45,123 nucleotides of DNA, taken from the IMG/VR virus record IMGVR_UViG_3300031277_000006, positions 1 to 45,123 of that record. One strand, written 5' to 3'. Position 1 is the first letter of the stretch; each line of letters starts with the position of its first letter. The notes below the pieces were generated by a model. The model ran no database searches and had not been told where the DNA came from. It saw only the letters and a program-made list of their open reading frames with translations. The DNA comes from a virus. This document shows, in pieces, positions 1 through 45,123 of this stretch. Position numbers and translations under genes: made by a program.

Positions 1-127
1 ACCGCGACGCTGACAGCGCTATCGGAGGTCGGCGTAAAAGGCGCAACCATCTTGAAGGGCCTTGGTGTATGGGAGGGCAACGTCGAGGAATGCTTTGTGG
101 TCGAGGTGGGGACTTCCCCGCCCGCCT
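1..127. repeat. Terminal overlap, left copy
   Basis: These bases are identical to 44997-45123. The repeat lies inside a gene whose reading frame continues cleanly from the right end into the left end, so the molecule was circularised by the assembly or is circularly permuted. A length of exactly 127 is typical of the largest k-mer of short-read assemblers (general knowledge). It is probably an assembly overlap and not a physical terminal repeat. Confidence 0.95.
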
Positions 128-231
128 CCCTCAGCGGAGAGATGCGTAGCGTTGCGCTGCGACTGAAGCGAGACCTGAATCAAGCGGCTGTGCTCTTGAC
201 GAGCGCGCCCGCACAGAGTGAGGTGGTGTAG
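1..231 (+). CDS. Hypothetical protein, 3' part (gene crosses the join)
   Basis: This is the C-terminal part of a 103-residue protein whose start is the ATG at 44916. Position 1 is in frame with that start, and the stop is TAG at 229-231. The whole protein begins MNHATIYRIYVGL and contains an acidic, Val-rich middle (VEECFVVEVG). No signal peptide, membrane segment or known motif is visible. It overlaps its upstream neighbour by four bases (ATGA), so it is translationally coupled in the rightward early arm. Function unknown. Confidence 0.85.
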   Translation, partial: TATLTALSEVGVKGATILKGLGVWEGNVEECFVVEVGTSPPASLSGEMRSVALRLKRDLNQAAVLLTSAPAQSEVV

Positions 232-232
232 C

Positions 233-289
233 ATGTGTCTTGTTGTGTTGCTGCTTATCATCATACTGGCCCTAGCGCTGGACGAATAG
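233..289 (+). CDS. Possible 18-residue membrane peptide
   Basis: An ATG at 233, one base after the preceding stop, opens a reading frame MCLVVLLLIIILALALDE ending in TAG. A Shine-Dalgarno-like GAGGTGG lies at about 221-227 with normal spacing. Apart from the last two residues the peptide is entirely hydrophobic and long enough to form one membrane helix. Such mini-proteins often act by binding a larger membrane partner, but no family can be assigned. The evidence is its position, ribosome binding site and composition only; a chance frame cannot be excluded. Confidence 0.45.
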   Translation: MCLVVLLLIIILALALDE

Positions 290-360
290 CATTGCTGTGC
301 TGGCCCCCGGCCGCGGGGGCGACCAGAGCAATGATGCTCAACAACGGAGAGGAAGAAGAG

Positions 361-705
361 ATGACTCTTCAAGACCAACTGGTAGAGGCCGGGCTCGTGC
401 GCGAGGAAGTGAAGGCCAGACTCGAAGCGGAGGCGCGGAGCCGCAAGGTGCTGGATTCCGTACTGGTTACGCTTTATGCCTCGCAGCTTGTGGACCGGCA
501 GGCTTTGGCCGCGTTGCTCCCGCCTGAGCTGGAGCGCTATCACAAAGCGCTCAAAGACCTTCACCTCTATGTGGTGGAGGTAGGGCGGCACTCCATTCGG
601 TTTGCGGAACGGCCCCGGCGCTCCTACATCGCCTTCTGCTACGCGGCGCGGCGGCGGTTCGACCGCGCGTTGACGCGGGAAGCGAGGCAGCAATGCGCGC
701 TCTGA
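361..705 (+). CDS. Hypothetical helical protein
   Basis: 114 residues. ATG 361 was chosen because a purine-rich GGAGAGGAAGAAG directly precedes it; the frame is open upstream to 235, but those starts lack a good ribosome binding site. The N-terminal half is a charged, probably helical region (residues 1-60, rich in Glu, Ala, Arg and Leu). The C-terminal half is basic (FAERPRRSYIAF, AARRRFDRA). No domain recognised; the basic tail could bind nucleic acid, which is inference. Its end overlaps the start of the metalloprotease gene by 13 bases. Confidence 0.75.
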   Translation: MTLQDQLVEAGLVREEVKARLEAEARSRKVLDSVLVTLYASQLVDRQALAALLPPELERYHKALKDLHLYVVEVGRHSIRFAERPRRSYIAFCYAARRRFDRALTREARQQCAL

Positions 706-1253
706 TTCTCCTAGCCGTAGGTGCAGTTGGCTGTGCGTCCTCGCCCAAGCTGCTCGAGTGGCCGGACGGGAGCCGCCGCATGCTGTGCGCTGACGCGCCG
801 GTTACCGTGTTCGACTTGTTCACCGATGCGCGGCTCTCCGCGCAGCTCCGAACAGCGGCGGACGTCTGGAACGATTGGGCGCGCCTCCCGCTTTTCTTCG
901 TCAGCGCGGGGCCGCCTGTTGTCGTTGGTGTGGATGCGCCAGTCGTGTTCGTAGTTGAGCATGAGCTGCCAGACCCCGATTGGAATGGCTACGCCCGTTT
1001 CGGGCGTCTCGCAAGTAGGGGCGGTTGCAGCCGCAACGTCATTGTGGGTTTGTCCCCAAAAACCAGGGCGTTGACAGACCGCCAGATTGCGGCGATATTG
1101 GCGCACGAGCTTGGGCACGCATTGGGCCTAGCCCACGTCAAGCTTGATGATGAGCTGATGTGGCCGCATGTGCACCAATCGAATGTGGTACTGTTCAGAA
1201 TCCCCGCCCCCGGCGAGGAACAACTCAAATGGGTCCGAGAGACCTGGAGGTAG
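693..1253 (+). CDS. Lipoprotein metzincin-type zinc metalloprotease
   Basis: 186 residues. The N-terminus is a lipoprotein signal: hydrophobic residues 3-13 followed by AVGC with the lipid-accepting Cys at 14. Residues 138-148 read HELGHALGLAH, the full metzincin zinc motif (three His ligands and catalytic Glu139). A Met at 156 (LMWPHV) is placed like the Met-turn. This spacing is closest to matrixin-type (M10) proteases. The protein should be exported and membrane-anchored, cleaving proteins in the periplasm, at the cell surface or outside. It lies in the early arm, away from virion genes, so it is unlikely to be a structural maturation protease. The motif is strong; the biological role is unknown. 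Confidence 0.85.
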   Translation: MRALILLAVGAVGCASSPKLLEWPDGSRRMLCADAPVTVFDLFTDARLSAQLRTAADVWNDWARLPLFFVSAGPPVVVGVDAPVVFVVEHELPDPDWNGYARFGRLASRGGCSRNVIVGLSPKTRALTDRQIAAILAHELGHALGLAHVKLDDELMWPHVHQSNVVLFRIPAPGEEQLKWVRETWR

Positions 1254-1259
1254 CAAGAG

Positions 1260-1442
1260 ATGAGTGCGTCTACGACAATCGTTTTGGGACCGAATGATTC
1301 GGCCTTGGTGGTTCGGGCCGATTCCACCGCTGAGCTTTTCATTCCTAAGATTGAAGACTTGGACGCGCCGGCTCCGGTCTCCGCCATCCTGATTACGTGT
1401 GCGGCGTGTGCGGCGAAAGCGCTAGCAGAGGTGGGCAAATGA
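1260..1442 (+). CDS. Hypothetical small protein
   Basis: 60 residues, ATG start seven bases after the protease stop, with a purine-rich AGCAAGAG upstream. The N-terminal two thirds look beta-rich (TTIVLGPNDSALVV, AELFIPKI). The end is an Ala-rich stretch with a CAAC pair of cysteines. Its stop overlaps the next gene by four bases (ATGA), so translation is probably coupled. No family recognised. Confidence 0.7.
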   Translation: MSASTTIVLGPNDSALVVRADSTAELFIPKIEDLDAPAPVSAILITCAACAAKALAEVGK

Positions 1443-1681
1443 AAGCCAACAACCGTGGTGTCGGTGCGTGGGAAGTCGGTGACTACATCGTGTGCAAAGC
1501 TTGCGAGGCGTACACCCCAAGCTGCGCGAGTGGTGATGTTGCGCAGGCGTTGGAAGGGCGGCGTGTTGCAATCCCCAAGGAAGAACTCGAGGATACATGG
1601 GGCGTCGTCGGGCTTAACTGTGACGCGTGCGGCCGCGTCATCGTCAAACCGGATTCGCCGGATGATGAAGTGGGGCTATGA
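1439..1681 (+). CDS. Zinc-ribbon-like small protein
   Basis: 80 residues. The ATG at 1439 overlaps the preceding TGA; an upstream in-frame ATG at 1397 would give a longer form but lies deep inside the previous gene. Two CxxC knuckles (CKAC near residue 18, CDAC near residue 61) would form a four-cysteine zinc site. The tail is acidic (PDSPDDEVGL). Such ribbons usually bind nucleic acid or protein partners. Specific function unknown. Confidence 0.7.
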   Translation: MKANNRGVGAWEVGDYIVCKACEAYTPSCASGDVAQALEGRRVAIPKEELEDTWGVVGLNCDACGRVIVKPDSPDDEVGL

Positions 1682-1887
1682 GAGCGCTGCTTTCCACAGC
1701 GCTCCAAATGGGCGCCGTTATTGCGCTCCTTGGGGTCTTTGCCTTTGCCACCGTGCGGGGCTGTGTCGCCGAAACCAACAAGGAGCGCGCCTTTCAAATC
1801 TGCCTCCAAACCTGCGACGCCTCTCCCAAAGTCGGCACGTGCGTAAGCGTGTGCTGGGGGCAGTACAAGGGGAACAGCCATGAGTGA
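1678..1887 (+). CDS. Membrane-anchored twin CX3C mini-protein
   Basis: 69 residues, starting with ATGA overlap. Residues 9-26 form one hydrophobic segment after a single Arg, giving an N-in anchor. The following soluble part contains CLQTC (C42, C46) and CVSVC (C55, C59). This twin CX3C arrangement is known from helical hairpins locked by two disulfides, which fits the oxidising periplasm. The inference is a small periplasm-facing, disulfide-bonded protein tethered to the inner membrane. The exact partner is unknown. Confidence 0.7.
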   Translation: MRALLSTALQMGAVIALLGVFAFATVRGCVAETNKERAFQICLQTCDASPKVGTCVSVCWGQYKGNSHE

Positions 1888-2197
1888 TGCACAGGACAAG
1901 CCCGATAAGTTCATGGAGATTTTGTGCGCCCCGGAGCGCGGGCCGGTTGAGTGGGAACGGGCCAACGCCCTGACGGTGTGGCAGACGAGTCAGCGGCGCG
2001 TGCCTCGCAGTGAAAGCAAGAACGATGCCTATCGGTGCGGCCTTGTTCAGGGAATGGCCGGCATGCGCTCCCTCGAGTGTCATGGTCCGGCGGATTGGGC
2101 GGCCGCCTACGCTCTCGGTTGGATGCGCGGAGCATTCCCCCGCCCGTTCGCGGCTGAAGAAGCGGAGGCCCCGGCATCCGATGACTCAGACGCCTGA
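1880..2197 (+). CDS. Hypothetical protein
   Basis: 105 residues; ATG at 1880 overlaps the end of the previous gene by eight bases, preceded by AAGGGGAAC. The centre has the repeated pattern AYRCGLVQGM and AYALGWMRGA, suggesting packed helices. The C-terminus is a disordered acidic Ala/Glu/Asp tail (EEAEAPASDDSDA). No known motif. It overlaps the start of the RepA-like ATPase gene by 17 bases. Confidence 0.7.
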   Translation: MSDAQDKPDKFMEILCAPERGPVEWERANALTVWQTSQRRVPRSESKNDAYRCGLVQGMAGMRSLECHGPADWAAAYALGWMRGAFPRPFAAEEAEAPASDDSDA

Positions 2198-3176
2198 ATG
2201 GCCACCGCCCTTGCTGCGGGATTGGAAGAAGAAGGTGCGAGAGAGCCCCCCACCCCGCTGGATTGTCGAGCGCCTGATTCCGGCGGATGCCTTGGTCCAG
2301 GTCACGGGGCCCCCGAAACTGGCCAGGAAAACGCTGTTCACCATGGCGGTTGGCCGTGTTATCTCAACAGGGAGGTCGGTGCCCGGGCTAAGGTTGTCAA
2401 AGGACTTCGACGGTGCTGCCTCCCCCTGCTTGTTCATGGAGTACGAGGGCCCCGAGTGGAGTCTCGCGGATAGCTGGGACTGGCTTGACCACTACTACGG
2501 TCACCCAGCGAGCGAGGAAGGCCACATTCGCTGGGCACATCGCTACTCGCACATGCGGCTGACCAACGTCACCGAGCGCTACAAGGTGAAGCAACTCATC
2601 GTGGAGGAGAACATCAAGCTGTGCGTCATTGACACGATGACCCGCGCCGCCAACGCATCGGAGAACGACCCCCAGGCGATGGATGCGGTTATCACCGGCT
2701 TTGACGATTTGAAGGCGGCGACCCGCGGCGGGGCGGTTGCCTTCATTCATCATCTGCGAAAGAGCTACGGGGTTGATGAATGGGATGAGGACATCGATGC
2801 CGCGACACGCGGGTCCAGCGCGCTCGGGGGGGCCTACGACCACCACCTTGCGTTTCGACAGGGGTTCCACCGCGGCTCGGTGTTTCTGCTCACGCGGTCG
2901 AAGGTGGACAAGGAGCGGGCCTTTCGCCTGCGGTGGCTCTTTGACACCGAGGCAGGGAAAGCCGGCTTTGAGCTGGTGGAGCTACCGGTTGACGAAACCC
3001 CCAGCGACGCGATGGCGGCTCTCGCAGAGGACCTCATCGACACAACGGGGACAGTGAATCTGAAGCAGCTGGCGAAGTTGTGGGATTTTCCTCGCGCTGC
3101 TGCAGAGAACATGGTTGACCATCTGGTCGGGATGGGCGTGCTGCATCGGTCGGCACGCGGCTACAAGAAAGGGTGA
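2181..3176 (+). CDS. RepA-like (AAA_25) RecA-fold ATPase
   Basis: 331 residues from ATG 2181; the frame is open further upstream but overlaps the previous gene. The fold order matches RepA/AAA_25 ATPases: a P-loop region at about 41-52, Walker B LCVIDT (Asp151), a histidine-rich sensor AFIHHLRK near 190, then RGSSALGG. The C-terminal 50 residues resemble a winged helix (LKQLAKLWDF...MVDHLVGMGVL). These proteins are usually hexameric helicases or loaders for replication initiation. The P-loop reads GPPKLARKT, lacking the normal GK[ST] glycine and with altered spacing, so ATP binding may be weakened or unusual. No separate DnaB-like helicase is present, so this is the best candidate for the replicative helicase or loader. 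Confidence 0.75.
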   Translation: MTQTPEWPPPLLRDWKKKVRESPPPRWIVERLIPADALVQVTGPPKLARKTLFTMAVGRVISTGRSVPGLRLSKDFDGAASPCLFMEYEGPEWSLADSWDWLDHYYGHPASEEGHIRWAHRYSHMRLTNVTERYKVKQLIVEENIKLCVIDTMTRAANASENDPQAMDAVITGFDDLKAATRGGAVAFIHHLRKSYGVDEWDEDIDAATRGSSALGGAYDHHLAFRQGFHRGSVFLLTRSKVDKERAFRLRWLFDTEAGKAGFELVELPVDETPSDAMAALAEDLIDTTGTVNLKQLAKLWDFPRAAAENMVDHLVGMGVLHRSARGYKKG

Positions 3177-3177
3177 G

Positions 3178-3798
3178 ATGATGACAAAGTGGGAGAAGGA
3201 AGAAGTGCGAGTGTGGCGGTTGCCGGCGGATGTAGCTTTTGGGGGTGAGCTGTGCGTGGTCGCTGCATACCCAGGAGACAGGTGGTCGACGTGGACGATG
3301 CAGGGGGATGTGCCCGCGAACCGGATTCTCGAAAACGCAGGGTATGCTTGGCCGTATGCGCCAGGGAGGCCTTGTGGGAAAAACGCCGAAGCCTGTCGAA
3401 ATGGCGAAATGGACAAGTACCTCGACTCGGAGTTTGGCCCGAGGGCTCCGCGGGAACTAGCGAACAGCAGCTCGGTCGACTCCAAAATCGCCTACGGCTC
3501 CAAGAAGGCAGAGCCCTTTCGCCGCGCCCTCACTGAAGTGTGGCGAGTCGCCCTGTATGGGCAGGGGAAGCATGGCGCCAACAACTGGCAGTGTGCCGAG
3601 GCGGATGGCATGCATTTCTACGAGGACGCACTCTGGCGACACTTGCAAGACCGTCGCATGGGAGAGGTGAAAGCGGAGGACAGCGGGTGTTATCACCTCG
3701 CACACCTCGCCTGGAACGCGTTGATGCTTCTTGAGATGGAGCTGCGAGGCGTGACCAATCCGGAGTGGTTTGGAGCCCCTAGGCGAGGTGAAGGATGA
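3178..3798 (+). CDS. dATP/dGTP diphosphohydrolase-family protein (MazZ/DUF5664-like)
   Basis: 206 residues; ATG 3178, with a second in-frame ATG at 3181. Residues 105-190 match the DUF5664 family: RRALTEVWRVALYGQGKHG, then NW, HFYEDALWRHLQ, GE, EDSGCYHLAHLAWNALMLLE. The family is named for cyanophage S-2L MazZ, which hydrolyses dATP and dGTP to monophosphates in 2-aminoadenine phages. Residues 1-100 are a separate, Pro/Gly-rich region I do not recognise. The HAD nucleotidase two genes downstream suggests joint action on the nucleotide pool. PurZ and DatZ are not visible, so a Z-genome is not implied. Confidence 0.75.
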   Translation: MMTKWEKEEVRVWRLPADVAFGGELCVVAAYPGDRWSTWTMQGDVPANRILENAGYAWPYAPGRPCGKNAEACRNGEMDKYLDSEFGPRAPRELANSSSVDSKIAYGSKKAEPFRRALTEVWRVALYGQGKHGANNWQCAEADGMHFYEDALWRHLQDRRMGEVKAEDSGCYHLAHLAWNALMLLEMELRGVTNPEWFGAPRRGEG

Positions 3799-4043
3799 AG
3801 TACAGCAAGCGCGTCCAGGAAGAAGTCGTGCACGATATGAACATCGTTTTCGAACGCCGTACGTTCGACAACGAGGAGATGTGCAACGCGGCCAAGCTAG
3901 CTCGAGACGGAACATGCACTCGTTGTCCTTGGTCTGTGTTTGAGGAGCACGGATGCATGGCTGTGGAGGGCCTTCCCGAGGACGAGCGCGTTATCGCCTG
4001 TGGCTTCATGGCTGCAATCGTCGCGCTCGGGACGAATCACTAG
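3795..4043 (+). CDS. Hypothetical Cys-containing protein
   Basis: 82 residues, ATGA overlap with the preceding gene. It contains CNAAKLARDGTCTRCPW, and later HGC and ACGF, so four or five cysteines could bind a metal or an iron-sulfur cluster. The remainder is helical and acidic. No family recognised. Its place between a nucleotide hydrolase and a nucleotidase suggests a role in nucleotide or DNA metabolism, but only by context. Confidence 0.7.
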   Translation: MKYSKRVQEEVVHDMNIVFERRTFDNEEMCNAAKLARDGTCTRCPWSVFEEHGCMAVEGLPEDERVIACGFMAAIVALGTNH

Positions 4044-4045
4044 TC

Positions 4046-4249
4046 ATGTTGGCTGAGGACATCGCATCCGGTCCAGGATGGCACGGCAAGCGCCGCAAAG
4101 ACCGCCCCTGGTTTTGGTGGGTGACGGTCAGCGGAGACGTTGACACCTCCGGCTGGGGTGACATCCCCGGCGTTGGGTTCGACGGAAGCAAAAAGGCATG
4201 GGCGCTCCCAGAAGAGGTAATGCACATGCTGTTGCTGAGAGAGGAGTGA
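4046..4249 (+). CDS. Hypothetical small protein
   Basis: 67 residues from ATG 4046, two bases after the preceding stop. It is rich in Trp and Gly (RPWFWWVTVSGDVD, GWGDIPGVGFDG) and ends in a helical EEVMHMLLLREE. An upstream in-frame ATG at 3953 lies inside the previous gene and is less likely. No recognised domain. Confidence 0.65.
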   Translation: MLAEDIASGPGWHGKRRKDRPWFWWVTVSGDVDTSGWGDIPGVGFDGSKKAWALPEEVMHMLLLREE

Positions 4250-4252
4250 ACC

Positions 4253-4807
4253 ATGGCACGAATCATTTGCGACGTTGACGGCGTTCTTGCCAACTTCGTT
4301 GGCGGAGTGGCTGAGCTGATTGGCCGGCCGCTTGTGGCAAAGCAGTGGGGCTTCATCGAGAGGGACCTGACACCGAATGAGCAAAAGATGGTGAAGTTGG
4401 TGTTGAAGCGCGGGGCATTTTGGCGGGGGCTCGCCGGCCTTCCTGGTGCAGCTCGTGGTGTTGCAGAACTTCGGTTCCAGGGACACGATGTCATCTTCGC
4501 CACATCCCCATGGGCGTCCTGTCGAGAATGGTGGTATGAGCGCGTGTCGTGGCTTGAGCGCCGCATGAGTGCTGCGCGAGCTGAGTGTGTTGCCATCGTC
4601 CGCAAAGAGCTGCTTGAGGGCGACGCATTCATCGATGACCGCCCCGAAAATGTGGAGGCGTGGATTGCGGCGCACCCCGACAAGCACGCCTATCTGTTCA
4701 CGGTCTCCTACAACGTGGGCGCGGCTGTCCTCAGACACCCACGCGTGCATCCGTTTGACTGGTCAGAGGTGAAGGTGGGCAGGCTGTTGCGGAGGCTGGC
4801 GAAATGA
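4253..4807 (+). CDS. HAD-family 5'(3')-deoxyribonucleotidase-like phosphatase
   Basis: 184 residues with a GAGAGGAG ribosome binding site. HAD motif I is DVDGVLANF (nucleophile Asp7, acid/base Asp9), motif II is ATSPW, and motif IV is DDRPENV. This set is typical of cytosolic 5'(3')-deoxyribonucleotidases (NT5C family), which dephosphorylate dNMPs. It lies three genes after the dATP/dGTP diphosphohydrolase-like gene, whose products would be dNMPs, so the two could act in sequence. The stop overlaps the helicase start by four bases. Confidence 0.8.
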   Translation: MARIICDVDGVLANFVGGVAELIGRPLVAKQWGFIERDLTPNEQKMVKLVLKRGAFWRGLAGLPGAARGVAELRFQGHDVIFATSPWASCREWWYERVSWLERRMSAARAECVAIVRKELLEGDAFIDDRPENVEAWIAAHPDKHAYLFTVSYNVGAAVLRHPRVHPFDWSEVKVGRLLRRLAK

Positions 4808-6147
4808 AACACCTCCCCCATCAGCTCGACGCTATCGACCGCGCGCTTGCTGCGCCTGGCCAACGCTGGCTGTTCGCTGACGAGATGGGGTGCGGGAAGA
4901 CCGCGGAGGCAATCGAGGCGTGGAAGCGGTTGGGTGTTGAGCGGGGGGTGGTGGTCGCCCCTGCCATGGCGCGGCCTGGTTGGGTGAAACAGTTTGAGCA
5001 GTGGTGGCCGGAGCAACAGGTGGCGATGATTGACATGAGCCCCACCCGCAAGACGCAAACGAAGGCGCGACGGGCCTCCTGGGACGAGGTGCTCTCTCGC
5101 CCGGCCCGCATCGTCTCGCCTGAGTTGTTGAACGCGGAGCGCGAACGCGTGCTCCTCGAAGCGGGTGGGGTTCTTGTCATTGACGAGGTACACATGCTAG
5201 CCAACCCATCCACCAAACGGAGCAACGTGCTTCGGCGGATGGCGAAGAGGCACAAGGGGCCTGTCCTCGTTCTCTCTGCCACCCCAATTCCGAACAAGGT
5301 GATGGGCCTGTTCAACATCGTCGACACCGTGTGGCCTATGCGCTTCGGAAAAGGGGATGGGCGCCGCCCCGGCTTCAGCTTTCTCCAGCGGTACTTGGAG
5401 CGCATCTACACCGTCAACGGCACGGATTGGGGTGGGCTCCTGGACGAGTATGCTGAGGAGCTGCGCTATCGCCTCGGCTTCATGATGAGCCGCGTCACCC
5501 GCGCGGCCCTCGCAGGCCACATTCCGCAGTTTCAAATCAAGCCCCTGCGCGTACCTGGGAACATTGACCCCGACACGTTCGTCCTTGACTGGGCAAGAGA
5601 GGTGATGCATGAAGCCAAGCATGTGGCGGTACTTACGCACAGAAGAGCCTCTGCGGCTCGGCTCGCCGCGGTGCTATCTGGACTTGGCCGGCCCACCGTG
5701 CTTGTCGATGGCAGTATCCCGACGACACCGAGAGCGGCCAGGATTGCGGCGCTCCGCGAACAGCCCGCCGGGTTCCTTGTGTCAACAATGCACGCGGTGT
5801 CAGAGAGCATTAGCCTTAGCTGGTGTCACCGGAATCTTCTGGCAGAACTTTACTGGTCCCCTAAGGTCCTGACGCAGGTTGCCGGACGGTTTCCCCGCCT
5901 CGATGGGACAGCCCCGACCGTGCTCGAGATTCTCGTGCGACCGAACAGCGTTGAGGAGCGGATGGCTGTGGCGCTGAACGACAAGCTGTGGCAGATTTCA
6001 CAGGTGACGAAGGAGGGGGAAGCCGAGCACGACATCCGCATCGCCCTGAACGATGAAGACGACCTGGAGAAATTGCTGGCGGAGGCTGCGTTCTCCGTCT
6101 GCTCCGACGAAGAAGCGTCGCTGTTTGACGCGATGGGAGAGGAATGA
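4804..6147 (+). CDS. SNF2-like superfamily 2 DNA helicase
   Basis: 447 residues, ATGA overlap. The motifs run in order: N-terminal HQLDAIDRAL, Walker A DEMGCGKT (residues 26-33), DEVH box (127-130), motif III LSATPIPN (157-164), and C-terminal motif VI QVAGRFPRLDG. The compact length and DEMGCGKT signature match phage SNF2-type translocases. It probably moves along double-stranded DNA during replication or recombination. The genome has no other SF1/SF2 helicase. The C-terminal tail is acidic (DEEASLFDAMGEE). Confidence 0.88.
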   Translation: MKHLPHQLDAIDRALAAPGQRWLFADEMGCGKTAEAIEAWKRLGVERGVVVAPAMARPGWVKQFEQWWPEQQVAMIDMSPTRKTQTKARRASWDEVLSRPARIVSPELLNAERERVLLEAGGVLVIDEVHMLANPSTKRSNVLRRMAKRHKGPVLVLSATPIPNKVMGLFNIVDTVWPMRFGKGDGRRPGFSFLQRYLERIYTVNGTDWGGLLDEYAEELRYRLGFMMSRVTRAALAGHIPQFQIKPLRVPGNIDPDTFVLDWAREVMHEAKHVAVLTHRRASAARLAAVLSGLGRPTVLVDGSIPTTPRAARIAALREQPAGFLVSTMHAVSESISLSWCHRNLLAELYWSPKVLTQVAGRFPRLDGTAPTVLEILVRPNSVEERMAVALNDKLWQISQVTKEGEAEHDIRIALNDEDDLEKLLAEAAFSVCSDEEASLFDAMGEE

Positions 6148-6344
6148 CCCCGCTCCTCCAAAGTGACGATGTCCCCGTTCCAACACGCTCAGTTGAGGAG
6201 CTTACGGGGGCGGTCAAAACGGCAGAGAGGCGGCTCACGGCATATCGGGATTTGGTGAAGCATCAACAAACGAAGCTGCAAGCATTGCGGGTGCAGCTTA
6301 TCATCGCGGAGGAAATCCGCAGGAGAGGAAATGATGACACTTGA
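6144..6344 (+). CDS. Small coiled-coil protein
   Basis: 66 residues, ATGA overlap with the helicase gene. After a Pro/Val-rich start, residues 18-60 form one charged amphipathic helix (AERRLTAYRDLVKHQQTKL) likely to dimerise as a coiled coil. No catalytic motif. Its position suggests an accessory to the helicase or nuclease, which is inference. Confidence 0.65.
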   Translation: MTPLLQSDDVPVPTRSVEELTGAVKTAERRLTAYRDLVKHQQTKLQALRVQLIIAEEIRRRGNDDT

Positions 6345-6630
6345 GGAAGCAGTGAATGGCGCGGTCAGGAAGTGGGCTGAGGCAGCGGAAGCGGCCCCAG
6401 ATAGATATTCGGGTGCGTATGGTGGGGCTTGTACGTTGTGCGATTTTGCCGGAAACCCGAACGGCGAGCCCGGAGAGTGCGGGGCATGCCCTGTTGTCAC
6501 TGCATTTGGCCCGGACCCCCACGGCTGGTTTGCGTGCCACGAGTTTGTTTATACGGATGGGACAACGACAGACGCTCTGCTGTCTGTGCTGTTTCTTGCC
6601 GCGGCCCTCGGCGTAGAGGTGACGGGATGA
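6331..6630 (+). CDS. Hypothetical Cys-rich protein
   Basis: 99 residues, ATG ATG start at 6331, overlapping the previous gene by 14 bases, after an AGGAGAGGA ribosome binding site. Central cysteines CTLC, CGAC and FACHEF could bind zinc or an iron-sulfur cluster. The C-terminus is hydrophobic (ALLSVLFLAAALGVEV), possibly a helix against a membrane or in a core. No family recognised. Confidence 0.68.
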   Translation: MMTLEEAVNGAVRKWAEAAEAAPDRYSGAYGGACTLCDFAGNPNGEPGECGACPVVTAFGPDPHGWFACHEFVYTDGTTTDALLSVLFLAAALGVEVTG

Positions 6631-6794
6631 GTCCGGCTTGGTACAACCGCCCCGCCAAATGGCCGCCGGATATCCCGCCACCTACCAATTGGTGGCACCC
6701 ACCGGAGAAGAAGCGGGACATCGGCCCCGCTGCCCTCGCTGTGCTTCTCTTGGCTGTCGTTGGTATCGTTGCCGTGGCGGTGCGCTGTGGTTGA
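6627..6794 (+). CDS. Small single-pass membrane protein
   Basis: 55 residues; ATG 6627 overlaps the previous TGA. The first 30 residues are Pro/Trp-rich and cytosolic-looking (PPDIPPPTNWWHPPEKK). A 20-residue hydrophobic helix follows (AALAVLLLAVVGIVAVAV) and ends at RCG. This gives a tail-anchored protein with almost nothing outside. The Pro/Trp segment may bind a protein partner. Function unknown. Confidence 0.65.
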   Translation: MSPAWYNRPAKWPPDIPPPTNWWHPPEKKRDIGPAALAVLLLAVVGIVAVAVRCG

Positions 6795-7629
6795 CTATTT
6801 TGATGACAACGAGCTGTTGAAGCTCTTTGCCTCAGCCCCTGAGGAGCACGAGGGTGGCCCCAGCGAGCTGTTTGCTGCGCTCGGATGTGCGAAGAAGGTG
6901 CGCCTTATCCTCGAGCGCATCAAGCAGGAAGGGGAGGCGTTCGATGTCCTAGGAAAGCGGACGTTCGCCCGCAACATCGGCTCGACTTGCCACAAGCTGG
7001 TGGAGCTGTATCACGACGGGGAGAATCCGGAGGACGTGTTCCCACAGCACAGCGAGCAGCCTGAAATTGATGAGATTCTCCAACGGGCCTGGCCGCTGTT
7101 CCGCGCCTATCGCGAGCAATTTCCCCCCGGCTTTTGGGGGAAGCTGCTTGGCACTGAGGTCAAGCTCCCCGGCGGTGGGCGTGTTGACGCCCTCTTTGAG
7201 GTGGATGCGGCCGCAAGCGAGCGCATCTTTGAGCGCTTTGGGGAGCGCGTGCGGCCGGGAATCATGGTGTGGGATTTGAAGACCAGCCTCCAAAAGAACA
7301 ATCAGCTCCACGAGAAGTACGAGTGGAGCCTCGCCGGGACGATGTACCTCGCACGCACGGAGGAGGCACTGGGGCAGCGGCCAAGCTGCTTCTTCATCTT
7401 CCACGCGGTTGCCTACGTCTCCAAAAGTAAGTTGTGGGCTGAGGGCAGTTGGGCGTCTGGTGCCGCGTTCGACGCGGAGGATATGCTTGGCGAAGATGCG
7501 CAAGAGCGGCTCGCGAACGCGCAGTGGGTCGCGGCCGAGAACACGAAAAGTGGGAGGGCGAACATCTCCCGCTGCAACGACTGGGGCCAGTGCGCTTTCA
7601 AGAGCGATGGTACCTGCAAAGGATGGTAG
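6787..7629 (+). CDS. PD-(D/E)XK (RecB/Cas4-like) exonuclease
   Basis: 280 residues from GTG 6787, overlapping the previous gene by eight bases; a TTG at 6760 is a less likely start. Catalytic elements fit the RecB nuclease branch: His69 (STCHKLVELYH), Glu124 (GTEVKLP), Asp134 (GRVDALFEVD) and Asp163-x-Lys165 (VWDLKTS). The C-terminus holds CNDWGQCAFKSDGTC, three cysteines that may cap the fold or bind a metal as in Cas4. With the Sak4-like ATPase downstream it forms a plausible recombination pair, resecting ends for strand annealing. The start codon is the least certain part. Confidence 0.78.
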   Translation: MVDYFDDNELLKLFASAPEEHEGGPSELFAALGCAKKVRLILERIKQEGEAFDVLGKRTFARNIGSTCHKLVELYHDGENPEDVFPQHSEQPEIDEILQRAWPLFRAYREQFPPGFWGKLLGTEVKLPGGGRVDALFEVDAAASERIFERFGERVRPGIMVWDLKTSLQKNNQLHEKYEWSLAGTMYLARTEEALGQRPSCFFIFHAVAYVSKSKLWAEGSWASGAAFDAEDMLGEDAQERLANAQWVAAENTKSGRANISRCNDWGQCAFKSDGTCKGW

Positions 7630-7631
7630 AG

Positions 7632-7841
7632 ATGGGCGATGACACGCTGTATTACGCAAGACTCCAGGAACTCGATGACCCTCGCTGTCCCGAGGAGCCC
7701 CTCCGCGAGGATGAGGCGGAGGCGGTGTATCGGGCGCTCGAGACGGCGAAGAAAGCGTTGATGTTTTACGCCAACGCCGATGGCAAGCGTGCCAAAGATG
7801 CCCTGGCAGAAATCAACGACATCATGAAAGGAGCGCGATAG
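7632..7841 (+). CDS. Hypothetical acidic helical protein
   Basis: 69 residues; ATG 7632 preceded by GGTAGAG, with an alternative ATG at 7623. The sequence is helical and acidic (REDEAEAVYRALETAKKAL...DALAEINDIM) with no cysteines or known motif. It ends at the base where the Sak4-like gene starts. This tight spacing between nuclease and ATPase suggests a small accessory subunit, by context only. Confidence 0.65.
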   Translation: MGDDTLYYARLQELDDPRCPEEPLREDEAEAVYRALETAKKALMFYANADGKRAKDALAEINDIMKGAR

Positions 7842-8728
7842 TGGCAACCTCTGTGGCCGATGTGACAGCCGCCCTTGCAAAGGGCAAGAGCGCAACAAGC
7901 AAGCCCAAGCTCACGCTGTCGTCGAGCAAGGACATCCCCTTCTGGGCGGGCTTCCGGATGATGGTCCTCAGCGCCTACGGTGAAGGCAAGACGCACTATG
8001 CGCTTACGGGAAGCCGGTTCTACCCCCATGAATGGCCCGCGAAGGAGCACGTTGAGCTGGAGGACATCGTGCTCCTCGAAACTGACAGCTCGGGGCTCAT
8101 CATGCTCGAGGAGGGGAACGTCAGCGTCCCCCGCATCCTCGATTTCACAGCCATGACGGATGCGGAGATGTTCTCCGTCTTCATGGACATCCCGGCCTTC
8201 CTTGCCGATGTTGTGGCAAAAGCGCCGACGCGTCTCGCTGTCATCGACACCGCCAGTGTTCTGTTTCAGGCTGTTAACACTGTCATCCAAACGAGGAATG
8301 AGGGCCCGAAGGGGTACAACGAGTTTGCATTCAAGGCCCGCGAGTGGATGTCCAAGCTGAAGAAGGTGCCGGTCCCTGTTCTCCTCACGGCGCACATCAA
8401 GCCGCCGAAGGTCATCATGGACAAGAACGGCACGTTCTACAAGGAGGACTCCGCGGTCGCCTCGGGGACGAAGGGGCGGCTTCCCTTTGACCTAGAGGGG
8501 AACAAGGGCGCGAATCAGATTCGGGCCGCGCTCACCCTGACTGGGCGGCTCGTGTCGACGGAGCAGCCGGGCGGGGCGAAGAAGCGGGAAGTCCGCTTCA
8601 ACGACACGAAGACAGAGGGCAAGATGCGCTTGTCCGTGTGTGTGAACGAGGTCGAGCCGGCACATCTCGGTGCCCTGCTCACGAAGATTGCACAGGGGTG
8701 TGCGAAGCCCATGCCGGAGGAACAATGA
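7841..8728 (+). CDS. Sak4-like (AAA_24) RecA-fold ATPase
   Basis: 295 residues, GTG start at 7841 with GAAAGGAGCG upstream. Walker A is SAYGEGKTH (residues 44-52), Walker B is RLAVIDT (Asp136), and LLTAHIKP near 181-188 is a sensor-like strand. These match the phage nucleotide-binding AAA_24/Sak4 family, single-domain RecA-core proteins that promote single-strand annealing recombination, often with a phage SSB. Here it lies after a RecB-type nuclease and before a possible ssDNA-binding protein (9675). The first Walker A glycine is Ser, a mild deviation. Confidence 0.8.
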   Translation: MATSVADVTAALAKGKSATSKPKLTLSSSKDIPFWAGFRMMVLSAYGEGKTHYALTGSRFYPHEWPAKEHVELEDIVLLETDSSGLIMLEEGNVSVPRILDFTAMTDAEMFSVFMDIPAFLADVVAKAPTRLAVIDTASVLFQAVNTVIQTRNEGPKGYNEFAFKAREWMSKLKKVPVPVLLTAHIKPPKVIMDKNGTFYKEDSAVASGTKGRLPFDLEGNKGANQIRAALTLTGRLVSTEQPGGAKKREVRFNDTKTEGKMRLSVCVNEVEPAHLGALLTKIAQGCAKPMPEEQ

Positions 8729-9081
8729 GCCAACCGCTGAAATGCTTCATGACAGGGAGCCGCGTTTTCGGGTACGCAACGAAAGATTCGGATTTGGACT
8801 TGGTTGTTCTCTGTGACGACGAATTGCAGAGGGAGCTAATTAAGATTGTGGATGGCTTCGAACGACTCGCCGGATTGCCGACCAAGGTCCCGTCATCCCC
8901 ATATTACGCCGGACGCGTGAACTTCATTATTGTCAGGGACGAGGTGGAATTTGAGGCGTGGTGGCGTGCCCGCGAGCGTTGTCGCGCTGAGCCGTACATC
9001 ACACGGGCAAGGGCCATTGAAATCCACGAAGCGTGTCGCACCGACGCATTTGGGGCTAGTCCACTCAAGGGGAAACAATGA
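8725..9081 (+). CDS. Minimal nucleotidyltransferase (MNT-like)
   Basis: 118 residues from ATG 8725 (ATGA overlap, AGGAAC upstream). MTGSRVFGYATKDSDLDLVV holds the Pol-beta superfamily signature GSxxxG...SDxDL, with two metal-binding Asp residues. A third acidic strand may be NFIIVRDEVEF. The size matches minimal nucleotidyltransferases such as MntA, which AMPylates HEPN toxins, but no HEPN partner lies nearby. It could modify a host RNA, protein or toxin. Family assignment is good; the substrate is unknown. Confidence 0.75.
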   Translation: MSQPLKCFMTGSRVFGYATKDSDLDLVVLCDDELQRELIKIVDGFERLAGLPTKVPSSPYYAGRVNFIIVRDEVEFEAWWRARERCRAEPYITRARAIEIHEACRTDAFGASPLKGKQ

Positions 9082-9362
9082 GAGACACCAGTCGACTTGC
9101 AATCAGCTACTTGTTGATGCTGTCAACGCTGCGGCCAAGCATGGAGAAGATGCCACTGATTTTCGGGGCCCCCGTTGTCACCATCGGGCGGCAGGGGCGC
9201 TTCACCGTGGCACGGCTGCTCGTTCTTGTCAACGGGCGGCTCCAGGAATCGTTCGGGGTCGCCGCGCGAAAACCCAGCGACGATGAAGACGAGACGCTCG
9301 GGGAGAACCTGGCTATCTGGCGCGCGTGCAAACGCTTGCTTTCCGCCGACGAATGGGTGTAG
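9078..9362 (+). CDS. Hypothetical protein
   Basis: 94 residues, ATGA overlap. The core alternates strands and helices (IFGAPVVTIGRQGRFTVARL, LVNGRLQESFGVA), followed by an acidic linker (KPSDDEDETLGEN) and a terminal helix with IWRACKRLL. No recognisable motif. It lies within the recombination module. Confidence 0.65.
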   Translation: MRDTSRLAISYLLMLSTLRPSMEKMPLIFGAPVVTIGRQGRFTVARLLVLVNGRLQESFGVAARKPSDDEDETLGENLAIWRACKRLLSADEWV

Positions 9363-9378
9363 AGTGTCGTCCATCACT

Positions 9379-9678
9379 ATGACAATGGACCAATGGCAGC
9401 GAGACATCGTGTCAGCCCGCGAGAAGGTGAAGAAGCTCGAGGCGGCCCGCGATGCTCTCGCGGAGAAGTGTCTCGCGCTTCAACAGGCGCTAGATGACCA
9501 AAGGATGTTTTCCGACGGGTTGTACCGCGCGGCCCAACGTGTGGTTGAAGCAGCGTCATGGACGCGGGATGAATTTCCTGGTGCTCATGCTGTTATTGCT
9601 CTCGCTGACAGCGTTCAGGCGTTTCGAATCAAGTGTGAACAGGGCATTGAGCCCCAAACCAAAGGAGAGTCCCTATGA
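9379..9678 (+). CDS. Hypothetical coiled-coil protein
   Basis: 99 residues from ATG 9379; a GTG at 9364 is in frame and possible, and neither has a clear ribosome binding site. Residues 10-45 are a strong heptad-type coiled coil (SAREKVKKLEAARDALAEKC). The remainder is helical. No enzymatic motif. The stop overlaps the next gene by four bases, coupling it to the putative ssDNA-binding protein. Confidence 0.65.
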   Translation: MTMDQWQRDIVSAREKVKKLEAARDALAEKCLALQQALDDQRMFSDGLYRAAQRVVEAASWTRDEFPGAHAVIALADSVQAFRIKCEQGIEPQTKGESL

Positions 9679-10322
9679 GTATGGACCCAAGAGTCGCAGC
9701 CGTGATGTCCGGAATCAAAACCCCCCTCAAGTCCGAGAAAGGCATGTTGCTGTTCGGTGAGGTCGTCGACATCAGCGATGGCGAGAGTGGGGCTGGGCGC
9801 CCCCAGACCACCGTCCGCATCGCCCCCATCGTCAACGACTATCCGCAGCAGGACCTCGCCATGTCCCTCTACGTCCAGAGGCCCATGGACGACGATGACC
9901 CGGCCACCCTCGGCAAGATTCGGGCGAAGGGCGGAGCGTTCCTGCGAACCTGCGACCCCGAATTTCCGAAGGCCCCCCGCAAGGTCAGCAAGGGCGTGTA
10001 CGAGACCCAGGACGGCGCAACCATCTCCGGGCCGGCCGTCGACCGCGCCTTTGCCGCCGACCGCCTCGCCGTATTCAGCGGGCTCCAGCGGCTCGCCGAC
10101 GATGAGGACTACCTCAAGAGCTTCGTCGGCAAGCGGCTGTTCTTCAGTCCGCAGAAAGCCAAAATCAACCCGCCTGGCTCGGACTTCAGCGGTATCAGCC
10201 AGTTCATCGGCTTCGTGACTGCGGAAGCTCGGGACGGTGACGTGGTGAACACCACCGACGTTGTCGACCAGGACACCCTGCACGAGGCGGTGGCCCAGGC
10301 TCTCGCCGAGATGGAGGAGTGA
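9675..10322 (+). CDS. Putative ssDNA-binding protein
   Basis: 215 residues, GGAGAG ribosome binding site and ATGA overlap. The N-terminal 80 residues are strand-rich (GMLLFGEVVDISDGE, TTVRIAPIVND, LAMSLYVQRP), compatible with an OB-like beta fold. A second beta segment (KRLFFSPQKAKINPP...SQFIGFVTAE) follows, and the tail is acidic (ALAEMEE). It lies between a Sak4-like ATPase and the DNA polymerase, where phages commonly encode an SSB. No sequence motif proves this; the call rests on architecture and context. Confidence 0.45.
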   Translation: MSMDPRVAAVMSGIKTPLKSEKGMLLFGEVVDISDGESGAGRPQTTVRIAPIVNDYPQQDLAMSLYVQRPMDDDDPATLGKIRAKGGAFLRTCDPEFPKAPRKVSKGVYETQDGATISGPAVDRAFAADRLAVFSGLQRLADDEDYLKSFVGKRLFFSPQKAKINPPGSDFSGISQFIGFVTAEARDGDVVNTTDVVDQDTLHEAVAQALAEMEE

Positions 10323-10591
10323 TGACAGCGAAGGAGAAGATTCTCAAGCTGATGAGCCGGCGGTACCGCACCCATGCCGGGCACTGCATCGATGAGCTAG
10401 GGTTGAACCCCAACACGGCCCGTGGCCGCCTGTCGGAGCTTCACAACGCGGGCCTCACTTACATAGCGTGTCATGGGACGCCTGGCGTCGCCGGTGAGTA
10501 CCGTGAGTACGCGCTGACTGGTCGGGGCCGCCTGGCGGCGTTTCTGCCCCCCGACAGCACCACGACGAACGGCGCGGGCGCGCCGGCCTAA
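10322..10591 (+). CDS. Winged-helix DNA-binding protein
   Basis: 89 residues from ATG 10322; a GTG at 10319 overlaps the preceding stop and is an alternative. The order is helix (TAKEKILKLMSRR), helix-turn-helix (AGHCIDELGLNPNTARGRLSELHNA in outline), then a wing (GEYREYALTGRGR). This resembles compact phage winged-helix proteins that regulate transcription or help origin recognition. It sits immediately before the DNA polymerase and could regulate it. The tail is Pro/Ala-rich and disordered. Confidence 0.65.
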   Translation: MTAKEKILKLMSRRYRTHAGHCIDELGLNPNTARGRLSELHNAGLTYIACHGTPGVAGEYREYALTGRGRLAAFLPPDSTTTNGAGAPA

Positions 10592-10658
10592 CCCCTAGAG
10601 CAGGGGAAGCCGCCTCGTCGGTCCGACCCCGGCGCAAGGTGGCGCCCCTGGTTTGTTG

Positions 10659-13079
10659 ATGGACTACGGTAAGCCACTCGATTGTGCCTGCGCCAGTTGC
10701 CCGCTGGCGCAGCAGCCATTTTGTCCCCATCTGACCACACCGAATGCTACACACACCTGGCTCGCCGAGAGCCCCGGCCGGCAGGAGATTCTGCGCCGCA
10801 CCCCCCTCATCGGCCCAACCGGAACAAGGCTCGACCGCGCCGCGCGCGAGGCGGGTATCGTTCGCGCACACGCCAACATTGGCAACAGCGTGGCGTGCCT
10901 CCCGCTGAAGGGGATGAGCGACAGCGATTGGGGGAAGGCTGTCAAGTGCTGCGCCCCCTACCGTACGCAGTTTCTCCAGAGGCACAGCGGTCCCATCTTC
11001 TCCATGGGGAAGTGGGCCCTCAAAGGGGCGCTTGGGCTCGACAGCATTCAGAAGTGGTACGGCTACCCCCAAGAGAGCCGTGTGGAGGGCGTTGAGGGGC
11101 GCGTGGTGCTCCCGGCGCTTCACCCCACCTTCTCTTTCATCCACGCGCCTTGGTGGGGCGCGGAGTTCGACCGCTCCATCCAACGGTTCGCAGAGATTCT
11201 CCACGGAACGTGGAAGCCATTCGTCAAGCCCCCGCTTCTTTGGCGTGCGCCGGACTATGAGCTGGTCGCCGCGCTGGACAGGCTCGATGGCAAGCTGATA
11301 GCCCACGACGCGGAGACCGCTGGCATCGACCCTCAGTTTGACAAGCTCATCTGCCACGGCTTCAGCGACGGCAAGGAAGCAGTCACCCTAATCTGGCCGC
11401 CGAGCCCCGAAGTGCTCGAGGCGCTCTTTGCCTTGTTGCGTCGGACGGAGTTGTTCGTTGCGCACAATGCGCAGCATGACCTCCTCGCCCTCGAGAGCAA
11501 CGGTATTTGTTGGTGGGAGTTCTTCCGTGAGGAGCAGATTGTTGATACCATCAACTTCCACGCCATTCTCTACCCCGATATGCCTCACAGTCTCTCCATC
11601 GCCTCGGCGCGGTATTCCATGCCGCGATGGAAAGCGGAATACCATGATGAGAGCGAGGCGAAGGGGAGCGCCATGTTCGCTCAGGCGCTGGAGAGCCACA
11701 CCCTCATGGACCGCCTCTGCGAGTACAACGGGCTCGATTGCGTGTCAGACGCCTGGCTCGGGCGGGACTTGAGGGCGGAGATGGCTGTCTCCCTTTCAAG
11801 TACGCAGCGGACCTACTCCGACCTGGTTGACCGCTTTTGGGTGGCGCTGGATATGCGCCGCCGCGGCGTTCCGGTCAACCTGGCGCTGCGGGAAGAAAAA
11901 CAGGCGAAGTTCAAACGTCATCGCGATACCGCAGAGGCGCGCTTCAACAAGCTGGCACAGCGGATGTTCTGGCCGGCCATCAACCTTGGCAAAAAAGCCA
12001 CCACCAACGACGTGCGGTGGCTATTCTTTGACTACTTCGGACTGCCGGCGCTCGATTGGACGAAAGCCGGCCGGGCGAAGCTCGATGCGTGGACGCTTCA
12101 GCGCTGGGCGCACGGCGGGCTTGCCGGGCGGGAGGCCGCCTGTGCTGCGAAGCTCGTGTTGCGGATGCGGCGTGGGGAGCACATGCACGGCATGGTCGAG
12201 AGCCTCCCAATATCGCCGGACGGGCGGCTACATTCGGGGTGGAATCCCTGGGGTGCCCTAACTGACCGCTGGGCTTCGAGCAAACCGAACCTCCTGAATC
12301 TCCCAAAGCGGGGCTTCGGGGGAATCCGCGACCTCATCACTGTCGAGCCAGGCTGCTCAATAGTTGGGGCCGACATGAGCAAGGTTGAGCTTCGGGTCAT
12401 CGCCATCCTCGCCAACGACCTGCCCTTGATTGAGGCATTCGCGAAGGGGGTTGACGTTCACATGGCGAATGCCATCGACCTCTTCGGGCCGAAGGCGACG
12501 AAGGCGCAGCGTGACCTAGCCAAGCGGCTTGTGTACGGGTTCAACTACGGCGCCGCAGCGGAGACCGTTTGGAAGGCCCTGGTTACGCAGTTCCCGAAGC
12601 TGGCGTTGAAGGTGATCGTGCACCTTCGCAAGCAGTGGTTCAAGAAGCATCCGGCAATCGCCGCCTATCACAAGAAGGTGCTCACCAGTACGCTGAAAAC
12701 ACGGCAGCTCAGGAGCGGTTCCGGCCCCCGCACGTGGTTCTTCTTCCCCGGCAAGGTGGACCCGAACGAGTTATACAACCGGCCTATCCAGGCGGCCGTG
12801 GCGAAGGCCATCAACGATGCCATCGTCGCGCTATATCGGGAGGGGTGGGATGTGCGGCTCATGTGCCACGACGAAATCTGTCTGATGGTCCCATTTGGCC
12901 GAGAGCCCGAGGCAGTGGATGCCCTGTTCAGACACATGGAAGCCCCGCATGCGCTTGCGGGTGGTATGCACAGTCTTCCCATTGACCCATTCATCGGGGA
13001 TAATTGGGGGACGCCAAGTGAAGCGTTGCTCGATTGGGTTGTAACGATGGAGCTTTTAGGAAGGGAGAGAGATGATTGA
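10659..13079 (+). CDS. SPO1-type uracil-DNA glycosylase/DNA polymerase A fusion
   Basis: 806 residues from ATG 10659 (two TTG codons precede it). Residues 1-185 are a family 4 UDG-like domain: C11, C14, C80 and C97/C98 placed as Fe-S ligands, AESPGRQE (36-43), TPLIGPTGTRLD (48-59) and the HPT motif at 155-157. Residues 212-370 are a DEDD 3'-5' exonuclease (D217, E219, D274, Y356, D360). Residues 390-806 are the polymerase: motif A Asp572, O-helix R618, K622, Y626, Y630, and motif C H737-D738-E739. All catalytic residues are present. Tyr626 aligns with E. coli Phe762, the T7-like state. This is the replicative polymerase; the N-terminal domain may handle uracil-containing template or be structural. 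Confidence 0.93.
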   Translation: MDYGKPLDCACASCPLAQQPFCPHLTTPNATHTWLAESPGRQEILRRTPLIGPTGTRLDRAAREAGIVRAHANIGNSVACLPLKGMSDSDWGKAVKCCAPYRTQFLQRHSGPIFSMGKWALKGALGLDSIQKWYGYPQESRVEGVEGRVVLPALHPTFSFIHAPWWGAEFDRSIQRFAEILHGTWKPFVKPPLLWRAPDYELVAALDRLDGKLIAHDAETAGIDPQFDKLICHGFSDGKEAVTLIWPPSPEVLEALFALLRRTELFVAHNAQHDLLALESNGICWWEFFREEQIVDTINFHAILYPDMPHSLSIASARYSMPRWKAEYHDESEAKGSAMFAQALESHTLMDRLCEYNGLDCVSDAWLGRDLRAEMAVSLSSTQRTYSDLVDRFWVALDMRRRGVPVNLALREEKQAKFKRHRDTAEARFNKLAQRMFWPAINLGKKATTNDVRWLFFDYFGLPALDWTKAGRAKLDAWTLQRWAHGGLAGREAACAAKLVLRMRRGEHMHGMVESLPISPDGRLHSGWNPWGALTDRWASSKPNLLNLPKRGFGGIRDLITVEPGCSIVGADMSKVELRVIAILANDLPLIEAFAKGVDVHMANAIDLFGPKATKAQRDLAKRLVYGFNYGAAAETVWKALVTQFPKLALKVIVHLRKQWFKKHPAIAAYHKKVLTSTLKTRQLRSGSGPRTWFFFPGKVDPNELYNRPIQAAVAKAINDAIVALYREGWDVRLMCHDEICLMVPFGREPEAVDALFRHMEAPHALAGGMHSLPIDPFIGDNWGTPSEALLDWVVTMELLGRERDD

Positions 13080-13638
13080 AATTGTCAAAGTGCCGGCGGC
13101 AAACTGGAACAAAGGAGCGAGCATCAAGCAGTACATGCGCTACCCAGCGCAGATTGACACCATCATGTTCCACCGCATCCTTGTAGGTAAACCGGCCACT
13201 GATACAACCGTCGAGAACGTCATCGAGTTTTTCGCGGATGAGGGACCACGCTGGATTGGGACGACGGATATGCCTTACACGTTCATCGTGCAGGTGAACG
13301 GGGTCATCGCGCAGTGCGTTAACTTGCAGACGAAGACGCCGCACGCCGGCGGCTACAACCGCAGGGCAGTTGGTATCGGTGTGGTAGGAGACTTTCGGGA
13401 CCACCGCCCAACGGTGGCGCAGACTTTCGCGTGCGTCACGCTCGCAGTGTCGCTCGCAGAGATGCTCCCCGCCCCGCCGCTCGTCACCGTTCACGGGGCA
13501 ATCCCCAAGGCAACGAAGGACAAGAACAAGCTACTCGGCGGTTTGGACGAGTGCCCCGGCGCGCACTTCCACAAAACTTGGTATCGCGCTCGCGATGCTG
13601 TTTCGCGGCGCATGAAGCAGGAAAGGATTGAGTGGTGA
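13072..13638 (+). CDS. Endolysin, N-acetylmuramoyl-L-alanine amidase (Amidase_2)
   Basis: 188 residues, overlapping the polymerase end by eight bases, with GGAAGGGAGAG upstream. It has the Amidase_2/PGRP layout: FHR (His34), PYTFIVQVNG, NLQTKTPHAGGYN, AVGIGVVGDF, VHGAI (His141) and ECPGAHF (Cys161). His34, His141 and Cys161 are the expected zinc ligands. The enzyme would cut the amide bond between MurNAc and L-Ala in peptidoglycan. There is no signal peptide, so it needs a holin. The holin/spanin candidates are on the opposite arm near 27 kb. Confidence 0.88.
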   Translation: MIEIVKVPAANWNKGASIKQYMRYPAQIDTIMFHRILVGKPATDTTVENVIEFFADEGPRWIGTTDMPYTFIVQVNGVIAQCVNLQTKTPHAGGYNRRAVGIGVVGDFRDHRPTVAQTFACVTLAVSLAEMLPAPPLVTVHGAIPKATKDKNKLLGGLDECPGAHFHKTWYRARDAVSRRMKQERIEW

Positions 13639-13718
13639 CCTGGCTCAAAAACAAGTGGCAGCAGCTTCGCACTTGGATTGAGGAAATCAAAGAGCCCTTC
13701 GACGTCTGGGAGGACTGA
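13635..13718 (+). CDS. 27-residue mini-protein
   Basis: GTG 13635 overlaps the amidase stop by four bases, and its TGA overlaps the next ATG by one base. This exact tiling between two genes is the main evidence that it is translated. The peptide begins MTWLKNKWQQLRTW and is a Trp-rich amphipathic helix with an acidic end (PFDVWED). It could associate with the membrane surface or with the endolysin; no family is recognisable at this length. Confidence 0.55.
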   Translation: MTWLKNKWQQLRTWIEEIKEPFDVWED

Positions 13719-14836
13719 TGCCCACGGAAATTCAGCAGAAGTACATCGATGCGGTCAAGGAGCATGGCAGCAAATCAGCCGCTGCCAGGGCGTTGGGGGT
13801 CGATGAGAGCGTTGTTCGCCGGGCCATCAAACGCGCGGCGCGACACGACCCATCGCTACACGCTGATGGTGCACCGGAGGGGTATCTACTCAAGGGCGTG
13901 TCTACCTTTACAAAAACACCCAGCGGCGGCGCTTGGGTGAAAACCGCTGTTGACAAAGAAGCCATGCGCGAGGTGCTCGAAGCGGTCGTTCAGGACATCG
14001 CTGACAGCGGTCGGGGGCTACTCGAGCCACTGCCTCCGGCGGCAAGCGTGCTCGCAGACGATTATCTTGCGGTCTATCCACTCCCGGACCCGCACCTTCG
14101 ACTGCTCACGTGGAAGCCGGAGACCGGGAAGAACTACGACCTCAAGATTGCCGAGCGGGAAATCAAAGCTACCTTTGACGGGGTGGTCGCGACAGCCGCT
14201 TACAGTTGGCACGCGGAGAAAGCGCTCCTCATCTCCCTCGGCGACTTCTTCCACAGTGACGGTGAGTCGCCCTTCACCCCCGCCAACAAGAACATCCTTG
14301 ACACGGAGGGCCGCTTCGGAAAGGCCGCAGTCGCGGGCGTCCGTATCCTCCGCCACATGATTGACCGGCTCCTCTCCGTACACCAGGAAGTCGAGGTGTT
14401 CCTCATCGCCGGCAACCATGACGAGAATCAGGCGGTGTGGCTTAGCATCGTCATGGCGGCCGTGTACGAGAAGGAGCCCCGCGTTACCATCCATGTTAAC
14501 CCCGCCCGCTTCCAGCGATACGAGTTCGGGCGATGCCTCATTGGAGCGGCGCACGGGCACACCATCAAGCTCGCGCGGCTTCCTGGCGTCATGGCCACTG
14601 ACTGGGCGGAGCAGTGGGGTCGCACGCGGCACCGACACTGGTACATCGGCCATCAACACCACGACGAGGGGCACAACGAGGACATGGGGGCGAGTTGGGA
14701 GACCCTCCGCACAACGGCCCCGAACGATGCGTGGCACGCCGGGCGGGGCTACCGCGCAAGCAGGGACCTCAAGTGCGACATCTGGCACAAGGAGACCGGC
14801 CGAAAGGCTCGGTTCATCCAGGAGGTGACGGGATGA
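13718..14836 (+). CDS. Metallophosphoesterase with N-terminal helix-turn-helix
   Basis: 372 residues. Residues 15-40 form a Tn3/resolvase-like helix-turn-helix ([20 protein letters not shown]). The catalytic domain carries the calcineurin-like motifs: DPH (Asp124, His126), GDFFHSD (from Gly175), GNHDE (from Gly232), AHGH and GHQHHDE. It should bind two metal ions and cleave phosphoesters, possibly DNA or a nucleotide second messenger. Similar HTH-MPE proteins are common in podoviruses but their substrate is not settled. It overlaps both neighbours by one to four bases. Confidence 0.85.
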
Positions 14837-14994
14837 CCCCCAACAAATGCTACATCAGTTGCAAGGGCTGCGAGCATCTCACCGAACACAAGCCGGTGGT
14901 TGTTGGTGGGGAGCGGCGGTGGGAATGCCTCGACTGCGGGGCGCAAACGAAAACGGTGATGTTCTACGTCAAGAAAGCAAAGGAGACCCTGTAA
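14833..14994 (+). CDS. Zinc-ribbon mini-protein
   Basis: 53 residues, ATGA overlap with the phosphoesterase gene. [13 protein letters not shown] and [11 protein letters not shown] give two CxxC knuckles about 25 residues apart, a typical zinc ribbon, followed by a basic tail. The likely role is nucleic-acid or protein binding. Function unknown. Confidence 0.72.
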
Positions 14995-15134
14995 TGCCCC
15001 TGAAACCTGGCACGAGCGCGAAGACCATCAGCAAAAACATCCGGAAGCTGCGGCACGAGGGGCGCCCCCAAAAGCAGGCTGTTGCGATTGCGATGAGCAA
15101 GGCAGGGAAGCCGAAGAAAGGAAAAAAGAAATGA
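14994..15134 (+). CDS. Small basic phage protein (DUF6496-like)
   Basis: 46 residues, sharing one base with the previous stop. [19 protein letters not shown] followed by [19 protein letters not shown] is the pattern of a widespread small phage and bacterial family (DUF6496 type) of unknown function. It is highly basic and Lys-rich at the end, so nucleic-acid binding is plausible. Too short to appear in many automatic annotations. Confidence 0.75.
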
Positions 15135-15346
15135 AGTTCATTCGGGAACCAAAGAGCGTCTTCGTTCAAGCGCACCGCGTTGAGGATGGGCATGTCGTTC
15201 AAGCCGCATCCGGCGGATGTGGGCTGAAGCATACATGGAACGGGCATACTCTGATTTTGTGGGAGAGCGGGCAAACAGTGAATGACCCAGACTACCGCGT
15301 CTACGACCTCGGTGAGGCCGTCATCTCGGTGGAGAGCGACGAATGA
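15131..15346 (+). CDS. Hypothetical small protein
   Basis: 71 residues, ATGA overlap. It is strand-rich ([46 protein letters not shown]), probably one small beta barrel or sandwich. No known motif. It is coupled to its neighbours by four-base overlaps on both sides. Confidence 0.7.
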
Positions 15347-15555
15347 CCCCCGAGGCCCTAAAGCTGTTCGAGGCGGTCAAGAAGCGTGTAACCGAAGAGG
15401 TTGAGCCAATCGACCGTGAGGAGCCGGAGGCGTATGTGCAGCCTCTTCAATTTGCGTTGGACATCTTGGCCTTGGCGGGCAGGACGAATGAGGCCGACGT
15501 TTGGCGGGTCATCGACACGCTTATTCTCACAGACTTCGGGGAGGATGACGACTAG
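15343..15555 (+). CDS. Hypothetical small helical protein, last rightward gene
   Basis: 70 residues, acidic and helical (LKLFEAVKKRVTEEVEP, QFALDILALAGRTNEADVW). This is the last gene of the rightward arm. Its stop overlaps by four bases the end of the convergent leftward gene at 15552. No family recognised. Confidence 0.7.
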   Translation: MTPEALKLFEAVKKRVTEEVEPIDREEPEAYVQPLQFALDILALAGRTNEADVWRVIDTLILTDFGEDDD

Positions 15556-15848
15556 TCCTCCGCGGCTTCTGGCTCGAACAGGGCCAGAAGCCGCCTCTCC
15601 GCGTCCAACCAGCTAATCTCCATCGCCCCACAGACGGCCTCTTCTCCCCCCGGACGGAATAGCTCCCCCAAGCAGTGCGCCCACACCAGCATATGGAACA
15701 GCTCGTGGATGGCGTGTTTGATATCCCGCTCCCGGACTACCAGCTCCCGCTCCCCTGAGTCGAAGCTGCCCGCATCCTCCGCCTCGGGGTCATGGTAGAC
15801 CGATACGGTCTCCTGCCCGAGGCGGACTGCACCCAAGCGCTCCCTCAT
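15552..15848 (-). CDS. Small HExxH zincin (metallopeptidase-like)
   Basis: 98 residues. HELFH at 48-52 supplies two zinc His ligands and the catalytic Glu; Glu69 or Glu70 (GGEEAVCGAM) would be the third ligand, the gluzincin pattern. No signal peptide, so it acts in the cytosol or in the virion. It is the last gene of the leftward arm, behind the internal virion proteins. Similar minimal zincins occur in phages with unknown roles. Active-site motif clear, substrate unknown. Confidence 0.7.
   Translation of the reverse strand: MRERLGAVRLGQETVSVYHDPEAEDAGSFDSGERELVVRERDIKHAIHELFHMLVWAHCLGELFRPGGEEAVCGAMEISWLDAERRLLALFEPEAAED
15562..15594. terminator. Perfect 12-bp hairpin at the arm convergence
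   Basis: GCGGCTTCTGGC (15562-15573) and GCCAGAAGCCGC (15583-15594) pair perfectly across a nine-base loop, a few bases beyond the meeting point of the two transcription arms. It could stop transcripts from the rightward arm. Neither side has a T-run, so it is not a canonical Rho-independent terminator. It also lies within the last codons of the leftward gene. Confidence 0.5.
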
Positions 15849-16030
15849 GGTAGGAACTTGACCGCAAGCCCCGCGAGGAGCCCCATTGTGGCTGCGATGC
15901 CTGCCACCTTCCCGTAGAGCCGCCAGTGGCCCTCGGTCAGCTTGTCAAGCCTCTCCACAATCGCATCGCCCTTCTTCTCCACCCGGTCGAGTGCCGCTAA
16001 CACCCATTCTCTGTCATGCTCCCACGCCAT
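15845..16030 (-). CDS. XhlA-like coiled-coil membrane protein
   Basis: 61 residues from ATG 16030, overlapping the previous stop by one base. Residues 1-40 form a charged helix (WVLAALDRVEKKGDAIVERL) and residues 43-60 form one membrane helix (VAGIAATMGLLAGLAVKF). This matches XhlA/hemolysin-type proteins, which assist holins in some phages. It could be an antiholin or accessory holin; its position far from the 27-kb lysis cluster makes this uncertain. Confidence 0.6.
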   Translation of the reverse strand: MAWEHDREWVLAALDRVEKKGDAIVERLDKLTEGHWRLYGKVAGIAATMGLLAGLAVKFLP

Positions 16031-18966
16031 CACACCACTCCGTCAGCCCGCGAACGGGCCTGGTCTCTTGTGGCGAAGTTGGGCCCCATCTTCCCGAGCT
16101 GGCCGTACGCACTCATCGGGAGCCGCTGTCCACCACGTTGCTGCATCATCCCCTGTGCGAAACCGGCCTGCCCAGGGGGACTAACCGAATCGTTGAGGCC
16201 GAGCTGCAGAAGCACGGCACGTTGGCCACCATCAATCTCCTCTTCGTGCGTCGCCAGTTGCAGCGCAATGCTCTCGAGCAACTGCTTGTAGAGTTGGGGG
16301 TACACCTCCATGAACACCTGAATCTGGTCCTCGGTGGCGATGCCGGCCATGATTTCCCGCATCGTCTGAACCGGGTTGAGAGCCGCCGCAATCTTGAGCC
16401 CCGCACGGTCCACCGCCGAGTCGGGGGCCTGGTCGAAGTCCCGGGCGAGCGCAGGCTGGAATGTGTTCAGCCGGTCTTGTGGGAGCGCCTCCATCAGTGC
16501 GCGGTGCACCGCCGCGACCTGCCGCGCTCGGCTCTGCGCGTAGGCATGCGCGGTCTCCGGATGCGTGGCAGCAAGGGGGGCCGCTACCATCGCCACGTGC
16601 GTTGCCATTGCGTCTGGACTCTGCATCAGCCGCGAGGTGACGCGGAGGGTGTCCCGCATCTGCTTGCGGCTGCCCTCGGTCCCACCAACAACCTGACTCC
16701 CAATGATGGGTGTCAGCGTCGTACGGACCTGCGCGCGGCGGAGCCACTGGGCAACTGCTTCGTCCACAGCCTTCGTCACGGCCGCAGTCTGCTCCACCAG
16801 ATGCTTGTTCCTTGCAACCTGGTAGCCAATGCGGGCAAATTTGCTGGTTTCGGGGAGCATGTACTTCAGCCCCTGCGCCAGGCCGGCACCGACCGCGACC
16901 CCGGCGAGCGCCCCACCGGCTCCTGCGGTCGCGCCCAGCGCCCCGCCAAGTGCCCCGGCGCGGAGGGGGGACACCAGTGACCGCCCAAGCATACCCATCA
17001 TAGCCGCGCTCCGCCAAGCGCCGATGGTAGCGGTCTGGCGGAAGGCGCCCATCACTGACTCCACCGCCTGCGCTTTCTGAACAACCCCCGCTACGTAGCT
17101 GCCGATGGTGGCAAGGCCGCTATAGCGCTGGTTTGCCTTGTCCCAGGTTTGGCGAAGCTCAGGCATGAAGTCGTCCGTCTTTGCGCGGAGCGCGTCGTCA
17201 AAAGCGCGCCACAGCTCACGATGTGCGGCGGCCTTGGATACGTCGTCTGTGTTGAACAGCCGCTTCCACGCGTCATGGAGGCGGGACCGCTCGCGGATGA
17301 CTTCCTCGTACGTCCACAGGGCATTCCGTTTGACGCCCTGGCGTCCGCTTCCCCAGCGGTAGCGGTCGAGGTTTTCGCGGAGGAAGTTGCGGATAGGGTC
17401 ATCCGCCGTGGTCGAGCCAAGCTCTGCAACGCGGTTGTCAATCGCATCAGCGAGGTCCCACACCGTTACGTAGGGGTACGCCTTTGCAGCGTCCGCGTTT
17501 GCATGGCGCGCAGCGCGCGCGGCGTTACGGGCTTCCGTCGTGGTATCACGCGCTTGAAGAGCAGCTTCGGCGTTGAGCATTGCCTCCGCCTCGGCCTTCG
17601 CCTGGTTCACAGGGATGAGCCCGCCGGCCATGTCATCCGCGCGGAGGGCGTGCGCGCCTACCTCAGCGCCGGCAAGGTCCTTGGCGCGCTGAAGTCGCGG
17701 CCCCACTTCGGCCTGTCGGACATCTTCGAGTCTATCCCCCACGCGGCGGGTGAACACGGAGCCATCCTCGAGAACATCCATGTCGAAGAGGTACTGCATG
17801 TAGTCTTCGCTGCGGGCCTTCAGCTCCTGAAGTTGCCGGCCGGTAACCCCGTTTTGGAGGAGTGCTTCATCGGCGACCGTGCGGCCCACGAGCTGTAGCT
17901 CGGAAACCTGCTGGCCGCTCGGGCCGACTGCCTCGGCTGAGGCCATCCGCTCGAGTTTCCGTGCGGCGCCCCCCGCCACGCGGTGAAACGCTGCCCCGAA
18001 TAGGTCAGTGAGGACGGACGCACCCGCACCGAACGCCGCGCCTGCCATTGCGGCGGAGCCCACCTCCGCCGTTAGCACTTCACCGAAGGTGCGAGGGTCG
18101 CCAAGGTTTTTCTCCTCAAGGGCCTGCGCGACGCCCCAAAGCCCAGCGTCAGCGGCTCCGAGCGTTCCCCACACCCCCGCTCTGGCTGCAAGCTTGCCAA
18201 CAGTCCCCAAGCCCCCGCGCCCCACCAACTCGCGCGTCAGCTTGGCCCCTATTGCCTCCTGCGCCCGCATGGATATGCCAACAGGGGTAGGCGCGCGGAT
18301 GGCCTCCCACAACCCCTTCGCACCGCGGGTGGCAGTACGAGCTGCGGGGGCCTCTGCCGACGCGAGGCCCTTGACGGCGTTGAGAATACCGGGTGTGCGG
18401 GCGCCTGTGGCGGCCCCGCCGGCAAGAAAGCCCTGACCGACAATCGTCGCCAGTTCAGCCTTCAGCTTGGTGCCGCCCGCAGTGGCCTCGATGTTCTTGA
18501 CATAGGCCGGGTCGAGCGCTGCAAGCGCCGCGTCGGAGAACCCAAAGCTGAGCCCTGCTGCTATCCCCATTGCCTCCGCGCCGGTCTCGCGAGGGGCGAT
18601 GAGGGGCAGCGCCGCGGCGGCAGGCCCGAGCAGCATCGTATATGCACCGGCGCCGGGCAGTGAGAGCAGGTCGCCCACTGCCTTCGCAGCCCCCCGGCCG
18701 AGGAGCCCCTCGCTCATGAAGGTCTGCTCGTCGGTTGCCAACCCGATTTGGGGGTTCTTCTTGATGTACCCCAGGAAGTGTTGCTCGGGGATGTTTGCTA
18801 CGCGCCCCTCCTGGTCGGCGATGTTGATGAAGCGCTCTGTTGCGCCGCTGTCCAGCTTGCGAGACTGCACCTTGGGGAGGTAGCCAGCGCCGATGTACTC
18901 GGCGAGCTTCCCGGGTCCGTCGGGGAGGTCAACCCACCGCTCAGTTTTGGGGTCGTACAGCCTCAT
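16030..18966 (-). CDS. Large internal virion / DNA-ejection protein
   Basis: 978 residues, the second largest protein. It starts MRLYDPKTERWVDLPDG, then shows long Ala/Gly-rich hydrophobic stretches near residues 90-330 and helical charged regions after about 370, with Gly/Ala-rich segments again near 680. This mix of amphipathic and membrane-prone helix is typical of podovirus internal core proteins ejected into the cell envelope with the DNA. I see no transglycosylase or protease motif. Start codons of this block overlap by four bases. Confidence 0.65.
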   Translation of the reverse strand: MRLYDPKTERWVDLPDGPGKLAEYIGAGYLPKVQSRKLDSGATERFINIADQEGRVANIPEQHFLGYIKKNPQIGLATDEQTFMSEGLLGRGAAKAVGDLLSLPGAGAYTMLLGPAAAALPLIAPRETGAEAMGIAAGLSFGFSDAALAALDPAYVKNIEATAGGTKLKAELATIVGQGFLAGGAATGARTPGILNAVKGLASAEAPAARTATRGAKGLWEAIRAPTPVGISMRAQEAIGAKLTRELVGRGGLGTVGKLAARAGVWGTLGAADAGLWGVAQALEEKNLGDPRTFGEVLTAEVGSAAMAGAAFGAGASVLTDLFGAAFHRVAGGAARKLERMASAEAVGPSGQQVSELQLVGRTVADEALLQNGVTGRQLQELKARSEDYMQYLFDMDVLEDGSVFTRRVGDRLEDVRQAEVGPRLQRAKDLAGAEVGAHALRADDMAGGLIPVNQAKAEAEAMLNAEAALQARDTTTEARNAARAARHANADAAKAYPYVTVWDLADAIDNRVAELGSTTADDPIRNFLRENLDRYRWGSGRQGVKRNALWTYEEVIRERSRLHDAWKRLFNTDDVSKAAAHRELWRAFDDALRAKTDDFMPELRQTWDKANQRYSGLATIGSYVAGVVQKAQAVESVMGAFRQTATIGAWRSAAMMGMLGRSLVSPLRAGALGGALGATAGAGGALAGVAVGAGLAQGLKYMLPETSKFARIGYQVARNKHLVEQTAAVTKAVDEAVAQWLRRAQVRTTLTPIIGSQVVGGTEGSRKQMRDTLRVTSRLMQSPDAMATHVAMVAAPLAATHPETAHAYAQSRARQVAAVHRALMEALPQDRLNTFQPALARDFDQAPDSAVDRAGLKIAAALNPVQTMREIMAGIATEDQIQVFMEVYPQLYKQLLESIALQLATHEEEIDGGQRAVLLQLGLNDSVSPPGQAGFAQGMMQQRGGQRLPMSAYGQLGKMGPNFATRDQARSRADGVV

Positions 18967-20732
18967 CGGAACTCCGGCTCGTATTCCCCGGCACCTTGCG
19001 GCTCCTGTGCAGTGCTCCCGCGGACGGCACGTTTGAGCATCTCAACATCCTTTCCGCTAAGCTGTGCTGGCGTGAACTCAGCCCCCCGAGGGACAAGCCC
19101 GTAGCCCGTCTGAAGGCCGGTCCACCAGCGAACAGGCATCTGTCGCATGAACTCACGGAGCCCCGCCTCCACTTCCCCGAAGAAGTCGATGGCCGTTGGC
19201 GTCGCTGCGCCGAGGTATCCGCCGACCAGCTTCTCCGCCTCCGTCTGCTCGAAGCGGGCGCCCCAGTTGTAGAACTTGCGGAGGTCATCGACAATCTCGG
19301 CGAACTTGGCCTTCATGACACCGGCCTCGGAAGTCATGCCGGTGCGGTTCATAACCTGGGCAAGCATGTCGGGATTGCTTCGCAGCTTAATCAGCTCCTC
19401 GACGCCCTGCATCATCGATGCAAGGTACTGATGCTGTTGGGCGATGTTCTCTCGGGTACGGGAGGTAAGCGGCGGTGCCCCGGGGAGGAACTCCATCCCC
19501 TGTGGAGGCGTGTACGCCTGCTGTTGCTTCACCCCTAATGCAAAGGAAGCGTTCTCCCGCTGTGCCACCAGGTTGAGCATGTCGCTGTACTTGTTCCACC
19601 TCTCCCGGTGCTTGCTCATTGTCAACGCGTTTCTGTGGATGACGCGCTGGTCCGCCGCATTCTGTGCCTGACGGGCGAGCCCTAGCCGCCGCGCTTCCAT
19701 CTCGAACGCGCCCCACATCATGTCCTTGGCGAGCGCTTCCCTTTCAATGGCGCTATCGGTCATCTTCGCGGCCATATCGTAGGCGGTGCGGGCTTTTGTC
19801 ACGCGCCCCTGACGCGCGTTGTAGCCGCGCACCTGCTCACGGTAATCACGGTCCATCAGGTCGTTGAGGCTTTCCCACGGAGTGGGGACATTGGTCCGAG
19901 CGAGCGCGTTGCCGATGATGCTGAGCGAGTTGAAGAACAAGAACAGCGCCTTCTGGGCACCGCCCATGTCATTCCACAGGCGATTCGGGTCCATGTTGCT
20001 GGCTTCCGCTTCGGCTGTCCCCAGAATTGCCTGCGCTTCTCGCGCCTTGATTTGGAGGCTGATGTCGTCGGGGTTGCTTGCGGCCAACGTCATCGTCTCA
20101 TTCAGCATCCGCACCTGGTCCGCCGGCATCCCATACTGCGCGAACATCTCGGCGTCTTTGACGGCTGTGTTGGCATCCTGCTCGGCCTCCCTCAGCCGCT
20201 TCAGCTCGCCTGCTTGAAACGCTTGCCAACGTGCGTGGTAGCGCTCCGTGAGGTCGGCGGCAAGCTGGGAGGCAGTCTCCTCCGCTTCGGAGAGTGGCTG
20301 GGTTTCCCCTGGGGCACCGCGGACGCCGACTTCCATCTCCGCCGGAAGCTGCTCCGTTGTGGCGCCGCCCATGCCGAAGCGCACCATTTTCTCCACGTTT
20401 GGGACGATGCGGTCAATCAATTCCTGCTCGGTGCGCGCGCCGGTGATGGCCGCCGTGATATCCATCGATGCATCGTGGACATCCTGTGGCATGGGGTCCG
20501 TTGGCTCTTGGGGGAGCTGCGTGCCAAAGTTGGCAACGTCGGATGGTCTACCCGCTTGTCCCCCCGCGGCGGGGGCGGCCGTTCCAGCCATCGGCTCCGC
20601 CGGAGGGCTGAGCGCTGCGGCCTCGGTGCGGCCCGTGCCGACGCTTTCCTGCGGGGGGGCAGTCGCTGCCTCTACGGTGGCTGGAACGGGCATGTTGGCT
20701 TGCTCGTAGGCGGCGCGGGCACGGGGCATCAT
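18963..20732 (-). CDS. Internal virion protein candidate
   Basis: 589 residues; ATG ATG start at 20732-20727 after GGAGGTGA. The first 100 residues are Pro/Ala-rich and disordered; the rest is almost wholly helical and charged (KRLREAEQDANTAVKDAEMF, REQVRGYNARQGRVTKAR). No catalytic motif seen. Its place between two other ejection-protein candidates and its coupling by overlaps support a virion core role. Confidence 0.6.
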   Translation of the reverse strand: MMPRARAAYEQANMPVPATVEAATAPPQESVGTGRTEAAALSPPAEPMAGTAAPAAGGQAGRPSDVANFGTQLPQEPTDPMPQDVHDASMDITAAITGARTEQELIDRIVPNVEKMVRFGMGGATTEQLPAEMEVGVRGAPGETQPLSEAEETASQLAADLTERYHARWQAFQAGELKRLREAEQDANTAVKDAEMFAQYGMPADQVRMLNETMTLAASNPDDISLQIKAREAQAILGTAEAEASNMDPNRLWNDMGGAQKALFLFFNSLSIIGNALARTNVPTPWESLNDLMDRDYREQVRGYNARQGRVTKARTAYDMAAKMTDSAIEREALAKDMMWGAFEMEARRLGLARQAQNAADQRVIHRNALTMSKHRERWNKYSDMLNLVAQRENASFALGVKQQQAYTPPQGMEFLPGAPPLTSRTRENIAQQHQYLASMMQGVEELIKLRSNPDMLAQVMNRTGMTSEAGVMKAKFAEIVDDLRKFYNWGARFEQTEAEKLVGGYLGAATPTAIDFFGEVEAGLREFMRQMPVRWWTGLQTGYGLVPRGAEFTPAQLSGKDVEMLKRAVRGSTAQEPQGAGEYEPEFR

Positions 20733-21754
20733 TCACCTCCCATTTCGGGCTGTTGTTCAGGCATGAAAAGCTCTCCGGTCATTTGCCGGCCCATCTCCGC
20801 ATTCTCAGCGGCCGTTGTCAATCCATGGAAGCGGACAAGGCCGTAGGCTTCCTCGAGGGACGGCTCAACGCCTAGGTTCTCACGGAGCCACATCGCCGCG
20901 GCGGGGTCACCCGCCTCCGCTTCCATCGTCTTCGTGAAGATGTCGGAGGGCCGAAACTGCCGGTCCTGCATCATCATGGTGTTCACCCGGTCCCACGCAT
21001 CCATGTACTCGGGCGAGCTGACCCAGGGAGCAATCGCCTCCTGGTCGCGGTCCGTCAGCGAAGCCATCTCCGGCATGAGCGCGTCGCGGAGGGCGTTCAT
21101 CCCCTCCCATGCGGCGCCTGCCGCCATGCCCACGGGGCCCCCGACGGCGCCGAGGAGAGCCCCCTCTTGGCCCGCCATGAGCGCGGCAGGCGCGGCCTCC
21201 CACACGCGTGTACTAAGCGGCGTCGGCGAACCAGGGCCCATGAAGCCCCGGTCACCCTCTGCCGCCGTCTCTGTGGGGGTGAGGAGAACCGACGCGGCGG
21301 CGCCAGCCGGCCCGGCGGCGCGCCCAAGCATCCGCCCAGCGCGGCCCGTTGGGGTCTCTGCAATACGGCGGAGGTCGTCCACTGTGAGGTCACCCAGCAC
21401 GTCTTCCGGGAATGCGGCGCGCCTCCGCCACGTGGGCGCCCGCTCCCTGACAAACTTCTCCAACTGCTTGATATTGGGTGCGCTTTTCACCGACCTGGGG
21501 ACCTCCGGGGTGTCGCTGAACTCGCGGAGCAGCGCCTCGTCCGCCTCGAACAGGCTGCCGCCGGGCTGGCCGGCCCGGTGGGCGGCATCGAGGAGGTCGC
21601 GGGCAAACCGCTCATCTGCGGCACTGAGTGTGGCACTCCGCGGGGCAACCCCCTCAGGGCGACCTGGGCGGAATCGCCGCGCACCCGGCTGCGCCACTTC
21701 CGTGGCGCGCTTTGGGTCGGCGTAAATGCTAACTGGCGTTGTCTTTTTCGGCAT
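20729..21754 (-). CDS. Structural / internal virion protein candidate
   Basis: 341 residues. A basic N-terminus (MPKKTTPVSIYADPKRATEV) leads to helical regions, a Gly/Ala-rich hydrophobic centre (GRAAGPAGAAASVLL, GAVGGPVGMAAGAAWEGM) and an acidic C-terminus. It shares the style of the neighbouring genes and is probably packaged in the capsid. No known domain. Confidence 0.55.
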   Translation of the reverse strand: MPKKTTPVSIYADPKRATEVAQPGARRFRPGRPEGVAPRSATLSAADERFARDLLDAAHRAGQPGGSLFEADEALLREFSDTPEVPRSVKSAPNIKQLEKFVRERAPTWRRRAAFPEDVLGDLTVDDLRRIAETPTGRAGRMLGRAAGPAGAAASVLLTPTETAAEGDRGFMGPGSPTPLSTRVWEAAPAALMAGQEGALLGAVGGPVGMAAGAAWEGMNALRDALMPEMASLTDRDQEAIAPWVSSPEYMDAWDRVNTMMMQDRQFRPSDIFTKTMEAEAGDPAAAMWLRENLGVEPSLEEAYGLVRFHGLTTAAENAEMGRQMTGELFMPEQQPEMGGE

Positions 21755-21757
21755 TTG

Positions 21758-22519
21758 CTACCTCGCGAACGGGAGCTGCGGCTGCGCGGCCATGCCAGCC
21801 TCGCCCGCCCCCTGCCGCCCGGCGGTCGTAGGTGCAGGGCCCTGCGGAAGCTGCGGAATTTGCTGCGGAATAGACTGCGCGTTCTGGGCGGCGATGGCCT
21901 GCTCCACAACCCAGGTCGGCACCGGCTGGCCTGTCTGCGGATTGATGATGTACCCCGGCGGCGGCGGCTGCGCTGTCTGGGGACCGCCGGCGGCGGCGCC
22001 GGGCGCGCCAGGAGCGGCTGCTGAAGCCCCAGGCTGCCCCGCTGCCGGCGTTTGAGGCTGAGCTGGCACCGGCATGCCTCCCGGCTGACCAGGGCCGGCT
22101 GGAGCGCCGTATGGAGGCAGTTGTGGGCCACCCTGCGTGCCGGTGAGAGGAACTTCAATGGAACTGCGAGCTTGCGCCGATTGCCGAGCTGCCCGACCGC
22201 CCTCTGCCATTGCGGGGCCTGTCGCGGCAGCTATTGGCATCATCTCAGCTCGAGCCTGAGCTGCGGCCGCCTCCTGCCGCTGACTGAGTGCGCGCTGTCG
22301 ATTGGCCAGCCCCGCTTTGACACCAGACAGAATGGCCGTGCTCAGCGAACGCCCGGCCGCGGCACCGCCTTGGGCAATAGCCCCTGCATCAGGCCCGCGC
22401 ATAGCCGCAATCGGGCGTGCTTTGACAGAGGTGTCAATCGTTCCCCCAACCGCTGGGGCGTTGCCCCTTTTCGCTGCCAGAATCTGGGCCAACTCGGCGA
22501 AATAGTTGTCGTTTGCCAC
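21758..22519 (-). CDS. Pro/Gln/Ala-rich virion protein
   Basis: 253 residues from GTG 22519, which follows GGGAGGATAAC and lies one base after the upstream stop; a longer frame to 22606 would run into the upstream gene. Residues 1-130 are helical; residues 130-250 are low-complexity Pro, Gly, Gln and Ala (GAPAGPGQPGG, QTAQPPPPG). Such tails are typical of flexible linkers in virion proteins. Function unknown. Confidence 0.6.
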   Translation of the reverse strand: MANDNYFAELAQILAAKRGNAPAVGGTIDTSVKARPIAAMRGPDAGAIAQGGAAAGRSLSTAILSGVKAGLANRQRALSQRQEAAAAQARAEMMPIAAATGPAMAEGGRAARQSAQARSSIEVPLTGTQGGPQLPPYGAPAGPGQPGGMPVPAQPQTPAAGQPGASAAAPGAPGAAAGGPQTAQPPPPGYIINPQTGQPVPTWVVEQAIAAQNAQSIPQQIPQLPQGPAPTTAGRQGAGEAGMAAQPQLPFAR

Positions 22520-22520
22520 G

Positions 22521-23237
22521 TTATCCTCCCATTGCCTTTGCGGCGGCCGAGCCTGCCGTAAAGCCCCCAGCAGCCCCCGCGGGACCGCCGATGAATGCGC
22601 CACCAATCGTTCCGGCGGCGGTGAGGGTTGCTCCGGCGAGCGTTGTCCAGAAGTTCTTGTCAGCTTGCTGCTCCCCCAGATTGCCCTGATAGAGCGCGTT
22701 CACGTAGTTTTGAAGGAGCTGCTCCCGACTGAGCGCCGCGGCGTCATTCAACGTTTGCTCTCCAAGGCCGAGCTGCCCCAAAAGCTGTTGCCGCTGGAGG
22801 TTCATGTTGAACTGCTGCGCCTCCCAGTCGGCATTCATCGCCGCGTATTGAGGCAGCATGCTCAGCGCAGCCTGATTGTTAGCGTTCTGGGCCATCCACA
22901 TGTTCTGCGCCGGGCTCCCACCGCCGCTTGCAGCCAAACTGAATGCTTGGCGCCCAGCTTGCTCAATGCCGGCGCGCGAGAGTGTCGTCGCCGGACTTTC
23001 GGGGAGGGAATACTGCTGCGAGAGCTGCGCCATTAGCTCCGGAGGCAGAATCTGCCTGTCGAGGAAGCCTCCGCCAAACTCATTGCTCCACAGACGCTCG
23101 CGGGCACCCTTGACGCCGTGTTTCCCCCCGCTGCGGTCGCCCTCTTGGAAGGTCCGACTCCCCGCTGAGGGGGCCGACCATTGGGTGGGCTGCCCCCGCC
23201 AATCGGAAAACGTGCCCATGCTCGAATCATTCGCCAT
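22521..23237 (-). CDS. Internal virion protein (gp14-like position)
   Basis: 238 residues, GGAGGACCAG ribosome binding site. The centre is Gln/Asn-rich helix (QQFNMNLQRQQLLGQLGLGEQ) and the C-terminus is a Gly/Ala hydrophobic stretch (TLTAAGTIGGAFIGGPAGAAGG) that could insert in a membrane. The small size and glycine-rich tail resemble the smallest podovirus ejection proteins, which form an outer-membrane pore. Assignment is by architecture and gene order. Confidence 0.6.
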   Translation of the reverse strand: MANDSSMGTFSDWRGQPTQWSAPSAGSRTFQEGDRSGGKHGVKGARERLWSNEFGGGFLDRQILPPELMAQLSQQYSLPESPATTLSRAGIEQAGRQAFSLAASGGGSPAQNMWMAQNANNQAALSMLPQYAAMNADWEAQQFNMNLQRQQLLGQLGLGEQTLNDAAALSREQLLQNYVNALYQGNLGEQQADKNFWTTLAGATLTAAGTIGGAFIGGPAGAAGGFTAGSAAAKAMGG

Positions 23238-23246
23238 CTGGTCCTC

Positions 23247-26200
23247 CTAGCCCACCGTGTCCGACCGCCCAGCGCGGCCTGCTTGTTTCCCGAATTCTAC
23301 CACAATCTTGGAGATGTTGACGAACGCGCCCCTGACGCGACAGCGGTACGCTTTGCACGCGCCCCGCGGCGGGCGGACATCAAAGGTCCCATCGCTACCG
23401 ATGGTCGTCACATCAATCGTGTTCGTCCCGATAGTGCTGCTGCCGTAGTCAAAGTAATGGTCCACGAAGACGTTCCCGCTAGCCTGAAACTCGCCGGAGA
23501 TTTTCACCTTCCACACGCGAGCGAAGTCAACTACGTCGTTGGTAATCCAATTGGTGTGAATGATACTGCTCACGTCGGCGGTAAATCCGGTGTATCCGTC
23601 AGCGTACGTGCTGTCGTCCGTTTCCTTGTAGACGGTTCCGCCGGTATCCATGTAGTAGACAACTCCGTCAACCGCACAACCATCAACGAACAGATTTGAG
23701 TTCGGTTTGCTCGAGATGATGGTGCTCCACGCATTGTCGAGGTAGTCGTACACCAGATGCGTGCTTCCAACGCTCCCATCACTGTAACGCGGCCCGTGAA
23801 CGATGCGCACCTGTTTTAGCCAAGGGACGATGAAGGCCCGCCGCACGCTGTAGTCGTCGTATGCATCAGCGGGAAGACCGATGGGAAGCACCTCCAGCGA
23901 CCGGGTCAGCAGCTGCCACCCAGCGTGGCTCTTGAACATGAGGCCAGCCGGCGTGGTAACAACGCTGTTTCGTTCGCGACAGCCGACATCGCTGGCAATC
24001 TCCTGCGGCTCGGAGAACGAACCAATATTCTGCTCGTTTGGTCCGTCCCCGCCAAACGCCAGAATCTTGTGATTCTTGAACACGATGACGTAGTCGTCGA
24101 GCCCCCCGAGAGCCGTGGTGTCGCCACCATCCGGGATGCTCAGCGCAAGATTCGCGCTGAATGTGAGTCCTACCCCAGCAACGCGTTTGTGGCTTGGCCA
24201 CAGCTTTGTCGGGTTGTCAATTGGGACGATAAAGACGCGGTCCTTGTGCGCTAGCACAATGTCCGCCCCGGGCGGGAACGAAATGGGGACGATGCCAGCA
24301 TCCGTATACAGTTGTTCGTTGTCCTGGATATCCGCGTCGGCGTCGTCATCCGCTGTCATGTAGGTGATGTCGTACGAAAGGGAGCTGACCAGACCAAGCG
24401 GCGCCGTCTCGTGGCGAAAGTAGCTAGAGCCGCTGTCAACCGTCCTGAAACGCGGCAGCCCTGTTCGGTGATGCTTATCTGTCCCCAAGCCGGCTGTGAA
24501 GTTCGGGTCGCGGAATGGCTGGGAAAGAAGACTAGCACGCGAGCCAGCAACCAGCCAGTCCTCCTCCGTTAGCGTCGCGGAGGCCGTTTCCGAGGGAATC
24601 GACCGATGTCGCTGGCCAAGACGGTCAATCCATTCGTGCATAAAACAGCCGCTGTACGTACCGGCCAAAGCGCCACCTTCTACGCCGGTAACTCCCCACA
24701 GCTCTGGGTCCACAGGAAACCCAAGCTCCTGGCACAGGCCATCGAAGTGCTTGAGAACCGGGCCGCCGATGATGATGTCTTTTCCGCTGCGAACATACTG
24801 CGAGGGAAGCGGGTAGCTCTGCGCGAAAGTCGAGTCCAACGTGACATACACACCTACGGGTGCGTGCTGGACAATCGGAGATTGCTGCTCCGAATCTACA
24901 CCAACTATGCGCGCTTGGCGCCGACCAGCTATGATGGTTCCGGCGCTGTCTGTCCATGTGTCCATGCGCGAATAGTATGAATCTATCTGGTGCCCACCAG
25001 CATCAATGACCACCGGAGCCGCCGCCAAGTAGAGCGTGCGCCCAACAGCATTTAGGTCTGGGCTCGCGATGGTGTCTTCGCCACGAATTCCAACTAGCAG
25101 CAATTTGTTAGCGATGACCGCTGACGCGGCCGAGTGTTCCTCAGTGTTACCGGCATACAAGGGGAAGTACATGTTGGCCCTGCGGATGAACGGGCGCCCG
25201 GCAGTTCCTTTTATCGGCTGAAATGGATAGGTGAATGCTGTGGCAGACGGCGTCCCGGGCGACAATGTACAGCCATGAACGTGCGTCGCAACCCCGCTGA
25301 ACACACTTACGCCCGTGGACAGAATGACATAGGCACTATGCGTTCCAGCGGTCCCGCTATACGCGAGTTCGCCGGCTGTGGAGTCATCGCCATGCGGCCC
25401 CCCTAACACATAAAGTGCAGGCCCGGTCTCCAAAATGGCCGTGCCGGGCGCGCCCGAGAACATCGTGGTGCTGGTCAGTACGGGCGTTGCTCCGCTAAAA
25501 TTTGAAGCTATCGAGTGCAGCGTTACCGCACCGTCCATCGTGACGCGCGCGAAGACAATGTAGTCATCATCAAGTTTCCCAACGGCAAGCTGGTCGGTTG
25601 CGTCCGAGGCTACGGAGGTGGTGTAGCCACTGTAAGAACCGCCTACTCCGGCATCTGTGAAACGGGACAGTTTTACGTTTGCGCCGTCGCTCGAAATGGT
25701 GCAAATCGTTTCTTTATCATCGGCAACAATCTGTGCACAGTTCAGCGGCTCATCGGTTGTCCCGCCGACTGGTGGCGACTGCCGCAAATACACGCCGGCA
25801 GCACTAAACAATCGCCCAACAAATTGCCCTGGCGTATTCACGCCCCAATACACCAGCCCAAAAATGTCAGCGCCATATTCAAGCGTCGCATCAATCACGC
25901 CGACGAAAACGCCGGCGTCCGCACCGGTTTTCGTCCCGCCGAGAAGGATGGCCTCCTCCCCAAACCAAACATCAGTGACAGCGTTGTGGAAGATGAACTT
26001 CACGGAGCCATACCCAGAAGTGCTGCCCTCGCCAGCGGCAATCCAAGCCCACATCTCGATGTCGCCAATCCGCGCCACACTGATGGCCGGGTAGTCAACG
26101 CTGCTTGATGGGCCAGTGACAACTGACATGTCAAACGACTCGACGTTGCCGACGACATCCCAATCAGTATCGGCGGCATCCTCATGCTGGAGGAATGCAC

Positions 26201-26522
26201 CAGGGCCGTTGACATTGGAGTAGACGTTACTGATGCCATTCACAGTGCGCGAATAGTAATCGCGGCCCAGCACCATCAGGCCGCTGTCGGTTGGAACAAG
26301 CGTGTTTCCCACCCGAATGGCGGATGTTGCATCCCGCAGGTCACCTGTAACAGTGCGACTGCTAGACACCCGCTCAAACCCGGGCCGCTTCGCAATGCGG
26401 CCGGCCTTGTCCCTATACACGTTCGATGCGGTCAGAAGCGCCTGCTCCGTCTTCTTCGGGTCCCCAAATGAGTTGATTCCCGCAGTCAGCGGGACTTCGT
26501 AGTCATTTCGCACAAGAGGCAT
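23247..26522 (-). CDS. Tail nozzle / tubular protein B-like
   Basis: 1,091 residues from ATG 26522, whose ATG overlaps the previous TAA; a longer in-frame start lacks support. The N-terminus PLTAGINSFGDPKKTEQAL followed by NVYRDKAGRIAKRPGF is the classic start of T7 gp12-like nozzle and stabilisation proteins. The rest is strand-rich with many Gly, Thr, Ser and Val. It is longer than most relatives (often 700-900 residues), suggesting extra domains that may act in tail-fibre docking or receptor contact. It would close the tail tip. Confidence 0.75.
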   Translation of the reverse strand: MPLVRNDYEVPLTAGINSFGDPKKTEQALLTASNVYRDKAGRIAKRPGFERVSSSRTVTGDLRDATSAIRVGNTLVPTDSGLMVLGRDYYSRTVNGISNVYSNVNGPGAFLQHEDAADTDWDVVGNVESFDMSVVTGPSSSVDYPAISVARIGDIEMWAWIAAGEGSTSGYGSVKFIFHNAVTDVWFGEEAILLGGTKTGADAGVFVGVIDATLEYGADIFGLVYWGVNTPGQFVGRLFSAAGVYLRQSPPVGGTTDEPLNCAQIVADDKETICTISSDGANVKLSRFTDAGVGGSYSGYTTSVASDATDQLAVGKLDDDYIVFARVTMDGAVTLHSIASNFSGATPVLTSTTMFSGAPGTAILETGPALYVLGGPHGDDSTAGELAYSGTAGTHSAYVILSTGVSVFSGVATHVHGCTLSPGTPSATAFTYPFQPIKGTAGRPFIRRANMYFPLYAGNTEEHSAASAVIANKLLLVGIRGEDTIASPDLNAVGRTLYLAAAPVVIDAGGHQIDSYYSRMDTWTDSAGTIIAGRRQARIVGVDSEQQSPIVQHAPVGVYVTLDSTFAQSYPLPSQYVRSGKDIIIGGPVLKHFDGLCQELGFPVDPELWGVTGVEGGALAGTYSGCFMHEWIDRLGQRHRSIPSETASATLTEEDWLVAGSRASLLSQPFRDPNFTAGLGTDKHHRTGLPRFRTVDSGSSYFRHETAPLGLVSSLSYDITYMTADDDADADIQDNEQLYTDAGIVPISFPPGADIVLAHKDRVFIVPIDNPTKLWPSHKRVAGVGLTFSANLALSIPDGGDTTALGGLDDYVIVFKNHKILAFGGDGPNEQNIGSFSEPQEIASDVGCRERNSVVTTPAGLMFKSHAGWQLLTRSLEVLPIGLPADAYDDYSVRRAFIVPWLKQVRIVHGPRYSDGSVGSTHLVYDYLDNAWSTIISSKPNSNLFVDGCAVDGVVYYMDTGGTVYKETDDSTYADGYTGFTADVSSIIHTNWITNDVVDFARVWKVKISGEFQASGNVFVDHYFDYGSSTIGTNTIDVTTIGSDGTFDVRPPRGACKAYRCRVRGAFVNISKIVVEFGKQAGRAGRSDTVG

Positions 26523-26896
26523 TAGAACACCACCAGTTTGATTGAGACATCCGCTGAGCACTCGAGGGGCAAATGCACCTTCGTGTCGACGTTGTTCGCG
26601 GCAATCTCAGCATCTGTCGCGTTCCAAACGATAGACGAAGCATCCTGTCCAACTACGTACCAACCCTGATACTTCCGGCCCAAACCGTGCGGAATCAAGT
26701 TGATGCCGGCTGATGCGTCGAGAGCAATTGCAATGCCGGTGCCCAGGTGTTTGTCGATGAAGCGCCCGGAAAGGTGTGCCCGCTCACGAAGCGAAAGCGC
26801 CTGTGACAGCGCATCCACGCGCTTCGACAGCTGCGTGATGTCAAGCGGCGTGACGCCCGTATGCGTCTTTGCCTCACGGCGGATTTCACTGGCCAT
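26522..26896 (-). CDS. Small virion protein (tail-associated)
   Basis: 124 residues from ATG 26896, five bases after CCGGAGG and overlapping the upstream gene by 11 bases. After a helical N-terminus (LSKRVDALSQALSLRERAH) comes a beta region with IPHGLGRKYQGWYVVGQD and a terminal VSIKLVVF. The pattern HGLGRxxxGW ... V.L.VF is common in short podovirus structural proteins next to the tail genes. A trimeric knob or adaptor is possible. Confidence 0.6.
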   Translation of the reverse strand: MASEIRREAKTHTGVTPLDITQLSKRVDALSQALSLRERAHLSGRFIDKHLGTGIAIALDASAGINLIPHGLGRKYQGWYVVGQDASSIVWNATDAEIAANNVDTKVHLPLECSADVSIKLVVF

Positions 26897-27254
26897 TGAG
26901 TCCTCCGGCCGCCGCATAAATGAGGCTCATGATGATGGCAGTAGCGGCGCCGCCCATGAGGGCCCACTCAGCGCGGTCCCACCATTTGTCGCTGTGTGCG
27001 GCTTCAACACGCTCTCGCATGATATCGAGCCGTGCTTGACAGCGAGATGGCAGCACGCGTGCCTGCTCCCGTTGTAGGTCGACCGCGTCGGCGAGGTCCG
27101 GTGGCAGGCAAACAGTCCCATCAGCCTCCTCGATGGGCGCGCTCAGCCCCTCAAGGCTGAGGTCGATTTGGGGGGCAACCTGGGGCTCAACGGCCGGCGC
27201 CGTCGCGCCGCAGGCGGTCAGCAAAAGAGCCACGCCGACGCGCCTCAGCCACAT
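26886..27254 (-). CDS. Spanin lipoprotein, possible u-spanin
   Basis: 122 residues from ATG 27254; an ATG at 27272 adds six residues. MWLRRVGVALLLTAC is a compact lipoprotein signal with lipidated Cys15. A roughly 80-residue Pro-rich then helical periplasmic part follows, and residues 97-117 are a C-terminal membrane helix (WALMGGAATAIIMSLIYAAA). A lipoprotein with a C-terminal transmembrane helix is the defining layout of unimolecular spanins (T1 gp11 type), which fuse inner and outer membranes at lysis. It also overlaps the preceding coiled-coil membrane gene out of frame, as Rz1 overlaps Rz. Confidence 0.65.
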   Translation of the reverse strand: MWLRRVGVALLLTACGATAPAVEPQVAPQIDLSLEGLSAPIEEADGTVCLPPDLADAVDLQREQARVLPSRCQARLDIMRERVEAAHSDKWWDRAEWALMGGAATAIIMSLIYAAAGGLNGQ

Positions 27255-27429
27255 CCCGCTCAGCTTCAGCATCTGCAAGTTCGACACGAGCTTTCTCCTC
27301 TGTGTTTCGGGCCGCAGCCGCCTTCTTAGCGGAGCGGCTGCTCTTGAGCATGAAATAACCAGCGCAGGCAGCAAGCAGCGCCCCTGCCGTCCAGGTCAAC
27401 CACACCCACACTTTGCGGAGCACTTTCAC
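27187..27429 (-). CDS. Rz-like inner-membrane coiled-coil protein
   Basis: 80 residues, GTG start overlapping the holin stop (GTGA). Residues 8-28 are a membrane helix (VWLTWTAGALLAACAGYFML) and residues 30-70 a charged coiled coil (AEAERDVAEARRR). This is the topology of an i-spanin (Rz), with the lipoprotein gene overlapping its end. If the lipoprotein is a u-spanin, this one may instead be an accessory to the holin. Length is short for Rz. Confidence 0.6.
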   Translation of the reverse strand: MKVLRKVWVWLTWTAGALLAACAGYFMLKSSRSAKKAAAARNTEEKARVELADAEAERDVAEARRRGSFADRLRRDGAGR

Positions 27430-27659
27430 GGAGCCTCCGTTTCATCGGCAGCGGCCGAGGCGGCACTTCGCTCAGCCCACGCCTGCGCGGCCTTCCCACC
27501 AGAGAGGGCAGCGTACGCACCAAGGACAATCGCAGTATTGAATGACGACCACGTATCCCCGACGAGCAGCCCCATCGCGCACAGCACGGTGCTCGTAACG
27601 GAGGCAAAGGTCAACACGCCGAGAATTGCCTTCTGGGCTTTTCCGAATCGAGTTCGCAT
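27426..27659 (-). CDS. Holin candidate
   Basis: 77 residues from ATG 27659 (overlaps the adaptor stop as TGATG). Two membrane helices at about 11-33 (ILGVLTFASVTSTVLCAMGL) and 40-60 (FNTAIVLGAYAALSGG), with a basic N-terminus and an acidic, Ala-rich tail. Two helices and fewer than 100 residues fit a class II holin. It starts a three-gene lysis cluster with the spanin genes. The partner endolysin is encoded on the other arm. Confidence 0.68.
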   Translation of the reverse strand: MRTRFGKAQKAILGVLTFASVTSTVLCAMGLLVGDTWSSFNTAIVLGAYAALSGGKAAQAWAERSAASAAADETEAP

Positions 27660-28405
27660 CAGTACACCTGCACCTGGCCAATCTCGAGGTAGTCGCCGAA
27701 GAGGCGGTAAGCAAAACCGCACTTCACAATCTCGAGGGTGTTGAGGTCCCAAACTTTCGTGTCCCACCGTCCACTGGTGTCTTGGATGGTCTCCGGATGC
27801 GCAAGGTCGCGCGAGGCAGCATTGTCCAACGTCCGCAGCTTAGACTCGGCAATCTCGGCGAGAAGCGCCTGCGCACGCTCGTACTTTTCGTCCTTGATGG
27901 ACAACCTCCGCGCGATGAACATGGCGATGTAGTCCTCGAAGCCCGGCGGATATTGGCTGCTCAGCGTCGGGGTCGTCGATGTCCAATCCCCCAGCGTAAC
28001 AGGCTCATACGTGGGGACGTACTGCATCCGCAACGTCTGCGCGGTGGTCGGGCCGGTCGAGGACCAGCCGTTGATTTCATGGCGCTGAAACTTGGGGACG
28101 CTGTATACTCGTCCACTGTCCACGATGAGCAAGTGGTTCATCTTGTAAAACGGCTTCGCGCTTGAGTAGAGCGTACCGTTCGGGAGACCGTAGCGTGCTG
28201 TCCCCGCAACGACTGGGACCGTCGCCTCTTCGTTCCACCAAGTCGCATCGGAGTTGGCGATGTCGTAATGCAGCCGACTGGCGGCTTGGTTGAACCACCG
28301 CTGAACCTGATTCCGATTGGCAAAGCCGGTGGTGCTGTAGTCGTTCACCAGCTCAGCGATTTCGAGTGCCTGGTCAACAACATCCTGACAGTAGATGGTC
28401 GACAC
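27659..28405 (-). CDS. Tail adaptor / gatekeeper protein
   Basis: 248 residues, GTG start after GGAGGTAAGCA. The sequence starts with a helix (DVVDQALEIAELVNDYSTTG), then NRNQVQRWFNQAASRLHYDIA and strands, with FEDYIAMFIARRLSIKDEKYERA near the end. Helical core plus beta barrel right after the capsid genes is the T7 gp11-like adaptor that seals the portal. A strong terminator separates it from the capsid genes. Confidence 0.65.
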   Translation of the reverse strand: MSTIYCQDVVDQALEIAELVNDYSTTGFANRNQVQRWFNQAASRLHYDIANSDATWWNEEATVPVVAGTARYGLPNGTLYSSAKPFYKMNHLLIVDSGRVYSVPKFQRHEINGWSSTGPTTAQTLRMQYVPTYEPVTLGDWTSTTPTLSSQYPPGFEDYIAMFIARRLSIKDEKYERAQALLAEIAESKLRTLDNAASRDLAHPETIQDTSGRWDTKVWDLNTLEIVKCGFAYRLFGDYLEIGQVQVY

Positions 28406-28416
28406 TGCTTACCTCC

Positions 28417-28460
28417 AAAGAAAAAGGGCGGTAGACGCGAGCCCCAAGCGCCTACCGCCC
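28417..28460 (-). terminator. Rho-independent terminator after the capsid genes
   Basis: On the minus strand a 9-bp stem GGGCGGTAG/CTACCGCCC (28426-28434 with 28452-28460) encloses a 17-base loop and is followed directly by TTTTTCTTT. This is a canonical intrinsic terminator downstream of the major capsid and accessory genes. It should reduce expression of the tail and lysis genes beyond it relative to capsid. Confidence 0.9.
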
Positions 28461-28489
28461 AAGCTCAGCGGCTCAAAGACCGCCGAAGG

Positions 28490-28927
28490 TTAATCCACGT
28501 AGCAGTACACGAGGTAGCCGTCCAAGTCGAGGTTCGCCGAGAGGGTCACCCCGAAGTCAACACCCGCCGTGGCGGTTTCCATGCAGCCATACGGGCACCC
28601 ATCGAGGTCCAGGACACCTGCCTCCTTGGCGAGGCCGCCCGTAACCGCAATGAACAGCGGAATAACACCTGAGAGGGCGGCGGGGGTGCCCGCGGCGTCC
28701 TCGACGAAGGTGACCGTGCCGTCCGCTGCGGTTCCATGGAGCTTCCCGCCGAGGATTCGGATTTTCTTCCCAGAGACCGCGGCAACGAGAGTGCGGCTGT
28801 CATTCTTCGCGGCGTTGACCGCGGCAAACTGAACCTGCCTGCCCGCTCCGCCGTGCGGGTCGTTGAAGTTGCTCTTCTCGGCCTTGACGTACCCAATCTG
28901 CGTAGCGTTGGTTCGCTGTGTCGCCAT
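28490..28927 (-). CDS. Capsid accessory / decoration protein candidate
   Basis: 145 residues. It starts with a disordered MATQRTNATQIGYVKAEKS and is then strand-rich (SRTLVAAVSGKKIRILGGKL, GTVTFVEDAAGT, DFGVTLSANLDLDGYLVY). The beta pattern, place directly after the major capsid gene and before a strong terminator suggest a decoration or head-fibre protein made in high copy. No known motif, so the call is contextual. Confidence 0.6.
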   Translation of the reverse strand: MATQRTNATQIGYVKAEKSNFNDPHGGAGRQVQFAAVNAAKNDSRTLVAAVSGKKIRILGGKLHGTAADGTVTFVEDAAGTPAALSGVIPLFIAVTGGLAKEAGVLDLDGCPYGCMETATAGVDFGVTLSANLDLDGYLVYCYVD

Positions 28928-28938
28928 CGTCTACCTCC

Positions 28939-30249
28939 TTAGCTCGCCTGGAGCTTGAAGCGCCCGCTGCGGCCGGGCTTCTTGACCGAGAGCTGCCCGC
29001 GGAAGGCCATGCGGCCCTGATAGGCGTCCTCAGTGGCGTGACGAAGGATACTCAGGCCGTCGTAGTCCTCCAGATTGAGTGCCGGGCCGGCGCTGTGGAG
29101 GGTCACGTCCTCCATACGACCCATCCACACCTCATCGCCAATCTGCTTGGCGGCGGGCATGATGCGAATCGGGGAGCCGTTGACACCATGAACCCACACG
29201 CCGCGATAGGCGATGTTCGCCACAAGGCCGCGGGCGCCGACCGGGTTCATGTCCACGTCCTGCTTCCGCAGCCCAAGCTCCTCGATGAGCCCACGGAACG
29301 GGCTGATACCCATCAGACCCACATTCGGCATTCCGCCTTCCTTCGCAAGGACGGCAGAAGCGCGGATGAGTGCCTGCTCCCGACTCAGGCCGCTGTAGTC
29401 AATGTACTTCCCGTACAGTCGGCTGGAAGCCGAACGGTCGACGTTGAAGTGCGAATCCCCACCGGTTGGCGCAGTCGTCGGCGCCCAAGACATGAGGCCA
29501 GACAGCTTGATGCGGGTCGCCTCAGTCGCAGAACTCGGCGCGGCGCCGTCCTGACGAATGTAGGGGTTGGTGGTCGCGTCCCAATTGCTCACGTCGTCGG
29601 TGCCAGCCACCACCTCGGTGAAGGTGACCTTGTTGTTCGCCACGTCAATGGCAGAGCAATACAGGTTCGAGTTGGCGATGTCCGCACCGAAGCGAGAGGC
29701 CGCAGCCACTGAATTGAAGCGCTCGTTCAGCTCGAACAGCATCGCGGCGTCCGGCTCGGTGAAGTCCACCTGGGTCGTGGTCGCCGTGGCGGCAAGTACG
29801 GTCTTGATTTGGGCGATGACGCCGGAACCGTCCCGGAAGATGGCGTGCTCGATGGCATCGGCCAGGTTGGCCTCGGCGTCGTCGAGCGCCCGCGCAGCCA
29901 TCGAGCTGACGAGCATATCCCACGCCATGTCGCGGCTGCGGGTGTAGGCGAAGGTCTTGCCGGGGACATCGATGATACTGTACTCATCAACGCCAGTGAG
30001 CAAGAAGTCCTCAATCTTCTTCGACCGCAAAGCCGAGATGGTCTGCGCAGTCGCGAAGGTCGGGGAGACACCGCCGGTGCGGCCGTAGGTGACAACGACA
30101 GGCGTATTTCGCCCGCCGAACATCTCATCCTTGTTGACGAGACCGAAACCGACACGCTCATCGTAGAACATCTCGGCTTCATTCGAATCCACGTACAGCT
30201 GCTTCAGCGCAGCGTCGAGGTCCGAAAGGGTATTCGCGGTGACAGTCAA
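28939..30249 (-). CDS. Major capsid protein
   Basis: 436 residues. It follows portal and scaffold in order, begins MTVTANTLSDLDAALKQLY, and has the mixed helix/strand pattern of HK97-fold capsids of the P22-like group (LVNKDEMFGGRNTPVVVTYG, ARALDDAEANLADAIEHAIF, VWMGRMEDVTLH). The only usable start is TTG 30249: every in-frame codon between it and the TAG upstream was read and none is ATG or GTG. A perfect AGGAGG lies five bases before TTG but inside a 9-bp hairpin. A TTG start is odd for the most abundant protein. Confidence 0.8.
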   Translation of the reverse strand: MTVTANTLSDLDAALKQLYVDSNEAEMFYDERVGFGLVNKDEMFGGRNTPVVVTYGRTGGVSPTFATAQTISALRSKKIEDFLLTGVDEYSIIDVPGKTFAYTRSRDMAWDMLVSSMAARALDDAEANLADAIEHAIFRDGSGVIAQIKTVLAATATTTQVDFTEPDAAMLFELNERFNSVAAASRFGADIANSNLYCSAIDVANNKVTFTEVVAGTDDVSNWDATTNPYIRQDGAAPSSATEATRIKLSGLMSWAPTTAPTGGDSHFNVDRSASSRLYGKYIDYSGLSREQALIRASAVLAKEGGMPNVGLMGISPFRGLIEELGLRKQDVDMNPVGARGLVANIAYRGVWVHGVNGSPIRIMPAAKQIGDEVWMGRMEDVTLHSAGPALNLEDYDGLSILRHATEDAYQGRMAFRGQLSVKKPGRSGRFKLQAS

Positions 30250-30254
30250 GGAAA

Positions 30255-30284
30255 CCTCCTGCGAGTCGGGTCGCCCGCAGGAGG
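30255..30284 (-). promoter_or_regulatory. Hairpin enclosing the capsid Shine-Dalgarno
   Basis: CCTCCTGCG (30255-30263) and CGCAGGAGG (30276-30284) form a perfect 9-bp stem with a 12-base loop. On the mRNA strand the AGGAGG ribosome binding site of the capsid gene lies in the 3' arm, five bases before the TTG start. Closed, it would hide the site. There is no T-run, so it does not look like a terminator. Confidence 0.8.
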
Positions 30285-30295
30285 TGAGATTCTAT

Positions 30296-31552
30296 CTAGC
30301 CTCTGTTGCGGGCAATCGCGTTTCTCGCACGTTCGAGCCGCTTCTCTTCGTACTGCACCGGCGTCATTGGCGCGGGCGCAACGCCTGAAGCGGCTACGTC
30401 GTTTGTGATAGACGTGAGCAGCGGTTCTGGGTTTGCGGCGGGCGCTACGGGTTGCTGCGCTGCCGGTCCGGGCTGACCCCCTGCTGTGGGCGCCGGGGAA
30501 CCGTTCGAGCCAAGAACCGCCTGCCAGTTGGGGTCACCGTCGCGCTTGGCGATGAGTGCTTTGTACTCAGTGACCAGCTCATCTTGAACCATACTCAGGG
30601 CCTGCTGAGGTGTCAAGGGCATTCCGGTAGATGCCTGGAATTCCATGGCTTTTTGGATGGCCCGATTGATGCCTCCCGGCTCATTTCGCACGATATCGTA
30701 CTCAGGACCATTCGCCGCCATCTGATAGTGTAACCCGACCAGCGCCCCCTCAAGCCGCTGAACGCGGTCGTCTGGTGCGTCAACCGGAGCCACAGCAGGC
30801 TGAGCAGGCTGTGGCGCTGCTGGCGGCGCCTCCCCGCGGTGGCGCGCCACAAGCGCCTGTGCCAGCATGTCGTCTGTCCAACCATACTGGGCGAGCGCCT
30901 GCGTCGGGTCACCGCGGAGGGCATCTTCGAGGCGCCGCAATCTGTCGATATCTGCCTGGGAGGCCGAGGTCACCCCGGTAAGCGCCTCTCGCTCCGCTTG
31001 GAGCTTCTTGCGTTCCTCCGCCAACCGTCGTTCACCCTCATTGATGATTTCCCAGGCATTCCGCTGGGCTGGGGTAGCGTTCGGGGGAAGCTGTGGGGCT
31101 TCCGGCGGGGCCACAGGGGTTTCGGGGGCCGCCGGCGCGTTCGTAGTCGATTGGACAGGCGCCGGGGCCGCCGCAGGGGCCACGGGCGGCTGACCGGCGG
31201 TTTCCGGCTGAACAGGGGCGGCCGGGTCAGCCGGGACATCTTCGTGTGGGAGCGCACCGGCTTCGGCGCGCGCCTTGGCAAGCGCCTCCGCCGCCTTCGC
31301 AATCCGCTGCGGGTCGCGGCCGGGGAGGTTCCCTTGCTGCGGAAAGTGAGGCATCTGTGGGACCACCATGGCTGGCGCGGCCTGTGGGCGGAGGTCATTC
31401 CCGCTCGTGCTCGGTGGAGCGGCGTTGGGGTCGTTCCCATTTGAAGCGGTACGCTGCGGTACAACCGCCGGGTTGTTCAGCGCGTTCGACGAGGCGGCCG
31501 CCGGCTGCGCTTGCAGCGTGGCGGGCTTGTTGAGTGGCTTGACGCTAGGCAT
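30296..31552 (-). CDS. Scaffolding protein
   Basis: 418 residues between portal and major capsid genes. The first 160 residues are Pro/Ala-rich and disordered (APAPVQSTTNAPAAPETPV); residues 160-230 are a charged coiled coil (ERRLAEERKKLQAEREAL). A second Pro/Ala linker precedes a helical end with a basic terminus (YEEKRLERARNAIARNRG), the usual capsid-binding end of P22-type scaffolds. It should guide procapsid assembly and leave the shell. GGAAGGAG precedes the start. Confidence 0.78.
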   Translation of the reverse strand: MPSVKPLNKPATLQAQPAAASSNALNNPAVVPQRTASNGNDPNAAPPSTSGNDLRPQAAPAMVVPQMPHFPQQGNLPGRDPQRIAKAAEALAKARAEAGALPHEDVPADPAAPVQPETAGQPPVAPAAAPAPVQSTTNAPAAPETPVAPPEAPQLPPNATPAQRNAWEIINEGERRLAEERKKLQAEREALTGVTSASQADIDRLRRLEDALRGDPTQALAQYGWTDDMLAQALVARHRGEAPPAAPQPAQPAVAPVDAPDDRVQRLEGALVGLHYQMAANGPEYDIVRNEPGGINRAIQKAMEFQASTGMPLTPQQALSMVQDELVTEYKALIAKRDGDPNWQAVLGSNGSPAPTAGGQPGPAAQQPVAPAANPEPLLTSITNDVAASGVAPAPMTPVQYEEKRLERARNAIARNRG

Positions 31553-31565
31553 CTAGGGCTCCTTC

Positions 31566-33488
31566 CTAAAGTCCCGGAACCTGCGAACCGGGAGGGGTTA
31601 AGTTGGCTGGCCCCTGCATTCCAGCGGCCAGTTGTTCACTTCCAATCTGCGGCATCCCGCCCATCGGAGGCGGTCCACCCATTTGCTGTCCCATCCCAGC
31701 GGCCATCATCTGTGCCATCGCCTGCGCCTTCAACTTCTGGTCTACCTGCGCAGCCAACCGGCGAAGCAACGAAACGCGGTCGGCTGGGATACCTAGCTCT
31801 TCTCGGCGCTGAATCGCGATGGACACCTCATTCTGCACCTTGCCCAGGTCCGCCACATCCTCCACCGGCTCGAACCGGCCATATTCAATGATGTTGCTGA
31901 CGAGGCGCTCCGCGTACGCCTGCGGTGCGTTCGCCTTTTGGACCATAGCCTCCAAGTCGGGGATGCCGCTGATTGAACTGACGATGTACGGAGCCATCTG
32001 CTCGTTCAGGGGCGCGAGCGTCTTGATGAGTTCCACCTTCCCAGCCGGCTCTGACGGGATGATGCTAACGGGCCGCGGGCGGACAATGAACATGTCCTTC
32101 TCCATCGCCACGTCCGACCAGTCAAGCTGTTCGAGCCCCTTGTCCCCCATCCCAAGAGTTCGCGCCGTTCCGTACCCACGCTTGACGATTTCGCGGGCTC
32201 TGTCCTGCACCTGCTCATCACAGTCGATGAAGAACTGCGCACCTCGCTGCTCCGTGTGGCGGTAGCGGCGAGTCGCAACGTCATGATAAAGGCGGATGGC
32301 ATCGCCGGAGTAGAGGCCGGGAGGCTTGGTGCCGGTGGCACTCATCTGAGAAACGCCGAGGATTTCGTAGATGGTCCGATACAGCCTGTCAATCTGGTTG
32401 TAAAACTCGCCGGACGCGGCGGTCATGTTGATGGCCTGCGGCGGGGTGTCGATGTACTCGTACACCGCCCAGTCCTCGTTCGTCATGGATTGCTGCATCG
32501 AGCCCTGCTTCTTCACCAGGATACTGGTGGCAAAGTGCATGAGCCGTTGCAGCTTCTGCGCGATGACGTTCAACTCAATTTGGATGGGGAGCACCTCTTC
32601 AACGGCGCCGATGCCGTAGAAACCGATGGGCGCATCGTTCCAGCGGAAGAAAGCGAAGGGCGGCTTGTCAAATGCCCACTCCTCATCGAGGAACACCTGA
32701 TTGCTGACGGCGATGACGTGGCGCCCAGGACTCCCCGCACAGGGGACCTTCCAAGCCTCGATGAGCGTCACAGGGTCGTCGACGGCCGCGTACGAAGCGT
32801 GGGCCTGCTCAAGGAACTCCGCCTGCTCGATTTGCTTGGCGAACTTCTTCAGCATCGGATTGCTCGTGAGCACATTTCGCCCAACAGCACGCATCTCGAG
32901 CATGTAACGCGGGGGTGCACCGGGGACGAGCGCTTGGACCTCGTTGTCGTCGACGAAAATGCTATCGGAACGGACGCGCTCGATGCCAATCTTTCCGTTC
33001 TGCCTCGCCACAAACTTGAGCGCGCCGAGCCCATCAATGCACGAGTCAAGGAACACGCCCAGCCAAGCGATGTTGAGCTGAAGGTGATGAAACCACCCCT
33101 GCACGTACTTATCGAGCCGCTCCGCCCTTTTCCGTTGTTCGTAGGAGGCGCCCGAGGTTAGATGCATGACGCCGGGCTGGTTCGTGGCAATTTGCGCTAC
33201 CGCGGCGTCAATGGCACTCTTGGTTGCGTTCAAACGGATACGGTCTCCGCTGTTCATGCCCTCAGTGAACGCGGAGCCATTCAGCGACGTGGCAAGACGG
33301 TTGCTGTACACACGAAGGTGATGAAGATTCGCAGCAATCCGCCTCCGCTGCCTGTCAGCGAGGTACGTCGCCGTAGCGAACACCATCTTCGCAAGCGCAT
33401 CCTTGGGGGCCTCCCACCAAAGGTTGGTGGTCGTTCCGTCCTTCTTTGCGGCAATGGGGCGCTTGCCGTCGAAACTTCCTCTACGCAC
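31566..33488 (-). CDS. Portal protein
   Basis: 640 residues, GTG start after TAGGAGGAAGAC. Features typical of podovirus portals include the N-terminal helical WEAPKDALAKMVFATATYL, the repeated mention of ring-forming helices (RIRLNATKSAIDAAVAQIA), FFRWNDAPIGFYGIGAVEE and LPIQIELNVIAQKLQRLMH. The C-terminal 60 residues are Gln/Met/Gly/Pro-rich (MAQMMAAGMGQQMGGPPPMG). It follows the large terminase by two small genes and would form the dodecameric DNA gate. Confidence 0.82.
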   Translation of the reverse strand: MRRGSFDGKRPIAAKKDGTTTNLWWEAPKDALAKMVFATATYLADRQRRRIAANLHHLRVYSNRLATSLNGSAFTEGMNSGDRIRLNATKSAIDAAVAQIATNQPGVMHLTSGASYEQRKRAERLDKYVQGWFHHLQLNIAWLGVFLDSCIDGLGALKFVARQNGKIGIERVRSDSIFVDDNEVQALVPGAPPRYMLEMRAVGRNVLTSNPMLKKFAKQIEQAEFLEQAHASYAAVDDPVTLIEAWKVPCAGSPGRHVIAVSNQVFLDEEWAFDKPPFAFFRWNDAPIGFYGIGAVEEVLPIQIELNVIAQKLQRLMHFATSILVKKQGSMQQSMTNEDWAVYEYIDTPPQAINMTAASGEFYNQIDRLYRTIYEILGVSQMSATGTKPPGLYSGDAIRLYHDVATRRYRHTEQRGAQFFIDCDEQVQDRAREIVKRGYGTARTLGMGDKGLEQLDWSDVAMEKDMFIVRPRPVSIIPSEPAGKVELIKTLAPLNEQMAPYIVSSISGIPDLEAMVQKANAPQAYAERLVSNIIEYGRFEPVEDVADLGKVQNEVSIAIQRREELGIPADRVSLLRRLAAQVDQKLKAQAMAQMMAAGMGQQMGGPPPMGGMPQIGSEQLAAGMQGPANLTPPGSQVPGL

Positions 33489-33500
33489 GTCTTCCTCCTA

Positions 33501-33887
33501 TCACCCTGACCAAGTTGAGAGGCTCTCCCATTTGTCCCGATTGTACATCGCCCAATACGCATCCGCGGTTTCATTGTCTCCGTTTGCGGCGGCTTCCTCG
33601 GCTCGTTTCCGGTAGTTCAACATCTTGGGCGTCTCGTCAAAGTCCGCGCCGGATGGACCACCCGTAGGGGCTTTCTCAGCGGCCGCCATCGTCGCCGCTG
33701 TGCTTCGGCGCAGGTTGGCATCGAAGATTTCGGTGGGGGAGAAGAACTCCACGCTGACCAACCGGCCCTCAGGGGTGAAAGAGGCTGCCTTCACAAACTT
33801 CCCCCGCAGCGCAGTCAAGTCAACCTCTGTTGATTTCACCGCGCGCTTTTGCGGGGGCTTGCTAGCTGTTCGTTTCGCCGCGGGCAT
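33501..33887 (-). CDS. Hypothetical head-module protein
   Basis: 128 residues from ATG 33887; it overlaps the upstream gene by 26 bases. A very basic N-terminus (AAKRTASKPPQKRAVK) is followed by a small beta segment (RLVSVEFFSPTEIF) and a helical end (YRKRAEEAAANGDNETADAYW). It sits just before portal. It may assist portal assembly or DNA contact. No family recognised. Confidence 0.6.
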   Translation of the reverse strand: MPAAKRTASKPPQKRAVKSTEVDLTALRGKFVKAASFTPEGRLVSVEFFSPTEIFDANLRRSTAATMAAAEKAPTGGPSGADFDETPKMLNYRKRAEEAAANGDNETADAYWAMYNRDKWESLSTWSG

Positions 33888-34461
33888 TGTCCACCGCCTT
33901 CCAAAAGTCAGCTTGCTTCTTCGCGGACATGAGGTCACTCATCAGCAAATCGAACCGAATCCCGGCCTCCCGCAGCAAGTCGATGATGCGCTGGGGCCAA
34001 TCGGTCAAGTCGATTTCGAGCCGAAGGTTTTTGAGGTGCTTCGGACGGTCCGGGGGCGGTGCACCGCCACGCACGCTGAACTCCCAGCCGTTGGGGCTCT
34101 CCATCCAAACGTGCTTGAGGGAGAAGTCTGGGTCGGCGTGGAGGGCCATCTTGGCGAGGTGCCAGCCCCGGCAGAGGTCGATGGTATACTGGTCCACGCC
34201 GCGCTGCCGATTCTGTTTCGCGATGCCTGTCAGCAAAGTCCGCAGGAAGCTCTCGGCGAGGATGTTGGTCTTGAGGACCTCCTTCTCTTTCTTCGCAGCG
34301 GCCTTGATGATGCTGCCGCGAATGTGACGGGGGTCGTGCACATGGACCTTCGTATCGTCGCCGATGTCAGTTGTGACAATCTCGCCCGGAAGCGCGCGAA
34401 GGTCCTTGGGGAGGACCTTCTTGTGCTTCTTGGTAGTGAACTTGTAGGGCTTGTTAGCCAT
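33862..34461 (-). CDS. Hypothetical head-module protein
   Basis: 199 residues from ATG 34461, with GGAGGGAGTGGATTG upstream; the open frame continues to 34554 but inside the terminase gene. N-terminal region is Lys-rich (FTTKKHKKVLPKDLRALPG); the remainder mixes helices and strands (DLCRGWHLAKMALHADPDF, NGWEFSVRGG, WPQRIIDLLREAGIRFDLL). No known motif. It lies between large terminase and portal. Confidence 0.65.
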   Translation of the reverse strand: MANKPYKFTTKKHKKVLPKDLRALPGEIVTTDIGDDTKVHVHDPRHIRGSIIKAAAKKEKEVLKTNILAESFLRTLLTGIAKQNRQRGVDQYTIDLCRGWHLAKMALHADPDFSLKHVWMESPNGWEFSVRGGAPPPDRPKHLKNLRLEIDLTDWPQRIIDLLREAGIRFDLLMSDLMSAKKQADFWKAVDNARGETNS

Positions 34462-34478
34462 CAATCCACTCCCTCCAG

Positions 34479-36347
34479 TCAGTTGACATAGGGGCTCCTT
34501 CTTCCAAGATTGAACACGGCGTCCGGGTCCGTGTTCGGGTTCAGTTCGCACCAATGGCCACCAGTCTTTCCGACGGCCTTACGATACGCGTCCTCCCGCC
34601 ATTTGTCGAGCTGCTCCTGTTGCGCCTCAACTGTCCCCGGCTGCGGGGCCGGCTTCTTTGGCGGGTCAATCCAACGAGAGGCCGCACGGATGAAGGCTGG
34701 GGTATAATCACAGTGGCGCCCATCTGCCGTCTCGGCTAGGTGAACAGCCGGGCCGCGTGTATTCACCACGCGGTGCGCCAAGCGAAGGTCCTTGTGAAAC
34801 TGGTTGTCGTCCGGCAGCTCCACCAGCCCCTCGGTCATCAGTGCTTTCATGCCAAGGTAGAAGTTGACCTCTTCGCCTTGCTTCCACGTTTCGGGGATGA
34901 CAGACAGCCCACGTTCGAGGGCCAAGTCGCGGATAGCGTCGGCGCTCCACTGGTCGGAGTAGACGTAATCGAGGTGGTAGTCCCGCAAGATGACAGCAAT
35001 CTCCCCGAGGGCTTGGCGGGGGGAGAACGGATTGAGCTGGCTGCCCACCCATTGCTGATACCACACCACACGAATCTTCGACTCGAGCTTGCCCCCCTCT
35101 GCAATGAACCGCGACCTATCAACAATCACTAGCGTCCACGCGTTACCACGGGTAGCCGGGTCCATCGCTGCGGCGTACTCATGCCCGTGCTGATAAGGGA
35201 TGACCGTGATGCCATCGGGGCCAGCCGTCCGCGTGCACAGGGCAATGATGCTTTGGACGAACAACGCTTCGCCCGCGTCGGCGAACTCGGCTTCAACATC
35301 CATTTGCCAGGCAACTTCGTCGCTATCCTTCAACTCCGCGCAGCGTTCCGGGGTCCACCAAATCGGGTTGAGCCAAGGCCCTTTAGCCTTGACGACAATC
35401 AGCGTTTTGGGGGAGGGCCTTCCCCAGAACTCGTTGAACCTGTCAAACACCGGTCCCGCATTAACCCAAGGCGAGCCCATACTGAAAAGCTGCGCACCTG
35501 GAAGGAGACGCCCAAGAACCGATGTCCGGATATCGTCGTAGTTGACAACACCTTCAGAGGCCCCCACCATACGCGGGGCCTCGTCAAGCCCAATGCCAGC
35601 AGCCCAGCGAGATACTGTGGACCCGCCTGCCCGTTGCCCAGCGACAACCCGAATCTCAATAGGCCGTCCAGACGGATGCCAAAGGAACACCGAACCAATA
35701 GTGTCCGCCGCGGACTCCTTGATGATTTCATCCCAATCGCTCCATTTCTTCAGCTCCTTCTCGTCCACCCGCAGTGCAGCAACCTTCTTCTTCCGCAGCG
35801 CACCAAGGAGGTGCATGAGAACGACCTTCGCGTTGTCCTTCTTCAGGCTGATGATGGAGTAGCGGGGAATCTCACCGGCTCCCACCATGTCAGGGATTTC
35901 GATGCGCTGCGTGGCCATGATGGCGCTCGCCGCAATCAGCAACGACTTGAACGTGCGGATTCCGGCGATGACCATCACCTCTTTGGGGATGGAGCACCCC
36001 GTCGCAAGACGGAGTTCCTCAAACGCCTCCAACTCCTGCTGCGTCATGCCAAGCGCATCCGCCAGGTGGGCTTCGGGGTCTTCGACCAGGGCTTTGGTTA
36101 GCGGACGCCCTTCGACCAACCGACAAACGGCTCGCTGGAGCGGGGATATGGTGGTGATGCCGAAACCATCGGGGGACTCAATCAGCTCCTCAATGTTCTC
36201 GAAGAATCCCTCACGCATCCCCAGCCGGCGCTTTGCCTCTTCAATCAAAACCGCCTTGGCTTCAGGCGGGAGGAGGTCCACGCGCTCAACGATGAAAGGG
36301 TCGTTGGCGCGGGAGTTTGGTTTGGTGGGGTTGCGTTTGGGGGGCAT
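34479..36347 (-). CDS. terL: Terminase large subunit
   Basis: 622 residues. ATPase part: a P-loop-like VIAGIRTFKS (127-135) in place of a strict GxxxxGKS, Walker B with LDEAPRM (254-260), and motif III LFSMGSPW (287-294). Nuclease part: AAAMDPATRGN with Asp396, then VYSDQWSADAI and CDYTPAF carrying further acidic residues. This is the motor that packages DNA into the procapsid and cuts it. The packaging type (headful, cos or repeats) cannot be read from this alone. Confidence 0.9.
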   Translation of the reverse strand: MPPKRNPTKPNSRANDPFIVERVDLLPPEAKAVLIEEAKRRLGMREGFFENIEELIESPDGFGITTISPLQRAVCRLVEGRPLTKALVEDPEAHLADALGMTQQELEAFEELRLATGCSIPKEVMVIAGIRTFKSLLIAASAIMATQRIEIPDMVGAGEIPRYSIISLKKDNAKVVLMHLLGALRKKKVAALRVDEKELKKWSDWDEIIKESAADTIGSVFLWHPSGRPIEIRVVAGQRAGGSTVSRWAAGIGLDEAPRMVGASEGVVNYDDIRTSVLGRLLPGAQLFSMGSPWVNAGPVFDRFNEFWGRPSPKTLIVVKAKGPWLNPIWWTPERCAELKDSDEVAWQMDVEAEFADAGEALFVQSIIALCTRTAGPDGITVIPYQHGHEYAAAMDPATRGNAWTLVIVDRSRFIAEGGKLESKIRVVWYQQWVGSQLNPFSPRQALGEIAVILRDYHLDYVYSDQWSADAIRDLALERGLSVIPETWKQGEEVNFYLGMKALMTEGLVELPDDNQFHKDLRLAHRVVNTRGPAVHLAETADGRHCDYTPAFIRAASRWIDPPKKPAPQPGTVEAQQEQLDKWREDAYRKAVGKTGGHWCELNPNTDPDAVFNLGRRSPYVN

Positions 36348-36350
36348 CAG

Positions 36351-36530
36351 TTACTCAGCGCGGCGCCGTTGGCCACATTCGCAGCACGTGTACCCATCCT
36401 CCCAGCAAGGGCAGTGCTCCTCGCCGTAAGGGCAGCAATCCGCGGGGGGAGGAGAAAACACCTTGTCCCAATTCTCCGCGTACTCGTCGAAACTGACTTG
36501 GCGTGGGCGGGGCTTACTTCCCTTACTCAT
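36351..36530 (-). CDS. Small Cys-rich protein
   Basis: 59 residues from ATG 36530, overlapping the previous TAA. The C-terminal half has seven cysteines (CCPYGEEHCPCW, YTCCECGQRR) with a basic end, suggesting a metal-binding knuckle. Its place before large terminase might suggest a DNA-binding accessory, but this is inference. Confidence 0.6.
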   Translation of the reverse strand: MSKGSKPRPRQVSFDEYAENWDKVFSPPPADCCPYGEEHCPCWEDGYTCCECGQRRRAE

Positions 36531-36738
36531 CCTCAACCTCCAATCGAGCATACTGTGAGCTACTCAACACCCAATGCCGTTCGACCACCTCGCTGCTACG
36601 GTCCCGCTTGTCCGCAAAGCGAATGTGCAGCAGGTCGCCTTCGAGCGTTAGCACAAAGTCATCACCCGACAGGGTCGTCCGCGCTTGCCCCTTGATGCGA
36701 AGTGGAATAAGCAAAATGGCGGTCTTAACTTTCAACAT
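36523..36738 (-). CDS. Hypothetical small beta protein
   Basis: 71 residues, overlapping both neighbours. It is strand-rich (LKVKTAILLIPLRIKGQA, DDFVLTLEGDLLHIRF) and ends ARLEVEDE. No cysteines or known motif. It is probably a small soluble beta protein. Confidence 0.62.
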   Translation of the reverse strand: MLKVKTAILLIPLRIKGQARTTLSGDDFVLTLEGDLLHIRFADKRDRSSEVVERHWVLSSSQYARLEVEDE

Positions 36739-37207
36739 GTGGTCTCTCCGGCTGAGGGATACCCGGCGCGCCTACGTACTCCAGCACGGAGCCGCGATGT
36801 CGCCAGGTCCCGGTTATCGGCAACCACTTCGCCCAGTGCGTGCAGGCAATGTGCGGGGGCAGGGTAGGGAACAGCACGGCTGTCAGCCCCAAGCGCCTGT
36901 AAGGTGGGCGCACATAGACGAAGTGGATTGCCGAAAGTGAAGCCGCCCCAAATCCAACGATTCTCCATTCGGCCTCGGGGCGGTCGGGGCAGGGGAAATA
37001 CAAAACCGTGACGAAGTGCCCCGGCCGGTTCAGATACGACAACACACTGCGCCGAATCTTCTCAAGGCGGGCGGGGTTGAACCGAGAATGCTGGCCGACC
37101 CAAGTTCGCAGCAAGAAGTGCTGCTCCGATTCAGGAAGCTCCGCCCATAGGCAAGTACGGGAGGCTACCTGCAATTCGGGGTCTTTCGGTGCAGTGTGGA
37201 AGTCCAT
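36725..37207 (-). CDS. GNAT-fold acyltransferase-like protein
   Basis: 160 residues from ATG 37207. The centre reads HFVYVRPPYRRLGLTAVLF: a GNAT strand ending in V.P.YRR.GL, the acetyl-CoA pyrophosphate loop, with the usual Gly/Ala replaced by Leu. Before it is FVTVLYFPC, a plausible strand 4, and after it LPITGTWRHRG. Similar proteins are often found next to terminase genes of podoviruses. The target is unknown. The phage Mu Mom DNA-modification enzyme also has a GNAT fold, but I see no specific Mom features. Confidence 0.62.
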   Translation of the reverse strand: MDFHTAPKDPELQVASRTCLWAELPESEQHFLLRTWVGQHSRFNPARLEKIRRSVLSYLNRPGHFVTVLYFPCPDRPEAEWRIVGFGAASLSAIHFVYVRPPYRRLGLTAVLFPTLPPHIACTHWAKWLPITGTWRHRGSVLEYVGAPGIPQPERPHVES

Positions 37208-37219
37208 CAATGGCTCACA

Positions 37220-37582
37220 TCAAAAGGGAATGTCGTCGGCGGCAGACGGCGGTGGATTGAGACCAGCCATTTCAGGCTCGTCGTCAAGTCGCCACGAAAC
37301 GGCCTTGTCCGCAGCAGCGTCCGCCGATTGTCGTGTCCCGAACAACGCCACGCCGCCGGGGGCATTGGCAATCTTGCGCATCTCCTTCGAGTCGACCCAG
37401 ACCTTGCCCGCGGCTTTTGCTATGAGGACTTCCTTGCCCTCCTTGTTGCGGACGCGGCGAACGAGCAGCTCATCGACTTGCTCGAAAGCTTCATCATAGA
37501 ACCACGCGACCTCGCACGCCGTATTTTCGGCGACCGCATCAAGCTCAAACTCTTCGCTTACCTTCTGAACCAGAAACTCCAT
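37220..37582 (-). CDS. Protein with SSB-type acidic C-terminal tip
   Basis: 120 residues from ATG 37582 (preceded by GAGGAGAGCCCC). The last residues are PPSAADDIPF, nearly identical to the DDDIPF tip of bacterial SSB that recruits host repair and replication proteins. A disordered Pro-rich linker precedes it, as in SSB. The N-terminal 90 residues (strands FLVQKVSEEF, ELLVRRVRN, EVLIAKAAGKVWV) could be a small OB-like domain but have no clear family match. Either a divergent SSB or a decoy of the SSB tip is possible. Confidence 0.6.
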   Translation of the reverse strand: MEFLVQKVSEEFELDAVAENTACEVAWFYDEAFEQVDELLVRRVRNKEGKEVLIAKAAGKVWVDSKEMRKIANAPGGVALFGTRQSADAAADKAVSWRLDDEPEMAGLNPPPSAADDIPF

Positions 37583-37607
37583 GGGGCTCTCCTCTCTCAC
37601 TCGTGCG

Positions 37608-37856
37608 TTAATCGGGAATCACATCGATGATGAGCAAGTCTTCACCAGCGGCGATGGCCGCCTGCGCCTCGCTCAATGTCATTTCGTCATCATACCGAAG
37701 GAGGCAATTCACATTGCCATTGTCCCGATTCACATGGAACTGCTTCGCGTCGGCGAGGGCAATACCCGGAAACAGCTCGTTGATTGCGGTGGCGATATCG
37801 CCCGCCGCCGTACCAATCGGTGCCTCGAGACGCCTTCGTGCAATAACGCTAGCCAT
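37608..37856 (-). CDS. Hypothetical small protein
   Basis: 82 residues, ATG 37856 with AGAAGGC upstream. The predicted order is beta-alpha-beta-beta-alpha-beta (SVIARRRLEA, DIATAINELF, KQFHVNRDNGNVNCLLRY, LSEAQAAIAAG, DLLIIDVIPD), a ferredoxin-like arrangement. No catalytic motif. It lies between the fibre genes and the SSB-tip gene. Confidence 0.65.
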   Translation of the reverse strand: MASVIARRRLEAPIGTAAGDIATAINELFPGIALADAKQFHVNRDNGNVNCLLRYDDEMTLSEAQAAIAAGEDLLIIDVIPD

Positions 37857-37898
37857 TTGTGCCTTCTCCCCTACTCAACTTCCGTTACAGGTGGTCGC

Positions 37899-37918
37899 GC
37901 AGGAGCTTGTCCTCCTGC
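37899..37918. promoter_or_regulatory. 7-bp hairpin between fibre gene and next gene
   Basis: GCAGGAG (37899-37905) and CTCCTGC (37912-37918) pair perfectly around a six-base loop in the 91-base gap between two leftward genes. There is no T-run on the minus strand, so it is not an intrinsic terminator. It may be an mRNA processing or stability element. Confidence 0.4.
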
Positions 37919-37947
37919 ACTTCCACTTCCCAATGGTTTAAAGAATC

Positions 37948-38634
37948 CTACCCCTGACTAACCTTAACCACATAATCCGCCGTAGTATCAACCCAGAGGT
38001 ATCCAGCTGTGCCAGGATCGCTGGTCGGTAAGTTTGCAAAGATACCTCCATCATCCTGTACTTGAAAAACAGGTGAGCCACCCCAGTTTAAATCTAGGGC
38101 ATAGTCTTGCCCACTTCCAGAAGAAGTATCAGTAACATTACTATAAATAGCTGAAAAGCCTGCGGTTCCTGATTGAGCTATTTCTAGAACGGTATTGCTA
38201 CAACCTACTGCTATTCCATATTGTCTACCTGAAGACGCGGTCAACTCACTATTAGCATTAGCCTGCCCTATCTCTACAACGCCTCTACTTACAGTATTCC
38301 AATCAGACCCATGTACTAATCTGTGTCCACCATAAGCTGACTGATAATACATACTGTCGGCTACCTCACCTATATGATAAGTAGTACCGGTACTGGTTCC
38401 AAAATGTATCCTTGGATTTCCTCCATTATTTTGAAGCTGTACAGTGCCATCAAAGTAGGTAGTTCCATCGACTTCTAAAGCCCCACCGATAAGAACATCA
38501 CCGACGCCAAGGCCATGTGAAGTTGAAGCACTCGTTCCAAGCGTCAAAGCCTGTGTGCTGTCCCAAAGCAGACTACCCGCCATGTCCCCGCTGAAGACGG
38601 TCGCGGAGACCATTCGTGCGCTAGTGTACCGCAT
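37948..38634 (-). CDS. Tail fibre / receptor-binding appendage with AT-rich insert
   Basis: 228 residues; ATG overlaps the upstream TAA (TAATG). N-terminal 60 residues are Gly/Ser/Thr-rich (TQALTLGTSASTSHGLG), then strand-rich repeats (GGALEVDGTTYFDGTVQL). The C-terminus LPTSDPGTAGYLWVDTTADY is a motif seen in many marine-phage appendage proteins. Bases 38101-38160 are 37% GC and 38161-38220 are 42% GC by hand count, against 63% for 38641-38700 in the upstream gene. The N-terminal coding part is GC-rich. This looks like a native anchor joined to an imported receptor-binding part. Confidence 0.7.
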   Translation of the reverse strand: MRYTSARMVSATVFSGDMAGSLLWDSTQALTLGTSASTSHGLGVGDVLIGGALEVDGTTYFDGTVQLQNNGGNPRIHFGTSTGTTYHIGEVADSMYYQSAYGGHRLVHGSDWNTVSRGVVEIGQANANSELTASSGRQYGIAVGCSNTVLEIAQSGTAGFSAIYSNVTDTSSGSGQDYALDLNWGGSPVFQVQDDGGIFANLPTSDPGTAGYLWVDTTADYVVKVSQG

Positions 38635-39056
38635 TAGGCTGTCTTGATGCGAACGAGGTCAACGGTGATGAGGTCGCTTGCGCCGCCGTTGGTGGCGCTG
38701 ACGCGGAGTTTCATGAACCGTGCCTTGCAGGGGATGGTGAACGACTTGTTCTCACTAGCGCTTGTGGTGCGCGTGTACTTGTCAGGGTAGAGGGCACTCA
38801 CCAGCTCGCCTGAACTCACCGCAGGAGCGGTTCCAAGACTTTCGTAGGCGGTCGGCGCCGCGTTTCCCTGGGAGGTCTTGTACCAGTCCACCTCGAAGTG
38901 GAGGGCCGTGTACGCATCGCGGGTCGCCGCGTAGAGTACTGTGATAGCGCTCGCGTCTTCACAGCCAATGAAGTTGCTGGTCCGCGTAGCGGCCAGCGTA
39001 ACACCCTCGAGCCCAACATCGGCCGCTGCGATGTTGCTCTTCATCTCACTCTTCAT
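38634..39056 (-). CDS. Tail appendage-associated structural protein
   Basis: 140 residues from ATG 39056; ATG 39044 is an alternative. It is a beta-rich protein (EGVTLAATRTSNFIG, ITVLYAATRDAYTALHFEVDW) ending FMKLRVSATNGGASDLITVD, similar in style to jelly-roll virion proteins. It is coupled to the fibre gene by an overlapping stop and start, so a fibre-attachment or baseplate role is likely by context. Confidence 0.6.
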   Translation of the reverse strand: MKSEMKSNIAAADVGLEGVTLAATRTSNFIGCEDASAITVLYAATRDAYTALHFEVDWYKTSQGNAAPTAYESLGTAPAVSSGELVSALYPDKYTRTTSASENKSFTIPCKARFMKLRVSATNGGASDLITVDLVRIKTA

Positions 39057-39126
39057 CTGTCACCTTCGCGCTTTCCGGGACTCTTCGTTGCTGTTCTGAG
39101 CACTTCCTAGCACTTCCGAGCAAAGA

Positions 39127-39315
39127 CTACCAGCTTCCGGGGGCGCGCACAACCCACTCTTCAGTTGTGAACACTGCGCGGGGCCTCCGGACGCCCTTGG
39201 GGGACAGCGGAGCAAAGATGGATAGCGCAGGGCAGCGTTGGGCAGCGCCGCGCTGTCCCCCCACCGCGGCGGCGAGTTCTTTCGCGAAGCCATCAAATTC
39301 CTCAAGCTTGTTCAT
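39127..39315 (-). CDS. Hypothetical small protein
   Basis: 62 residues from ATG 39315 (GTG 39318 possible), overlapping the previous gene by 14 bases. The N-terminus is helical (NKLEEFDGFAKELAAAVGG); the rest is basic. A second frame, 39060-39305, is also open across this stretch, but its Arg/Pro/Ser-rich product looks less protein-like. Between 39060 and 39126 nothing else is visible. Low confidence. Confidence 0.45.
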   Translation of the reverse strand: MNKLEEFDGFAKELAAAVGGQRGAAQRCPALSIFAPLSPKGVRRPRAVFTTEEWVVRAPGSW

Positions 39316-39550
39316 CACTCAGCGCTTCCTCTCCAAACATGGTTGCGACATCCTCGTTCGTCATCTGCCTCGTCACAGCTTTGACTTGCTTTTTCGGGGG
39401 CTGCCTATAGAAGCACCCCCAAGAAACTGCGGCAGCCGCGCGCATTCCAGCCACTCTCAGCGCCGCGCCAACATCCCTCCAGTGCTTCACGTTGATGCCA
39501 ATGTGGAAGCCCTGACCCTTCCGACGCACAATGACGTTGAACTTGCTCAT
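39302..39550 (-). CDS. Hypothetical small basic protein
   Basis: 82 residues, ATG overlaps the previous stop. It begins with strands (KFNVIVRRKGQGFHIGINVK) and continues with a basic helix (VAGMRAAAAVSW, PPKKQVKAVTRQM) and an acidic end. No known motif; nucleic-acid binding is possible from the charge. Confidence 0.62.
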   Translation of the reverse strand: MSKFNVIVRRKGQGFHIGINVKHWRDVGAALRVAGMRAAAAVSWGCFYRQPPKKQVKAVTRQMTNEDVATMFGEEALSDEQA

Positions 39551-40062
39551 TGCGCCCTCGCCATCTCGCGATGCGCCGCGGCAACGCGGGCTTCCGCGGA
39601 AAGTGCTGCGATGGCCCAGTCAAGCCCCTCCGCATCAGTCAGCGTGGCCCAATCAAACGGCTCATCCAGCTCGGCGAGGAGTCCCGCCTCCGTCGCACTC
39701 TCGTGGAAGTCCTCCGCAAAGAGACCGCAGTCGGCCGCGCTTTCCTGCGAATCAAGAAATGTGCCACCGTTGAGCAACGCCCAGCGGGCAGTGCAATAGC
39801 GGTTCTTCCTGCGATTGAACGGCGCGTACTCCCACCCCTTCTTCCCCGGCGCTGCGCGGGTCATAGCCCAACATTTCTCACCTGGGGCGGCAGCGCACGT
39901 CGGACAAAGCAGACTCCGCGGCGTTGTCTCAGTTTGCTGCGCTGCGTCACTACGAACACCGTGAACCCGAGCCCGGTAACCGCCGCGCGGAGTCTTGCAC
40001 GCCTCTCCCTTCGCCGCGCCGCAAGCGGCACATTCAACGCTGTAAACATTACCTTTTGCCAT
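39547..40062 (-). CDS. Phage zinc-finger protein
   Basis: 171 residues from ATG 40062, preceded by AGAAAGGAGCCC. Two zinc modules are visible: CAACGAAKGEACKT with a downstream RVHGVR, and LLCPTCAAAPGEKC. The pattern C.xC.A..G..C.T......H..R is a small DNA-binding zinc domain widespread in phages. The C-terminal half is helical and acidic (LDEPFDWATLTDAEGL). It heads the late arm after the small terminase, so it may regulate late transcription or packaging. Confidence 0.7.
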   Translation of the reverse strand: MAKGNVYSVECAACGAAKGEACKTPRGGYRARVHGVRSDAAQQTETTPRSLLCPTCAAAPGEKCWAMTRAAPGKKGWEYAPFNRRKNRYCTARWALLNGGTFLDSQESAADCGLFAEDFHESATEAGLLAELDEPFDWATLTDAEGLDWAIAALSAEARVAAAHREMARAQ

Positions 40063-40079
40063 CTTGAAGGGCTCCTTTC

Positions 40080-40175
40080 TGACACTCTGAGTTGAAAGTT
40101 GTTGGAATAGGGTGGCCAAGGACCCCTTGGGGTCCTTGACCACCATTCTTCCACAATCACTTCCTCAGAGTGTCA
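40080..40175. promoter_or_regulatory. 96-base extended dyad in a leader region
   Basis: Outer arms TGACACTCTGAG (40080-40091) and CTCAGAGTGTCA (40164-40175) match perfectly. The centre is a 10-bp stem CAAGGACCCC/GGGGTCCTTG (40117-40126, 40129-40138) with a further 5-bp GGTGG/CCACC outside it, and the arms between are imperfectly symmetrical. It lies between the small-terminase stop and the ribosome binding site of the zinc-finger gene, which it touches. No T-run follows. It may be an operator, processing site or origin element. Confidence 0.65.
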
Positions 40176-40200
40176 CTGATTTAGTCTATTTTGTCAACCC

Positions 40201-40755
40201 CTAATTTCTCTCCCTCTTTTCGATGGCTTCCACCTCTTCCTTGCTCAGAATCCTCCCGCTAAATCCCGCTGGCCGCCCCGAAGGGGCCGGCACAGCCCCT
40301 TCGGGGCCCCCCGGGGGGCAGCCCCCCTGCGGGGAGGCAGCTTCCTGCTTTTTCACCTCTGCGAGAAGCTCCTTCTCGAACTTCTTCCCCTCCATCTTGG
40401 CCATTGCCCGCACAACCGCGTACAGCTCCTTGTCGGGGAGCCCCCGCAAGTCATCGGGATTCATCTTCGCCAAGTTGAGCAGCTCCTTCGCCGCTGAAAC
40501 ACGTGCAGCAGCGGGTCCCTCCTTGTTCGCAGCAATTTCATCAAGGATTTTAATCATCTTCCTCACCCTTTTGCGGGCAAGGACGCTGATATCGAGCGGG
40601 GATGCAGGCGCTCGCCTGCTCCCCCTCGTCTTACCCCCCGCAGGGGGGGCTTTCCCCGCGTCAGCGGGGGGCTTTGTAGCGCTTTCCTTCGGTGTCTCTC
40701 GGCTTTCCTTCGGCTTTGAGGGGCTTCCCCCCTTCGGGGAGGGCTTTCTGGGCAT
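40201..40755 (-). CDS. Probable terminase small subunit
   Basis: 184 residues from ATG 40755 after GGAAAGGAGAGACG; the frame stays open upstream to 41127 but that part is GC-hairpin sequence with no ribosome binding site. Residues 1-60 are Lys/Pro/Ser-rich and disordered. Residues 62-130 are helical (LARKRVRKMIKILDEIA, GPAAARVSAAKELLNLAKM), a pattern common in phage small terminases. The C-terminus is Gly/Pro-rich and then charged. As the first gene of the late arm it would recognise the packaging site. The DNA of this gene contains many GC-rich palindromes. Confidence 0.55.
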   Translation of the reverse strand: MPRKPSPKGGSPSKPKESRETPKESATKPPADAGKAPPAGGKTRGSRRAPASPLDISVLARKRVRKMIKILDEIAANKEGPAAARVSAAKELLNLAKMNPDDLRGLPDKELYAVVRAMAKMEGKKFEKELLAEVKKQEAASPQGGCPPGGPEGAVPAPSGRPAGFSGRILSKEEVEAIEKRERN

Positions 40756-40921
40756 CGTCTCTCCTTTCCGTGTCAAAAAGCATGCCAATTGCTGGTTATC
40801 GGACTCCATCTGATGGTAGTATACCCCAAATCTTCGCAAACACCCCGCAAAACGCCCCGCAAACGCGTGGCAATCCATTCGTCCTCCATCCATCTCGTAG
40901 CCCCTTCCCCGCGAAGCGGGG
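40276..40921. repeat. Array of GC-rich palindromes
   Basis: At least seven related hairpins occur in about 650 bases: CCCCGAAGGGGC/GCCCCTTCGGGG (40276-40287 with 40295-40306, 12 bp); CCCCCCGGGGGG (40307-40318); CCCCCC-GCA-GGGGGG (40634-40648); CCCCGC-GTCA-GCGGGG (40654-40669); a CCCC/GGGG stem near 40728-40737; and CCCCGC-GAA-GCGGGG (40907-40921). A CCCCCCTGCGGGG near 40323 is similar. They lie within and before the small terminase gene. They may be REP-like elements or form part of a packaging site. Confidence 0.65.
40818..40863 (-). promoter_or_regulatory. Late leftward promoter candidate with phased repeats
   Basis: On the minus strand TATACT (40818-40823) is a good -10 hexamer about 60 bases before the ATG at 40755. 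No -35 consensus is present. Upstream of it CGCAAA occurs three times, starting at 40835, 40846 and 40858, twice as CCCCGCAAA. Spacing of 11 and 12 bases puts them on one face of the helix, as activator sites often are. This fits a late promoter needing a phage or host activator. Confidence 0.5.
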
Positions 40922-41119
40922 CTCTTCCCTCGTTTTTGGGGGCTTGATATGCAAGAGGGATGCCGCCCACCCGAGGTTCCCCCGTTTCCTCCCCACTTTC
41001 GCGGGGGTAGAAGAGGGGGGACCCATTCTAACAACCCCCGGGGGCGCTTTTGGGGGTGGGGGTGGGCCCCCAACGCCCCCTGCTCCTCAAAGAAAAGCGT
41101 AATGATTAGGAGTGAGTTG

Positions 41120-41151
41120 GTTGCCATACGTAACCATATACGTAGGGCAAC
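41120..41151. promoter_or_regulatory. 13-bp operator-like inverted repeat
   Basis: GTTGCCATACGTA (41120-41132) is repeated in inverted form at 41139-41151 with one mismatch (A versus C at the seventh base) and a six-base spacer. Each arm contains the palindrome TACGTA. This geometry fits a dimeric DNA-binding protein. It lies between the divergent arms. The winged-helix protein (10322) or the zinc-finger protein (39547) are candidate ligands, by inference. Confidence 0.6.
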
Positions 41152-41212
41152 GTACTAGGCTGTAATCGTTAGGATAGAAGCGGCATCTTTGGGGAGCAGC
41201 CGCAGCGGAGAT

Positions 41213-41310
41213 GGGGCAGAATGCCCCGCCGAAGTGGGTCAAATGACCCACTTGCCTCGGCGGCTTGAGCGATGCGCCCGCTCCCCGTCGAGCTGCCCCC
41301 GCTCCGCGGG
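41213..41310. repeat. Three strong hairpins in the control region
   Basis: GGGGCA-GAA-TGCCCC (41213-41227); AAGTGGGTCA-AA-TGACCCACTT (41232-41253), flanked by CCGCCG and CGGCGG that extend the stem; and CCCGC-TCC-GCGGG (41298-41310). None has a T-run. The middle one is a near-perfect cruciform candidate of 22 bases plus flanks. They may be protein-binding sites or part of an origin. Confidence 0.6.
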
Positions 41311-41348
41311 AAGTGTGACGCGGCGCATCAAGTGGGTGCAGACCGTCC

Positions 41349-41429
41349 ACCACACTGTGGTGTGCTGCCCCCACAAATGCTGCATTGCGTCTGCGGAAAC
41401 ATTGACGAAAATGTTGGCACGAGTCGTGC
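41349..41429. promoter_or_regulatory. Three dyads before the first rightward gene
   Basis: ACCACA-C-TGTGGT (41349-41361), AACATT-GACGAA-AATGTT (41398-41415) and GCACGA-G-TCGTGC (41417-41429) lie 40-120 bases before the ATG at 41470. A TTGACG (41402-41407) and a TTACTA (41430-41435) preceded by TG are promoter-like, but their spacing is too long for one standard promoter. The dyads look like operators at the early rightward promoter. Confidence 0.5.
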
Positions 41430-41469
41430 TTACTAGATGGCCACGAACACAAACAGGAGAGGGTGCGAC

Positions 41470-41688
41470 ATGAGAAAGATGGATTGGTCGCGTCTCGAAA
41501 CACGATTGCGAGACGCACTACGTAGCACATTGGAGGAAGCCAAGACAGGAGGCGGCTCTTGGAAGAAAGGTATCTATCGCATCAACGCGATTCTCGACGA
41601 CGAAACAGACAGGGGTGAAGCGATTCCCGAATCGCAGGACAGCGCCATTCGTCATTCGTGTGACAAAGAGTACAGGGACGAACGATGA
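41470..41688 (+). CDS. First rightward gene, hypothetical
   Basis: 72 residues from ATG 41470 with a strong AGGAGAGGG upstream; an earlier in-frame ATG at 41437 lacks one. It is charged and helical (WSRLETRLRDALRSTLEEA), with an acidic centre (ILDDETDRGEAIPES). As the first early gene it may act on host functions, but nothing identifies the target. It overlaps the next gene by four bases. Confidence 0.7.
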   Translation: MRKMDWSRLETRLRDALRSTLEEAKTGGGSWKKGIYRINAILDDETDRGEAIPESQDSAIRHSCDKEYRDER

Positions 41689-41864
41689 CAACGATCAATA
41701 CAATCACCGACGAGCAGATCATTCAACTCCGCGAAGAGGCCGAAGAGGCCTGGGACACGGAGCAGGTCCTGCTTTGCTTGCGGGCGCTCGTCCTCGGCGA
41801 CGACGAGGCCCGCGCCGAGTGTGCTCGAATCATCAGCGACGCCGAGGCACAGCGCGGCGAGTAG
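41685..41864 (+). CDS. Small helical protein of a widespread phage family
   Basis: 59 residues, ATGA overlap. The sequence has TITDEQIIQLREEAEEAWD, then EQVLLCLRALVLGDDEARAE, then CARIISDAEAQ. From memory, the layout DEQI..LR.EA...D..QV.LC.RAL.GD..AR.EC...I..A.A is recurrent in many phage and bacterial mini-proteins of unknown role. It is probably a small helical bundle. Confidence 0.72.
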   Translation: MTTINTITDEQIIQLREEAEEAWDTEQVLLCLRALVLGDDEARAECARIISDAEAQRGE

Positions 41865-41888
41865 TAGCCCAGAGACACGGAGAGCGCA

Positions 41889-42107
41889 ATGGAGACCCTA
41901 TCCGATCTGATCGAAGCGGCGATGCTTCGCACCCTATGCCCGCTTTTCGGGTACAGCGTCGGCGAGGCATGGAAAGCGGTCGGTGCGCTCAGGGACGGGA
42001 ATTGGGCACGTGCGTCCTGTTGTCGAGTAGAGCCAGAGTGGGCACGACGTGTTCAGAGAGCACATTCTTCCCGTTTTGCGCTGGCCGCAATTAGCGACGA
42101 GCAGTAG
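41889..42107 (+). CDS. Hypothetical small protein
   Basis: 72 residues from ATG 41889 with GGAGAGCGCA upstream. It is helical (DLIEAAMLRTLCPLFGYSV, AWKAVGALRDGNWARASCC) and ends AAISDEQ. No motif recognised. The 72 bases that follow, up to 42179, hold no gene. Confidence 0.62.
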   Translation: METLSDLIEAAMLRTLCPLFGYSVGEAWKAVGALRDGNWARASCCRVEPEWARRVQRAHSSRFALAAISDEQ

Positions 42108-42179
42108 CCCCGAGAGAGCGCGGCCGGTCCTACCCCGGCTGGCGGTGTCTCGGCACTACTACCACGAGGGACAAGCAAC

Positions 42180-42686
42180 ATGCCAACCTTCAACATCCGC
42201 CCGAACACCGAAATCACCATGGCGTGGACACAAGCGTACAAAGAGCCATGGTGCAGCGTCTATCCGCTCAGAGTCTATGACGATTGGGACGGTCCGCTCT
42301 GGGTCTTTGGGGAGGAGTGTGGGCCAGAGATGCTCATCCGGGCGCGCTCTTTCGCGGACGCTTGGGATATCATGCTCGACGAATCTCCCCCCATTCCCGA
42401 GGACGAAATTTACGAGGCGTACGGTTTTGATGGATGGTGCGACGGCGGTTACGAGAGGACGCAAACCGTCTATTCACCGGCAACCGCAAAGAAGCGCTTT
42501 GAGCGCGCCATCGCGGACGCCGAGGCGGGCGAGCGCGACTATCCGGAGCTACTCGAAGGGTACGAGTACCAACCCAACAGCTCGGGCACCGGCATCGTCT
42601 CGGTCAGCGACTACGCGTGGCTCCGAGAATTCGAATACGAAGATTTCGAGCGCTACCAGATAGGGTTGCGCATCAAGGTGCTCTAA
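42180..42686 (+). CDS. Hypothetical acidic protein
   Basis: 168 residues from ATG 42180 with GAGGGACAAGCAAC upstream. It is rich in Trp, Tyr, Glu and Asp (YDDWDGPLWVFGEECGP, DEIYEAYGFDGWCDGGYE, REFEYEDFERYQIG). Strong negative charge and many aromatics recall DNA-mimic or anti-restriction proteins, but no family is recognised, so this is only a possibility. The stop shares a base with the next start. Confidence 0.72.
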   Translation: MPTFNIRPNTEITMAWTQAYKEPWCSVYPLRVYDDWDGPLWVFGEECGPEMLIRARSFADAWDIMLDESPPIPEDEIYEAYGFDGWCDGGYERTQTVYSPATAKKRFERAIADAEAGERDYPELLEGYEYQPNSSGTGIVSVSDYAWLREFEYEDFERYQIGLRIKVL

Positions 42687-42988
42687 TGATCTCACAACGC
42701 GATCGCTGGTATCTGGCCTACCGCACGGCACGCCTTTCTGGTCGATATGGACCTTCGGCCGCGGCTGCGGCATTTGCGGCGCTGCCACGCGAATTTCGAG
42801 GAAGTCCACAGGCGCGCCGCGGGTACTGGCCGCGACAATACTGCGGCCCGGACTGCTACTCTGGACGTTTTGGTTTATGGTCCGACCTCAGTGAGACCGA
42901 ACGAGAGTTCCGCCTTGCCCACATGTACAACCACCTGGAAAATGCCGAAGAGCTCCGTGGGCTCTACGGCTATGGGGTGCCCCGATGA
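42686..42988 (+). CDS. Hypothetical basic aromatic protein
   Basis: 100 residues from ATG 42686 (overlaps the previous TAA). Basic and Tyr-rich: QRDRWYLAYRTARLSGRYG, then GYWPRQYCGPDCYSGRFGLW with two cysteines, then a helix LAHMYNHLENAEELRGLYG. It may bind nucleic acid. No known domain. Confidence 0.68.
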   Translation: MISQRDRWYLAYRTARLSGRYGPSAAAAAFAALPREFRGSPQARRGYWPRQYCGPDCYSGRFGLWSDLSETEREFRLAHMYNHLENAEELRGLYGYGVPR

Positions 42989-43170
42989 AAGCGCACGTCC
43001 TTGGACCGTCACAGTACGAAAGCGAGAATGCCTCATTCTATGCCCGCGAGGCATCTACCTTGGAAGCAAGAATCCACGTCGACGCTGGTGGCAAGCCCTG
43101 GTGGCGCGGCGCTAGCGGCATGTGGCATCCAATATACGTTCAACAGGGCGACAGAATCGAAAGGGACTGA
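42985..43170 (+). CDS. Hypothetical small protein
   Basis: 61 residues, ATGA overlap. Contains AREASTLEARIHVDAGGKPWW and MWHPIYVQQGDRIERD; probably a small beta structure. No family recognised. Confidence 0.62.
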   Translation: MKAHVLGPSQYESENASFYAREASTLEARIHVDAGGKPWWRGASGMWHPIYVQQGDRIERD

Positions 43171-43173
43171 GAG

Positions 43174-43569
43174 ATGCGCCAGTTTCGAGTCGGCGACAAG
43201 GTCAAGTGGTACCAGTCTGGTTTCACTCCGTTGTGGAGCTTTGAGTTCATTACATCAACAGGAGGCTCTGGGTGTTGGATGAATGGTGTCGTTACCAGTG
43301 TGGCGGATGATGATACTTTTGCGGTAGGTAGGTGGCGCTGGCCCCAACCTGGGCACACATTAGCCCGTTACGACGAACCGGGGTACCTCGAACTGGTCGA
43401 GGCGGTTCTGACACCGAAGTTCAAGATGACTGAAACAATATGCGGTGAGTTGCTCTTGCGAGAGGCCGACTCTCCTGAAGCTCTGTCGCATTTCCCTGAG
43501 TCCTGCCGCGCCGAGCTCGAGGCTCTCTGCGAGAAGCTAAACAATGGCACGGGCGAGGGTGAGCCATGA
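43174..43569 (+). CDS. Tandem paralogue A
   Basis: 131 residues, ATG 43174 after GACTGAGAG. Its start MRQFRVGDKVKWY, then PLWSF, NGVVTSV, RWRWPQPGH, GYLELVEAVL and ELEALCEKLN recur in the next gene in the same order. The first 80 residues resemble a small SH3-like beta barrel (GDKVKW... VVTSV). The middle third has diverged between the copies. Function unknown. Confidence 0.75.
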   Translation: MRQFRVGDKVKWYQSGFTPLWSFEFITSTGGSGCWMNGVVTSVADDDTFAVGRWRWPQPGHTLARYDEPGYLELVEAVLTPKFKMTETICGELLLREADSPEALSHFPESCRAELEALCEKLNNGTGEGEP

Positions 43570-43976
43570 GAAAATTCAAAATCGGTGACCGCGTCAGGTG
43601 GTACGAGATCGACGGGCGCCCTTTGTGGAATTTTGATACCATAGAGGAAGTCTGCTCTGATAGTGGTCGTGGGCGCTGGATTGAGGGCGTCGTCACCTCG
43701 GCGACAGATGCTGTGTTCGACGCCGATGGCTCGTGGGAGTGGCCGCAACCGGCTCATTGTCGATCTATGTACGGCGAGCTAGGCTACCTAGAGCTGGTCG
43801 AGGCTGCGCCGGAACCAGAGTTTGAAGTGCGGCGTGTCCCTAAGGATGGGTGCTGGTACGTTGGTCGAATAGGTGGCGGAGCAGTCATGCTGTTCCCTGG
43901 GAGATGCATCAACGAGCTTGAGGCCGTCTGCAAGAAGCTGAACAAGGAACACGAGAAGAAAGAAGGGACGCCATGA
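43566..43976 (+). CDS. Tandem paralogue B
   Basis: 136 residues, ATGA overlap with copy A. Shared blocks: MRKFKIGDRVRWY, RPLWNF, EGVVTSA, SWEWPQPAH, GYLELVEAAP and ELEAVCKKLN. The region between the last two blocks differs (FEVRRVPKDGCWYVGRIGG), so the copies may bind different targets. The pair arose by gene duplication. Confidence 0.75.
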   Translation: MRKFKIGDRVRWYEIDGRPLWNFDTIEEVCSDSGRGRWIEGVVTSATDAVFDADGSWEWPQPAHCRSMYGELGYLELVEAAPEPEFEVRRVPKDGCWYVGRIGGGAVMLFPGRCINELEAVCKKLNKEHEKKEGTP

Positions 43977-44055
43977 GAATTGCGGTGCCCCCGCCGCTCG
44001 CGCGGGATGCTAACCTGCAGGCATGCGCTACACCGAATCACAACGGGAGACTAAC

Positions 44056-44589
44056 ATGCACTTTCATTTCACAAACGCAGAAGGCACCCTGCAACATGGT
44101 GACAATCGCCAAGTTGTGGAGGGTGAGACCCTCTCGGTCAAAGACCCAAGGCGCGTAGTGTGCTGTCACTACGGCATGCACTCAAGCGAGCGAATCGTTG
44201 ATGCCTTGCTAGATGCCCCAGGACTTCGGCTGTGGATTGTCAGCCATCCCGGTGGCGTAGTCGAGAGGCAGCACGACAAGTGCGTTGGGGTGGATCGAAA
44301 GGCCGAGAAGGACCTAGGGGATATCACGGACGTGATAGTTAGGCTCTCGCGTTGGTTCGCGAATCGGACGAAAGAACACGCCATCGCCGCCGTCGGCGCA
44401 CACTGGGCCGCCATCGCCGCCGCGCGTGACGCCGCAGTCACCGCCGCCACTGCCACCGCCAGCTACGCCGCATATTGGGGCGCCACGTGGCGCCAGGAAC
44501 GCAACCTGCAAGAAAAGTGGCTCCGGACGGAGTTAGGAATAGTGGACGATTTCACAAACACTGAAGACACCATCACAACAGGAGCTTAG
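44056..44589 (+). CDS. Conserved phage protein with Ala-rich helical repeat
   Basis: 177 residues from ATG 44056 (CGGGAGA eight bases upstream); ATG 44023 is an alternative. The N-terminal part has GTLQHGDNRQVVEGETLSV and CCHYGMHSSERIVDALLDA, then WIVSHPGGVVERQHDKCVGV, a pattern shared with a large phage family of unknown function. The middle is an Ala-rich repeat (AAVGAHWAAIAAARDAAV, TASYAAYWGA) likely to form a long helix or stacked repeat. A TGCTAACCT (44008-44016) could be a -10 element but has no -35. Confidence 0.72.
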   Translation: MHFHFTNAEGTLQHGDNRQVVEGETLSVKDPRRVVCCHYGMHSSERIVDALLDAPGLRLWIVSHPGGVVERQHDKCVGVDRKAEKDLGDITDVIVRLSRWFANRTKEHAIAAVGAHWAAIAAARDAAVTAATATASYAAYWGATWRQERNLQEKWLRTELGIVDDFTNTEDTITTGA

Positions 44590-44592
44590 GGA

Positions 44593-44919
44593 ATGAGCGT
44601 TTACTTTAGCATTCACTCCGTGAATATTGTGGGAGCGCCGGTCGTACGTAGCTACGACCGCGGAGGAACCGACACCTACGTGTCCGCCACGATTAGCGTG
44701 TCAACCGAGGAGGGCCCCCGCGAGCTGACGTTCTTTGCCGATGAGCGTGAGGAGCTGGGGGTGCTGGGCGCGGCGACGATGACAGCCGAGCAGGTAGTCG
44801 AGCTTGTGCTTGCATCATTGACGGCCACCGGGTTGGCCCGCCGCACCTCGGTTAGGGCGCGGCGAGACGCAGCCAACAACATCGCTCAGGCCCTTCAGGG
44901 TGTGTGGGTGAAGCCATGA
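44593..44919 (+). CDS. Hypothetical protein
   Basis: 108 residues, ATG 44593 after AGGAGCTTAGGG. First half strand-rich (VYFSIHSVNIVG, YVSATISVSTEEGPRELTFF), second half helical (TAEQVVELVLASLTATGL) with a basic RRTSVRARRDA. It overlaps the next gene by four bases. No known motif. Confidence 0.68.
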   Translation: MSVYFSIHSVNIVGAPVVRSYDRGGTDTYVSATISVSTEEGPRELTFFADEREELGVLGAATMTAEQVVELVLASLTATGLARRTSVRARRDAANNIAQALQGVWVKP

Positions 44920-45123
44920 ACCACGCAACCATCTATCGCATCTACGTTGGCCTGACAACGCAGGACGGCGTGGATATTTCGGCCGAGGAAGCAGGGACCG
45001 CGACGCTGACAGCGCTATCGGAGGTCGGCGTAAAAGGCGCAACCATCTTGAAGGGCCTTGGTGTATGGGAGGGCAACGTCGAGGAATGCTTTGTGGTCGA
45101 GGTGGGGACTTCCCCGCCCGCCT
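44916..45123 (+). CDS. Hypothetical protein, 5' part (gene crosses the join)
   Basis: This is the start of the 103-residue protein that continues at positions 1-231 (its first 27 codons are unique to this end). ATG overlaps the previous TGA. Across the join, 81 bases here plus 231 at the left end give an unbroken frame, which confirms the circular arrangement. Function unknown. Confidence 0.85.
   Translation, partial: MNHATIYRIYVGLTTQDGVDISAEEAGTATLTALSEVGVKGATILKGLGVWEGNVEECFVVEVGTSPPA
44997..45123. repeat. Terminal overlap, right copy
   Basis: Identical to positions 1-127. Counting each base once leaves 44,996 unique bases. Confidence 0.95.

Follow-up and report, generated by a model that had tools for sequence, protein, structure and literature searches.

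The window, by which we mean the whole 45,123-base stretch of viral DNA from IMG/VR that was analyzed, encodes a 186-amino-acid matrixin-type metzincin that begins with a lipoprotein-type signal and whose counterparts are nearly constant in an uncharacterized phage lineage. In six relatives of that lineage, the gene is found in a late cassette together with holin-like and lipoprotein-like genes, which points to lysis or release. We tentatively propose, with a probability of roughly 0.45, that the protein is anchored by lipid in the envelope and assists lysis or release as a protease. The features on which the analysis is based are listed in Table 1. Because the two ends of the window (1-127 and 44997-45123) are identical over 127 bases, the window probably represents a full genome, 44,996 bases in length.

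Table 1. Features of the window discussed in the text
Feature	Positions	Strand	Evidence or remark
Upstream gene, 114 aa	361..705	+	Without convincing family match
Lipoprotein metzincin (matrixin-type zinc protease), 186 aa	693..1253	+	PF00413, motif, AlphaFold model
Lipoprotein-type signal, residues 1-14	693..734	+	MRALILLAVGAVG-C14, +2 residue Ala
HELGHALGLAH zinc motif, residues 138-148	1104..1136	+	Core invariant in 19 homologues
Met-turn Met156	1158..1160	+	Eight residues past His148, as in MMPs
Four small genes downstream of the metzincin	1260-1442, 1439-1681, 1678-1887, 1880-2197	+	
Endolysin, Amidase_2	13072..13638	+	PF01510, E 4.7e-10; same + arm as the metzincin
98-aa HELFHMLVWAH protein	15552-15848	-	End of late module
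Coiled-coil plus TM protein, 61 aa	15845-16030	-	End of late module
u-spanin-like protein	26886..27272	-	Lipobox LLTAC and C-terminal TM; architecture only
Two-TM holin-like protein	27426..27659	-	Near the u-spanin-like gene, inside the virion module; architecture only
Major capsid protein (probable)	28939..30249	-	Common to the lineage; named by its place in the gene order, after portal
Portal protein	31566..33488	-	Lineage marker independent of the protease
Large terminase	34479..36347	-	Lineage marker independent of the protease

Zinc motif, fold and lipoprotein-type signal

The metzincin ORF starts with ATG behind a GAGG Shine-Dalgarno sequence, and no ATG, GTG or TTG start is found upstream in its frame, which fixes the position of Cys14. 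Met156 is invariant in the 19 aligned homologues, and its distance from the zinc motif equals that of MMP-20 and MMP-3. The DNA pattern for HExGHxxGxxH has a single occurrence in the window and is absent from all 100 shuffles. The protein matches PF00413 (Peptidase_M10), the search proposed by the initial annotation, with an E value of 2.2e-6 and 28.1 bits, above the Pfam cut-off of 24, and 18 of the 19 aligned relatives match the same family at E<=0.001. Sequence matches in the PDB are weak (best E 0.0028); the ones listed are MMPs or karilysin and cover the motif and the Met-turn. The AlphaFold2 model built from the 19-row alignment (pLDDT 74.8, pTM 0.75) has its strands and helices ordered as in metzincins, and its quality is owed to that alignment, since a run with only eight rows, more divergent ones, failed at a pLDDT of 43.6. 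When compared by VIA-align, the model superimposes on MMP-9 with a Z score of 14.4 and an rmsd of 2.9 over 140 aligned residues and on karilysin with a Z score of 14.2 over 140 residues.

Although the catalytic fold (Z 14), the HExxHxxGxxH motif and the Met-turn spacing are shared with the MMPs (MEROPS M10A) and karilysin, identity in the structural alignments is 13-17%, and the window protein has neither a hemopexin domain nor the other hallmarks of these enzymes. Neither a pro-domain nor a PRCGxPD cysteine switch is present, the catalytic domain following directly after Cys14, and the structural-zinc site of MMPs, which consists of three His and one Asp, is missing, as His90 is the sole histidine before His138. 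Without a pro-domain and this second site, the protein is, as judged from sequence and model, a metzincin of the PF00413 type and not an MMP of subfamily M10A. Zinc-dependent proteolysis is predicted for it. The BF0631-type metalloproteinases of TIGR03952 are lipoprotein metzincins as well, but this family spans 351 positions compared with 186 residues in the window protein; membership was rejected because the window protein scores 19 bits, below the cut-off of 208. Searching PHROG gave no good match for the metzincin, so annotation pipelines that are based on PHROG miss the family.

Residues 1-14 (MRALILLAVGAVGC) carry a charge at R2, are uncharged and mostly hydrophobic from residue 3 to 13 and end in the lipobox A-V-G-C14. 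Residues 4-14 fit a PS51257-like lipobox rule that is passed by 0.2% of shuffled sequences and by 2 of the 61 window genes. The Cys range of PROSITE PS51257 itself is 15-35, one residue beyond Cys14. Cys is also at position 14 in three relatives (L022, L023 and G025) and at 14-22 in the relatives overall, which follow the same plan, and Cys14 is aligned with the Cys of the homologues in both alignments inspected (A2, with 19 homologues, and A6). All eight known copies of the lineage, the window's included, possess a lipobox. Among metzincins collected with the same alignment query, 8 of the 24 viral proteins pass the rule, compared with 1 of the 35 cellular ones (Fisher p 0.002). Lipidation at Cys14 is thus predicted, and residues 16-22, modeled with very low confidence, would suit a flexible tether. 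The initial annotation, which had called a lipoprotein metzincin of the matrixin type from the letters alone, was right on both counts: the residues that it named (Cys14, His138, Glu139, His142, His148 and Met156) are correct by sequence check, the lipoprotein-type signal fits the rule, and the motif, the PF00413 match and the likeness of the model to MMP-9 and karilysin bear out the family.

An undescribed phage lineage and the position of its metzincin gene

The terminase, portal and large tail protein of the window match those of three contigs, G001 (L014), G011 (L047) and G013 (L049), at 21-32% identity, and its capsid matches those of G001 and G011 in the same range. All three had originally been found through the metzincin. 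Circularity was avoided by using only portal and terminase alignments to seek further members among viral contigs; this search yielded five contigs of 23-42 kb (G023, G025, G026, G027 and G028) and four fragments of <9 kb. Four of the five long contigs contain a metzincin, as detected by family alignment and PF00413 alike, and all four metzincins begin with a lipobox, whereas 42 control contigs of 23-69 kb, each with a PolA motif, gave no metzincin with either query; the difference (Fisher p 2.8e-5) refers to a lineage sample of five contigs, to portal and terminase alignments built from metzincin carriers and to controls that are not host-matched. On this basis, the metzincin is nearly constant within this uncharacterized lineage, which comprises the window (16030-36347 on the minus strand), G001, G011, G013 and the five long contigs. 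Members have terminase, portal and capsid in common (21-36% identity), and it is by these three proteins that the window is assigned to an undescribed phage lineage; a search of 50,697 phage records gave no match to the window terminase. Single-protein searches returned no relatives of the metzincin in viral contigs, phage records or plasmid records, and viral contigs likewise gave none for the AAA_25 protein or the PolA of the window.

In six of the eight lineage copies (G001, G011, G013, G023, G026 and G027), the metzincin gene comes after those of two large virion proteins, where the late module ends, and is found near genes for a protein of ~130 aa, a one-TM protein of 55-70 aa, labeled holin-like by size and TM only, and a Cys-rich lipoprotein-like protein of 85-109 aa. 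The order varies slightly, as an 856-aa gene intervenes in G027 and the ~130-aa gene of G011 is downstream of the metzincin instead of upstream. An endolysin is near the metzincin in G001 (PG_binding_1), G013 (GH25, PF01183 3e-20) and G027 (GH25-like by reading), on the opposite strand in the first two. The same cassette is kept without the metzincin in G028, so that the metzincin is separable from it and dispensable there. To the extent of the literature searched, the lineage-wide association of a metzincin with a holin-like and small lipoprotein-like cassette is new; no lipoprotein metzincin in a lysis cassette was found in this literature, which was mostly open-access.

The remaining two copies, those of the window and G025, belong to the early arm. 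The G025 gene comes immediately behind a small HTH gene, and terminase and portal are encoded on the other strand. The window copy lies in the early + arm, where the initial annotation had placed it; it is upstream of the replication genes and distant from holin and spanin. Its start overlaps the 3' end of the upstream gene by 13 nt, likely indicating translational coupling, and the start of the next gene follows its stop at a distance of seven bases, an arrangement like that of a compact operon. Among the small downstream genes, the third encodes a protein with an N-terminal TM and 5 Cys; a family search of the metzincin neighbours gave no convincing match, and no TIMP-like partner was recognized among them. 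The late-module end of the window (15552..16030), where the six relatives place the metzincin, is occupied instead by the coiled-coil plus TM protein and the 98-aa protein. The HELFHMLVWAH of the latter corresponds to HExxHxxxxxH with Val replacing the metzincin Gly, and this protein is without a family match. When the holin-like and small-lipoprotein families of the cassette were sought in the window, they gave chance scores only. In the tree, the window copy is not grouped with the late-cassette copies (support 47/39); a single clade is not rejected (p-AU 0.20), and the window copy may be orthologous to them. The u-spanin-like gene, which had no match in a family search, hints at a host that is Gram-negative and at a spanin separate from the metzincin.

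Two further observations concern the window genome. A single ORF (10653-13079, + strand) encodes a Family A DNA polymerase with an N-terminal domain of the uracil-DNA-glycosylase superfamily (PF03167 2.3e-6, residues 29-160), and two adjacent genes on the + strand, 43174-43569 and 43566-43976, with similar starts (MRQFRVGDKVKWYQ and MRKFKIGDRVRWYE) are apparently a tandem duplication.

Possible roles in the infected cell

In the proposed mechanism, a matrixin catalytic domain made without a pro-domain would be exported by Sec, lipidated at Cys14 and anchored in the envelope by a short flexible tether, probably at the outer membrane given the Ala at +2. The anchored enzyme would then cleave proteins in the envelope or periplasm of the infected cell, making lysis or release faster or more complete as an accessory to holin, endolysin and spanin and not as their replacement. 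The early-arm copy of the window would do the same job as the late-cassette copies, and its position in the + arm is compatible with lysis, as the window endolysin is also found in that arm. Like the spanins (Rz/Rz1, T1 gp11), the metzincin would be a phage outer-membrane lipoprotein acting in lysis, but a spanin identity was rejected, since it has no C-terminal TM and the window has its separate u-spanin-like gene.

The only functionally tested phage-derived metzincin that we found in the literature is that of the Listeria Mtz-Tim system. Listeria Mtz is encoded downstream of holin-lysin in prophages, sensitizes cells to phage lysis via its protease activity and appears to act by cleaving a lipoprotein partner (PMC8235301). 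Both enzymes are phage-derived metzincins, and Mtz acts, as the window protein would, outside the membrane; Mtz is, however, secreted in a Gram-positive host and its partner Tim is the lipoprotein, whereas the window protease itself bears the lipobox. A role in lysis and release, such as Mtz appears to have in lysis, is considered the most likely one for the window protein. Several observations speak against such a role: the window and G025 copies have an early-arm position distant from holin and spanin; G028 is without the gene; some carriers have their endolysin 12-23 kb off or an integrase beside the metzincin (L052); the endolysins of G001 and G013 are on the opposite strand; and the cassette families are undetected in the window, whose copy the tree leaves unplaced. 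A stronger version, in which the membrane-anchored matrixin is a dedicated lysis or release factor of a Gram-negative phage lineage that was shifted to early expression in the window, strikes us as doubtful. Holin and endolysin would in that case open membrane and wall, and the metzincin would cut the tethers between outer membrane and wall or other envelope proteins. To our knowledge, envelope proteolysis is not a recognized lysis step in Gram-negative phages. The natural late, early and absent versions of the metzincin in one lineage offer a ready comparison for such a step.

The main rival to a role in lysis or release is receptor removal or superinfection exclusion, in which an early surface protease, produced shortly after infection begins, sheds or trims an outer-membrane receptor or an adsorption co-factor so that superinfection is blocked or released virions are kept off debris. 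We consider it rather unlikely. It is kept in play by the early placement of the gene in the window and G025, beside small takeover-type genes, and the metzincin of L023 is in a nucleotide-metabolism region. Superinfection exclusion is known to be mediated by lipoproteins in some cases, such as Ltp of TP-J34 (PMC3952083), but no protease was found among the exclusion lipoproteins in the literature, and six of the eight copies in the lineage accompany holin-like genes where the late virion module ends. Of the surface role suggested in the initial annotation, the superinfection and receptor reading is thus kept alive by the early-arm copy, while the late cassette of the six relatives favors lysis or release.

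Less probable still is a protease made for the surroundings, which would degrade biofilm or a matrix protein so that progeny spread. The matrixin fold is characteristic of enzymes that degrade matrix, and matrix degradation was suggested by the authors who described the metallopeptidase of Maribacter phage Molly, a protein with a lipoprotein domain and a peptidase domain (PMC8776804); for Molly, this is a proposal only, and a lipid anchor would keep the enzyme bound to the cell that made it or to the debris of that cell. A lipoprotein matrixin in a phage is therefore already known, of a kind that is little studied, as no study of phage lipoprotein metzincins was found in the literature beyond the Molly description. 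The Molly/Colly protein (MT732450, QQO97377) resembles that of the window in its size (199 aa), its lipobox (MKYLILIALSSLLFLSC) and its matrixin-type domain, and it comes from an isolated tailed phage. It differs in that good alignment to the window protein is confined to the surroundings of the zinc motif (38% over 32 aa), that its motif is HEIAHVLGLGH and that its genome is that of a 124-kb myovirus.

It is improbable that the metzincin serves in counter-defence or against envelope stress by destroying either a sensor of envelope stress or a defence that the host maintains in its periplasm or outer membrane; an accessory gene that changes position, is near-constant in the lineage and is absent from one member would agree with this, but no defence target is known. 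Least probable of all is a decayed or cytoplasmic zincin whose N-terminus resembles a lipobox by chance, with no functional exported protease: the signal is unusually short (13 residues), with its Cys just outside the PROSITE range, and no close relative was found for selection analysis, but all catalytic residues are kept, the start overlaps the upstream gene, and the lipobox recurs throughout the lineage and is enriched in viral over cellular metzincins as described above.

Metzincins of other phages and bacteria

The initial annotation regarded matrixin-type metzincins as very rare in phages, a view that the survey of other carriers does not bear out in that form. The exact HELGHALGLAH pattern is found in 26 viral stretches, a few or more of them with Phe in the third or seventh position, which the codon pattern permits, and HE[LF]GHA[LF]G matches 472 IMG/VR stretches. 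Small lipoprotein metzincins are encoded in about 14 of the contigs that were followed up. Together with the Maribacter phages and the near-constancy in the lineage, these numbers make matrixin-like genes uncommon yet recurrent across phage contigs.

The position of the metzincin is not uniform across these phages. In L041 and L042, it overlaps an endolysin-like gene (phrog_465, 2e-5), and in L052 (7665-9665) the lipoprotein metzincin adjoins an integrase-like gene, as read from the sequence, at an apparent prophage end. Prophage ends are a typical place for accessory genes. In G003, G006 and G007, the endolysin is 12-23 kb from the metzincin. Amidase_2 is absent from the 14 other contigs with lipoprotein metzincins, among which Phage_lysozyme is found in one, 19 kb away, and M15 in two, at 12 and 23 kb; a general association of metzincin and endolysin across all carriers is therefore unsupported.

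The architectures of the proteins also vary. In L028 (7809-8510) and L041 (7683-8453), and alike in L042, the metzincin lipoprotein is in frame behind a coiled-coil and TM segment, an arrangement that may represent either a fusion or an internal start. Metzincins of ~200 aa with an N-terminal TM anchor are encoded in long viral contigs of 48-320 kb (L010, L013, L016, L018, L020 and L024). Viral metzincins of ~270 aa (L003, L004, L006, L007, L009, L011, L019, L021, L026 and L027) possess an N-terminal domain that is peptidoglycan-binding-like by eye, and an RCGLPD segment in this group resembles the MMP cysteine switch. In Acinetobacter chromosomes (L058, L061, L076, L084 and L087), three tandem metzincin genes with signal-like N-termini are found.
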